A DNA stretch of 46,283 bases from an uncultured Prevotellaceae bacterium. GTDB lineage: Bacteria; Bacteroidota; Bacteroidia; Bacteroidales; Bacteroidaceae. The notes under the pieces are model-generated. The model saw only the letters and a program-made list of their open reading frames with translations, made no database searches and was not told the DNA's origin. Location of the stretch: assembly GCA_900316355.1 (NCBI GenBank), contig ONCQ01000019.1, positions 1 to 46,283 on the forward strand, in the 5' to 3' direction. Position numbers and translations under genes: made by a program. Positions 1-46,283 of the stretch are shown here, one piece after another (position 1 is the stretch's first letter; each line of letters begins with the position of its first letter).

Positions 1-333
1 CGTCATAATGGTATGTGCACGCTGAGCGGTACGGTCCATCATATAGCGCAAGGGCTGCAACACGGCATTGGTCGTTTTAAGACTCGTAATCCGAGACTGG
101 GAGGAGTGGACAAAGATGAGGTTGTTGAGGGCTGGCACGAGTTCACGGCGAGGGTTCTCGGATTCTGCATCCAGCAACCTAGACTTCATCGGTAAGAAAC
201 TCTCAACCTCTAAGCGGTCCAGCTCGGCCTTCACCTTGAGTTCGCGTGAGTATGTCACTCTCATCGGAAACCAAAAGAGGGGGTCACCACACACTTCTGT
301 GTCGCGCCCTAAACAGTCGATATTTTGTTCCAT
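1..333 (-). CDS. UpxY-family transcription antiterminator (partial, 3' end off window)
   Basis: The minus strand is open from an ATG at 331-333 to the left edge (111 residues, no stop). The protein begins MEQNIDCLGRDTEVC, followed by WFPMRVTYSRELKVKAELD, then FLPMKSRLLDAESENPRREL, LVPALNNLIFVHSSQ and LRYMMDRTAQRAHTIMT. This is the NusG N-terminal (NGN) pattern of Bacteroidetes UpxY proteins, which are known to stop premature termination in the leader of capsular polysaccharide operons. The KOW half would lie outside the window. UpxY genes are normally first in their operon, so a polysaccharide locus probably continues to the left (inference). A -7 box (TACCTTTG) lies about 80 nt upstream. The family call rests on motif memory, not alignment. 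Confidence 0.8.
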   Translation of the reverse strand, partial: MEQNIDCLGRDTEVCGDPLFWFPMRVTYSRELKVKAELDRLEVESFLPMKSRLLDAESENPRRELVPALNNLIFVHSSQSRITSLKTTNAVLQPLRYMMDRTAQRAHTIMT

Positions 334-415
334 TCTTATCATGCCGCTCTGATTTCCAGTTGCTTTATGATCAGAATCATCAACTCGAAGCTCTCAATGA
401 GTTCATCGCAGGGCG

Positions 416-423
416 CAAAGGTA
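416..423 (-). promoter_or_regulatory. Candidate -7 box for the UpxY gene
   Basis: The plus strand reads CAAAGGTA, i.e. TACCTTTG on the minus strand, matching the Bacteroidetes -7 consensus TAnnTTTG. No clear TTTG was found at the usual upstream spacing. It would give a leader of about 75 nt, plausible for an antiterminator-controlled operon. Confidence 0.5.
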
Positions 424-483
424 AGGAGAAAAATTGAAACTGTGGATGAATCGTGGAAGGAAATTAAAAATTTCCGAGAAAAT

Positions 484-676
484 TCGTGAGGACGAAAGTC
501 TAAGGACTAAGGACGAAAGACGAAGGACGAAAGACGAAGGACGAAAGACGAAGGACGAAAGACGAAGGACGAAAGACGAAGGACGAAGGTCGAAGGACGA
601 AAGACGAAAGACTAAGGACTAAGGACGAAAGACGAAGGACGAAAGTCGAAGGACGAGAAACGAAGGACGAAAGACG
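484..676. repeat. Minisatellite of AAGGACGAAAGACG-type units
   Basis: About 190 bp of near-perfect short repeats built from GGACGAA and AGACGAA heptamers, with occasional GGACTAA and AGTCGAA variants. It ends directly at the 3' end of the four-helix-bundle gene. It is translatable as RRTKDEG-like repeats, but I regard that reading as a by-product. The region from 424 to 483 shows nothing else. Confidence 0.9.
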
Positions 677-679
677 ATA

Positions 680-1030
680 TTATTTTTTAAGATATTCTAT
701 TAATTTGTATAATTGAGAAGAAATCTCTGTCGCCTGTATTCTTAAATGCTCGAACTGTTCCTGAGAACAGAATCCTCTGTCTAAACACAGGTATAGCATG
801 CTACGTACTTCCGAACAACTGCCTTTTGAAATATTCAAGAAATTAATGTATTTCGCATCGGAACCTGATTCAAATCCCTCTGCTATATTGTTCATAATGC
901 TCACTGCAGCGCGTTGAATCTGATCGCGAAAGCCCCAGTCTTTATTGTCTTCCATCATATCGTAGATGGCATTCACAAAAGACCTGGCATTCTGCCATAC
1001 TGTTAATGATTCAAATTTCCGGCTGGACAT
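680..1030 (-). CDS. Four-helix-bundle protein (23S rRNA intervening-sequence protein type)
   Basis: A complete 116-residue protein beginning MSSRKFESLTVWQNARSFV. Family hallmarks are the N-terminal L-x-VW-x-x-A-RSFV, the central DQIQRAAVSIMNNIAEG and the KGSCSEVRSMLYLC helix. The usual length is 110-125. Such proteins (TIGR02436 / S23-like) form pentameric four-helix bundles and resemble Avd of diversity-generating retroelements, but their cellular role is unsettled and no reverse transcriptase is present here. This is the only intact member of the three or four copies in the window. Minisatellites flank it on both sides, and the sequence upstream of it (1206-1262) recurs at 6722-6778, suggesting the gene and its flanks move or duplicate as a cassette. 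Confidence 0.85.
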   Translation of the reverse strand: MSSRKFESLTVWQNARSFVNAIYDMMEDNKDWGFRDQIQRAAVSIMNNIAEGFESGSDAKYINFLNISKGSCSEVRSMLYLCLDRGFCSQEQFEHLRIQATEISSQLYKLIEYLKK

Positions 1031-1054
1031 GTTGGAGAAGGGGTATTTAAGAAG

Positions 1055-1205
1055 ACAAAGGTCGAAGGTCTAAGGGCGAAGGGTCGAGGGGCGAGAGGCA
1101 AGAGTCGAGGGGCGGGAGTCAAGGGGCGAGAGTCAAGGGGCGAGAGTCAAGGGGCGAGAGTCAAGGGGCGAGGGTCAAGGGTCGAGAGTCGGGAGTCGAG
1201 AGATG
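1055..1205. repeat. Minisatellite of GGGGCGAGAGTCAA-type units
   Basis: Purine-rich tandem repeats. The cleanest part (about 1120-1180) repeats a 14-15-bp unit GGGGCGAGAGTCAA four times, with degenerate GGTCGAGG variants around it. A non-repetitive block (1206-1262, AGATGATTCTCTCCTATCCC onward) follows; it is nearly duplicated at 6722-6778. The gap 1031-1314 holds nothing else that I can see. Confidence 0.85.
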
Positions 1206-1314
1206 ATTCTCTCCTATCCCATTTCCCTGCTTATGTCGCTATACTATTTGTATGTTTGGCTGTAGTCAGCAAAGTTCACTCTGCGCTCGCCCACTCTACC
1301 GGCTGTATACATTT

Positions 1315-1692
1315 CTACAATGCTACGAGCTTGTAGGGATTGGTGATGACATGACGACCGTATTTCTTCAGGAGCGTCAGGACATCGGTACTCTCTTGCT
1401 CGTTTTCCTTCAACCCCGACACCCCAGGAAGGCGTGAGGCGAAGAACGGCCAAAGCTGGGCGGACTTGTACTGCTGATCAAGATTGGGGAAATTGACCAG
1501 AGGCTCGTATTTGTCCTGCGTCTTGTATTCGTCAGAGTAGGAGAATCGCCACTCGTCATCCTCATACGTCAGCACGCCCACCAACAGCGATCTTAGGTAA
1601 AGGTCGAAACGTCCTTTGCTGCCCTTCACTGCCTGCAGGTTGGTCTCGTCACTATCATGCCAGAACAACTTTATTTTTTCGATGATACTCAT
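1315..1692 (-). CDS. HipA N-terminal domain-containing protein (HipS-like)
   Basis: A 125-residue protein starting MSIIEKIKLFWHDSDETNLQ. The start at 1690-1692 is chosen because its ATG overlaps the TGA of the upstream kinase (ATGA, 4 bp) and is preceded by GGGAGGT at good spacing. The core has GRFDLYLRSLLVGVLTYEDD, FSYSDEYKTQ, LVNFPNLDQQYKSAQLWPFF and SRLPG, matching the beta-rich N-terminal subdomain of HipA kinases (a PF13657-type region). In the HipBST systems a separate HipS carries this domain and restrains the kinase HipT; a similar role is inferred here. The gene order is kinase first, unlike HipBST (HipB, HipS, HipT). No HipB-like helix-turn-helix gene is seen next to it. Confidence 0.75.
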   Translation of the reverse strand: MSIIEKIKLFWHDSDETNLQAVKGSKGRFDLYLRSLLVGVLTYEDDEWRFSYSDEYKTQDKYEPLVNFPNLDQQYKSAQLWPFFASRLPGVSGLKENEQESTDVLTLLKKYGRHVITNPYKLVAL

Positions 1693-2735
1693 TGTATTAC
1701 CTCCCATATCGTTTTGTACCTGTAGTCCAGGCACTCGTTTATCATTAACGTCCGCTCTTTTGAAAGCAAGCGGCCAAACTCTTTTCTTATCGTTTCTTTC
1801 ATCCCTGCCAGCATTTCACTACTGAAAAGATGGCGTATCTCATCGCGAGTGATATAGAACTGGCTGTCGTAAATCTCCTTCACCATGCGGAAATGATTCA
1901 GGTCGCCAGCATCCTTCCAACCAAGCTTTGGCTTTGAACTGTCGCTGTATTTCTTCACATAGCGTGCAATATCCTTTTGTTTGATTCGCATCGCCAACTG
2001 CTCGTCGGAAGCGTTCCAGAACAATCCTCTGGCAGTGTCGTAGATGGGCGATAGACGGGCTTTCATCCGCTTGTCGAAAGGCTGGATTACCGCCCAGTTG
2101 TAGTAGTGACGGTCGTTGTTTCCAACCATCGCATCAAAGAGTAATAATTTCACCAAGTCGCCCATGATGGCTTCTTTTTCATCAGGGAAGGCTTTGGCCA
2201 CCGCCTGCTCAACGAACTGCAAGGTGAAGATCTCCCTTGAAAGGTTCGCCTCTTCCACACTTTTCACGAAAGCCTGGTCTTCGAGGTATCCTGCAAATAT
2301 TTCCGCACCATGTGCAAGGGTTTCCTTCTCAACGTCAAGGAAATAGCGGCTCAAAAAACGCAATTGACCGTTGATGATGCCCAATCGCGAGTTGGCCATC
2401 CTGATACCAAACACGCAGCCTAACCTGTTTAGCAGATGCTCTGTAATTGACTCAACAGGATACCATTTGTGGCCGGTCTTAGCAATATACTTGGGCCATG
2501 TCTTCGGATTGTTGCGTCTTACTTTACCGTCGTACTCGTAAATCCTGACAAAACCCTTTGGCGCATCGCCCGAGAGGGTAACATCCTTTACCCAGATGCA
2601 ATCCTTCCTCTTTATCACGGAGATTCCCATTCCGGCCACACTTTGACCGTGGGAATACTTCTCAATTACACTCTGAGGCAGACGGTCAATCTGTTTTGAC
2701 AAATATCTTGACTTGTTCTTCATGCTACCATTCAT
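1689..2735 (-). CDS. HipA-like Ser/Thr kinase (HipA C-terminal domain)
   Basis: A 348-residue protein with the HipA/phosphoinositide-kinase-like catalytic core: YIAKTGHKW (candidate ATP-binding Lys86), catalytic loop GNNDRHYYNW (Asp208, His210, Asn213), and metal-binding Asp233 in IYDTARGLFW. HipA kinases phosphorylate targets such as GltX or other tRNA synthetases and act as toxins; the substrate here is unknown. It lacks the usual N-terminal HipA domain, which is encoded just downstream as a separate gene. Its ATG (2733-2735) overlaps the stop of a 35-codon ORF, and its stop overlaps the start of the HipS-like gene, so the three are probably translationally coupled. A second ATG at 2723 could be the real start. 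It is probably a toxin-antitoxin or defence-type module. Confidence 0.8.
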   Translation of the reverse strand: MNGSMKNKSRYLSKQIDRLPQSVIEKYSHGQSVAGMGISVIKRKDCIWVKDVTLSGDAPKGFVRIYEYDGKVRRNNPKTWPKYIAKTGHKWYPVESITEHLLNRLGCVFGIRMANSRLGIINGQLRFLSRYFLDVEKETLAHGAEIFAGYLEDQAFVKSVEEANLSREIFTLQFVEQAVAKAFPDEKEAIMGDLVKLLLFDAMVGNNDRHYYNWAVIQPFDKRMKARLSPIYDTARGLFWNASDEQLAMRIKQKDIARYVKKYSDSSKPKLGWKDAGDLNHFRMVKEIYDSQFYITRDEIRHLFSSEMLAGMKETIRKEFGRLLSKERTLMINECLDYRYKTIWEVIQ

Positions 2736-2839
2736 ACCTTCCTCATCATTGCTTGCACATCATCCTCAATATCAGGTACGAACATACAGACCGGACGGAA
2801 CGTCACACTGTCAGAAATAATTTTATCTAAGTTGAACAT
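2732..2839 (-). CDS. Small 35-residue leader ORF of the hip-like operon
   Basis: ATG at 2837-2839, stop TGA at 2732-2734. The peptide starts MFNLDKIISDSVTFRPVCMF and ends EDDVQAMMRKV. The stop overlaps the kinase start (ATGA), the same 4-bp arrangement as between kinase and N-domain gene, which argues for real translation. It has no helix-turn-helix, so it is not an obvious HipB antitoxin. It could be a coupling leader peptide, a tiny antitoxin, or the end of a decayed gene. I do not recognise it. Confidence 0.5.
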   Translation of the reverse strand: MFNLDKIISDSVTFRPVCMFVPDIEDDVQAMMRKV

Positions 2840-2871
2840 ATTTCTTTGATTTTTCGTTGAGCGGTTAGGGG

Positions 2872-3251
2872 TTAGCGGTTAGAGGATTCTAACTGCTTTT
2901 GAAAAGAACTTCTTAACCCAGATAACTGCTTACCTATTATACTTATTCTATCTTGTTCGTTGTTAAAGTCATCGTCAGTTATATATCTCAAATCACGAGC
3001 GATGTCAAGTTGGCACAGGACTTCGGTCAATGAGCCATAGACGATTTCTATGAAATGGATTTCTCTTTGACAGAGTATCTTCCAGAGCCTTCGGCAATAT
3101 TTGACGGGATCGAAGTGACAGACCTTCGCAATTGGTCTCCTAGCGCATAAGTCTCCACCTTAGGAGAACTATCGAGCATCTTATACACGCTCTTCACAAG
3201 TTCCTTCGACTCCTTGTAAACCTTCAGATCAAAAAAGGAGAAATTGTCCAT
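2872..3251 (-). pseudogene. Four-helix-bundle protein gene, frameshifted
   Basis: The first part (start 3251) reads MDNFSFFDLKVYKESKELVK ... DQLRRSVTSIPSNIAEGSGR and stops at TAG after KEKSIS. From about 3065 the next frame continues the family perfectly: HFIEIVYGSLTEVLCQLDIA ... and ends at a TAA at 2872-2874. The break is at AAAGAGAAATCC, where relatives usually read KEKIHFIE; restoring one A to the AAA run would repair it. Either this is a real one-base loss in a homopolymer or a sequencing error. This copy belongs to another subgroup of the family (SIPSNIAEGSGR) than the copies at 680 and 6196, so it is not a recent duplicate of them. Confidence 0.8.
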
Positions 3252-3371
3252 GTGGGTTTGTTGAGGGGTTAGAGGTTAGCGGTCTGTTTAGGATGGTTGT
3301 AGTTCAACTGTATTAACGGTTAATACAGATGCTATGAAATAGTTCCGGCCTCCTCAACCGAAAGTCCCTTG

Positions 3372-5978
3372 TTACATTGACAGTTTGTCTACTAGTTTTC
3401 GGCAATGTTGGTTATCACGATCCCTTTCAAGACCCATCCGAGCATATTTTAATGCATTGGGTTCATCTTGCATATTGAGGAATAGCCATGCCAATCTTGA
3501 ACAGTCTTGTGCATTTGCTTCCTTAATTCTTCCCTCCATTTTAATTATAATGGCCTTTATCAAATAATTCTTCGAAAGGTCATCATTCGCTGAATTATCG
3601 GAGTAATACTTGTTTACACGATATGCAGCATAGCTAATCTCATCATAAGAGACGGAGGGCAGATTTACAATTTCTAACAATGCACTACTTTCGCCATCCC
3701 AGTCTTGATTATTATAGCAAATGTCACGCAGTCTTTTCCAAAGATCCAACCTCTTCTTTTGCACTCTCTCTACCTTCAACAATTCACGGTAACATTCTTT
3801 CTCTTTCTCAACGATTCCGAACTTGTTATAAAAAAAAGCAATGTCATTCCATATTTGCGGATATTTAGAAGATAGGTATTCCATAGAAGGAAGCTCATGT
3901 ACAAAATCATCGTATGATTTAATACGGTCTTTAAGGGCTTTAACCTTCTTGGTTATATGTGCTTCTAACGTGGCTTTCCCTCTTGCATTGCCTGCTCCAA
4001 ACTCCATCAACAACTGACGATCACTCATAATTTGAATTTTCATAGGGGATACGTCCAGTTCTTGTAAACCGAATATGGCAGCAGCTAACGGGACACTTAT
4101 AAAGAGGTCATCTTTTCTTTCAGCAATCTCTATTAATGAACTCTTCTCCAACTCATCAATGGTTGCGTCAAAATCCATGTCTTCGTTCTCTGAACGCATA
4201 ATAACTGATTCTAAAGCTATGTACGGTATTAAAGAGTGCCAACTACTAAGGGTAAGAAATACCCGTTTTGCAGCAATGGAGAGTGTAGCATATGTCCGTT
4301 TGAAAAGAGCATCAAGGACCTTGTCCTTTGCTGCCACTATACGTTTAATTTCCGTTGCCTTCCCATTCTTTAATACCTCGCCAAGAATAATCTTTATGAC
4401 ATAAGGATGACCATCAGATTCTTCAATCAAATTATTGATATAGCCCTCTGAAAGTAAATCCACTATTTCCAATCTCTTTGCAGTTGAATCTATTAACTCC
4501 CGACATTGTTCCTCGGTCATACCCTTAACATCCAAAGGGTAATCAGCCTTAAAGTTTCTGTTTAGTCTTGAAGTTATTAATATCTTATTAGGGTTACGTA
4601 TGAAAGTATTCAGCCATTCATATACCTCCACGGGATATGACAATGTCTCAAAGTTGTCGAACACATATAATGCTTTTCCTAAACTATTATTAGTAAGTTC
4701 TTTGGAAAAGTCTTCCACCACTTCTTTTTGTGACTTCCGCTCATTACCTATCTGCTTGAAATACTCCACAGAGATATCTTGCTGATTGATAACAACGGCT
4801 TGAACCTGTTTGGGACCGTCAGGGGTTAAATCAATATCACGCGCACTAAACCAAATGACAATGTCAAAACGATCTGAGTTATGTCGAAGGATGTCGCTAA
4901 TAACATAGAGAGCAAGTGAGGTTTTTCCAATACCACCACGCCCTTTCAGAGTCACTATTGGATAACGATTCTCATCTAATAGGACCTTTCTCAGTTCATC
5001 TTCCAGTTCTGTTCTTTGAATATACTCTTCTTGGCCTATCGGTAAATTAGTAAAACTATTCCCAACCACTGATAACTTAGAACCACCAGTAATGCTATCC
5101 GGCAGTCTCTGGGGTGGCTCTAAATATGCGCTACCATCGCACTTCTCATTCAAATTAAGGTAATAATCGTGTAATTCGAATTGGCGATCTCCGCCAAAAT
5201 TCCCGTTCACAATCAAGAATTTTGTCAATTCAGCATCAGATTTGAGTAGAGGCACAAACCGAGGAGAGTCCGTATATAGATAGACTCCACTTTGAAATTT
5301 ATATTCCCGAGAGCTTTTCAAATAGTCAAACTCCGCCGTCCTATTTGCAAAGCATGAAACACGGTACTTGCCATTCATATTTTGATATAAGTGCGCCCAA
5401 TTTCTTTTAAAGACACTGAAGTTTTCAATAATAGGGGATAAGGCATCTTCTAGTTTTCCTATAACGTTAGAACACTGTGTGGGAGTTATTGAGCCATGTC
5501 CTTTTGTCTTATTTCGAAGTATGCTGAAATTACTAAACCAAATCTTCAATGATGATTTTTTTGATAATGCATTTCCAGCAATTCCCAAAGTATCAAGGCA
5601 GCTGTTAAGATTGCACACAGCATCTAATTGCCAAGTCCCATCATTTAGTTTTGAATTCAACTCGACTATCTCAACATCTCTTACACACCTTGGAAGGTAG
5701 TTTGCAGCACTACCTATTGCAATATCAGTAATAATATCTGCATACACTCCTATTCCATCTGCTCTTACAAGCCTATACTCATATCTATAACGAGTTCTAT
5801 CAACATCATCTTCGATGTTCGCAACTAAAAACAATGTGGCAAACTTGGTTACCATTTCGCCAATGGTCATCAAGTCATAGAAGTAGGCGGTATCGGATTC
5901 GTCTTTCGAAGCTTTTGCTCTTCTCAGCATCTGCTCCAAAGGAATAAAATCAAAAGACAATTTATTCTGCACTTCCAT
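3372..5978 (-). CDS. STAND/NB-ARC-like ATPase with HEPN-like N-terminal motif and TPR-like C-terminus
   Basis: An 868-residue protein. Residues 1-200 carry the motif LRNKTKGHG (155-163), fitting the RxxxxxH active-site pattern of HEPN ribonucleases. The central NTPase has Walker A GRGGIGKTS (346-354), Walker B ALYVFDNFE (436-444), sensor ITSR (468-471) and a DGHPYVI segment near 530 resembling the GLPL box. The C-terminal third (about 650-868) is helical, with TPR-like pairs such as EKECYRELLKVE and EPNALKYARMGLERD. This architecture (effector, STAND ATPase, sensor repeats) matches bacterial NLR-like antiphage proteins, which oligomerise on sensing a ligand and then fire the effector. Function and HEPN assignment are inference. 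It stands alone between repeat-rich gaps and is AT-rich compared with the core genes. Confidence 0.7.
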   Translation of the reverse strand: MEVQNKLSFDFIPLEQMLRRAKASKDESDTAYFYDLMTIGEMVTKFATLFLVANIEDDVDRTRYRYEYRLVRADGIGVYADIITDIAIGSAANYLPRCVRDVEIVELNSKLNDGTWQLDAVCNLNSCLDTLGIAGNALSKKSSLKIWFSNFSILRNKTKGHGSITPTQCSNVIGKLEDALSPIIENFSVFKRNWAHLYQNMNGKYRVSCFANRTAEFDYLKSSREYKFQSGVYLYTDSPRFVPLLKSDAELTKFLIVNGNFGGDRQFELHDYYLNLNEKCDGSAYLEPPQRLPDSITGGSKLSVVGNSFTNLPIGQEEYIQRTELEDELRKVLLDENRYPIVTLKGRGGIGKTSLALYVISDILRHNSDRFDIVIWFSARDIDLTPDGPKQVQAVVINQQDISVEYFKQIGNERKSQKEVVEDFSKELTNNSLGKALYVFDNFETLSYPVEVYEWLNTFIRNPNKILITSRLNRNFKADYPLDVKGMTEEQCRELIDSTAKRLEIVDLLSEGYINNLIEESDGHPYVIKIILGEVLKNGKATEIKRIVAAKDKVLDALFKRTYATLSIAAKRVFLTLSSWHSLIPYIALESVIMRSENEDMDFDATIDELEKSSLIEIAERKDDLFISVPLAAAIFGLQELDVSPMKIQIMSDRQLLMEFGAGNARGKATLEAHITKKVKALKDRIKSYDDFVHELPSMEYLSSKYPQIWNDIAFFYNKFGIVEKEKECYRELLKVERVQKKRLDLWKRLRDICYNNQDWDGESSALLEIVNLPSVSYDEISYAAYRVNKYYSDNSANDDLSKNYLIKAIIIKMEGRIKEANAQDCSRLAWLFLNMQDEPNALKYARMGLERDRDNQHCRKLVDKLSM

Positions 5979-6058
5979 ATTGTTTCTTTATAGACTATAA
6001 TGCTTATACCTGACTTTTTCTATTTAGTTTCTTCTATTCGACAGACAAAGCAGATTAC

Positions 6059-6195
6059 CAAAATTTCGTTCCATGTGATTTATTGTTTGTCGAGGGTCAA
6101 GGGTTAAGAGTCGAGAGTCGAGGGTCAAGGGGCGAGAGGCGGGAGTCGAGGGGCGAGGGTCGGGAGTCTGGAGGCGAGGGGCTAGAGGCGAGGGG
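6059..6195. repeat. Four-helix-bundle gene 5' remnant plus GAGGGTCGAGAG minisatellite
   Basis: The 33 bp at 6059-6091 (CAAAATTTCGTTCCATGTGA onward) are identical to 6618-6650, which contain the start codon and upstream region of the next four-helix-bundle gene. On the minus strand the remnant gives MERNF and then diverges, so only a leader and five codons survive. From 6092 to 6195 there are purine-rich repeats of GGGGCGAGAGGCG/GGGTCGAGAGTC type. The stretch 5979-6058 is non-repetitive and shows no promoter of the usual consensus. Confidence 0.8.
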
Positions 6196-6633
6196 CTAGA
6201 GGCGAGAACGCTTATTATTTTCTATATATGTGATAAGTTTTTTCAAACCACTTGATATGGATTGAGCCTTATCGTGTAGCTCTTTATGTTTATCTGGCGT
6301 ACAGAAACCTAAGTCCTCACAGAGAAATAGCATAGAGCGTACTTCTGAACAACTGCCTTTTGCTATATAGAGGAAATTTACATACTTGGCATCAGATCCG
6401 GATTCATTACCCTCAGCAATATTATTGACCTTGTCGATTTCCTTCGCGCCTCAGCAGTGTCTGAGCGAGCTCACATTGCGTTCGGCTTGGCGTCAATTCA
6501 TTATACTTACAGCTGCCCTCTGAATTTGATCCCGAAATCCGAAGTCCCTACAATTCTGCATCATAGCATAAACATCATTGACAAAGGATCTCGCCTCCTG
6601 CCATACACGCAAATTCTCAAAATTTCGTTCCAT
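6196..6633 (-). pseudogene. Four-helix-bundle protein gene interrupted by a 69-bp insertion
   Basis: Start ATG at 6631-6633. The reading begins MERNFENLRVWQEARSFVND and runs to QIQRAAVSIMN, where a TGA stops it. After 69 foreign bases it resumes as NNIAEGNESGSDAKYVNFLY ... GSCSEVRSMLFLC and ends at TAG 6196-6198. Compared with the intact gene at 680-1030 the two halves join exactly at MN/NIAEG. The inserted DNA is listed separately. Length without the insert is about 120 residues, normal for the family. The two genes are clearly close relatives. Confidence 0.85.
6424..6498. mobile_element. Tiny MITE-like insertion (69 bp) with 3-bp target duplication
   Basis: It sits inside the four-helix-bundle pseudogene. 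The inserted piece (6427-6495) is flanked by ATT on both sides (6424-6426 and 6496-6498), and the junctions form a perfect ATTGAC...GTCAAT inverted pair. Inside, CTCAGCAGTGTCTGAG folds as a 5-bp stem with a 6-nt loop. It is too short to encode anything. The mobile nature is inferred from the clean interruption relative to the intact paralogue. Confidence 0.6.
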
Positions 6634-6650
6634 GTGATTTATTGTTTGTC

Positions 6651-6778
6651 AAGGGTCGAGAGTCGAGGGCCTAGAGGCGAGGGGCGAGAGTCGAGAGTCG
6701 AGAGTCGAGGGGCGAGGGGCGAGAGATGATTCTTTCCTATCACATTTCCCTGCTTATTATATTTGTGTGTTTGGCTGC
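6651..6778. repeat. Purine-rich minisatellite and duplicated flank
   Basis: 6651-6721 repeats GGGTCGAGAGTCGAGGG-like units. 6722-6778 (AGATGATTCTTTCCTATCAC onward to GTGTTTGGCTG) is a near copy of 1206-1262 beside the intact four-helix-bundle gene, with a short deletion. Both copies lie just after the end of an accessory operon, which suggests an insertion preference or shared recombination endpoints. Confidence 0.8.
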
Positions 6779-6829
6779 TGCCAGCAGAAGCTAAAGGCAG
6801 CAGCGAGAAGCCGCTATTTATCTTATCTC

Positions 6830-7534
6830 TTAATTATCATAGACTACATATACTCTTTTTGCGTATCTCATGGCAGAATAATATGTGCATACAAGACAGA
6901 ACACCAATAATGTTCCAATAACCCATACACTACTGTTTATCAAATGCTCAATTCCGAGCTGTTCTTTATCATTCAGAATGCACAGCCCCCAGCATATAAG
7001 CAAGTCAACAATTAGTCCCCCACACAGATTCCGGAAGAAGCCATACGTACAATTAAACTCGAATACCACCGGATTTTCTCTGCAGGTCTCGCGAATCTTT
7101 TCAAATGCCTCACGTGCAGCTTTTCTTCTTGTAAAATAGCCCTTAGGACTATCTCCGTCTGTATAAATCGCATCAATATTTGCTTCTTTAGCCTTCTTTA
7201 GAATTCTCTCCTTGCGCTGTTCAGACAAAATACCACACCTTTTCTTCATCAAATTAACTGCGGGTCTTCCTAGAATGAAGAACATCGGTTTTTCTATTAT
7301 TAGTACAGATATCTCACGAATAGAGGACTGGTAGAAGAACAAAAGTGCGGGTATTATTGCGCCAAAAGATAAAACAACGCCCACTACATATCGAACATTG
7401 TTGAGCTCTGCGGTATATTCCTGAAAGAAATAAACTGCCGCAAGCAAAGGAAAAACAATACTAACTATAGCAGGATTTCTACGTGCCCATTCGTTGTACT
7501 TTCGGTCTCTGTTTTCTTGATTCACTTCACTCAT
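6830..7534 (-). CDS. Membrane protein with four predicted TM segments, last gene of kinase-TPR operon
   Basis: 234 residues starting MSEVNQENRDRKYNEWARRN. Hydrophobic segments lie at about 22-37 (IVSIVFPLLAAVYFF), 48-68 (YVVGVVLSFGAIIPALLFF), 171-187 (CGGLIVDLLICWGLCIL) and 202-219 (VWVIGTLLVFCLVCTYY). A charged soluble loop (about 95-160, RKERILKKAKEANIDAIYTD ... SPKGYFTRRKAAREAF) separates the two hairpins. The start codon overlaps the stop of the TPR gene by 4 bp (ATGA), so it is probably made with it. I do not recognise the family. In a kinase-sensor operon such a protein could be a membrane effector or transducer, but this is only inference. Confidence 0.75.
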   Translation of the reverse strand: MSEVNQENRDRKYNEWARRNPAIVSIVFPLLAAVYFFQEYTAELNNVRYVVGVVLSFGAIIPALLFFYQSSIREISVLIIEKPMFFILGRPAVNLMKKRCGILSEQRKERILKKAKEANIDAIYTDGDSPKGYFTRRKAAREAFEKIRETCRENPVVFEFNCTYGFFRNLCGGLIVDLLICWGLCILNDKEQLGIEHLINSSVWVIGTLLVFCLVCTYYSAMRYAKRVYVVYDN

Positions 7535-9072
7535 TTCATTTGTTTTTTAAATTCACTTTTTATTTCATTCAAAAGAATCTTCAATTCTGCTTCTTTTTCC
7601 TCTGGAATTATCTCACTCACTTCCTCCATAACTTTTACCGGGCTTTCGTCACCTGCAATAAGGCGTTCACGACAATAATTTAGCTTGGCTTTTCTGGATA
7701 AGAATTTACCTTCTTCTGTATCTGCCTGTTGTGCTATAGTTATAGCTTCTTGGTATTTTACCGCACCTTCTTGATGCTTTCCGTCACGATAAAGAATAAG
7801 TCCTTCCGTTGCCGGCACACAGACTTTCCAACTCAAAGAATTATCCAAGCAAGATATTGCTTGCAGTTTTTCAAAGGTTTCCTTTGCGACTTCAATTTGG
7901 TTGTCCCTAGCTGCACAATATGCTTTATTATTGAGCAAAAAGGGATTACTTTCATCTGTGCGTAAACCAACATCTAGAATTGCAGAAGCTAATGCAAAAT
8001 CATGCGTAAAGTTTGAACATATAGTATATCCTATACTAATGGGTTTGTGAGAAAAAGGCATATCGCAAATCCAACTAACTGCCTCATGGGCGGCTTCGTC
8101 ATAGCGTCCTTGAATCCAGGCGTCAAATGTCCTGACCTCGTAATCATTATTCACCTGAACATTTAAATCAAACTTGAGAGGATCAAAACTGTTTACCCAC
8201 TGTATCTGAGCCAGAGAATTATCATTCGGGGCTATCATGGCTTTCCGAAATAGTTTATTACTATTACGGTTGGATCCTGCATATAATTCTTGCGTACCAA
8301 TAGAACTTGCCAGTTCCGTATACCCAAAGGGGCTGCAGTTTCCTGAATCTATAATGGCCCGTCCTTTTTTAATATAACTAGAAGTTTTGCCCATCAGCAT
8401 ATTAATAGAAATCTCTGCCGCCATCAGCCAAGGATCAACTGCCACAGCACCTTTAGCACGAATCAGTTCGTGAGCTCGTTCTCTATCACTCATATGGAGA
8501 TAAAATCGGGCTGCAGATCTCGCAACAAAGCGATTATCCGCCCCAAAATGCAACGCTTTTTTCATCGCATCTTCGGCCTTTCCTGTCTGCCCTAAGAGAA
8601 GATATGCACGAGACAAGTCCACATATAAAAATGGATTATAAGGCATCAAATGTAACCTCATCCGGATGGTATGGATGAACGAATAGATATCATTTACCGC
8701 CGTGCATTCACGAAGCCTATTTATCTCAACCTTAGAAGACGTTGCTTCTTTGTTCTCCGAACCCAAAATGCGCAAGGCAGAATGAAGCATCGTTTGAGTG
8801 GGGGCATTTCCTTGGTCTAATATATAATTTGCGGCATCCTTCACACTTTCATCATTTTCACGTCCGTTTGTTATTGCTGCACTTAACAAATCACCAGCCC
8901 TATAAAGACTATGATGACCTTGCCATAATTCTTTATAGTCTTCTATAGAATATGGATCTCGCACTAGTTTGGAAACTTTCCATCCATCAAGTTCTCCCGC
9001 TGCGAGTGTGTTTTCGTAATAGCGCCAATTTGGCACTACTCTTCTTTCTTTGGGCTTATAAGGCAGATTCAT
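7531..9072 (-). CDS. TPR-like helical repeat protein
   Basis: 513 residues starting MNLPYKPKERRVVPNWRYYE. The N-terminal 100 residues are distinctive. From about 145 there are helix pairs of TPR type: NPFLYVDLSRAYLLLGQTGK followed by AEDAMKKAL, and later ESNPFLLNNKAYCAARDN, EVAKETFEKLQ, and GLILYRDGKHQEGAVKYQEA. No signal peptide or membrane segment is seen, so it is probably cytosolic. It overlaps the kinase stop (ATGA at 9069-9072) and the membrane protein start, so the three are one translation-coupled unit. TPR proteins usually scaffold or sense; here it could be the kinase substrate or the link to the membrane component (inference). Confidence 0.75.
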   Translation of the reverse strand: MNLPYKPKERRVVPNWRYYENTLAAGELDGWKVSKLVRDPYSIEDYKELWQGHHSLYRAGDLLSAAITNGRENDESVKDAANYILDQGNAPTQTMLHSALRILGSENKEATSSKVEINRLRECTAVNDIYSFIHTIRMRLHLMPYNPFLYVDLSRAYLLLGQTGKAEDAMKKALHFGADNRFVARSAARFYLHMSDRERAHELIRAKGAVAVDPWLMAAEISINMLMGKTSSYIKKGRAIIDSGNCSPFGYTELASSIGTQELYAGSNRNSNKLFRKAMIAPNDNSLAQIQWVNSFDPLKFDLNVQVNNDYEVRTFDAWIQGRYDEAAHEAVSWICDMPFSHKPISIGYTICSNFTHDFALASAILDVGLRTDESNPFLLNNKAYCAARDNQIEVAKETFEKLQAISCLDNSLSWKVCVPATEGLILYRDGKHQEGAVKYQEAITIAQQADTEEGKFLSRKAKLNYCRERLIAGDESPVKVMEEVSEIIPEEKEAELKILLNEIKSEFKKQMK

Positions 9073-10145
9073 GCTTTATCTTGCATAATTTGTTTGTGAA
9101 TGAGAAGCTTCGCTTGATTACAAGCGTAATTCAATGATGAAATAGCTTTTTCAATCTGCGAACGAGTGGACTGAACATCCGACTCTATATCACGACAACG
9201 TCTGGCTGGGTCTGGATCTCCAAGTTGTCTCACAATTCCTATTATCTGGTCTTCAAGTTCCGGAAAAGGGATATCCTTACGAAGTTGTTCTAGTGCCTTG
9301 CTGAATGCAACATCTAAATAGTCTTTCACGCCTTTAAATAAACCAGTATAATTATTAGGCTTATGAGTCTCCGGCATATTTTCCATTATTAAAGCATTCA
9401 GACTCATCCCTGTTATATAGTAGGTTATTAAACTTGCCAGCAGATAACAGTCCGTAAGTCTTTTTGAAAGCTTTATATCCTCAACAACTACACTATATGC
9501 ACGCTCGGGAGGAGCGTAGTTATGGTCACCAGGAAAAGGATCGTCTTCGAAAGGACTTCGTATAGTTTCACATGTAGAACAGCCCAAGTCTCCTACCTTT
9601 GTGATGTTCTTTTTATCAAATGTCAGGATATTGGATGGTTTTATGTCCTCGTGGGTAATACCTGCTGTATGAAGTTGCTGCAATCCTACAGCGACGGAGT
9701 GTAACGAACGTAACCGCCATGCAAAATCCAACTTAGCAGAATTCTCCATTGCGTCAATAACATCGCCATCGGCTTTCTCAAATATGAGGTAGTACATAGG
9801 TACATACACATTGTCATCAAGACTTTCTTCTCCTGCATCCAAAACAATCGTCACATTTGACAGGTGCTTCCCTTTACAAAGATTACACACATCACGCTCA
9901 TAAGTGTATTGATTCAACACTTTCTTAAATATATCTGCACGAGTCTCACCAGGTTCAAGATGACGAATATGTTCGTTTATATCCATCACTTTCATAAAAC
10001 GCTGCTGCCCGTCCTTCTCTACCATATAGCAGACAGAATACTTGCCTTTCTGTCGATTACTCTTTGGTTCTATTTTATGCAACACTTTCCACCCTGTCTC
10101 CAGAGTACGCCCCTCAAGGGAGTATATTTCGTTGTATTCTCTCAT
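9069..10145 (-). CDS. Hanks-type serine/threonine protein kinase
   Basis: 358 residues. Kinase hallmarks: Lys52 in FMKVMD (beta-3), Glu83 in YERDV (candidate alpha-C Glu), catalytic loop HEDIKPSN (165-172), metal-binding Asp186 in DLG instead of DFG, and APPE (211-214) ending the activation segment. The glycine-rich loop is degenerate (KGKYSVCYMV). The C-terminal lobe is followed by a helical tail (about 310-358). No TM segment or extracellular sensor domain is present, unlike PrkC/PknB, so input probably comes through the partner proteins. It is cotranscribed with the TPR and membrane genes (4-bp overlaps) and follows the Cys-rich gene by 25 bp. DLG kinases can be active; the substrate is unknown. 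Confidence 0.85.
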   Translation of the reverse strand: MREYNEIYSLEGRTLETGWKVLHKIEPKSNRQKGKYSVCYMVEKDGQQRFMKVMDINEHIRHLEPGETRADIFKKVLNQYTYERDVCNLCKGKHLSNVTIVLDAGEESLDDNVYVPMYYLIFEKADGDVIDAMENSAKLDFAWRLRSLHSVAVGLQQLHTAGITHEDIKPSNILTFDKKNITKVGDLGCSTCETIRSPFEDDPFPGDHNYAPPERAYSVVVEDIKLSKRLTDCYLLASLITYYITGMSLNALIMENMPETHKPNNYTGLFKGVKDYLDVAFSKALEQLRKDIPFPELEDQIIGIVRQLGDPDPARRCRDIESDVQSTRSQIEKAISSLNYACNQAKLLIHKQIMQDKA

Positions 10146-10170
10146 TATCTGGCGATAGAATATTTCACGT

Positions 10171-10572
10171 TTATCTATATGTTATCTTTATCGTATAATG
10201 CAGAGTTCCACTACATCTTTGCTCTGGATGGTCTGGAGCTTCTTGCCCGTCACAGTGCATTTCATCAGATTTCTCCGTCAAATTATCTCTACGCATGTCG
10301 TAGATTTCGTTCTTCAAATCAAAGCCTGCCGAGGAGCACTCGCGGTTGAGACAATCAAGGACAAAACACATCTGACTTTGAAGATTAACATTCCATGTTC
10401 CTTCTTTATCTTGGTTTCCAAAGACTGAGCCGTGATGGAGATGATATGTAATCTCTATCTTCTCGATATTTGGAAATACATCACATATCTTTCTTGTATC
10501 CAAATAACGCATTCTCCTCTGCTCCTGTTTGAGTTTCTCGAGCTTAGCTCTTGTCATGTGTTTTCCGTACAT
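10171..10572 (-). CDS. Cys-rich hypothetical protein upstream of the kinase
   Basis: 133 residues starting MYGKHMTRAKLEKLKQEQRR (an alternative start is Met6). Four cysteines are placed as MCFVLDCLNREC (CX4CX4C), then MHCDG and QRCSG, followed by a beta strand HYTIKITY; together they could bind zinc. The central FPNIEKIEITYHLHHGS looks like a beta-rich fold. It lies 25 bp before the kinase on the same strand, so it is probably the first gene of that operon. I do not know the family. A small folded domain feeding the kinase is one possibility (inference). Confidence 0.7.
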   Translation of the reverse strand: MYGKHMTRAKLEKLKQEQRRMRYLDTRKICDVFPNIEKIEITYHLHHGSVFGNQDKEGTWNVNLQSQMCFVLDCLNRECSSAGFDLKNEIYDMRRDNLTEKSDEMHCDGQEAPDHPEQRCSGTLHYTIKITYR

Positions 10573-10629
10573 ATAATCTGATTCTTGTTTATTCTAAGGT
10601 ATGAGAACCTAGGGCCGATGTTTGATGGG

Positions 10630-11067
10630 TTATTTCCTTGTAATGTCATTGGCCACATCGGCAAACTTGGAGAGGTCGGCCTCGTGAAGGGGATGATACA
10701 TGGCAACGACCTCGTTGATGCCCAAGCCCTTGCGCTGAATGTGGGCAAAGCTGCGGCATGACAGCCACTGGTAGTAAGCAAGCACCCACCCTGCCCAATA
10801 CTCAGGACCAACGGTGTAAGTGCCGTCATTCTTATCAGAAATGATCCCGCCTGACTCCTTCACTACCATGTCGGCCAACTCTGCATCTGACATGCCCACC
10901 AAGTAACGGGGATTGCCCTGACCAAACTGGCGCGACACACCGCTTGACAGGAACTTCTGATAGAATTCGCCAATCGTGTAGCCATACTTACGTACACCGC
11001 AATCCATCATCACGGCAAGGTTACGCATAGCACCATTGAGGTATGTTTTCTTATATGCTCTGGCCAT
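10630..11067 (-). CDS. Conserved hypothetical protein of the type found beside DUF3990/DUF3791 genes
   Basis: 145 residues starting MARAYKKTYLNGAMRNLAVM. Features are FGQGNPRYLVGMSDAELADM and the tryptophan-rich GPEYWAGWVLAYYQWLSCRSF. I recall similar proteins next to DUF3791 and DUF3990 genes in Bacteroidales and Firmicutes genomes; the remnant upstream fits that pattern. The start overlaps the end of the remnant frame by 17 bp, as in a coupled operon. Its function is unknown; a toxin-antitoxin-like role for the group is speculation. It is separated from the Cys-rich gene by 57 bp with no visible promoter. Confidence 0.7.
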   Translation of the reverse strand: MARAYKKTYLNGAMRNLAVMMDCGVRKYGYTIGEFYQKFLSSGVSRQFGQGNPRYLVGMSDAELADMVVKESGGIISDKNDGTYTVGPEYWAGWVLAYYQWLSCRSFAHIQRKGLGINEVVAMYHPLHEADLSKFADVANDITRK

Positions 11068-11347
11068 TTTTCCAATTATTTCTAATAATATCTATCACAT
11101 AGGTTTCGTCTTCAACTACGGGCTTGGTTGCAATCTTACGATATTTGTTGCGAGCTTCCTCATCACGCTGTTTGTACTTAGTAAAGTATTCTTCACGAGG
11201 AGCTTTTATTCACTCAACAAAAGTCAGCGCCTCAAATGCCTTCTTAGACTTCAATACCACTTGCTCCCCCAACTTGCCTAAACGCATAGCCTCAGAGAGG
11301 TCGGAAAGCGATAGTGTACCATTCACGAAATCGCCCGCATAAGAGAA
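11051..11347 (-). pseudogene. C-terminal remnant of a DUF3990-like gene with an in-frame stop
   Basis: The minus-strand frame reads YAGDFVNGTLSLSDLSEAMR, LGKLGEQVVLKSKKAFEALT and FVE, then TGA at 11210-11212. It continues in the same frame with APREEYFTKYKQRDEEARNK ... VIDIIRNNWKNGQSI to TAA at 11051-11053. No start exists: upstream it runs straight into the fimbrial gene's 3' end near 11348-11363. The KSKKAFEALTFVE segment resembles the end of DUF3990 proteins (low-moderate certainty). The break marks the junction between the accessory island and the core-like block to the right. Confidence 0.55.
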
Positions 11348-11363
11348 GGTGAAGGGTGAAGGG

Positions 11364-12248
11364 TTAGTAGGTGAGGTGGGACTCGGGGAGCCATTGGGTG
11401 TCGATGGTGAGGTTGAGGGAGGTGGGTTGGATGGGGGTGCCGTTGAAGAAGTCACCGGTGAACCAGGTGACCTTATTGGTGGCGAGGGGGATATCGAAGG
11501 TGCGCTGGGTGATCTCGACGCCAGAAGCGTCGAGCGCCATCGCGGTGAGGTGGATGGTGCACTCCTCGCCTTGGTAGGGGAAGGTGTAGAGGTCGAACTG
11601 CTTCTGGCCAGAGGTGACATCATAGGTCACGGTCTGGGTGCTTTTCACACAGCCGAGGCCGGTGGAGGCATTGAAGGCTCCGCTGCCGCCGGTGTATTTG
11701 AACTGCATCTTGGCAACGCCTTGTGGATAGTCATCGCTGATGACGAAGCGGCAGAGGGCGACGATGCGGTTAAGGGCGATGGAGAGGTTGACGGGTTCGG
11801 AGGCGACGGTGACGTCCTCGCTGTAGAGGAAGGTGTCGCTATAGCCATCGCTGTTGTCGAACTGTATCTTAGTGGGGGCTGTCATGGTGGGGTTGCCCTT
11901 GCTGCTATGGGCCACGACGACAAGTTGGAAGGTGCCGGCATCGAGTTGGAAGGAGACATGTCCGAAATCGGCCATGTCAGAGGTTTGGTTGATCTGCTTG
12001 AGGCGTTCGTCGCCGTTATAGATGGCGTAGTTGAGGTGGGTGCAGGCTTCGGAGGGGGCTGTGCGGGTGTAGTCGGAGAAAGGGGTCTGCTCCAACTGGA
12101 AGACGGAGACGGTGAGGTTGCCAGAGGTGGTGGTGGTGCCGGAGGGGACTTCGTCACCGAGATAGGGCTTCTCGCAGGAGGTGAGGAGGAGAGGGGAAAG
12201 GAGGAGGAGGAGGGCCCAGAGGGGGCGGACAAGAGGTTCAAGGGTCAT
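11364..12248 (-). CDS. FimB/Mfa2-type fimbrial subunit lipoprotein
   Basis: 294 residues. An N-terminal signal peptide ends in a lipobox (LLLLSPLLLTSCEK, Cys26), so the protein is an outer-membrane lipoprotein. The rest is beta-rich, with THLNYAIYNGDERLKQIN, FQLDAGTFQLVVVAHS, VNLSIALNRIVALCRFVISD and TFPYQGEECTIHLTAM, resembling FimB/Mfa2 (PF08842-like) proteins that anchor or regulate length of major fimbriae of the type V, FimA/Mfa1 kind. No fimbrilin gene is nearby, so it may be a solitary anchor or accessory tip protein. The 5' gap is full of repeats and shows no consensus promoter. The 3' end abuts the DUF3990-like remnant. Confidence 0.75.
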   Translation of the reverse strand: MTLEPLVRPLWALLLLLSPLLLTSCEKPYLGDEVPSGTTTTSGNLTVSVFQLEQTPFSDYTRTAPSEACTHLNYAIYNGDERLKQINQTSDMADFGHVSFQLDAGTFQLVVVAHSSKGNPTMTAPTKIQFDNSDGYSDTFLYSEDVTVASEPVNLSIALNRIVALCRFVISDDYPQGVAKMQFKYTGGSGAFNASTGLGCVKSTQTVTYDVTSGQKQFDLYTFPYQGEECTIHLTAMALDASGVEITQRTFDIPLATNKVTWFTGDFFNGTPIQPTSLNLTIDTQWLPESHLTY

Positions 12249-12633
12249 GGTTTACGGTTGAGGGGTGAGGGGTGGCCCCCTCTAAATCTCCCCGAGGGGA
12301 GACTTGGGGAAGGGGGATGGGGTTAAGGGTTAAGGGTTAAGGGGTGGCCCCCTCTAAATCTCCCCGAGGGGAGACTTGGGGAAGGGGGATGGGGTGAGGG
12401 TTAAGGGTGAAGGGGTGAGAGTTGAGGGGTGAGGGTTGAGGGGGGGCCCCTCTAAATCTCCCCGTGGGGAGACTTGGGGAAGGGGGATGGGTTGAGGGTG
12501 AAAGGTTAAGGGTTGAGGGTTGAGGGTGGCCCCCTCTAAATCTCCCCGTGGGGAGACTTGGGGAAGGGGGTTGAGGGTTGAGGGTGAAGGGGTGAGGGTT
12601 AAGGGTTGAGGGTTGAGGGTGAAGGGGTGAGGG
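12249..12633. repeat. Intergenic array: four REP-like palindromes between GGGTTAAGG-type repeats
   Basis: Four copies of a roughly 45-bp element at 12271-12317, 12343-12388, 12443-12486 and 12525-12570. The core is CCCCTCTAAATCTCCCCG, then A or T, then GGGGAGACTTGGGG. The inner TCTCCCCGAGGGGAGA is a perfect palindrome and the CCCC/GGGG arms extend it. Between copies lie GGGTTAAGG, GGGTGAGGG and GGGTTGAGG heptamer-like repeats. Together the arrays fill the whole 385-bp gap between ugd and the fimbrial gene. Confidence 0.9.
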
Positions 12634-14031
12634 TTAGTCGCGTTTGAAGATGTCGCGGGTGTAGACTTTGGAGGCGACATCATCGAGGAGGGAGTCGTAG
12701 CGGTTGGCGATGATGGCATGGGAGAGGGCCTTGAAGGTGGGGAGGTCGTTGACGACCTTGGAACCGAAGAAGGTGGTGCCATCAGGAAGGGTGGGTTCGT
12801 AGATGATGACCTTGGCACCCTTGGCCTTGACGCGTTTCATGACGCCCTGGATACTGCTCTGGCGGAAGTTGTCGGAGTTGGACTTCATGGTGAGGCGATA
12901 GACGCCGATGATGCATTCTTTCTCGGCGGAGGCGTCGAAGTCGCCACGGTTGTAGTAGTCGTAGTAGCCGGCTTTCTTCAGGACCTGATCGGCGATGAAG
13001 TCCTTGCGGGTGCGGTTGGACTCGACGATGGCGGACATCATGTTCTGGGGAACCTGGGCGTAGTTGGCCAGAAGCTGCTTGGTATCCTTGGGGAGGCAGT
13101 AGCCGCCATAGCCGAAGGAGGGGTTGTTATAATGGGTGCCGATGCGGGGGTCGAGGCAGACGCCATTGATGATGGCTTGGGTGTCGAGGCCCTTCATCTC
13201 GGCATAGGTGTCGAGTTCATTGAAGTAGGAGACGCGGAGGGCGAGGTAGGTGTTAGCAAAGAGCTTGACGGCCTCGGCTTCGGTGGAGCCCATGAAGAGG
13301 CAAGGGATGCCTTTGTCAAGTGACGAGTGACGAATGACGAATGACGAATCGGGCCCCTCTCCGGCTCTCCCCGTGGGGGCGAGAGATTGGGACTGCGTGG
13401 AGTTGGGAGCGGAGGATTGGGAACCAATGGCACCTTCGAGGAGGAGGGAGGCGAAAGTGCGGGCGGGGGCTTCGAGGGAGGGGTCATCATAGCCGACGAT
13501 GATGCGGGAGGGATAGAGGTTGTCGTAGAGGGCCTTGCTCTCACGCAGGAACTCGGGGGCGAAGATGATGTTGGGGGTGACGACCTTGAAGGTGCCGTCG
13601 GCTAGGCGTTCGCGATAGGAATATTTCTCGCGGACGGAGACGGTATAACCCACGGGGATGGTGCTCTTGATGACCATGACGGCGTTGGGGTTGACGCTGA
13701 GAACGAGGTCGATGACATCCTCGATATGATGGGTGTCGAAGAAATTCTTGACGGAGTCGTAGTTGGTGGGGGCAGCGATGACGATGAAATCGGCATCCTT
13801 ATAGGCTGCGGCACCATCGAGGGTGGCGACGAGGTTCAGGTCTTTCTCCTTGAGGTATTTCTCGATATACTCGTCTTGAATGGGGGATATCTTGTTGTTG
13901 ATCTTCTCCACCTTCTCGGGGATAACATCGACGGCAGTCACCTGATGGTGCTGTGCCAGCAGCGTAGCGATGGAGAGGCCTACGTAGCCTGTGCCTGCAA
14001 CGGCAATCTTGAGATCTTTGAAATCGTTCAT
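12634..14031 (-). CDS. ugd: UDP-glucose 6-dehydrogenase
   Basis: Oxidises UDP-glucose to UDP-glucuronate with two NAD+, feeding capsule and exopolysaccharide synthesis. The start at 14029-14031 gives [20 protein letters not shown] with the NAD-binding GTGYVG at residues 13-18; a longer frame upstream is only translated GGTTCAAAG repeats. Catalytic Cys312 lies in [13 protein letters not shown], and the end KVYTRDIF is like E. coli Ugd. The protein has 465 residues against about 388-400 in relatives. The main cause is an in-frame insert of about 37 residues (203-239, [20 protein letters not shown] ... [10 protein letters not shown]) between EGAI and [14 protein letters not shown], composed of repeat and REP-like sequence (nt 13315-13425). 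It sits beside a NusG-like regulator, fitting a polysaccharide context. Confidence 0.92.
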
Positions 14032-14079
14032 ATTTGGATTGTGGGTTAAAGGGTTCAAGGGGGCTCTATCTAGTTTAGA

Positions 14080-14232
14080 GTTTAAAGGGTTCAAAGGTTC
14101 AAAGGGTTCAAAGGGTTCAAAGGGTTCAAAGGGTTCAAAGGGTTCAAAGGTTCAAAGGTTCAAAGGTTCAAAGGTTCAAGAGTTCAATGGTTCAAAAGTT
14201 CAATGGTTCAAAAGGTTCAAGGGTTCAAGGGT
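14080..14232. repeat. Tandem repeat of AAGGGTTCA / AAGGTTCA units
   Basis: About 150 bp of almost perfect GGGTTCAAA and GGTTCAAA units, drifting into AGTTCAATGG variants near 14180-14210. It fills the gap between the NusG-like gene and ugd. The same motif appears more sparsely at 18300-18360. Confidence 0.9.
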
Positions 14233-15461
14233 TAATATCGGACGCTCTTGCGTATCAGGGAGGCGAAGGCAAGGAGGCGTTTGGACTTGGGTTGGCGGAC
14301 GCGGATGTATTCCTTGACGGCATCGCGATAGGCGGGGTTGTCGGTAGCTACCTTCAGGGCGATGCAGAGGTATGCGTCGGTATCGGAGGTGAGGGAGGGC
14401 TGGGGGGTGGGGGTTGGGAGTTGGCTATTGGGTATTGGGAGTTGGCTATTGGGTGTTGGGCGTTGGGGAGCGGTGCAGTTGAGGAGGGAGTGGACGGTGG
14501 TGAGAAGAGACTGCTCGGTGCGGGTGTCCTTGGAGAGGTGGGCGCAGATGAGCATGAGGGCCTGGAAGTGAGCGTTGGCGGAGCGGGTGGTAATCTCATA
14601 GGTGCGGTAGCGCAGGAGGCGCTCCAGCATGTCGCTGTCCTCCAAGAAAGGTTGTAGTTCCAACTTCTGGCGCTCTGTCAAGGTGGCGTCGAGAGAGCGG
14701 CGTTCGGCAGCGGCCTGCTTGTGTTCGCGTTCGGCATGCTCCAGCTGTGCAGCGCGTCGTGAGAGAATCTCAAGGACCTGATCCTGTGTGTAGCGGATGA
14801 AATCAGCGCGCAGGGCATTGATGCCTGCCGGGTTGAGAGGCTTGACATCGCGGGCGCTGACACCATTCATGCGGATATCTATCTGTCCGATGACCATGGA
14901 GATGGCGAGGTCGAGGATGAGCTGTCCTTTGTGCAGCTTGGCACGGAGCACGGTGGCTTCATAGCCTTTATAGATGCCGTTCTTTATCTTGACCTTGTCC
15001 TGGACGGCGATGTCATCGTTGGAAGGGATGAGTTCGAAGCGGTCGCGGTAGGTGACACAGGCCTGCAGGAACTCTTCCATCATGTCGTCGCGCACAAAGG
15101 CTTGTTCTCCAGAGGGGGTGAGGTAGCGGCGCAGACGGACATAGGACTGCATGTTAGCAGGGGAGTAGATGAGCTCGTTGATATCCCGCGTGGTGCCTTT
15201 CAAGAAGATGAAATGGCGGAAAACGCGATGGGCATTGGCCTGTTTTTTCTCTTCATCGAGACGTCCGCGGAGGAACTCATAGGGATAGAAGGGACGTATG
15301 AGGGGTTCGTTGTTGCGAAAGCGCTCGGCATTGGCATAGTCAAACCACTTGCGGAACTGGTCCACTTCGAGGTGTGTCATGACATGCCACTTGGAAATGG
15401 AGTCATCGGCAGGTGTAACGGGATGTATATTGTTGGGGATAGAAGGGTTCATGTACGACAA
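14232..15461 (-). CDS. NusG/UpxY-like transcription regulator with long C-terminal extension
   Basis: 409 residues. The N-terminal part resembles an NGN domain: SISKWHVMTHLEVDQFRKWF at 21-40 and FRHFIFLKGT at 81-90. Residues about 155-208 carry a KOW-like segment (QDKVKIKNGIYKGYEATVLR, then LILDLAISMVIGQIDIRMNG). The remaining 200 residues are helical (HAEREHKQAAAERRSLDATL), with no family that I know. NusG paralogues of this sort bind elongating RNA polymerase and usually act on polysaccharide operons; it is followed by ugd. An in-frame repeat insert lies at 332-355 (PTPNSQLPIPNSQLPTPT; nt 14397-14468). Its family membership is less sure than that of the UpxY at the left edge. Confidence 0.65.
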   Translation of the reverse strand: MSYMNPSIPNNIHPVTPADDSISKWHVMTHLEVDQFRKWFDYANAERFRNNEPLIRPFYPYEFLRGRLDEEKKQANAHRVFRHFIFLKGTTRDINELIYSPANMQSYVRLRRYLTPSGEQAFVRDDMMEEFLQACVTYRDRFELIPSNDDIAVQDKVKIKNGIYKGYEATVLRAKLHKGQLILDLAISMVIGQIDIRMNGVSARDVKPLNPAGINALRADFIRYTQDQVLEILSRRAAQLEHAEREHKQAAAERRSLDATLTERQKLELQPFLEDSDMLERLLRYRTYEITTRSANAHFQALMLICAHLSKDTRTEQSLLTTVHSLLNCTAPQRPTPNSQLPIPNSQLPTPTPQPSLTSDTDAYLCIALKVATDNPAYRDAVKEYIRVRQPKSKRLLAFASLIRKSVRY

Positions 15462-15601
15462 GGCCTTGTCCTTGCGAGTCTTTTCTGCGCGGACTAAAAA
15501 GCTGATAATAAGATGGTTTCAGCCTGACAAAAAGTGCTAAAATTTGTATGACGCCTGAGGCAAACTGGCAAAAGTTCCCTCTGTCCACATCTTAAAGCGC
15601 A

Positions 15602-15609
15602 CAAATGTA
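15602..15609 (-). promoter_or_regulatory. Candidate -7 box for the NusG-like gene
   Basis: Minus-strand TACATTTG fits TAnnTTTG, about 140 nt before the start. No TTTG was found at the expected upstream spacing, so it is weak. The leader between 15462 and 15600 shows no long palindrome. Confidence 0.4.
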
Positions 15610-15661
15610 CGAATTATATTCGGGCTCACGCACGCGGAAGAAGTTAATAAATATTAAAAGT

Positions 15662-15860
15662 GGAGCTATGAGCAAAAAAGAGTTGAGAGTTGAGGGTTGA
15701 GGGGTGGCCCCCTCTAAATCTCCCCGTGGGGAGACTTGGGGAAGGGTGGGATGGGTTCAAGGGTTGAGGGTTGAGGGAGGAGGGAGGAGGGTTTAGGGGT
15801 GGCCCCCTCTAAATCTCCCCGAGGGGAGACTTGGGGAAGGGGTGAGGGTGAAGAGTTAAG
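15662..15860. repeat. Two REP-like palindromes with GGGTTGAGG-type repeats
   Basis: Copies at 15703-15747 and 15798-15842 with the same core as the array at 12249, separated by GGGTTGAGGGTTGAGGGAGG-like repeats. They occupy the gap between the aminotransferase (ends 15929) and the NusG-like gene. 15861-15928 is unremarkable. Confidence 0.9.
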
Positions 15861-15928
15861 GGTGAAGAGGAGTGAAGGGATGGTTGAGGGGATGTTGGTT
15901 ATTTGAATGAAAAATAGGAAAGTATGGA

Positions 15929-17098
15929 TTACTTAAAATAGGCGGAGAGACCTTGGATGAGGCGGGAGGTGGCAGTGGCGAGGAGGGCGTGCTGGGTGGC
16001 AAGATTGACGCGCAGGAAACCGGGCTGGCCGTAGAGGTCACCGGGATTAATCCAGAGGCGATAGTCATGACGGAGGAAGGCGGAAAGGGAGGAAGAGGGA
16101 AGGGAGTGAATGTCGAGCCAGGCGAGGTAGGTGCCTTCGAGATGGGCAATGGGAAGGGAGGGGAAGGCTGATTTGAGGGCGGTGCGGAACTGGTGGTAGC
16201 CTTCGTAGATATAGGCATTGAGTTGGTCGAGCCATTCGGCACCCTCTGGGGTATAGGCAGCCTGTAAGGCTACGAAGCTGAAGCAGTTGATGTCACAGAC
16301 CTCGTTGTCATTAATGGCACGGTCGATACGAGCACGGACGTCGGCATCGGGAGAGATGATGTATGCTGTCTGCAAGCCAGCTATATTAAAAGCTTTATTG
16401 GGGGCATTGGCGATGACCCAGTGACAGCCGACAGCGTCGGCGACAGGTGCGAAAGGCAGGAAGGGACGCCCTAGCCGGGGATGCACGAACTCACAATGGA
16501 TCTCATCGGAGAGGACGGTGATGTCACGGGCAGCACAGAGGGATGCAATATGGCTGAGTTCTTCCTGAGTCCACACGCGGCAGGAAGGGTTATGCGGATT
16601 GCAGAGAAGGAAGAGGCGCGGGTGTTCGCGGTCGAGGGTACGTTCCAGGGCATCGAAATCGATGGTATAGCGTTCGTCGGCAGGAGACCATGACAGGGGG
16701 AAATCCACCAAGCGGCAACCGTTGTTACGGATGCTGGAAAAGAAACAGTTGTAGGCGGGTGTGAAGGTGAGGACACCGTCGCCGGGATGACAGAGGCCCT
16801 TGATGATAGCGGAGACTGCGGGGACGACACCGCTGGTGTAGAGGATCCAGTCGCGCTGTACCTGCCAGCCATGGCGCTGGCGCTGCCACCAGATGATGGA
16901 ATCGTAGAAGCCTTCGGGTACGAGGGCATAGCCATAGACACCATGTTGGGCACGGCGGATGATGGCCTCGCGCACGCAGGGCGCGGTTTCGAAATCCATG
17001 TCGGCGACCCACAGGGGCAGCTCGTCGGGGGCGGCTTCATCCCACTTCACACAATCGGTGTGGCGACGGGAGATGGGGGTATCGAAATTGTAATTCAA
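15929..17098 (-). CDS. MalY/PatB-family PLP-dependent aminotransferase (probable cystathionine beta-lyase)
   Basis: 389 residues, fold-type I PLP enzyme. It starts MNYNFDTPISRRHTDCVKWD, typical of MalY/PatB. Other motifs are LPLWVADMDF (28-36), CNPHNP (166-171), SDEIHCEF (197-204) and the PLP lysine Lys235 in ANAPNKAFNIAGLQ. Relatives cleave cystathionine or cysteine-S-conjugates; MalY of E. coli also represses maltose genes. The full family length is present. It is followed upstream on the same strand by DUF3737 and MATE genes; I recall a similar neighbourhood in other Bacteroidales, but repeat-filled gaps separate the genes, so an operon is not certain. Confidence 0.88.
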   Translation of the reverse strand: MNYNFDTPISRRHTDCVKWDEAAPDELPLWVADMDFETAPCVREAIIRRAQHGVYGYALVPEGFYDSIIWWQRQRHGWQVQRDWILYTSGVVPAVSAIIKGLCHPGDGVLTFTPAYNCFFSSIRNNGCRLVDFPLSWSPADERYTIDFDALERTLDREHPRLFLLCNPHNPSCRVWTQEELSHIASLCAARDITVLSDEIHCEFVHPRLGRPFLPFAPVADAVGCHWVIANAPNKAFNIAGLQTAYIISPDADVRARIDRAINDNEVCDINCFSFVALQAAYTPEGAEWLDQLNAYIYEGYHQFRTALKSAFPSLPIAHLEGTYLAWLDIHSLPSSSLSAFLRHDYRLWINPGDLYGQPGFLRVNLATQHALLATATSRLIQGLSAYFK

Positions 17099-17418
17099 AG
17101 GGTTAAGGGTTAAGGGTTAGGGGTGAGGGGTGGCCCCCTCTAAATCTCCCCGAGGGGAGACTTGGGGAAGGGGGATGGGTTCAAGGGTTAAGGGTTAAGG
17201 GTGGCCCCCTCTAAATCTCCCCGAGGGGAGACTTGGGGAAGGGGGATGGGTTCAAGGGTTTAGGGGTGAGGGTTGAGGGTTGAGGGTGGCCCCCTCTAAA
17301 TCTCCCCGAGGGGAGACTTGGGGAAGGGCGGGATGGGTTCAAGGGTTAAGGGTGAGGGGTGGCCCCCTCTAAATCTCCCCGAGGGGAGACTTGGGGAAGG
17401 GCGGGATGGGTTCAAGGG
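17099..17418. repeat. Intergenic array with four REP-like palindromes
   Basis: Copies at 17129-17174, 17200-17246, 17285-17329 and 17358-17402, all with the GA-loop version of the core palindrome. GGGTTAAGG and GGGTTCAAG repeats lie between them. The spacing is about 70-85 bp, so the element together with its spacer behaves as a tandem unit. Nothing else is seen in this 320-bp gap. Confidence 0.9.
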
Positions 17419-18273
17419 TTAAGGGTTAGAGGTTAGGATTTGGCAGGAGGCGGGTTGTTTGAGGTGTTCATCGAGGGTGATGGAGCCGATGGAATCGGCG
17501 ATAATACGACCAGAGATGGGGTTCTTGATGTTGGTGATGGCACCAAGGATGTGGGCATCGATGTTCGAGGAATCCTCGAACGCACGGTCGCAGGCAGCGT
17601 CGAAGGTGCAGTCTTCAAGGGTGAGGCCATCGATATAGCAAAGAGGTTGTTCGCCAGCGATATGGCAGCGCACGAGACGTAGGTTCTTGCTATGCCACCC
17701 CAGGTACTCACCGTCGAGGACGGAGTCATAGATGGTGACATTCTCTGTTTCCCAGAAGGCATCCTTCGTGACAATCTTCGCATTGCGCACCACGGCATTC
17801 TTCACATATTGGAAGACATACTTGGAGTCACTCTCGAGGCCATCGACATCCACGTTCTCACAAAACATGAAGGGATAGGTGCCCTCATGGAGCTTGACTT
17901 GACGGATCTTCAGGTCTGTGACACGCCAGAAAGTCTCGTCGGCATCGGTGATGTTCACATTCTCAAGCGTCAGTCCACGCATCTCACGGAAGAACTTAGG
18001 GCCATCGATGATGCAGTCGCGCATCACCATGTCGTTGCTGTACCAGATGGCTGAGCGTGAGCCCACCTCGAAGTAGCAGTTGGTGATGAGAGATCCATCG
18101 ACATGCCACCAGGGATATTTGCCGATGAAACGGCAGTGGTCTGCCTCGATGCGTTGGCAGCATTTGATGCCACTCTCACCTTCGGTGATGGTGACGTTTT
18201 CGAGGCGAGTGTCATGGATTGCGAACAGGGGACGTTCGCCGCCAAAAGAGGCATTCTTAATTGTTTGTGTCAT
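17419..18273 (-). CDS. DUF3737-family right-handed beta-helix protein
   Basis: 284 residues. Short parallel-beta repeats run through the protein: LENVTITEGESGIKCCQRIE, ADHCRFIGKYPWWHVDGSLI, LENVNITDADETFWRVTDLK, VRNAKIVTKDAFWETENVTI and LEDCTFDAACDRAFEDSSNI. They match DUF3737 proteins, cytosolic pectate-lyase-like beta helices of unknown activity. There is no signal peptide. It lies between the MalY-like and MATE genes. The last few residues run into the repeat array, so the exact C-terminus may differ from relatives. Confidence 0.85.
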   Translation of the reverse strand: MTQTIKNASFGGERPLFAIHDTRLENVTITEGESGIKCCQRIEADHCRFIGKYPWWHVDGSLITNCYFEVGSRSAIWYSNDMVMRDCIIDGPKFFREMRGLTLENVNITDADETFWRVTDLKIRQVKLHEGTYPFMFCENVDVDGLESDSKYVFQYVKNAVVRNAKIVTKDAFWETENVTIYDSVLDGEYLGWHSKNLRLVRCHIAGEQPLCYIDGLTLEDCTFDAACDRAFEDSSNIDAHILGAITNIKNPISGRIIADSIGSITLDEHLKQPASCQILTSNP

Positions 18274-18360
18274 ATTGGGTTACTGTTTAAGTTTCTGGTT
18301 TCAAGTTTAAGGGTTCAAGTTTAAGGGTTCAAGAGTTCAAAGGTTTAAGAGTTTAAGAGT
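18274..18360. repeat. Short TTTAAGGGTTCAAG-type repeat tract
   Basis: The gap between DUF3737 and MATE genes is made of AAGTTTAAGGGTTCAAG units and AGAGTTTA variants, related to the tract at 14080-14232. Confidence 0.8.
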
Positions 18361-19839
18361 TTAGGGTTTGGGGAGTTTCATCCAGTTGGCCCATTTCAAG
18401 CGGACGAGGAAGATGAGGCCACGGAAGGTGAGTTCGATGGCCATGCCGAGCCACACGCCATGAAGGCCGTATTTGGGTGCCAGAAGGGCAGCCAGTGTGA
18501 CGCGCACGAACCACATCGAAAAGAGATTCATGAAGGCCGGTTTCTTCGTGTCGCCGACACCTATGAAGCAGCTCATGGCCACGATGCTGGCTGCGAAGCC
18601 CGGTTCAGCCCACGCTTCGATGCGCAAGCATTCCGTACCCAGCTGTCGCACCGCCTCGTCGGGCGTGAGTGAGGACATCATCAATGGTGCTGCCAGATAC
18701 ATGATGACACCCATGAACGTCATCACGAAGATGCCCAAGAGGGTTGTCATCCATGCGAAGCGGTCGGTGAGGCGATAGCGTCTGGCGCCATAGCTCTGTC
18801 CAACCAATGTTGTGGCAGCATCGCCGATGCCGTAGCCTGGCATATAGCAAAGGCTCTCCGCCGTGATGCCCAGCGCATTAGCAGCGATGGCGACAGCACC
18901 GAGGGGTGCCACGATGATGGTGGTGACAATCTGTGCTGCATTCAGCAGGACACGTTGTAGGAAGACAGGGCCAGCGATGTCCACAGCCTTGCTCAAGATA
19001 GGGCGTTCTGGTATGAAGGAGCCCTTGGAATGCTTCAACCGTAACTCAGGACAGCGCACCGCGGCATACCACAGGAGGAAGGCCGCCGTGAGGGCTTCCG
19101 CCGTGAGGGTGCCGATGGCAGCCCCTGCCACGCCCAAGCCTGCGCCAGGGATGACGAGGTGATAGTTGATGGTTGACAGGTGGAAGTTCTCCGGGGAAAA
19201 GAGATTATTGACGGTGGACAGTTGAAAGACGAGCGTGCGTGTGGGAAAGATGAGGAAGAAGTTGAAGACCACATCCAGGATGCACATGACCACATTCGCC
19301 CACGACGGCACCTTGATATTCCCGGCGCAGCGCAGCATGGCACTCGCCAGCATATTGATCATGGCCATCGGTGTGCCCAGGATGAAGATAAAGAAATAGA
19401 GCGAAGCATCAGGAGCAATGTCCTTACCGCCTCCGAGCCAATGTGGTAGCGGTTCCGCGATGAGCAGCCCCACCATCATCGTGATGGCTGCCACGACCAT
19501 CGCTGCCAGGAGGCTTTGCCGGAAGACGTCGCGAGCCCGAGAGATGTCGTTGGCCCCCACGAGGTGTGCCACCTGTACGGAGAAGCCCGTGGCCACGCAT
19601 GACACGATGCTCCAGAAGAGCCATGTGGTGGTAGCGATGATGCCGATGCTCGCCGAGGCCAATGCGCCCAAGGAGCCCACCATGGCATCATCGATGTAGA
19701 ACATCAGTGTAGATGAGAGTTGCGCCAGGATGGCAGGCACGGAGAGCACCACCGTCAGTTGCAGTTGCTCTGCGGTAGATAGTTTCTCGTGCTGTCGGAT
19801 GCGATGCAACAGCTCGTCTTTCTTGCTTAGGTGAGACAT
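18361..19839 (-). CDS. MATE-family multidrug/metabolite exporter
   Basis: 492 residues with about 12 hydrophobic helices, two MATE repeats and typical motifs (YIDDAMVGSLGALASASIG near the N-terminus, VGQSYGARR in the second half, CFIGVGDTKKPAF). MATE pumps exchange Na+ or H+ for drugs or metabolites across the inner membrane. I place the start at ATG 19837-19839 (MSHLSKKDEL); an ATG at 19846 is also possible, and a reading from TTG further up falls inside the promoter. An in-frame insert of about 24 residues (nt 19156-19227: VFQLSTVNNLFSPENFHLST ...) interrupts the loop before VIPGAGLGVAGAA; it consists of AACTGTCAACCATCAAC-type repeat sequence. Confidence 0.88.
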   Translation of the reverse strand: MSHLSKKDELLHRIRQHEKLSTAEQLQLTVVLSVPAILAQLSSTLMFYIDDAMVGSLGALASASIGIIATTTWLFWSIVSCVATGFSVQVAHLVGANDISRARDVFRQSLLAAMVVAAITMMVGLLIAEPLPHWLGGGKDIAPDASLYFFIFILGTPMAMINMLASAMLRCAGNIKVPSWANVVMCILDVVFNFFLIFPTRTLVFQLSTVNNLFSPENFHLSTINYHLVIPGAGLGVAGAAIGTLTAEALTAAFLLWYAAVRCPELRLKHSKGSFIPERPILSKAVDIAGPVFLQRVLLNAAQIVTTIIVAPLGAVAIAANALGITAESLCYMPGYGIGDAATTLVGQSYGARRYRLTDRFAWMTTLLGIFVMTFMGVIMYLAAPLMMSSLTPDEAVRQLGTECLRIEAWAEPGFAASIVAMSCFIGVGDTKKPAFMNLFSMWFVRVTLAALLAPKYGLHGVWLGMAIELTFRGLIFLVRLKWANWMKLPKP

Positions 19840-19857
19840 GATACGCATAAAACGCTG

Positions 19858-19865
19858 CAAAAGTA
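19858..19865 (-). promoter_or_regulatory. Candidate -7 box of the MATE gene
   Basis: Minus-strand TACTTTTG, about 18 nt before the chosen ATG, giving a very short leader. No good TTTG at 19-21 nt upstream. Confidence 0.45.
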
Positions 19866-19928
19866 CACAAAAAAGACGAAGTAACCCACGAAAGCACCTT
19901 TTTTAACGAAAAAAACAGGAGAATAACG

Positions 19929-19958
19929 TTGTGCTAACGTCAGAAATCTATATCTTTG
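19929..19958 (+). promoter_or_regulatory. Bacteroidetes-type promoter of the aldose-epimerase-like gene
   Basis: TTG (19929-19931), 19 nt, TATCTTTG (19951-19958), an almost ideal TTTG-N19-TAnnTTTG promoter. The leader (about 19965-20046) contains GACGAATGA/GATGAATGA repeats (19974-20030), the same repeat family as inserted in ugd and the response regulator. Confidence 0.75.
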
Positions 19959-20046
19959 CAGCAGGAAACGATGATGAATGACGAATGACGAATGATGAAT
20001 GACGAATGAATAAATGACGAATGAATAAATATAAAAATAATTAACG

Positions 20047-20919
20047 ATGGAATATTTGTCTAATGGAATCTTAGAGATTGAGGTGTCCACTGTCGGCGCC
20101 GAGTTGCAGAGCATCCGCCGTGTGACATCGCCCACAGAGTACCTATGGCAAGGCGACCCCGCCTACTGGAGCCGTCGCGCCCCAGTGTTGTTCCCCATCA
20201 CCGGCAAGGTGTGGGCCGACACCGCCCGCATCGAGGGACAGGCTTATGCGTTGTCTAAGCATGGTTTTGTGCGTGACATGCCATTCACAAAGGTTGTGGA
20301 TGAAGACCGCCATCTCGCCTTCAGCGTACGAGCCACCGAGGAGAGCCGTCAAGTGTGGCCTTTCGACTTTGAGTTACGCATCGACTACACGTTGCTGCGC
20401 AATGTCCTCACTGTGGGTTGGAGCGTCACCAACCATGACAGCCGCGTGATGCCCTTCCAGATAGGAGCACATCCCGCCCTCCTCTATCCCCGTTTCCATG
20501 CCGACGATGCCGTACACGGTTTCCTGTCATGTAATGTCGATGTGCTCCACAGCACACGTATCACCCCCAACGGCTTTGCCGACAGCACGGCTTTTGACGT
20601 GGAGCTTCCCAAGGACGGTCTGTTGCCCCTGACCAATGACACCTTCGCGTGTGACACCCTGTTAGACACCACAGACCGTCTGCGCCGCATCACGCTTCAC
20701 GACAAAGACGGCAAGCCATTCGTCACCATCCAGCACACCATGCCCGTGACAGCGTTGTGGTCGCCCTGCAACGGGCAGGCACCCTTTGTGTGCATCGAGC
20801 CATGGCACGGCTGCTGTGACCCAGAAGGTTATGAAGGAGACTTCGCTGCCCGTGCCTTCGTGGAGCAGGTAGCCCCCGGAGAGACCTGGAGCACGAACTA
20901 TGAAATCATCATCGAATGA
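20047..20919 (+). CDS. Aldose 1-epimerase family protein (LacX-like)
   Basis: 290 residues of the galactose-mutarotase fold. Motifs include GAELQSIRR, YLWQGDPAYWSRRAPVLFPI, KHGFVRDMPF, FQIGAHPALLYPRF (His of the active site in GAHPA) and FVCIEPWHGCCDPEG. The latter two hold the expected His and Glu. LacX-type members act on an unknown sugar. The gene has its own promoter and overlaps the next gene's possible start region; cotranscription with the glycosyltransferase is likely. Confidence 0.85.
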   Translation: MEYLSNGILEIEVSTVGAELQSIRRVTSPTEYLWQGDPAYWSRRAPVLFPITGKVWADTARIEGQAYALSKHGFVRDMPFTKVVDEDRHLAFSVRATEESRQVWPFDFELRIDYTLLRNVLTVGWSVTNHDSRVMPFQIGAHPALLYPRFHADDAVHGFLSCNVDVLHSTRITPNGFADSTAFDVELPKDGLLPLTNDTFACDTLLDTTDRLRRITLHDKDGKPFVTIQHTMPVTALWSPCNGQAPFVCIEPWHGCCDPEGYEGDFAARAFVEQVAPGETWSTNYEIIIE

Positions 20920-20929
20920 TGACGGACAC

Positions 20930-21805
20930 ATGATGGTTTCCATTCTCATTCCCACATATAACTATAACGCGCGCGCGTTGGTTGTCTCCATGCATCAGCT
21001 ATCACAGGCCGAAGGTGTCGAGGCAGAGGTGCTGGTGGGCGATGATGCCTCCACCGCGGAGACGGCATGGATGGATGAGGTGGAACAGGAGTCCGGTATC
21101 CGCATCATACACGCTCCCCGTCAGCTGGGGCGGGCAGGCATCCGCAACCTGCTGGCCAGTGAGTCCAACGGGGAGTGGTTGCTCTTTGTTGATGCCGACG
21201 CCGTGGTGCCCGCAGACTTTTCACTGAAGAGATATCTGGCATCAGGGCACGAGGCCACGGTCATCTGCGGCGGCCTTCGCCATCCCGCTGTCAACCCCAA
21301 CCCCGCAGGTACACTGCGCTACAAGTACGAGCGCCATGCCGACCGCCATCGCTCTGCCGCACAGCGCAGCCAGCATCCCCATAGCAAGCTCTCAACGTTT
21401 AATCTGCTTGTCCGTCGTGATGTCTTCATGTCCATCCGCTTCGATGAACGCTGTGAAGAATACGGTTACGAAGACGCCCTCTTCGGCTACCAGTTGGGCA
21501 AACATGGCATTCCCGTGGTGCATATCGACAACGCACTTATTCACAGCGGTATAGACGACAACGCCGTCTTTCTCGAGAAGACCGAGACGGCCATGCGCAC
21601 GTTGCACCGCATCCACCATCTCATGCCTCAGGATTCCGGCATCATCGGTGCTGTGAATCAGCTCCGTCGCTGGAGGCTCATTCCCATCGTACGTCTGTTC
21701 TTTAGGATGTGCGGTTCTGCCATGAGGGCCAACCTGCTAAGCCGTCACCCTCTCCTACCCCTTTTTCAGTTCTACAAGGTGGGGTACTACGTGCGGTTGG
21801 GTTAG
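20930..21805 (+). CDS. Family 2 glycosyltransferase
   Basis: About 291 residues, GT-A fold. It starts MMVSILIPTYNYNARALVVS; an in-frame ATG at 20900 would overlap the upstream gene by 20 bp. Nucleotide-binding and metal motifs are VLVGDDASTAET, HAPRQLGRAGIRNLLA and the DxD-like FVDADAVVP. The C-terminal part has RFDERCEEYGYEDALFGYQL (ED acceptor-site motif) and HIDNALIHSG. There is no membrane segment. It probably adds a sugar to a cell-surface glycan. The stop shares four bases (TTAG, 21802-21805) with the convergent rarA stop. Confidence 0.85.
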   Translation: MMVSILIPTYNYNARALVVSMHQLSQAEGVEAEVLVGDDASTAETAWMDEVEQESGIRIIHAPRQLGRAGIRNLLASESNGEWLLFVDADAVVPADFSLKRYLASGHEATVICGGLRHPAVNPNPAGTLRYKYERHADRHRSAAQRSQHPHSKLSTFNLLVRRDVFMSIRFDERCEEYGYEDALFGYQLGKHGIPVVHIDNALIHSGIDDNAVFLEKTETAMRTLHRIHHLMPQDSGIIGAVNQLRRWRLIPIVRLFFRMCGSAMRANLLSRHPLLPLFQFYKVGYYVRLG

Positions 21806-23073
21806 TCTTTGAAGCGGTCACCCCAGAGTAGTAGCATCCGTTCGTGGAGTTTATTCTCAGCCGGGTTCTGCTGGGCATGCCAGAAACGTTGGGTGATGCC
21901 ATCGGGCAGGAACTGCTGGTTCACGAAATGTCCCTCATAGTCATGGGCATACTTATACCCTTTCGCGTAGCCCAGTTCCTCCATCAGTTCTGTGGGCGCA
22001 TTACGCAGATGCAGCGGTACGGGCTGGTTACCCGTCTGCTTCACGAATGCAAGAGCCTCGTTGATTGCCATATACGCCGAATTACTCTTGGGTGATGTGG
22101 CCAGATAGACGGTAGCCTCTGCGAGCGGTATGCGTCCTTCGGGCCACCCTATCTTCTGCACCGTGTCGAAGGCAGCATTCGCCAACAGCAATGCGTTGGG
22201 ATTTGCCAGCCCTATATCCTCGGAAGCTGAGATCACCAGCCGCCGGGCGATGAAGGCCGGGTCTTCCCCACCCTCTATCATGCGTGCCAGCCAGTAGATA
22301 GCTGCGTCGGGGTCGCTACCACGTATGCTCTTGATGAAAGCCGAGATGATGTCGTAGTGCATCTCGCCACCCTTGTCATACGCCAGCGGGTTCTGTTGCA
22401 GGCGCTCCGCCACCAGTTGGTCAGTAATCTCCACGGGGCGTTGTTCACTCCCCGTATCCGTCACCAGTTCCAGGATGTTCAACAACTTGCGGGCATCACC
22501 GCCGGAATAGCGCAGCAGCGCATCCGTCTCCTTCACCGTAATCTCCTTTTGCTTCAGTTCCACATCCTCATGCAGTACGCGGTCCACCAGCTTCAGGAGA
22601 TCCTCTTTACCCAGCGACTTCAATACATACACAGCACAGCGCGAGAGCAGTGGTCGTATCACCTCAAAGGAAGGATTCTCGGTGGTGGCGCCGATGAGCG
22701 TCACCACGCCCTGCTCCACGGCCCCCAGCAGGGAGTCCTGCTGCGACTTGGAGAAGCGATGAATCTCGTCGATGAACAAGATGGGGCTGCGTTCGTTGAA
22801 GAAGCGTCCACTCTTGGCGCGGTCAATCACGTCACGCACATCCTTCACGCCGCTCGTCACAGCCGACAGCGTGTAGAAAGGAGTCTCCAAGGTGTGTGCG
22901 ATAATCTGTGCCAGCGTCGTCTTGCCGACGCCCGGCGGTCCCCAGAGGATAAAGCTCGACACGCGTCCGCTCTCTATCATCCGACGAATAACGCCGTCGG
23001 GGCCAACAAGATGCTGTTGGCCTATATACCCGTCGAGTGTCACGGGGCGCATGCGTTCTGCTAAAGGTCTCAT
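21802..23073 (-). CDS. rarA: Replication-associated recombination protein A (RarA/MgsA)
   Basis: 423 residues. AAA+ ATPase of the clamp-loader group that acts at stalled replication forks. Start MRPLAERMRPVTLDGYIGQQ at 23071-23073; Walker A GPPGVGKT (45-52), Walker B ILFIDEIH (98-105), GATTENPSFEV sensor region, and the C-terminal tetramerisation domain with KSIRGSDPDAAIYWLARMIE and YKYAHDYEGHFVNQQFLPDG. A longer upstream reading is wrong because it translates the tRNA gene (the tell-tale VAQLVEHWLPKP peptide). The gene starts 8 nt downstream of the tRNA and probably shares its promoter. Confidence 0.95.
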   Translation of the reverse strand: MRPLAERMRPVTLDGYIGQQHLVGPDGVIRRMIESGRVSSFILWGPPGVGKTTLAQIIAHTLETPFYTLSAVTSGVKDVRDVIDRAKSGRFFNERSPILFIDEIHRFSKSQQDSLLGAVEQGVVTLIGATTENPSFEVIRPLLSRCAVYVLKSLGKEDLLKLVDRVLHEDVELKQKEITVKETDALLRYSGGDARKLLNILELVTDTGSEQRPVEITDQLVAERLQQNPLAYDKGGEMHYDIISAFIKSIRGSDPDAAIYWLARMIEGGEDPAFIARRLVISASEDIGLANPNALLLANAAFDTVQKIGWPEGRIPLAEATVYLATSPKSNSAYMAINEALAFVKQTGNQPVPLHLRNAPTELMEELGYAKGYKYAHDYEGHFVNQQFLPDGITQRFWHAQQNPAENKLHERMLLLWGDRFKD

Positions 23074-23081
23074 GGGGAAGG

Positions 23082-23154
23082 AGCGATAGACGGGACTCGA
23101 ACCCGCGACCCTCGGCTTGGGAAGCCAATGCTCTACCAACTGAGCTACTATCGC
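23082..23154 (-). tRNA. tRNA-Gly (anticodon CCC)
   Basis: 73 nt. Acceptor stem GCGATAG/CTATCGC, D arm GCTC-AGTTGGTA-GAGC, anticodon stem TTGGC/GCCGA with loop TTCCCAA (anticodon CCC, reading GGG), T arm GCGGG-TTCGAGT-CCCGT. CCA is not encoded (TCC follows). All stems pair, with one T-G in the anticodon stem. Confidence 0.95.
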
Positions 23155-23173
23155 GTTTTTCTGAATGCGGCTG

Positions 23174-23204
23174 CAAAGGTACGAACCTTTGTCGATTCGC
23201 GCAA
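23174..23204 (-). promoter_or_regulatory. Promoter of tRNA-Gly and rarA
   Basis: On the minus strand TTG (23204-23202), 20 nt, TACCTTTG (23181-23174). The transcript would begin about 10 nt before the tRNA. Confidence 0.75.
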
Positions 23205-23277
23205 GGTTTTTAAGGCTTTTTTGCGCCACAAGTGTTTTTTTATCTCGTTTTTATTTTTCTGAACGGGTGTTTTTCGC

Positions 23278-23285
23278 TATCTTTG
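23278..23285 (+). promoter_or_regulatory. -7 box of the NhaD-type antiporter gene
   Basis: TATCTTTG with a T-rich stretch about 20 nt upstream; the start codon follows 34 nt later. Confidence 0.6.
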
Positions 23286-23319
23286 CCGCGATATAACCAT
23301 TCACAAGCTTTGTCGCCGT

Positions 23320-24732
23320 ATGACCATTGTCATTCTCTGTCTCGTTCTGTTCGGCTACGTGCTCATTGCCTATGAGCACCTCACGCATATCAACAAAGCC
23401 ACGATAGCGTTGTTTGCAGCCGTCGTGGGTTGGATACTCTTTATGTGCACGGGTACGGACTTTGTGCTGAAGAGTCATGGTCCGGAGTTCATGTCGTTCA
23501 CGCAGGGCGGGCCTTTCGATGCAGAGACGACGAAGGCGTTTATTGCTTCGCATGTCTTTGTGCGCTACAGTGCCGATTTGTGCAGCATCGTGCTGTTCCT
23601 GCTAGCCACGATGAATATTGTGAGTGTGCTGAATGCCAACGGCTGCTTTGATTTCATCACTGACGTGGTGCGTACGAAGGACAGCCGTGTGCTGCTGTGG
23701 GGGTTGGTGGGGTTCACATGGCTCCTGTCTGTGAACCTTGACAACTTCACGACGACGGTGCTGATGCTGATGATCATGCGACGCATCGTGCAGCAGGGCC
23801 GGTGGCGCATGTGGATGGGCGCCGCCATCGTGATCGCCGCCAACTGTGGCGGTGCCACGTCGGTGATTGGCGACCCCACATCGCTGGTGGTGTGGACGAA
23901 GGGTGCCGTGACGCCCACCGACTTCACGGCAGCGCTCATCCTGCCCACGCTGGTAGCCACCATCATCCCCACGATGCTCATCTCCCGTGCCCTGCCCGAA
24001 CATATCGACATCGTGCGTCCCACCACGCATTATCGTGGCGACCAAAGCACGCTGTCGCTATGGCAGAAGATTACGATGCTGGTGGTAGGTCTCGGCGGCC
24101 TGTGGTTCATCCCCACCTTCCACCGCATCACGTTGCTGCCCCCCTTCCTGGGCGCCCTGTGTGTACTGGGTGTGCTATGGGTGATGCATGAGGTGATGAA
24201 CCACCGGCGCATCAAGACTAACCAGCCCCTGTTCAATGCCGAAGACCGTCAGTTCCAGTTTGCAGCGTTGCAGACGGTGATGTACTTCGTAGGCGTCTTC
24301 ATGTGTGTGGCGCTGTTGGTGGAGACCGGTGTGATGGCCTCCATCTCCGGTTGGTGTGATGAGTGGATTCACGACATCTACATCATGAGTGTGGCCATCG
24401 GTGCCATCAGCGCACTGTTAGACAATATCGCCCTGGTGCTGACGGCCATCAACATCTACCCTGTTGCCGAGAGCATCACCTCGCTCTCTCCCACCCTAAG
24501 TCCCGAGTATGCCGCGTCCTTCCTACAAAATGGACAGTACTGGCATCTGATTATCTACAGCGGTTGCGTGGCCGGTTGCCTGCTTCCCATCGGCAATGTG
24601 AGCGGCTTCACGCTGATGAAGGTTGAGGAGGTGAGCATCGCCTGGTATATGCGCCACATCATGCTGAAGGTGCTGCTCGGCTGGGGTGTCGGTTTGGGCG
24701 TGTATTTTCTTGTGGACTTGTGGCTAAGATGA
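23320..24732 (+). CDS. nhaD: NhaD-type Na+/H+ antiporter
   Basis: 470 residues with about 12 hydrophobic segments, of the ion-transporter (IT) superfamily. Typical NhaD features are LSVNLDNFTTTVLMLMIMRR, ANCGGATSVIGDPTSLVVWT (a conserved GGA-x-S-x-IGD-x-TS block), ISALLDNIALVLTAINIYP and the end block GCLLPIGNVSGFTLMKVEEV. Such pumps expel Na+ from the cytoplasm using the proton gradient. The gene has its own promoter and lies divergent from tRNA-rarA. SLC13-like anion transport is the alternative, but the IGDPTS and LDNIALV motifs favour NhaD. Confidence 0.8.
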   Translation: MTIVILCLVLFGYVLIAYEHLTHINKATIALFAAVVGWILFMCTGTDFVLKSHGPEFMSFTQGGPFDAETTKAFIASHVFVRYSADLCSIVLFLLATMNIVSVLNANGCFDFITDVVRTKDSRVLLWGLVGFTWLLSVNLDNFTTTVLMLMIMRRIVQQGRWRMWMGAAIVIAANCGGATSVIGDPTSLVVWTKGAVTPTDFTAALILPTLVATIIPTMLISRALPEHIDIVRPTTHYRGDQSTLSLWQKITMLVVGLGGLWFIPTFHRITLLPPFLGALCVLGVLWVMHEVMNHRRIKTNQPLFNAEDRQFQFAALQTVMYFVGVFMCVALLVETGVMASISGWCDEWIHDIYIMSVAIGAISALLDNIALVLTAINIYPVAESITSLSPTLSPEYAASFLQNGQYWHLIIYSGCVAGCLLPIGNVSGFTLMKVEEVSIAWYMRHIMLKVLLGWGVGLGVYFLVDLWLR

Positions 24733-24765
24733 AAAATGTCGTTAAAAGTTATGAATAAATTGTAC

Positions 24766-24773
24766 TATATTTG
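24766..24773 (+). promoter_or_regulatory. -7 box of the 89-aa gene and following genes
   Basis: TATATTTG, 57 nt before the start; upstream element not clear. Confidence 0.55.
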
Positions 24774-24830
24774 CACGACTCAAAGGAAATCACTACTTTA
24801 GCGGCGTATTAACATAAAGGCTCAACAATT

Positions 24831-25100
24831 ATGGCAAAAAGAAGGACTCTCAAGAAGGCAATCAATGACATGAGTGCCGACCTGCTACTGGAGTTGCTTG
24901 CTGCCAAGCAGGCACACCCGACCATCAACGATGCAGACGTTGAGAACATTGCGCTCAGCATTGTCAAGTTACAGGATGATTTCATCTGCCGCCTGAGTCA
25001 TGTCGATAAGCATCAGGTGAAGCGTTTCTTTACACAGCTGCAGGATGACCTGACGGTGTGCACCAATGAGGTCGTCGATCAGATCTATCACCTGTTGTAA
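24831..25100 (+). CDS. Small conserved hypothetical protein, all-helical
   Basis: 89 residues starting MAKRRTLKKAINDMSADLLL. It is helical and charged, ending QLQDDLTVCTNEVVDQIYHL, with no cysteine pattern or membrane segment. I recall similar proteins as conserved unknowns in Bacteroidales. It sits 16 bp before the acyltransferase and follows a promoter, so it leads an operon of several genes. Its function is unknown. Confidence 0.7.
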   Translation: MAKRRTLKKAINDMSADLLLELLAAKQAHPTINDADVENIALSIVKLQDDFICRLSHVDKHQVKRFFTQLQDDLTVCTNEVVDQIYHLL

Positions 25101-25116
25101 CCTCAAAAGCATCAAG

Positions 25117-25659
25117 ATGCAACGTTTCTATCGTTATGTACTCTACCACCTTATGGGGTGGAAGAAAGAGGTCACCGTGGAGTTGCCGCGCAAATACATC
25201 ATTGCGCTGGCGCCTCACACCAGCAACTGGGATTTCCTGATGGGGCAGCTCTACAGCCGCGCCGAGGGTTTCCGTTGTGAGTTTATGATGAAGAAAGAAT
25301 GGTTCTTCTGGCCCTTGGGACCCATCTTCCGCAGCATGGGCGGCATCCCTGTGGAGCGCAAGAAGCACACCAGCCTCACCGACCAGCTGGCATCCATCGC
25401 CCAGAGTCGTGAGGCGTTCGGGCTGTGCATCACGCCGGAGGGCACGCGCAAGCCCACCAGCGAGTGGAAGCGCGGTTTCTACTATATCGCCCTCAAGGCC
25501 AATATCCCCATCCTCCTCTTCGGTCTCGACTACGGCAGCAAGCGCATCGTGTGCACCAAAATGCTGGTGCCCAACGGCGATGCTGATGCCCAGATGCAGG
25601 AGATCAAACAATACTACAAGTCATTCCAAGGCAAGTACCCTCAGAACTTCGCCATCTAA
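25117..25659 (+). CDS. 1-acylglycerol-3-phosphate acyltransferase-like protein
   Basis: 180 residues. The start at 25117 (MQRFYRYVLYHLMGWKKEVT) is preferred; an upstream in-frame ATG at 25066 lies inside the previous gene. Acyltransferase motifs: HTSNWD (34-39, the catalytic HX4D), GGIPVER (motif with Arg for the phosphate) and TPEGTRKPTSEWKRGFYYIA (EGTR). It is a short soluble form of PlsC-like enzymes; phospholipid or lipid-A-like acylation is likely. It is cotranscribed with the 89-aa gene upstream and probably the large secreted protein downstream. Confidence 0.85.
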   Translation: MQRFYRYVLYHLMGWKKEVTVELPRKYIIALAPHTSNWDFLMGQLYSRAEGFRCEFMMKKEWFFWPLGPIFRSMGGIPVERKKHTSLTDQLASIAQSREAFGLCITPEGTRKPTSEWKRGFYYIALKANIPILLFGLDYGSKRIVCTKMLVPNGDADAQMQEIKQYYKSFQGKYPQNFAI

Positions 25660-25680
25660 CATAGATACAACGACAAACAC

Positions 25681-28599
25681 GTGAGACTACGTACTACGAC
25701 ACTCTTAGGGCTTCTGTTCATGGCAGAAGCCATTTGTTTTGCACAGAATAACAATAAGGAGTTGCTGAACGCCCTGGCACCCTTCTTTGACGAATACGCC
25801 CTCAGCTGCAACGCGCGCGGCGAACGCATCCGCGTGGAGAAGGCGGTGGTGCTGGAAGCTGGTAAAGAGGTGCGCATCTTCATGGATGAGACCATCGGTG
25901 TGCAGCCCTACACGCAGGAGCGTGTGGCAGACCTCTACAACGGCGTCCGCAGCGCCCTGCCTGCCAACTACAAGAAATACAACCTGCGCATCTACGCCAA
26001 GGGTATCCTCGTGGATGACCTTGTCATTGGCGGTATTAAGGAAGGTACGGCCCCGCTGCGCATCTGGAAGGATGACTACAGCGGTCCGGCATGGGTAACC
26101 CCTGTCGATCGCCCCTACTCCCCCGACCGCGGTCTGCAGAACCGTCATCTCAGCCTGTGGGCTAGCCATGGCATCTTCTATTCCATCAATGAGCACGTCT
26201 GGCGCTGGCAGCGTCCGCGCCTCTACTCCACCTGTGAAGACTTGCTGTCTCAGACCTTCGTGGTACCCTATCTTATCCCCATGTTGGAGAATGCCGGTGC
26301 CGTCGTCTTCACCCCTCGTGAGCGCGACTGGCAAAAGCACGAGGCTGTCGTCGATAACGACACGCCCGAGCAACAAGGCGTTTATACCGAGACCAACGGA
26401 AATAATGAATGGTCCCCCGCCGGCACCGGCTTCGCTCATCTCAAGAGCACCTACCGCAATGGTGAGAACCCCTTCCACGACGGCACCGCACGCCAGGTGG
26501 CGGCACAGCCCCGTGCCACGGGTTTCAGCACCGCTGAGTGGACACCAGAGATTCCCGCCGATGGCAGCTATGCCGTGTATGTCTCCTACGTTACACTGCC
26601 CAACAGCGTGCCCGACGCCCTCTACACCGTGCGCCATAAGGGCGAGACCACCCGTTTCCGCGTCAACCAGCAGATGGGCGGCGGCACCTGGGTGTATCTG
26701 GGAACCTTCGAGTTCGCTGCCGGCAACAGCCTCGACAACTGCGTACTGCTCACCAACCAAAGCAGCCACCACGGTGTTGTCACCGCCGATGCCGTACGCT
26801 TCGGCGGCGGCATGGGTAACATCGCCCGCGGCCCTGCCGGTGGCGAGCGCACCAGCGGGCTTCCCCGCTTTCTGGAGGCCGCCCGCTATGCGGCACAATG
26901 GGCTGGCATGGGCCCTGAGGTATATGCCAACAAAGACTTCAAGAACGACTATGCCGAGGACATCAATGTGCGCTCGCTCATGACCAACTATCTCGCTGGC
27001 GGCTCCCCCTACCTGCCCTCGGATACGGGTCTGCATGTCCCCATCGAGATGAGCATCGCCTGCCACACCGATGCCGGCATCAGTCTTGACGACGACATCA
27101 TCGGTTCATTGGGTATCTATACGACCGACTTCAACGACGGTCATCTGCCCACAGGACTCTCGCGACTCACCTCACGCGACATCTGCGATCAGGTGCTCAC
27201 CCAGGTCACCAACGACCTCGCTGCCACCTATGGTCAGTGGACGCGTCGTCAGATGTGGGACCGCAACTACAGCGAGACCCGTGAGCCCGGTGTGCCCTCC
27301 ATGATTCTGGAGATGCTGTCTCACCAGAACTTCTCTGACATGCAGTTGGCCCATGACCCGCATTTCAAGTTCACCGTAGCTCGCGCCACCTATAAAGGCA
27401 TCCTGCGCGCCATCCACCGCATGCACGGCAGCAAGCAGCCCGTGGTGCAGCCCCTTCCTGTGTCAGCCCCTGCGGCCTACGTCGTGCCTAACACACGTGA
27501 GATACATCTCAGCTGGCTGGCCAATGAAGACCCCTTGGAGCCCACGGCCATGCCTAACGGTTTCGTGGTCTATCACGCTCAGGACGGCGGCGACTGGGAC
27601 AACGGCACCCTCGTGACCGATGCCAACTATGTCTTCTCCAAGGCCGCGCCCAACACCCTCCATCGTTTCCGCATCACGGCCTGCAACAGCGGTGGGCAGA
27701 GCATGCCGTCGGCAGAGGTGTGCGCCTATATTCCACTGAGCGGTTCGCGCCATGTGCTCCTCATTGATGCGTTCGACCGTCTGGCAGCGCCCTTATGTGT
27801 GAACAACGACAGCCTTCAGGGCTTCGACCTCTGGACAGACCCCGGTGTGCCGATGGCCCGCATGGCCGGTTTCTGCGGACAACAGCAATGCTTCGAACGC
27901 GCCAGGGCAGGTGGTGAAGGTCCCGGGGCTTTGGGCCACAGCACCAGCGAGTTAGAGGGCCTCATCATTGCCGGCAACACCATGGACTGGTCCACCCGCC
28001 ATGCCCGTGACATCATCGCCGCCACCAACGGCCATGTCACCCTCAGCAGCTGCACCCATCAGGCCGTGGGCCGTGCCTACTTCGATGCCCGTGAGATAGA
28101 CCTCTTCGACATCATCTTCGGTCTCGACAAGATTGACAGCTACAGCACGCAACAGTCGAAAGTCTTTGCCCCAGCCCTCACGCAAGCCGTGGCCGAGTTC
28201 GTACGCGGTGGCGGCAACGTGCTTGTGAGCGGAGCCTTTGTGGGTTCCGACATGACCAGCGAGAGCGACCGTCTGTTCACCCGCACGGTGTTGAAATACG
28301 AATACTCCAGCGCGCTGGCGGCACATGACATCTCAGGCATCTCCGGTCTCAACACGCAATGCGACATCTACCGCACCCTGAACGAGCGCAGCTACTGCGT
28401 ACCCGCCGTGGACTGTCTGGCCCCCGTCGATGAGGGTTTCTGCACGATGGTCTATGCCCCTTCCGGCGAATCCGCCGCCGTCGCCTATCAGGGCAGCGAC
28501 TATCACAGCTTCGTGATGGGCTTCCCGTTGGAGTCCATCACCGACAGCTATCTGCGTGTCAGCATCCTCAGTGGTATCCTTCGTTTCCTTATTCCATAA
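25681..28599 (+). CDS. Large secreted protein with amidase-like and golvesin C-terminal-like domains
   Basis: 972 residues starting at GTG with a signal peptide (MRLRTTTLLGLLFMAEAICF-AQ). Residues about 230-375 (WSPAGTGFAHLKSTYRNGEN ... YAVYVSYVTLPNSV, HHGVVTADAVRFGGG) look like a golvesin C-terminal-type beta domain. Before and after it are parts of an N-acetylmuramoyl-L-alanine amidase fold (IPMLENAGAVVFTPRERDW; EMSIACHTDAGI; MILEMLSHQNFSDMQLAHDP). A fibronectin-III-like stretch follows at about 600-690, then an alpha/beta C-terminal domain. Relatives are often named xanthan lyase without proof; a cell-wall amidase is more plausible. It lies within a run of genes from 24831 and ends 12 bp before trmN6. 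Confidence 0.75.
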   Translation: MRLRTTTLLGLLFMAEAICFAQNNNKELLNALAPFFDEYALSCNARGERIRVEKAVVLEAGKEVRIFMDETIGVQPYTQERVADLYNGVRSALPANYKKYNLRIYAKGILVDDLVIGGIKEGTAPLRIWKDDYSGPAWVTPVDRPYSPDRGLQNRHLSLWASHGIFYSINEHVWRWQRPRLYSTCEDLLSQTFVVPYLIPMLENAGAVVFTPRERDWQKHEAVVDNDTPEQQGVYTETNGNNEWSPAGTGFAHLKSTYRNGENPFHDGTARQVAAQPRATGFSTAEWTPEIPADGSYAVYVSYVTLPNSVPDALYTVRHKGETTRFRVNQQMGGGTWVYLGTFEFAAGNSLDNCVLLTNQSSHHGVVTADAVRFGGGMGNIARGPAGGERTSGLPRFLEAARYAAQWAGMGPEVYANKDFKNDYAEDINVRSLMTNYLAGGSPYLPSDTGLHVPIEMSIACHTDAGISLDDDIIGSLGIYTTDFNDGHLPTGLSRLTSRDICDQVLTQVTNDLAATYGQWTRRQMWDRNYSETREPGVPSMILEMLSHQNFSDMQLAHDPHFKFTVARATYKGILRAIHRMHGSKQPVVQPLPVSAPAAYVVPNTREIHLSWLANEDPLEPTAMPNGFVVYHAQDGGDWDNGTLVTDANYVFSKAAPNTLHRFRITACNSGGQSMPSAEVCAYIPLSGSRHVLLIDAFDRLAAPLCVNNDSLQGFDLWTDPGVPMARMAGFCGQQQCFERARAGGEGPGALGHSTSELEGLIIAGNTMDWSTRHARDIIAATNGHVTLSSCTHQAVGRAYFDAREIDLFDIIFGLDKIDSYSTQQSKVFAPALTQAVAEFVRGGGNVLVSGAFVGSDMTSESDRLFTRTVLKYEYSSALAAHDISGISGLNTQCDIYRTLNERSYCVPAVDCLAPVDEGFCTMVYAPSGESAAVAYQGSDYHSFVMGFPLESITDSYLRVSILSGILRFLIP

Positions 28600-28611
28600 C
28601 AAGCTCATTGC

Positions 28612-29352
28612 ATGAGCAATAGCTATTTTCAATTCAAGCAGTTCACCATCCACCATGAGCACTGTGCCATGAAGGTTGGCACAGATGGTGTGCTGCTGGG
28701 CGCTTGGGCTCCGTTCGAGGGGTTACCCCATGAGGCACGCCTCCTGGACATCGGCACCGGCAGCGGTCTGATAGCCCTGATGCTGGCCCAACGCTATCCC
28801 GAGGCACAAGTGCTGGGCATCGACATCAGTGAGGATGCCGTGAGGCAGGCTGAGGAGAACCTCGCTGCGTCACCCTTCGCAGCACGCTGCATCGCGCGAT
28901 GCACCTCGCTGCAATCACTGATGCAGCATGCTGCATCCGAGACTGGCGATGCCAAGCTCCGCTTCGATGCCATCGTCTGCAACCCACCCTTCTTTGAGGA
29001 ATCCCTGCTACCACCGGATGCCGGTCGGCGCGACGCGCGGCACACCGTCAGTCTCCCCTTCGACGAGCTGGCCCGCGATGCCGCCAGGCTACTGCTCCCC
29101 GACGGCCGTTTTGCCGTCGTCATGCCCAGAGCCGCCTTCGATGCCTTCCATCTGCAATGCTTTTCCGAGGGGTTGTCGCTGGAGGTGCGTTGCAACGTGA
29201 AGACCACCGCCAGCAAGGCTCCCAAGCGTACGCTGGCCTGCTTCCGCAAGAGCATGGACGTGGCACGGCGTGATGAGGAACTCGTGCTCATGGACAACGG
29301 TCAGCGCAGCGCCGATTATGTCGCTCTCACGCGCGACTTTTATCTGTATTAA
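28612..29352 (+). CDS. tRNA1(Val) A37 N6-methyltransferase (TrmN6/YfiC-like)
   Basis: 246 residues. SAM-dependent methyltransferase: LDIGTGSGLIALMLAQRYP (motif I), GIDISEDAV, and the amino-methyltransferase motif VCNPPFFEE. The N-terminus FQFKQFTIHHEHCAMKVGTD, then GVLLGAW, is the YfiC/TrmN6 signature (CAMKVGTDG). It would methylate A37 of tRNA-Val in E. coli relatives. It starts 12 nt after the preceding gene and is likely cotranscribed. Confidence 0.88.
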   Translation: MSNSYFQFKQFTIHHEHCAMKVGTDGVLLGAWAPFEGLPHEARLLDIGTGSGLIALMLAQRYPEAQVLGIDISEDAVRQAEENLAASPFAARCIARCTSLQSLMQHAASETGDAKLRFDAIVCNPPFFEESLLPPDAGRRDARHTVSLPFDELARDAARLLLPDGRFAVVMPRAAFDAFHLQCFSEGLSLEVRCNVKTTASKAPKRTLACFRKSMDVARRDEELVLMDNGQRSADYVALTRDFYLY

Positions 29353-29395
29353 TCAGATTCTGCGCCGTTCTTGCGGTATTCTCAGAAAAAAGTCG

Positions 29396-29403
29396 TACCT
29401 TTG
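29396..29403 (+). promoter_or_regulatory. -7 box of lon
   Basis: TACCTTTG with a TTG at 29371-29373, 22 nt upstream (slightly long). The start codon follows 23 nt later. Confidence 0.6.
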
Positions 29404-29425
29404 CGCGCTCTTTTAACGCGATTAT

Positions 29426-31900
29426 ATGATTTCAGATAACCAGAATCCCTTTTCTTTCGTGGCTGAATACGATGGCGATGAGAAAACCATCTATCAGGCC
29501 AACTTCGATGATACGCTGCCGCTGATGCCCCTTCGCGACACCGTCCTCTTCCCCGGAGTGGTGTTGCCCATCACGGTGGGGCGTGTTGGCTCTATCCGTG
29601 TGTGCAAGCAAGCCTACGAGAAAGGTTCGTTCATTGTCTGCGCCACACAGCGTGAGCCAGACATCGACAATCCCAAGGCTACCGACCTCTATGACACCGC
29701 CGTGGCAGCTCGTGTCATCCGTATCTTCGAGACCCCCAACGACACCACTACCGCCATCATCCAGGGCTTCAGCCCCGTGAGGCTGTTGGAGGTGTTTGCC
29801 TCATCGGGCACCCTCATCGCACACATCCAGCCCCTGCATGAGCAGTATGAGGAGATGACATCGAAGAACTTCAAAGCCATCAACGAGACACTCCTCAGCC
29901 GCCTGCAGGAATATGTGCAGCTCAACGACCAATACGGCAGTGAGATGTCGATGGCCCTCAACAACGCCTCGTCGATGCGCTTCTTCGTCAACTTTGTGTG
30001 CTCCAACATGCCCATGGACACGAGTGTCAAGATAGAGCTCCTGCGCGAGATGAGCCCGCTGGCACGCGCCATGGCCCTGTTGCGCGAGGTGGCGTTGGAG
30101 TTGCAGTACTCCCGCATCCGCAGCGACATACGCCAGAAAACACAGGTGGACATCGACAAGCAGCAGCGCAACTACTTCCTGCAGCGTCAGTTGCAGAACA
30201 TCCAGGAGGAACTCGGCGATGACGCCAGCGGCGACGCCAACAAGTTGCGCAAGAAGGCCAAGAAGATGACATGGAGCGACGAAGTCAAGACGACTTTCTA
30301 CGACGAGCTTGCCAAGCTCGAGCGCATGAATCCCCAGAGCCCCGACTATCAGGTGCAGCTCACCTACTTGGAGACCCTCGTGCAGTTGCCGTGGAACAAG
30401 CGCACCAAGTGCAACTACAATCTCCTCAAAGCCGAGACCATTCTGGAGAAGAACCACTACGGCATGAAGGAAGTCAAGGAGCGCATCCTCGAACATATCG
30501 CCGTGCGCTACTTCAGCCACGACAAGGCCCGTCCCACCATCCTCTGCCTCTACGGTCCTCCGGGCGTGGGCAAGACCTCGCTCTGCCGCAGCATCGCCGA
30601 TGCCATGGGCCGCAAGTATGTGCGTGCGTCGTTAGGCGGTCTGCATGACGAGGCCGAGATCCGCGGACACCGCCGCACCTACATCGGTGCCATGCCCGGC
30701 CGTATCATCAAGAGCCTCATCAAGGCCGATTCCAGCAACCCTGTCTTCGTCCTCGATGAGATTGACAAGATTACGGAGAACACTCACAACGGCGACCCCG
30801 CCAGTGCCCTGCTCGAAGTGCTCGACCCCGAACAGAACAAAGCTTTCCACGACAACTTCCTCGAAGTGGATGTGGACCTCTCCGACGTGATGTTCATCGC
30901 CACCGCCAACACCATTGGCTCCATCCCCCGTCCTTTGCTCGACCGCATGGAGCTCATCGAGGTGAACGGCTACATCACCGAAGAGAAGATACAGATTGCC
31001 AAGCGCCACCTCGTGCCGCGCGTCAAGGAAGGTTGCGGCCTCAAGGACGAGAAAAACATCAAACTCAACAAACCCGCCCTAGAGTTCCTCATCGAGAACT
31101 ACACCCGCGAGAGCGGTGTGCGCGGCTTGGAGAAGGAGCTGGACCGCCTCTTCCGCAAGATGGTGCTGGCCCACGAACGCACGGGCGAATGGCCGGTTCT
31201 CAACGTCACGCCCGACGATATCGAGCAGCTGTTGGGTAAGCCCAAATACCAGCGTGACACCTATCAGGGCAACGGCTTTGCAGGTGTCGTCACCGGCCTT
31301 GCATGGACCAGCGTAGGCGGTGAGATTCTCTTCATCGAGACCAGCCTCAGCCGCGGTAAGGGCCAGAAGCTCACGCTCACCGGCAACCTGGGCGATGTGA
31401 TGAAGGAGTCCGCCATCCTGGCCTTGGAGTTCATCAAGGCTCATGCCGAAGAGATAGGCGTGGACACACGCATCTTCAACAACTACGATATCCACGTACA
31501 TGTCCCCGAAGGCGCCGTGCCCAAGGACGGCCCCAGCGCCGGCATCACGATGGCCACGTCGCTCGCCTCGGCGCTCACCCAGCGCAAGGTGCGCAAAGGC
31601 ATCGCCATGACGGGCGAGATTACCCTGCGCGGCAAGGTGCTCCCCGTGGGCGGCATCAAGGAGAAGATCCTTGCCGCCAAGCGCGCAGGTATCACAGACA
31701 TCTTGTTGTGCGAGGCCAACCGCAAGGACATCGAGGCCATTGATGCCATGTATGTGGCCGGCCTTACCTTCCACTATGTGGAGAATGTCCTGCAGGTGCT
31801 CGACTACGCACTCCTTAAGGAGAAGGTGGATCATCCCATACAATTCAAGCTGGAAGAGGCGACCCTCCCCCCTGCCCCTCCCTTGCAGGGCGGGGAGTAG
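29426..31900 (+). CDS. lon: ATP-dependent Lon protease
   Basis: 824 residues, full length for the family. The N-terminal LON domain is [20 protein letters not shown], a helical middle follows, AAA+ Walker A is [20 protein letters not shown] (about 377-384), arginine/pore motif [20 protein letters not shown], then the protease domain with catalytic Ser704 (KDGPSAG) and Lys747 (GGIKEK). It degrades damaged and short-lived regulatory proteins in the cytosol. The last 15 or so residues, [13 protein letters not shown], come from a REP-like palindrome (31863-31897). No heat-shock box of the CIRCE type is seen upstream. Confidence 0.97.
31863..31897. repeat. REP-like palindrome inside the lon 3' end
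   Basis: CCCCTCCCTTGCAGGGCGGGG folds as CCCC-TCCCT/AGGG-GGGG arms. Related palindromes lie at 33085-33115 and 33186-33222. Confidence 0.7.
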
Positions 31901-31921
31901 AATGTACTGCAAATGAATCAT

Positions 31922-33064
31922 ATGAAAGACCCCACCTTTTTCGAATTACATCAAACTGACCCTCAATCCTCTGCCCGTGCCGGCATCATCCACACCGACC
32001 ACGGCGACATCCACACGCCCATCTTCATGCCCGTAGGCACCGTGGGGTCAGTGAAGGGGGTGCAGTTGCGCGACCTCAAGGAGGACATCAATGCCGAGAT
32101 TATTTTAGGCAACACCTACCACCTCTACCTGCGTCCCGGCACCAGCGTGCTGGAGGCTGCCGGCGGCCTGCACAAGTTCAACGGCTTCGACCGTCCCATG
32201 CTCACCGATAGCGGCGGCTTCCAGGTCTTCTCGCTCACCGGCATCCGCAAGCTGCGCGAGGAGGGATGTGAGTTCCGCAGCCATATCGACGGCTCGAAAC
32301 ATTTCTTCACCCCCGAGAAGGTCATCGACATCGAGCGTAGCATCGGTGCCGACATCATAATGGCCTTCGATGAATGTCCTCCGGGCACAGCCCCCTACGA
32401 CTACGCCAAGAAGAGCCTCGCACTCACACATAACTGGCTCGACCGCTGCATACAGCGTTTTCATGAGACCGAACCTAAGTACGGCTACCACCAGGCCCTC
32501 TACCCCATCGTGCAGGGCTGCACCTACCGCGACCTGCGCACCGAGAGCGCCGAGTTCGTGGCGGCGAAGGGTGCAGAGGGCAACGCCATCGGCGGACTGG
32601 CCGTGGGCGAACCCGCTGAGGTGATGTATGAGATGATAGACCTCGTCAACGGCATCCTCCCCAAGGACCGTCCCCGCTATCTCATGGGTGTGGGCACCCC
32701 TGAGAACATCCTCGAGGCCATCGCCCTCGGTGTGGATCAGTTTGACTGTGTGATGCCCAGCCGCAACGGGCGCAACGCCATGCTCTTCACCAGCGAAGGC
32801 ACCCTCAATATGCGCAATGCCAAATGGGCCACCGACTTCACACCCATCGACCCCAACGGCACCAGCCCCATCGACCGCCAATACACTCGTGCCTACCTCC
32901 ATCACCTCTACAAGTCGCAGGAGCTGTTGGCCTTGCAGCTGGGCACCATCCACAACCTGGCGTTCTACATGTGGCTCGTGCGTGAAGCCCGCAAGCACAT
33001 CATCGCCGGCGACTTCCGCACATGGAAAGACCAAATGATTCCGAGGTTGTCACAGAGATTATAA
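31922..33064 (+). CDS. tgt: Queuine tRNA-ribosyltransferase (Tgt)
   Basis: 380 residues; start MKDPTFFELH preferred over an ATG 9 nt earlier. Swaps guanine 34 for preQ1 in tRNAs with GUN anticodons. The proton-acceptor Asp96 is in LTDSGGFQVFSL and the nucleophile Asp275 in GVDQFDCVMPSRNGR. The family's zinc site (CxCxxC plus His) is not intact: where most bacteria have DPxCxCxxC, this protein reads FTPIDPNGTSPIDRQYTRAY, and only the later His of TIHNLAFYMWLV remains. I recall Bacteroidetes relatives that also lack it. Otherwise complete. The gene follows lon by 21 bp. Confidence 0.93.
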   Translation: MKDPTFFELHQTDPQSSARAGIIHTDHGDIHTPIFMPVGTVGSVKGVQLRDLKEDINAEIILGNTYHLYLRPGTSVLEAAGGLHKFNGFDRPMLTDSGGFQVFSLTGIRKLREEGCEFRSHIDGSKHFFTPEKVIDIERSIGADIIMAFDECPPGTAPYDYAKKSLALTHNWLDRCIQRFHETEPKYGYHQALYPIVQGCTYRDLRTESAEFVAAKGAEGNAIGGLAVGEPAEVMYEMIDLVNGILPKDRPRYLMGVGTPENILEAIALGVDQFDCVMPSRNGRNAMLFTSEGTLNMRNAKWATDFTPIDPNGTSPIDRQYTRAYLHHLYKSQELLALQLGTIHNLAFYMWLVREARKHIIAGDFRTWKDQMIPRLSQRL

Positions 33065-33084
33065 AGACCAAAACCCAGCAGACC

Positions 33085-33115
33085 CACCCCCAACCCCTCC
33101 CATGGAGGGAGGGGA
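33085..33115. repeat. REP-like palindrome between tgt and lptF
   Basis: CCCCTCCCATGGAGGGAGGGG is a CCCTCC-ATG-GGAGGG-type hairpin. It is related to the elements at 31863 and 33186 rather than to the CTCTAAATCTCCCCG family. Confidence 0.7.
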
Positions 33116-33151
33116 GTTTCGGTCCTCTGGACTACTCTATTACTGAGAAGT

Positions 33152-34336
33152 ATGACTAAAGATCTAGAACCTACGCGCAATCCTGCTCCCCTCCCTACAC
33201 GGGAGGGCGGGGGGAGGGTCCGTTCTTTCTTTTTTACTTTTAAGCGCAATCTCTTCTCTAGGTTCGACCGCTATATCATAGCCAAGTTCCTGGGGACCTA
33301 CTTCTTCTCCATTCTCCTCATCATCTCCATCGCTGTCGTCTTCGACTTCTCCGAGCACTCGGACAAGTTCACCATGAACCACGCTCCGCTGGACGGTCTC
33401 TTCTACTACTACCTCAACTTCATCCCCTTCTACAGCAACCTCTTCTCGGCGCTCTTCGTGTTCATCGCCGTCATCTTCTTCACCTCGAAGCTGGCAGAGA
33501 ACTCCGAGATTATCGCCATGATGAGCACCGGCATCAGCTTCGGGCGCCTGCTGCGCCCCTACATGCTGTCCTCTGTGCTGCTGGCAATCCTCAGCTTCTA
33601 TCTGGGTTCCGAGGTCATCCCTCGTGGCTCTGTGAAGCGTCTGGAGTTTGAGATGCAGTACAAGAGTCGCAAGAAGCCGCAGATGGCTGAGCACGTGCAG
33701 CTGCAGGTCGATACCGGCGTCATCGCCTACATCGACCATTTCGATGGACAGGTCAAGAGCGGCTACCGCTTCTCCCTCGACAAGTTCCAGAACAAGAGCC
33801 TCGTCAGCCACCTCACCGCCCAGCGCATACAATACGACACCCTTGCCGACGAGCGCTACCACTGGAAGCTCTACGATGTGAAGATACGCACCCTGCAAGG
33901 TCTCCGCGAGGAAATCACGCGCAAGAACTTTGTCGATAGCGTCATCTACATGGAGCCCAAGGACTTCCTGGCCACCAAGAACCAGCAGGAGACGCTCACC
34001 AACAGCGAGCTGCTCGACTACATCGAGCGTCAGCGCCTGCGCGGCTCGGGCAATGTGAAGGTCTTTGAGATGGAGTACCACAAGCGCTTCGCAGCGCCCT
34101 TCGCCTCCTTCATCCTCTCAGCCATCGGTCTGTCACTATCCTTCCGCAAGCGTAAGGGCGGCATGGGCGCCGCCCTGGGTCTCGGCATCGCCCTCTCGGC
34201 CACCTACATCATGCTGCAGACCGTCAGCTCCACTTTTGCCATCAACAGCAACTGGCCGCCCATCCTGGCTGCCTGGCTGCCCAATATCCTTTTCACGCTG
34301 ATAGCCGTCTGGCTCTATCGTCGTTCACTCAAATAA
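33152..34336 (+). CDS. LptF/LptG-family lipopolysaccharide export permease
   Basis: 394 residues. Hydrophobic segments: YIIAKFLGTYFFSILLIIS, LFSALFVFIAVIFF, RPYMLSSVLLAILSFYLGSE, then a periplasmic beta-jellyroll-like part (about 180-300), and a final trio of TM helices. The N-terminus FDRYIIAKFLG is typical of YjgP/YjgQ proteins, which with LptB lift LPS out of the inner membrane. Before it are about 30 residues MTKDLEPTRNPAPLPTREGG encoded by a REP-like palindrome (33186-33222). No later ATG precedes the conserved start, so this tail seems to be translated. It is cotranscribed with the helicase (2-nt gap). Confidence 0.88.
   Translation: MTKDLEPTRNPAPLPTREGGGRVRSFFFTFKRNLFSRFDRYIIAKFLGTYFFSILLIISIAVVFDFSEHSDKFTMNHAPLDGLFYYYLNFIPFYSNLFSALFVFIAVIFFTSKLAENSEIIAMMSTGISFGRLLRPYMLSSVLLAILSFYLGSEVIPRGSVKRLEFEMQYKSRKKPQMAEHVQLQVDTGVIAYIDHFDGQVKSGYRFSLDKFQNKSLVSHLTAQRIQYDTLADERYHWKLYDVKIRTLQGLREEITRKNFVDSVIYMEPKDFLATKNQQETLTNSELLDYIERQRLRGSGNVKVFEMEYHKRFAAPFASFILSAIGLSLSFRKRKGGMGAALGLGIALSATYIMLQTVSSTFAINSNWPPILAAWLPNILFTLIAVWLYRRSLK
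33186..33222. repeat. REP-like palindrome inside the lptF 5' end
   Basis: CTCCCCTCCCTACACGGGAG then GGCGGGGGGAG; CTCCC-TACA-GGGAG hairpin with G/C arms. Confidence 0.7.
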
Positions 34337-34338
34337 CT

Positions 34339-35727
<1,389 letters not shown>

Positions 35728-35819
35728 TACAATTACCCCGCATCGGCAGCATCTGCATCTTCAACGTCGGGCAAGCTATTATCCGAGAATACAGACAATA
35801 GTACCCAACGAGCATGTTA

Positions 35820-36776
35820 TTACAAGGCGTGCGCCTGACTTTTCTTACTGAGCGTAAATTCGAACTTAAGACCGCTTGGTTCAGCATTGCTGATAGTGAT
35901 ATTGCCACCGTGTAGCAGCACGGCATTCTTCACGATGGCCAGTCCGAGGCCGGTGCCGCCCATATCGCGGCTGCGGCCTTTGTCTATGCGATAGAAGCGT
36001 TCGAAGATGCGGGGCAGGTGTTCAGCGGGTATGCCTATGCCGTTGTCCTTGAAGGTGAACCGCCAATGACTGGGCTGCTCTACGGCGCTGACCTCAACGA
36101 CAGAGCCCAGCCCTGCATAGCTGACGGCGTTATCCACGAGGTTACGGAATATGCTGTATAGCAGCGAGGGGTTGCCCTGTACGATGATGTCCTGCGGCAG
36201 GTAGTTACGCAAAGTCATCTGCCGTGCATCGATGGCGAGTGCTGTCTCCTGAACGATGTCGGCGAAGAGAACCGACACATCCACCCGCTCCATCTTCAGC
36301 AAGTCTGGGGCGTAGTCCATCTTGTTGAGCGTGGAGATATCCTGCAGTAGCGCCGTCAGGCGTTGCGCTTGCGAATGAGTGCGTACGATGAACTGGCGAC
36401 TCATGTCATCACTGATGGCGGGATTGTCGAGAATCGTCTCCGTATATCCGAGGATACTGGCCACGGGCGTCTTCAGCTCATGCGCAATATTCTGGGTCAG
36501 CTCACGGCGCATGCGATTCTCCTTCTCGGTCTGTTCGCGACTGATGCGCTCGTCCATCCGTCTGGCATAGCGAAACAACAGGAAGGCGAGGACTGCCATC
36601 ACCGCCAGCGAGAAGAGCAGCAAGTGCCAGTCGCTGACCTCATCGAATGGTATGAGGAACTTGCGGTCGTAGTCCTCGAAGAGGATGAAGATGGTGGCAT
36701 AGACCGCAAACACAGACATCACGGTCAGCCACATCTTATGGCCCTCGGTAAGCTTGTTATTCTTTTCAGGTTTCAA
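35820..36776 (-). CDS. Sensor histidine kinase (PhoR-like)
   Basis: 318 residues. Two TM helices (about 15-33 and 52-69) enclose a very short periplasmic loop. H box with His99 (AHELKTPVASILGYTETILD), N box FRNLVDNAV, G1 DNGIGIP, G2 GGTGLGLAIVK. Its ATG overlaps the TGA of the response-regulator gene (36773-36776), so the pair is translationally coupled. Together with the adjacent Na/Pi transporter the pair suggests phosphate sensing, but the tiny periplasmic part means it must sense through a partner (inference). It is convergent with the helicase; the gap 35728-35819 shows no clear terminator. Confidence 0.9.
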   Translation of the reverse strand: MKPEKNNKLTEGHKMWLTVMSVFAVYATIFILFEDYDRKFLIPFDEVSDWHLLLFSLAVMAVLAFLLFRYARRMDERISREQTEKENRMRRELTQNIAHELKTPVASILGYTETILDNPAISDDMSRQFIVRTHSQAQRLTALLQDISTLNKMDYAPDLLKMERVDVSVLFADIVQETALAIDARQMTLRNYLPQDIIVQGNPSLLYSIFRNLVDNAVSYAGLGSVVEVSAVEQPSHWRFTFKDNGIGIPAEHLPRIFERFYRIDKGRSRDMGGTGLGLAIVKNAVLLHGGNITISNAEPSGLKFEFTLSKKSQAHAL

Positions 36777-37579
36777 GTTTCAAAGTCTTTAGATATTTCA
36801 AACACATAGCCGAAACCTGTCCGCGATACGAGACAGGCTCCGTAGCGCCCCAGCTTCTTGCGCAGGCGTGCAATATTTACATCAACGGTGCGTTCCGTGA
36901 CGATGACATCCTGCGGCCATACGCTGTCGAGCAGCTGCTGCCGGCTGAACACTTGTCCGCGGTATTCCAATAGCAGCTTCAGCAGTTCAAACTCCGTACG
37001 GGTGACGGCGACGGGATGGGCATCGATGCAGATTGTTTTATTGACGACATTGACAACGAGCCCCTCAAACTGCAGTTCCGCCTTCGGTGCGGGTGCGGAG
37101 CTCGGTTTCCTGTTCAGTACAGCCTTCACGCGTGCCAGCACTTCGCGCAGGGAGAAAGGTTTCGAGACGTAGTCATCGGCTCCCAGTCCAAAGCCACGCA
37201 GCACATCCTCCTCGGAATCCTTGGCTGTCAGAAAGATGATTGGCATTGATGCCGTGCGCTCGTCGGCCTTCAGCAGCCGGGCCAGCTCAAAGCCCGACAT
37301 GCCGGGCATCATCACATCCAGCAGCAGGAGGTCAAATGACGAATGACGAATGAAAAATGACGAATAAGATTTACTGTCCGATGAACCAAGAAGGTTACTT
37401 TTATTCGTCATTCGTAATTCATCATTCGTCATTTGTAATTCATCATTCGTCATTAAATCCAGTGCCTCTTCTGCCGAGTATGCCGCTTCAGCTTCATAGC
37501 CTGCAGCACGCAGGTTGAAGAGCAAGATATCGCACAAATCCCGCTCGTCGTCAACGACTAAAATCCGTTTTGCTTCCAT
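36773..37579 (-). CDS. PhoB/OmpR-family response regulator with a repeat insert in the receiver
   Basis: 268 residues. Receiver: Asp10/Asp11 acid pocket (ILVVDDERD), phospho-acceptor Asp88 (FDLLLLDVMMPGMSGF), Lys140 (YVSKPFSL). Winged-helix DNA-binding domain at about 167-268, with VTRTEFELLKLLLEYRGQVF, TERTVDVNIARLRKKLG and RTGFGYVF. Typical size is 230; the excess is an in-frame insert of about 40 residues (43-82; nt 37334-37453), MTNDELQMTNDELRMTNKSN ... SYSSFFIRHSSF, between helix 2 and strand 3, made of inverted TGACGAATGACGAATGA repeats. DNA binding should be normal; receiver folding with this loop is the open question. Confidence 0.9.
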   Translation of the reverse strand: MEAKRILVVDDERDLCDILLFNLRAAGYEAEAAYSAEEALDLMTNDELQMTNDELRMTNKSNLLGSSDSKSYSSFFIRHSSFDLLLLDVMMPGMSGFELARLLKADERTASMPIIFLTAKDSEEDVLRGFGLGADDYVSKPFSLREVLARVKAVLNRKPSSAPAPKAELQFEGLVVNVVNKTICIDAHPVAVTRTEFELLKLLLEYRGQVFSRQQLLDSVWPQDVIVTERTVDVNIARLRKKLGRYGACLVSRTGFGYVFEISKDFET

Positions 37580-37587
37580 TCTGGGCG

Positions 37588-37595
37588 CAAAGGTA
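37588..37595 (-). promoter_or_regulatory. Candidate -7 box of the two-component operon
   Basis: TACCTTTG on the minus strand, just after the stop codon of the Na/Pi gene and 8 nt before the response-regulator ATG. No upstream element at proper spacing, so weak. Confidence 0.4.
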
Positions 37596-37599
37596 CAAA

Positions 37600-39285
37600 T
37601 TATTTTCCAAATCGAGCCTGAACAACGTTAATAATATAATCACCCATCTTCTCTAAGTCGTTAGCCATATCCACATAGATGGTGCCCACGGCATACTCAT
37701 ATTCGCGGTTGTTGACAGCCTGTATGTTCTCTGTCTTCATGCGCTGGCGCAGCTCATTGATGTCGTTCTCTATGCGATAGCTCTCCCGGATATCATGGTC
37801 GCTGCGATGGCCCCTCATGGTGATGTTCATCTGCGTCAGCGCCTTGTCGCACAGAAGGATGAGTGCCTGCATCTGGTCCGTCTGGTGCTGCGTGAACGCT
37901 ATCCCTCCGTCGCGCTTGCGGTCCAGCGTACGTGCCAGCTTGTAGCAGGCATCGCCTATAGACTCCAGCTCGCTGATCTCGCGCATCATCTGCCGGATCT
38001 TCTGCTTCGTCTCGTCGCTCAGGTGGTCGTCGCTCACCTGCTCCAGATAGCGTGCAATCTCTATTTCCATCTGGTCGGTGTTATCCTCTTCATGCTCTAT
38101 CTGCCTGAACAGCTCTGTGAAATCCTTGCTGTCTGTCTCATAGAACAGCGTGCGCACCATCCCGAACATCTCGTAGATACGCTCACCGAAGGCCGCCGTC
38201 TCCTTCTGCGCCTGCAGCACGGCAATCTCAGGTGTCTGCACGAGGTTCGACTGGATATACTGCAGGTGGAACTGCTCTTTCTCCGGAGCATTCTCCTTCA
38301 TGGGCAGCAGCCAGCACACGACACGCTCCATCTGCGGCACCAGCCCTATTAGGATGGCTGTGTTGAGAACGTTGAAGCACGTGTGGAACATCGCCAACAC
38401 CACGGGCAGCCGCTCCGTCTGCCCACCTGCTGCCGGGTCGTAACCCACCAGAGAGCACACGATATCGACAAACGGATAGAACACCGCCAGCACCCAAATC
38501 ACGCCGAAGACGTTGAAAAGCAGATGGGCCAGCGCCGCTCGCCGTGCCTGCGTGTTGGAACCGAGTGCCACTAGGTTGGCAGTAGCGGTGGTCCCGATGT
38601 TCTCACCCATCACCAGCGCTATACCTAAATATATAGGCAGCACGCCCGTGGAACACAGCAGGATGGTGATAGCCATGACCGCTGCCGACGACTGCACGAC
38701 ACAGGTTATCAGTGTGCCTATGGCCAGGAAAGCCAGAATGGTGAGGTGGCTCGACGTGTCGAACGAGGCAAAGAATTGGATGACAGCTTCGTTATGCTCC
38801 AGGTCCATGGACTTGCCCGTAGCACTCAGCATCACCAGGGACAGGAACATGAAGGCTACGCCGAACAGGAAGTCGCCGACATAGCGGTGGCGCTTCTTAT
38901 AGATAAGAATAATGCCGAGCAGGAACGACGGATAGACGACATTCGTCAGGTTGACATTGTAGCCCAGCGACATGATCCACGCCGTCAGCGTCGTGCCGAT
39001 GTTGGCACCCATGATAACCGAGATGGCCTGCGCCAACGTCAGCAGTCCTGCCGACACAAACGAGACGGTCATCACCGTCGTTGCCGAGGACGACTGCACA
39101 GCACACGTCACCAGCGTGCCCGTGAGCATGCCCGTCAAGCGGTTCATGGTCATCTTGGCCAGTATGTGCCTCAACTGCGGGCCCGCCATCTTCTGCAGCG
39201 CCTCGCTCATCATGCGCATACCATAGATTAGCAGCCCCAGAGCGCCGAGCAACTGTAATCCTGTCATCACATAATCTTGTGTCAT
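37600..39285 (-). CDS. Na/Pi cotransporter family protein with PhoU-like C-terminal domain
   Basis: 561 residues. The N-terminal part has two inverted repeats with the signature QSSSATTVMTVSFVSAGLLT and QSSAAVMAITILLCSTGVLP, together with GANIGTTLTAWIMSLG and GENIGTTATANLVALG, i.e. the NptA/PhoU-type transporter (PF02690). The C-terminal 200 residues are helical PhoU-like repeats (EHEEDNTDQMEIEIARYLEQ ...). It imports phosphate with Na+. It lies immediately upstream of the PhoBR-like pair on the same strand, supporting a phosphate regulon; its own promoter is at 39311-39341. Confidence 0.92.
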   Translation of the reverse strand: MTQDYVMTGLQLLGALGLLIYGMRMMSEALQKMAGPQLRHILAKMTMNRLTGMLTGTLVTCAVQSSSATTVMTVSFVSAGLLTLAQAISVIMGANIGTTLTAWIMSLGYNVNLTNVVYPSFLLGIILIYKKRHRYVGDFLFGVAFMFLSLVMLSATGKSMDLEHNEAVIQFFASFDTSSHLTILAFLAIGTLITCVVQSSAAVMAITILLCSTGVLPIYLGIALVMGENIGTTATANLVALGSNTQARRAALAHLLFNVFGVIWVLAVFYPFVDIVCSLVGYDPAAGGQTERLPVVLAMFHTCFNVLNTAILIGLVPQMERVVCWLLPMKENAPEKEQFHLQYIQSNLVQTPEIAVLQAQKETAAFGERIYEMFGMVRTLFYETDSKDFTELFRQIEHEEDNTDQMEIEIARYLEQVSDDHLSDETKQKIRQMMREISELESIGDACYKLARTLDRKRDGGIAFTQHQTDQMQALILLCDKALTQMNITMRGHRSDHDIRESYRIENDINELRQRMKTENIQAVNNREYEYAVGTIYVDMANDLEKMGDYIINVVQARFGK

Positions 39286-39310
39286 TGTTGTAACTTTTTA
39301 GTTTGTGCGG

Positions 39311-39341
39311 CAAAGATACGGTGCAAACGCAAAAGCTACAA
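39311..39341 (-). promoter_or_regulatory. Promoter of the Na/Pi cotransporter gene
   Basis: Minus strand TTG (39341-39339), 20 nt, TATCTTTG (39318-39311); start codon 26 nt downstream. A good consensus match. Tandem TGTAAC/GTAACAG motifs further upstream (39378-39398) could be an operator, but only as a guess. Confidence 0.7.
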
Positions 39342-39457
39342 CATGAATCCCATTACAATTCCATTACAGCCCTCCTTTGTAACAGCATTGTAACAGATAA
39401 TGGCAGGATTCGAGTGAAAATAATGAGCTTCTGGCGCTATCTCTGAAGTTTTTTTGC

Positions 39458-39465
39458 TACTTTTG
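39458..39465 (+). promoter_or_regulatory. -7 box of the acyl-ACP thioesterase gene
   Basis: TACTTTTG, 45 nt before the start; the upstream element is not clear. Confidence 0.55.
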
Positions 39466-39509
39466 CACTCGCTTTTAAGCTGTATTCATACAAATATCCC
39501 TCAAAGACT

Positions 39510-40301
39510 ATGATAGAACAAGGAAAATTCCAACACACCTACACCTCTACGGCGTCGGACATCACGCCGCTGTATCGTCTGACACCCAACGCGTTGCTGA
39601 TGTACTTCCAGGACAGCTTCGCACGCCTGATGACCATACACGGCCTTGCCGCCTTCGACATCGTCAAGCAACGCCGCATGTGGGTCATCACAGAAGTGCA
39701 GATGGACGTGCAGCCCACCGTCACCTTCTGGTCGGAGGACTTCACCGTGGAGCTGTGGGTCAGCGAGCTGACATCGCTGCGCATCTACTGCGATTTCCGC
39801 ATCGTGCGCGCCGACAACGGAGCGTTGATAGCCTCCGGCACCAGCCAGTGGAACATCCTCAACCTCGACACCAAGCGGTTGGAGACGACAGACTTCATGG
39901 CCGACCGTCTGACGGTAGTGCCAGAGCTGATGACCGCCAGCCACAAGAAGGTGCGGTTCCCAAAGCCACAGACCGTAGATCTGCAGATGGAACACCGTGC
40001 CACGCGCCTCGACCTCGACTTCAACTTCCACGTCAGCAACCGCAGCTACGTCAGCATCGCCCTGCTGACCATGCCCGAGGATGTCCTTGCCTCGCAGGCC
40101 CTCTCCTCCCTCACCGTCCACTGGCTCCACGAGACCTATCTCGACGACCTCCTCACATGCAACATGTCGCACACCGAGGATGGCAGCTACCTGCACACCC
40201 TCACCAACGCCGAGGGCGTTGTCGTCTGCGAGCTCATGAGCCGTTGGCAGCCGCAGCCCCACACCGCCGATGTCAGCGAGGTGCTCGACAGGAATCTGTA
40301 A
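39510..40301 (+). CDS. Acyl-ACP thioesterase (FatA-like, double hot-dog)
   Basis: 263 residues. It fits the Bacteroidetes acyl-ACP thioesterase family (PF01643-like): YTSTASDITPLYRLTPNALL, MYFQDSFARLMTIHGLAAFD, RRMWVITEVQMDVQPTVTFW in the first hot-dog domain, and HVSNRSYVSIALL with SLTVHWLHETYLDDL in the second. It releases fatty acids from acyl carrier protein in the cytosol. It is a single gene with its own promoter, with 44 nt before the C10 peptidase. Confidence 0.85.
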   Translation: MIEQGKFQHTYTSTASDITPLYRLTPNALLMYFQDSFARLMTIHGLAAFDIVKQRRMWVITEVQMDVQPTVTFWSEDFTVELWVSELTSLRIYCDFRIVRADNGALIASGTSQWNILNLDTKRLETTDFMADRLTVVPELMTASHKKVRFPKPQTVDLQMEHRATRLDLDFNFHVSNRSYVSIALLTMPEDVLASQALSSLTVHWLHETYLDDLLTCNMSHTEDGSYLHTLTNAEGVVVCELMSRWQPQPHTADVSEVLDRNL

Positions 40302-40345
40302 TAGTTCGGAAATGACATAGGCACTCTTATAATACATTCACGATT

Positions 40346-43300
40346 ATGAAAAAAAGTCTGTTGACAATACTGTGGCTGATGATTGTTGGCTACGCTTATG
40401 CTCAAGTTATTACTGAAGATTCTGCACGCTGCTATGCAGAACAGTTTCTGACATTCAACGTAGAAGGTTCATCGCGCCGCCTCGTGAAAGCGGCAAACAA
40501 AGCACAGCTGAAACGCGTGATGCCTAAAAAGCTGGCAGACAGCGCCGTGGCGGCACCTGCGTATTACATCTATAACCGTGAGGGGCAGTCTGGGTTTGCC
40601 ATCATTGCAGGCGACGAATCGCTGCCTGCCGTCATCGGTTACTCTCTGGACAACACCTTTGACGGAAACAGTATTCCCGATGCTCTGCAAGCCTACCTCA
40701 AGGGGCTCGAAGACTTCGTTGCCGCTCAGCGTTCAAAGACAGTAGTTGCTCAGCGTAAAATAGGACCGTTGGAGCCGGGAACGCCCATCTTGGGCCCTAT
40801 GCTTACGACTTCCTGGAACCAGAGAGAGCCCTACAACTGGCTTACTCCAAACGACATGCAAGGACAGCACATGGTCACAGGATGTGTTCCTACGGCTGTA
40901 GCACAGGTGATGTATTACCATCGCTGGCCTGCAAACTCTCACTCGCGCATCTACAACTGGGATTACATGTTGCCGACTTACCGCACTGATAACTACAACT
41001 ACGCCCAGGGCATGGCGGTAGCAACGTTGATGCGCGACCTTGGAGCCATCATGGGTTCTACATACAAGCCTGATGGCACCAGCACGATAAGCAATGCCAT
41101 GTCATTGGTGCCGGGGTATGTGACATCGGACGTGACATCGGATGTTAAAGGAGCTTTGGCAAAGGGACCTGTGAACGTCAGCATCGAGGGCGATTTGGCC
41201 CATCAGGTGGTGGCCGACGGCTATGACAGCAACGGATATGTCCATATCAACTGGGGCTGGGGTGGCAGTCAGGATGGCTACTACGTGCTTTCAGATATGT
41301 CTGTGCCGTATGGCAACAAGAATACTTACAATGCTCTGCGGACTGCATATCAGATGCGGCCCGACCGAGAGGCACAAATCCTTGCATTGGCGGCACAAGA
41401 GGGCGTTACGGTTGATAAGCAGACGGCTCGCGTAGGCGATAAACTGACGATGACCTTACACCGTGTAGTGATGCAGTCGGGAGCCACAGCTGAGACGAAC
41501 CTGCGTTATGCTGTGTATCAGGCACCCCAAGAACAATATTCATCTTTCCGGGCCAAAGGCTACTATGGTGAAGAAGTGCTTTTCAATGGGCAGTTACACG
41601 CTAACGACGAATCGCCGTGGACGATATTGCAGGATGGCAAGGACTTCAGCATGACTATCACCCTTGGCACGCTGAGCATGAATGGCAAATACCTCTTGGT
41701 ACCCACATACTGTGACCCCGAGAACTTTAAGTATCATCCGTTCTTACAGTATGCCGACGGCACCTTCGACGAGGTCATACCCTTCACCTACGAGGACGGC
41801 CTCTTCACTTTCAGCGAAAAGAAGATAGAAACAGTGAAAGTGGACTTGGGCAGCGTAGTAGCAGCAACAAAATATCATGTTGGCGGCAAGGCCGTGTTCT
41901 GTCAGCGGATTGCCAATCGCAGCACAGATGATTTCAATGGTAAGCTGACCCTGTCGCTGACCAACGTCGCCAACAGCGCCGACGTGCGAGCCCTCGACTT
42001 CGACTTGCATCTCATAGCCGGCGAGAGCAGTTACATGCCACTCACGACATCCCTCGATGCAACAGGCCACTACCGCATCACACAGGCCGAGGTGTGGAGA
42101 CAGCTGCCATCCGGAGAGCGCCGGAGTATCACGAAAGCAACCCTCGAAGGCTCTGAGTTTGAAGTGTTGCCACACGACGCAGAAGCCTGTCAAGTGACAG
42201 CTAGCTATTCATACTACATAGCCTCAGAATATATTGACGGACGCTACTGCGTGAATGACAGCCTTTACAAAGGCGAACTGTTCAGTGCTATCATGAGTTA
42301 CAATGCTTATGACAACATGCAAACTGACATAGACATGGAGACGTGGCTGGTGCCGGTAGATGGCGGTAAGCCGCTGCTGATTGGAGATGAGCGGTTTCAC
42401 CTGGGAACAACGTATGAAACCTATTATTCAAACCTTTATACTTTCGATATCCCCATTGGCGTCTATCGCATTGTACCTATGGCTCGCCAAGGCAACGATG
42501 TCATCATGATTCCCAGCCCCAAGGTCATCGGGGGTAAATACCTGAATGAGGATAAAGTGACGGAGAACATACTCACGCTCTTCGACCCTGGCATCAGCTT
42601 ACCGCGTCTGCGCATCAAGAGCTATGCACAGAACCAGCCTTTCTACTACGGCACATACTACAACTACCTTGAACTGGAACTGGAGAATTTCGGTACCACC
42701 GATTTCACGGCCTACGAATCCGAAGCACTCAAAAGAGCTGGAGCCGGACACATAAACATCTCCATGAGCGATCCGTTCCGCATAAGGAAAGGAGAGTCGG
42801 GGGTGATATTCCCAAGCATTGACTGCTATAGAGACTATGACAACGGCGGCGAAGAGACTGCGACGATGTACGTGTCGGTCAAAAACGATGTGCGCACGCT
42901 ACGAATACCCGTCGAGGGAACCATCACCACGACCTTCACGCAGAAACCTGAGAATTACATGACGGTCTACACCACTACGAAATTCTATTCTAAAGACCAG
43001 CCGAAATCAACGTCTTCATCAGGCTTTACATCGGAAGGAACAGTCCAGCGCACACTATGGCAAGGCGGCAAGAAGGTAATGACCCTGCCGACCCTGACCA
43101 CTAACGGCAAATATGCAACATCACATATGATGCCAACGGCAGAGGAAGCCAAGGACATCGCCGTAGGCTCATATATCATGCAGTGCGTGCTGACAGACAA
43201 GGACGGCATAACACATACGCCTGTCTGTTACCCCTTGGTGATGGCTGAGAAGTCACTCAACGTCCGAGTACAGCGGGCATGGATTGAAGACGAACGCTAC

Positions 43301-43783
43301 ATCAACTTCGATACGGACATCCCCGTTCATGTCACCCTCGTCAACAACGAGAATATGCCCGTCACGACGGCCGTCAGGGTAAACCCATACAAAAGTCGTG
43401 ATAATGGTTACTTGTATGGCGATGCCAATGTTTACAAGACCATAACCTTGCCTGCCAACGGCACCGTCACCACGACCATTCCCTTCATGCTGACCCGGCC
43501 GGATAACCAAAGCGAAGGCTGTGTCAACGCTGATGTATATATATGCCAGTCAACAGCTGACTTCAGCGGCACACTCAACTTCTGCTATGGCATCACCACC
43601 GCCGACATGCTGCTCCCTCATGGCGACAAGACTGTCATCGAGGCGCCCTCCGCATCGCCTGCGGCTCCCTCCCACCCTGTCGCCTACTACGGCATCGACG
43701 GTCGCCGTCTCAGCGCCCCCATCCGTGGGTTCTACATCATTAAGTACAGCGATGGCACTGTGGAAAAGAAATTCTCACGTTAA
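40346..43783 (+). CDS. Secreted C10-family cysteine peptidase (streptopain-like) with type IX-like tail
   Basis: 1145 residues. Signal peptide 1-20 (MKKSLLTILWLMIVGYAYA-Q), Spi-like propeptide, then the peptidase: catalytic Cys180 in MVTGCVPTAVAQVMYYHRWP and His286 in DLAHQVVADGYD, followed by NGYVHINWGWGGSQDGYYVL. The stretch between the two is shorter than in typical C10 enzymes, and contains VTSDVTSDV where others have a YS...W segment; activity is still plausible. The remaining 800 residues look like beta domains. The C-terminus YYGIDGRRLSAPIRGFYIIK, then YSDGTVEKKFSR, resembles a type IX secretion sorting domain. It probably degrades host or dietary proteins at the surface. Confidence 0.85.
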   Translation: MKKSLLTILWLMIVGYAYAQVITEDSARCYAEQFLTFNVEGSSRRLVKAANKAQLKRVMPKKLADSAVAAPAYYIYNREGQSGFAIIAGDESLPAVIGYSLDNTFDGNSIPDALQAYLKGLEDFVAAQRSKTVVAQRKIGPLEPGTPILGPMLTTSWNQREPYNWLTPNDMQGQHMVTGCVPTAVAQVMYYHRWPANSHSRIYNWDYMLPTYRTDNYNYAQGMAVATLMRDLGAIMGSTYKPDGTSTISNAMSLVPGYVTSDVTSDVKGALAKGPVNVSIEGDLAHQVVADGYDSNGYVHINWGWGGSQDGYYVLSDMSVPYGNKNTYNALRTAYQMRPDREAQILALAAQEGVTVDKQTARVGDKLTMTLHRVVMQSGATAETNLRYAVYQAPQEQYSSFRAKGYYGEEVLFNGQLHANDESPWTILQDGKDFSMTITLGTLSMNGKYLLVPTYCDPENFKYHPFLQYADGTFDEVIPFTYEDGLFTFSEKKIETVKVDLGSVVAATKYHVGGKAVFCQRIANRSTDDFNGKLTLSLTNVANSADVRALDFDLHLIAGESSYMPLTTSLDATGHYRITQAEVWRQLPSGERRSITKATLEGSEFEVLPHDAEACQVTASYSYYIASEYIDGRYCVNDSLYKGELFSAIMSYNAYDNMQTDIDMETWLVPVDGGKPLLIGDERFHLGTTYETYYSNLYTFDIPIGVYRIVPMARQGNDVIMIPSPKVIGGKYLNEDKVTENILTLFDPGISLPRLRIKSYAQNQPFYYGTYYNYLELELENFGTTDFTAYESEALKRAGAGHINISMSDPFRIRKGESGVIFPSIDCYRDYDNGGEETATMYVSVKNDVRTLRIPVEGTITTTFTQKPENYMTVYTTTKFYSKDQPKSTSSSGFTSEGTVQRTLWQGGKKVMTLPTLTTNGKYATSHMMPTAEEAKDIAVGSYIMQCVLTDKDGITHTPVCYPLVMAEKSLNVRVQRAWIEDERYINFDTDIPVHVTLVNNENMPVTTAVRVNPYKSRDNGYLYGDANVYKTITLPANGTVTTTIPFMLTRPDNQSEGCVNADVYICQSTADFSGTLNFCYGITTADMLLPHGDKTVIEAPSASPAAPSHPVAYYGIDGRRLSAPIRGFYIIKYSDGTVEKKFSR

Positions 43784-43849
43784 TCCTGTTGGCAAAAATA
43801 CCACCCATGTGGGATAGAGACAGTTTGATAAAAAAATCACGAAATGGCT

Positions 43850-44110
43850 TAAAAGCCTACACCCCGCGCAGAATGGCTGCAAGTAGTTGCTTTACAACGG
43901 ATTGCAGTGCGCAAGCCCCTACGCAACCCCTACGCAACCCTGCGCAACCCTGCGCGCAAAATCTGTGAGATCCTTGTGCTGGCAGCGAGATTCTGCGCGC
44001 CATGTCTGCGAAATCCTTGTGCTGGCAGCGTGTAGGGATGCGCGAGGTTGCGTAGGGGTTGCGTAAGGGTTGCACAGAGATAACGAATTGTTTTTCATTG
44101 AGGTTATAAT
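43850..44110. repeat. Structured intergenic repeat (ACGCAACCC arms and CTTGTGCTGGCAGCG direct repeats)
   Basis: 43915-43960 carries CTACGCAACCCCTACGCAAC and CCTGCGCAACCCTGCGCG; 44040-44078 carries the reverse-oriented GCGCGAGGTTGCGTAGGGGT and TGCGTAAGGG, so the flanks form a large inverted repeat. Between them CCTTGTGCTGGCAGCG occurs twice (about 43972 and 44014), with similar neighbours. The minus-strand frame through it is most likely not a gene. The gap 43784-44460 holds this, the palindromes at 44259-44380 and nothing else I can identify. Confidence 0.6.
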
Positions 44111-44258
44111 GGTTTTGCGCGAGGTGTAAGGTTTTTGTATGTTTCAGCATTTTTTGTCTGAGGACGTGTCCTTCTTGCTTTTCCCACGCATGGTAAAAGT
44201 GCTTGTCACGTGTGAGAAAACGATTTGTCACTGATGGCAAGAGCCGGAAGAGCATGGT

Positions 44259-44294
44259 CTTTCGCCGTGTCCCACTAATGGTACACGGCGAAAG
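44259..44294. repeat. Hairpin with 12-bp perfect stem
   Basis: CTTTCGCCGTGT (44259-44270) pairs fully with ACACGGCGAAAG (44283-44294) around a 12-nt loop. No U-tract follows, so a simple rho-independent terminator is not proven. Confidence 0.7.
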
Positions 44295-44329
44295 TGCATA
44301 GGGTGTAGGGTGTGTTGGCTAAAGGGCAG

Positions 44330-44385
44330 AGGGTTTTGGCCAAAACCCTTTAGGCTTTTCGCAGAAACCCTAAAGGGTTCGGAGA
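44330..44385. repeat. Palindrome pair around AGGGTTTTGGCCAAAACCCT
   Basis: A perfect 20-bp palindrome at 44330-44349, followed by AAACCCTAAAGGGTT-like short inverted repeat near 44366-44380. It could be a bidirectional terminator between the convergent peptidase and ATPase genes. Confidence 0.65.
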
Positions 44386-44460
44386 CACCCCACCGGCAAG
44401 GTCGTCTGCGAGTATGACGGTGGATTCTATGACTAACTAAATAAAAACCTCGCGATGTAT

Positions 44461-45600
44461 CTAGAATATGTCACCGTTCCAAAGCATCTTCAGGAAGTCC
44501 AGAACGTAAATCAATTCTTCGTCACCGGATTTGCGGGTGATTGGGTCTAGTGACACGAGGATCAGTCGGCAATCAGGGTGCTCCTCTTTGAAGGCTTTGA
44601 GTCCTTTCTTGTGTTTCGTCTCCACACGCTCTGAGGACTTGATCTCAATAGCAACTTTTGCATCTCCGATAACAGCATCCACTTCTTTCTGGTCATAAGT
44701 GTGCCAATAGGATATCGTGTCTCGCTTGTCGTTGTATCCTTTGAAGGCAATGATTTCCTGCATCACAAGGTGCTCAAAAGCGTGACCGTAATCATCGGTG
44801 CCCCGCTTCAGGGAAGTGCGCCCCATCAGGTAGTTGGCAAGTCCAACATCAAAATAGTAGAACCGTGGAGCCTGAATAATCTTCCGCTTGATTTCTTTCC
44901 GGAATGCCGGAATCTCATATCCGATAAGCGTATCATACAGAATCTGAAAATACGACTTGACGGTCTTGGCTGAAACACCACAGTCTGAAGCAATGTTGGA
45001 ATAGTTCAGTATTTCTCCGTCAGAAATGGCTGCGACCTCCATAAACCGCTCGAATGCATCGAGTTCCCTGACTTCGCCCTCTTCCCTAATTTCTTCGTCC
45101 AGATACACTTTCACGTAACCCGACAAACGTTTGGTGGCATCCTCTACCATATAGTGACGTGGAATCATACCATTCTGAACGGCACGATCGATTTGGAAGT
45201 CCGTTACTTCAGGCCATACCAGAGGATAAAGCGTTTCGGGTATCGCACGACCTCCAAGCGTATTGGCGCCTGAACGCTTGAGCTTCCGAGCGCTAGAACC
45301 ACTGAGGATGAAGAACAATCCCCTGTCCACCATCAAGGAGTGCACCACGTCCAACAGTTCCGGCACTTTCTGTATTTCATCAACGATGACCAGCGTACCG
45401 GCAGGTTTGTCCTGAAGGGCCTCCCAAAGGGAATTTGGATTCAGCTTGAGGGCTTTTCTGACTCTTGGATTAAGTAAATCATAGTAAATTGCTCCTTTGA
45501 ACCGTTCTTTCAAAAGAGTGGATTTGCCCGTCTGGCGTGCACCAAACAGGAACATTCCCTCATCCAACTTGCTCTCTACATCAAATATTCTCTTATACAT
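44461..45600 (-). CDS. AAA-family ATPase with DUF4143 domain
   Basis: 379 residues. Walker A GARQTGKSTLL (20-30), Walker B LVIVDEIQKVP, sensor FILSGSSARKLK, and C-terminal DUF4143 part with YFDVGLANYLMGR and a nuclease-like motif (EVDAVIGDAKVAIEIKSSER, resembling the D-x(n)-E-x-K of PD-(D/E)XK nucleases). These proteins are widespread in Bacteroidales as single genes, sometimes called archaeal-type ATPases; biological role is unknown. It has its own promoter 84-115 nt upstream. Confidence 0.85.
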   Translation of the reverse strand: MYKRIFDVESKLDEGMFLFGARQTGKSTLLKERFKGAIYYDLLNPRVRKALKLNPNSLWEALQDKPAGTLVIVDEIQKVPELLDVVHSLMVDRGLFFILSGSSARKLKRSGANTLGGRAIPETLYPLVWPEVTDFQIDRAVQNGMIPRHYMVEDATKRLSGYVKVYLDEEIREEGEVRELDAFERFMEVAAISDGEILNYSNIASDCGVSAKTVKSYFQILYDTLIGYEIPAFRKEIKRKIIQAPRFYYFDVGLANYLMGRTSLKRGTDDYGHAFEHLVMQEIIAFKGYNDKRDTISYWHTYDQKEVDAVIGDAKVAIEIKSSERVETKHKKGLKAFKEEHPDCRLILVSLDPITRKSGDEELIYVLDFLKMLWNGDIF

Positions 45601-45683
45601 AAATCCATGAAACTTGAGTGTGTACTCCTAAATTTTATGTGAAAATCGGGAGTATGGTCACGTATTTTACAACTTTTTCCGTG

Positions 45684-45715
45684 CAAAGATACACATTTTT
45701 ATGGGGAAAAAACAA
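45684..45715 (-). promoter_or_regulatory. Promoter of the AAA/DUF4143 gene
   Basis: Minus strand TTG (45715-45713), 21 nt, TATCTTTG (45691-45684). Spacing is within the known range. The stretch 45601-45683 is its leader; 45716-45782 shows nothing. Confidence 0.65.
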
Positions 45716-45791
45716 TTGCTGCATTACCGGCAACCCCGTTTTTAAGTATATTTAAGGATATGACATTGTGAATAGCTTCCCTGTAACCACT

Positions 45792-45837
45792 AAAATAAAT
45801 CCCGCCGCACGGTGCATTGATGGCACTATGCGGCGGG
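45792..45837 (-). terminator. Rho-independent terminator of the small ORF transcript
   Basis: Minus strand CCCGCCGCA (45837-45829), loop with an inner GTGC/GCAC pair, TGCGGCGGG (45809-45801), then ATTTATTTTAG. GC-rich stem and U-rich tail point to termination leftwards. On its outside AGTGGTTAC/GTAACCACT (45838-45846, 45783-45791) forms a second stem, leaving the 9-nt tail as a one-sided bulge. Confidence 0.7.
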
Positions 45838-45842
45838 AGTGG

Positions 45843-46010
45843 TTACTGCCTCCCCTCGGGGAGGTTCTTGTCGAGAGGTCGAGCGGAAAGGATTATTACT
45901 TTTTCGCCTATTTGATCTTCTTCGACATGATTACCCTCTAGAGGGTAAGACGGAGAGGATGGATAAAAGCCACAAGGGATGCTCAAGAAAATATTTTTAA
46001 CAAAATTCAT
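45843..46010 (-). CDS. Small 55-residue protein of unknown function
   Basis: ATG at 46008-46010, TAA at 45843-45845. The sequence begins MNFVKNIFLSIPCGFYPSSP, continues SYPLEGNHVEEDQIGEKVII and ends LSARPLDKNLPEGRQ. It lies between a perfect consensus promoter and a strong terminator, so the transcription unit is convincing. A palindrome (TTACCCTCTAGAGGGTAA, 45931-45948) lies inside it and a CCTCCCCTCGGGGAGG hairpin (45849-45864) covers the last codons (LPEGR). No Shine-Dalgarno is seen, usual for this phylum. I do not know the family; an RNA function of the same transcript is the alternative. Confidence 0.6.
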   Translation of the reverse strand: MNFVKNIFLSIPCGFYPSSPSYPLEGNHVEEDQIGEKVIILSARPLDKNLPEGRQ

Positions 46011-46103
46011 GCGCACACCGCACCCGTAAATTGTTCAAGAAGTCAAAGCTGAAGAGGGCATAAAAAGACTTACACGTTTTTCCCTTTCGTCTTAATTTTG
46101 CTG

Positions 46104-46134
46104 CAAAAGTACATATTCCCTTTGAATCTGCAAA
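46104..46134 (-). promoter_or_regulatory. Consensus promoter of the small ORF
   Basis: Minus strand TTTG (46134-46131), exactly 19 nt, TACTTTTG (46111-46104): the full Bacteroidetes vegetative promoter consensus. The leader to the ATG is about 87 nt. Between 46135 and 46283 I see no gene. Confidence 0.8.
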
Positions 46135-46283
46135 TAAAAGCCTCATTTTTCCGTGTTTTTATTGCGCGCATATTAAAATAATTGTGGTTCTGCGTCAATT
46201 TGGGTGGTAATTAGTCTCTTGGAATGATCGTATAATTATTTGATATTCAACAAATAAACAGCCGTTAAAAGTTGCAGATGTGC

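Follow-up and report, generated by a model that had tools for sequence, protein, structure and literature searches.

What is encoded by a compact block of four genes in an uncultured Prevotellaceae bacterium, and do the four form a single system? The block lies at positions 6830–10572 of contig ONCQ01000019.1, of which a stretch of 46,283 nucleotides (hereafter the window) was analyzed. It contains four open reading frames, all on the minus strand and with their positions checked, encoding proteins of 133, 358, 513 and 234 amino acids. An earlier note, made from the sequence of this DNA, had described these genes as joined by a 25-bp gap and two ATGA overlaps. That arrangement was confirmed, with the gap separating the 133-aa gene from the kinase gene, and with overlaps of 4 bp at both the kinase/TPR and the TPR/four-TM junctions. 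The AT-rich character of the block was likewise borne out, the GC content of the four genes being 0.39–0.40 versus 0.554 for the 14.2–46 kb region of the window. Sequence searches found homologues of each of the four proteins elsewhere; weak Pfam matches such as Rgg_C and Na_Ca_ex were under the cut-off and were disregarded. The neighbors are also as previously described, namely an NB-ARC ATPase, a HipA-C protein and truncated small genes. The ATPase (868 aa, STAND class, 3372–5978, minus strand; Pfam NB-ARC, E 2.2e-11) is a neighboring candidate defence gene outside the operon, and the HipA-C protein (1689–2735, minus strand), assigned to the PDC-M03A family using Pfam and PADLOC, is a further member of the island. 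A gene for a 145-aa protein with a weak PADLOC match to PDC-M42B (10,630–11,067, minus strand) lies 57 bp upstream of the operon on the same strand and has a GC content of 0.516. In our view this gene more likely marks where the island ends than belongs to the operon.

The 358-aa product (9069–10,145, minus strand) is a Hanks-type Ser/Thr kinase, in agreement with the earlier reading of a DLG motif and a catalytic Asp167. Pfam Pkinase matches it with an E value of 1.9e-12, the motifs HEDIKPSN (containing D167) and GDLGC (residues 185–189) are present, and K52, N172 and D186 are intact. Residues were counted in, and the tree was built from, 62 kinases, omitting loci that lacked a kinase frame >230 aa or a TPR frame >480 aa. 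D167, N172 and D186 are kept in 60 of these 62 homologues, and a leucine follows the equivalent of D186 in 56, so that DLG in place of DFG is a trait of the family. The two exceptions, L050 and L092, have lost the catalytic residues, which suggests that catalysis is dispensable in some lineages. A natural pseudokinase lineage was found paired with DUF2971. Among PADLOC models, PDC-M71A matches residues 4–349 of the 358 with an E value of 2.6e-114. Other kinase models score far lower (mad6, 3.1e-13; PD-T4-6, 8.4e-13 at best; Stk2, 2.9e-5), and membership of PD-T4-6 or Stk2 was ruled out by this comparison.

The 513-aa product (7531–9072, minus strand) had been called TPR-like, and this description holds. 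TPR_2 is the only Pfam family over its cut-off, and barely so (27.5 versus 27 bits), while an AlphaFold2 model is nearly all helical with a mean pLDDT of 91.3. As modelled, the protein is a solenoid with no enzyme domain. An alignment of 55 sequences revealed a conserved N-terminal tail (R10, P14 and W16) together with a PNDN stretch. PADLOC PDC-M71B matches residues 1–510 of the 513 with an E value of 3.3e-150. Judged by these profile matches, near full length for both models and to adjacent genes that overlap by 4 bp, the core of the operon is the phage-defence candidate pair PDC-M71A/B. The statement that the block fits no named system thus does not hold for the core, which is already catalogued as a candidate. 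PADLOC has no model that the 133-aa and four-TM proteins match at E values up to 1.

We compared the loci in which this pair occurs. In 63 of 67 loci the kinase and TPR genes are same-strand neighbors, and in 61 of those 63 the junction is between −13 and +8 bp; three of the remaining four loci start at a contig edge and one has a split TPR frame. L049, L051 and L077 had been dropped as duplicates of L071, L081 and L052, and L037 (G220) was dropped as a weak partial match that lacks an adjacent kinase. Pairwise distances of kinase and TPR proteins correlate with r 0.92 (n 62), a value obtained for the pair by itself without an unlinked control gene. Of 393 genomes from the order, 6 gave a convincing match, counting the genome under study. 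Overall, the module is carried by Bacteroidota MAGs and isolates and by a few other phyla, and it is also present on three plasmids and one viral contig. Neither the 133-aa gene nor the four-TM gene turned up at any of the other 66 loci. The earlier note's idea of a single four-gene system is therefore rejected; what is conserved is the kinase and its TPR partner, and the two outer genes are not conserved with them. The two outcomes that the note had said would refute its reading, separate inheritance of the genes and a set that already has a name, have thus each come partly true.

The first outer gene (10,171–10,572, minus strand) encodes a protein that is only mildly Cys-rich, with six cysteines in 133 aa, although four of these (C74, C79, C107 and C120) are invariant in four aligned homologues. 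From this alignment the protein is a putative small zinc ribbon, and our guess is that it serves as an accessory sensor or regulator. Searches of PDB, phage and viral-contig sequences returned nothing usable for it.

The second outer gene (6830–7534, minus strand) encodes the 234-aa protein previously described as having four transmembrane segments. Four hydrophobic segments were indeed found, arranged two plus two with ∼100 aa between the pairs; a stricter setting gave three. The window alone was matched among 150 relatives and 139 genomes of the genus, and initial plasmid, viral-contig and PDB searches gave no matches. The idea that the protein is an orphan was dropped when relatives turned up in an order-wide search. 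It joins an unnamed family with an E value of 3.9e-18 against a profile of 14 other members from which the window was excluded, and it carries the motif N..YG..RN, with both frame and motif intact. The family set left out L140, whose annotated frame begins inside the match, and the weak matches L120–L124 and L131; for plasmids, eight regions were taken from listings of 24 and 19 records and seven were kept. An MBL-fold gene lies nearby in 13 of the 14 sampled relatives, and a relative of E2/E1/JAB genes in 7 of 14. Operons that combine MBL and E2-E1-JAB components correspond to row 6a in Table 1 of Iyer et al. 2006, usually with two genes (PMC1779556), and the parts of that description drawn on here do not mention a four-TM gene. 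The window differs from such operons in that no ORF in it matches the MBL fold at an E value below 1, and no ThiF, E2 or JAB match was found by Pfam among the eight window proteins scanned, operon included. Since the window lacks an MBL-fold gene, the four-TM protein looks like a membrane partner that moved onto the kinase–TPR module. The window provides the single observed case of this gene beside the pair. The earlier note had suggested a chain of sensing, phosphorylation and membrane action, and homology to a protein of MBL and E2/E1/JAB clusters lends support to its membrane end.

An association with defence genes, for which the earlier note had proposed a search, was also found. The 100 near neighbors of the pair matched 405 PADLOC models, compared with 31 for 100 far neighbors, the models being redundant. 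Far neighbors also include defence genes, with matches to JetA, AbiLi, DpdF, SspH and AriA models. Near-neighbor matches to the MADS models mad2, mad3, mad5 and mad8 are apparently cross-hits. L087 shows this directly for mad2, its methylase scoring 1.6e-186 with MTase_I versus 1.9e-73 with mad2, and we infer the same for the other three. Linkage of the pair to restriction, AbiE, Bil or other defence genes recurs, the partners being HsdM, HsdS, HsdR, AlwI-like, IIG-like, AbiEii, DUF2971, HNH-like and BilD, and in L055 the pair sits between hsdS and hsdR. Rows linked to restriction–modification are dispersed across the tree (seven changes for seven rows). This association is frequent but not general, as no recognised defence partner is present in 46 of the 62 tree rows, window included, and neither gene flanking the pair in the window is catalogued as a defence gene. 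Because kinase and TPR protein are conserved as a pair that often stands next to defence genes, the suggested antiphage role remains plausible. Literature searches found no published functional test of the pair, and the term PDC-M71 appeared in none of the papers searched.

Several known systems resemble this locus in part. Detocs uses a TPR sensor and phosphotransfer as well, through a histidine-kinase relay rather than a Hanks kinase. PglW of BREX/Pgl and MAD6 of MADS are defence kinases too, but they have other architectures and operons, and their scores against the window kinase are far under that of PDC-M71A. It has been suggested that PglW-type kinases might be backup co-effectors acting through a suicidal mechanism (PMC12839542), which is the role that we propose for the kinase–TPR module. 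The kinase–kinase–phosphatase module KKP also defends against phage by means of Ser/Thr kinases (PMC11341870). The eight window proteins scanned, however, include one Hanks kinase, with a TPR partner, and a HipA-type protein that belongs to a separate unit; a second such kinase and a phosphatase are missing among them, and membership of KKP was ruled out.

We consider it an even call that this is a defence module of the PDC-M71 kinase–TPR type, joined locally by two additional genes and working as follows. The TPR solenoid would bind both the kinase and some infection cue; infection would alter the TPR protein, and the kinase so freed would become active. By analogy with other defence kinases, it might then phosphorylate host or phage proteins and halt growth before phage release. 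Homology and linkage make a membrane output or anchor the most likely role for the four-TM protein. Across loci the module stands without a recognised partner or beside restriction, AbiE, Bil or other genes, next to which it may act as a co-effector. The competing readings considered below overlap with one another and with this one, and their probabilities need not sum to one. The strongest competitor, somewhat less probable, is chance assembly in a defence island, in which kinase and TPR protein are complete by themselves and the outer genes are passengers from other systems that share only transcription. The lack of these genes at all other loci, the truncated genes in the island and the missing MBL partner would all fit. 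The 4-bp overlap between the TPR and four-TM genes and the even GC content of the block suggest instead coupled translation and a shared history, and the four-TM frame and motif are undamaged.

The pair itself may also be read in other ways. It could be a toxin–antitoxin unit, the kinase stopping growth and the TPR protein restraining it, embedded so as to guard neighboring systems or a mobile element; the tight coupling and parallel divergence of the two genes, their presence on plasmids and their partnerless state in many loci agree with this. Antitoxin genes mostly precede toxin genes, whereas here the TPR gene is second. KKP provides a published precedent for a phosphorylation-based toxin–antitoxin defence (PMC11341870), though no phosphatase accompanies the window kinase among the proteins scanned, and on balance we think this reading unlikely. 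Slightly less credible still is a regulator that phosphorylates and tunes partner defence proteins such as HsdR or a nuclease: the pair does lie inside sets of hsd and other defence genes or immediately behind them, but the partners are mutually unrelated, so that a single kinase family would have to act on many substrates, and most rows have no recognised partner at all. Stress signalling with no role in defence seems improbable. Both Hanks kinases and TPR proteins are widespread, and a defence function is so far an inference, yet the patchy spread within the order, the occurrence on plasmids and the defence-gene neighborhood all speak against it.

The preferred reading, a defence module with local add-ons, has a bolder extension that we put forward as speculation with perhaps a minor chance of being right, namely that layers of defence are exchanged. 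The kinase–TPR pair would be a portable alarm unit for unrelated effectors, and the four-TM protein a portable membrane effector for MBL systems, ubiquitin-like E2/E1/JAB systems and, at this locus, a kinase–TPR system, where it would be opened or assembled by phosphorylation; the pseudokinase with DUF2971 would represent a third solution, with the kinase as a scaffold. If this is true, a phosphorylation signal would replace a hydrolase signal or one of ubiquitin-like conjugation upstream of the four-TM protein.

As far as we found, PDC-M71 was previously known only as a pair of PADLOC models; gene order, partners, catalytic conservation and the pseudokinase lineage now give it a testable mechanism. 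For MBL and E2/E1/JAB operons, the four-TM family points to a possible membrane component. A protein common to ubiquitin-like/MBL operons and a kinase–TPR module bridges two sorts of predicted immunity that are otherwise unrelated, and it allows the interchangeability of defence outputs to be tested directly. The locus in the window suggests that bacteria swap alarm and output parts between immune systems.

On the minus strand, from position 10572 to 6830, genes for a 133-aa Cys-rich protein, a 358-aa kinase, a 513-aa TPR protein and a 234-aa protein with four transmembrane segments (4-TM) are separated by 25 bp at the first junction and overlap by 4 bp (ATGA) at the other two, as the earlier note had described. 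Its view of them as an unrecognised four-gene system was half wrong: the locus consists of a kinase–TPR pair already catalogued in PADLOC, plus two local add-on genes. PADLOC assigned the kinase to PDC-M71A (E 2.6e-114) and the TPR protein to PDC-M71B (E 3.3e-150); Pfam and NCBIfam gave general kinase and TPR matches only. PDCs, which originate from Payne et al. 2024 as cited in the available part of PMC13356809, are described in that of PMC12988326 as candidates from ‘guilt-by-embedding’, the majority unvalidated. Literature searches by term did not find PDC-M71, PDC-M42 or PDC-M03, and a combined keyword search on kinases, TPR proteins, phage defence and restriction-modification operons found no description of the pair. 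The system in PMC13092281, as far as its accessible text goes, is built on a HipA-family kinase and differs from this pair.

The kinase and the TPR protein occur together repeatedly. Using the M71B model, seven matches at E up to 1e-8 were obtained in 393 genomes of the order, own genome counted; the match in genome G220, a weak and partial one whose gene has no kinase beside it, was dropped, leaving six genomes. The module was confirmed in 60 of 69 candidate stretches from a scan of the genome collection, in one of seven candidates from the viral collection and in 3 of 72,556 plasmid records (Deinococcus, Arthrobacter and Rhizobium). After duplicate removal, 67 loci remained, the window included. 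The TPR gene directly follows the kinase gene in 63 of these, with a junction of -13 to +8 bp in 61 of the 63 adjacent pairs; three of the other four loci start at a contig edge and the last, L090, has a split TPR frame. Across 62 loci, kinase-to-kinase distances correlate with those among the TPR proteins at 0.92, a figure obtained without an unlinked control gene.

The catalytic residues are also conserved. D167, N172 and D186 (window kinase numbering) are retained in 60 of 62 kinases, and K52 in 59, the other three being gaps. The two kinases that have lost D167, N172 and D186 (L050, 10236-11348; L092, 8889-9980) form a single branch of the tree. Directly upstream of both pairs lies a DUF2971-type gene, which in L092 matches PDC-S31 and Pfam DUF2971 and in L050 is its homologue. 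Judged from these sequences, the branch appears to be a natural pseudokinase experiment. Against the PDB, the kinase profile matched ordinary eukaryotic-type kinases. An AlphaFold2 model of the TPR protein, built from 55 aligned sequences, is helical almost throughout and forms a solenoid (mean pLDDT 91.3, pTM 0.82), and the N-terminal tail is conserved in the alignment. Since no enzyme domain is apparent in the model, the TPR protein may be a sensor or scaffold.

We also examined the genes next to the pair. A same-strand gene lies within 60 bp upstream in 22 of the 67 loci and downstream in 9 (window in both counts), although these counts include short or questionable frames and two fragments of the kinase itself. 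The upstream partners that could be recognised are HsdM (L053), an AlwI-like endonuclease (L054), HsdS (L055 and L064), HsdR (L067), an IIG-type fragment (L057), AbiEii (L071), BilD (L065 and its near copies L073 and L096) and a PtuB/HNH-like protein (L070), besides DUF2971 in L092 and L050. The L055 pair lies inside one type I gene cluster: an HsdM-like gene precedes it and HsdR follows after 194 bp; in L087, HsdM lies 644 bp upstream. When the loci were searched with seven restriction-gene seeds, 10 of the 67 contained such genes, in part through weak matches. PADLOC was run on the 100 nearest of 228 neighbours within 3 kb and on 100 drawn at random from the 177 that lie at least 5.5 kb away. 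The resulting 405 versus 31 models reaching 1e-10 overstate the effect, because models rather than proteins are counted, one methylase matches dozens and the far set contains defence genes too; each model matched at most 4 of the 100 near proteins. Pfam found Methylase_S in four near proteins, phage integrase in three and AAA_21 in three. Mapped onto the tree of 62 pairs, restriction linkage takes 7 changes for 7 rows, which argues for repeated separate links with restriction genes (or losses), while 46 rows, including the window, carry no defence-partner label. The window's branch (support 88) is long, so its placement is not firm; it groups with six rows whose neighbours are labelled AbiE, DUF2971 (twice), HsdR, HNH and McrB-like, the last lying downstream of its pair and matching REase_II models.

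In the window itself, GC content is 0.39-0.40 across the four genes versus 0.554 over 14.2-46 kb. Neighbouring genes encode an NB-ARC ATPase, a HipA-C protein (PDC-M03A) and, at 10630-11067, a 145-aa protein with a weak PDC-M42B match (1.4e-6). Together these probably constitute a small defence island. By eye, two shortened remnants of a four-helix-bundle (23S rRNA intervening-sequence-like) gene flank the NB-ARC gene on the minus strand (6480-6635 and 3048-3251); Pfam identified an intact copy at 680-1030. Repeat units of 7-8 bases (GTCGAGA, GGGTTGA and the like) form arrays at 489-677, 1079-1190, 6089-6207, 6648-6725, 12249-12636 and 14088-14233; these are mostly intergenic, some within the AT-rich island.

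Relatives of the 133-aa protein occur in G051 (75%), G142, G574, as fragments in G071 and G740, and on one Fibrella plasmid, corresponding to 4 of 150 relatives, 3 of 295 genomes (own counted in each) and 1 of 72,556 plasmids. The four aligned sequences share four invariant Cys residues, which suggests a putative zinc ribbon. In G051 (L046, 4422-8392) the gene immediately after the homologue encodes a 525-aa membrane protein that neither Pfam nor PADLOC matched, and AAA_21 and HEC-01B-like genes lie beyond it. The G142 homologue is followed by two proteins identified by eye, one of 335 aa as WYL and one of 817 aa as methylase plus ATPase; the neighbours in G574 and Fibrella do not resemble defence genes.

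The 4-TM protein is homologous to a membrane gene of other clusters. No relatives beyond the window were found in 150 relatives and 139 genus genomes, and the window protein as query gave zero matches in plasmids and viral contigs. In 393 genomes of the order, clear relatives were found in G180 (E 9.1e-7) and G309 (E 1.1e-6), along with five weak fragments and the window itself. The G180 gene lies 10 bp after a gene matching PDC-M48B (E 6.7e-31), whose product reads as an MBL-type protein. The G309 gene is the last in a cluster of DUF6791/ThiF, DUF6527, an MBL-like gene (weak LmuA and RTasMBL matches) and an E2/ThiF/JAB fusion. As queries, these two proteins gave 24 and 19 plasmid records, respectively, and the G309 protein two viral-contig loci; a three-row profile had matches in 5 of the 321 genomes searched from the phylum, own genome counted. 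Fifteen loci were inspected and 14 kept. The 14-member profile matched the window protein at E 3.9e-18, versus 0.23 for the next best of all window frames and 200 shuffles.

A same-strand MBL-type gene lies near the 4-TM gene in 13 of 14 loci, although six, chosen by eye and PADLOC, seeded the MBL profile, making the independent count 7 of 8. Plasmid records L134, L135, L137 and L138 annotate this gene as MBL fold or metallohydrolase. An E2/E1/JAB relative is present in 7 of 14 loci, seed counted (in L141 on the opposite strand). All three genes cluster in L126 (7336-13525) and L142 (6470-12046), and in L142 an extra gene, judged by eye to be patatin-like, separates the E2/E1/JAB gene from the 4-TM gene; a contig from the viral collection carries the 4-TM and MBL genes as a pair (L133, 5001-6724). 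The accessible text of a 2006 account (PMC1779556) describes an MBL plus E2-E1-JAB operon, usually of two genes, and leaves a 4-TM gene unmentioned; a literature search for one with such operons found nothing relevant. The window contains no MBL gene. Within the locus DNA examined, kinase, TPR and 133-aa relatives occur in 0 of 14 4-TM loci, and 4-TM relatives in 0 of 66 other kinase–TPR loci. Consequently, the window, the one locus with a 4-TM gene beside the module, unites parts otherwise separate in the sample.

We propose that the TPR protein would sense, the kinase would stop growth and the 4-TM protein would provide a membrane output or anchor in the window operon. An analogy is KKP, where, in the available text of PMC11341870, a phage protein inhibits a phosphatase and thereby frees toxic kinases. 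A second is the proposal, in that of PMC12839542, that PglW-type defence kinases are possible suicidal backup effectors. What is unexpected here is that the 4-TM protein has apparently changed partners, and this would make the locus a variant of the catalogued PDC-M71 pair.
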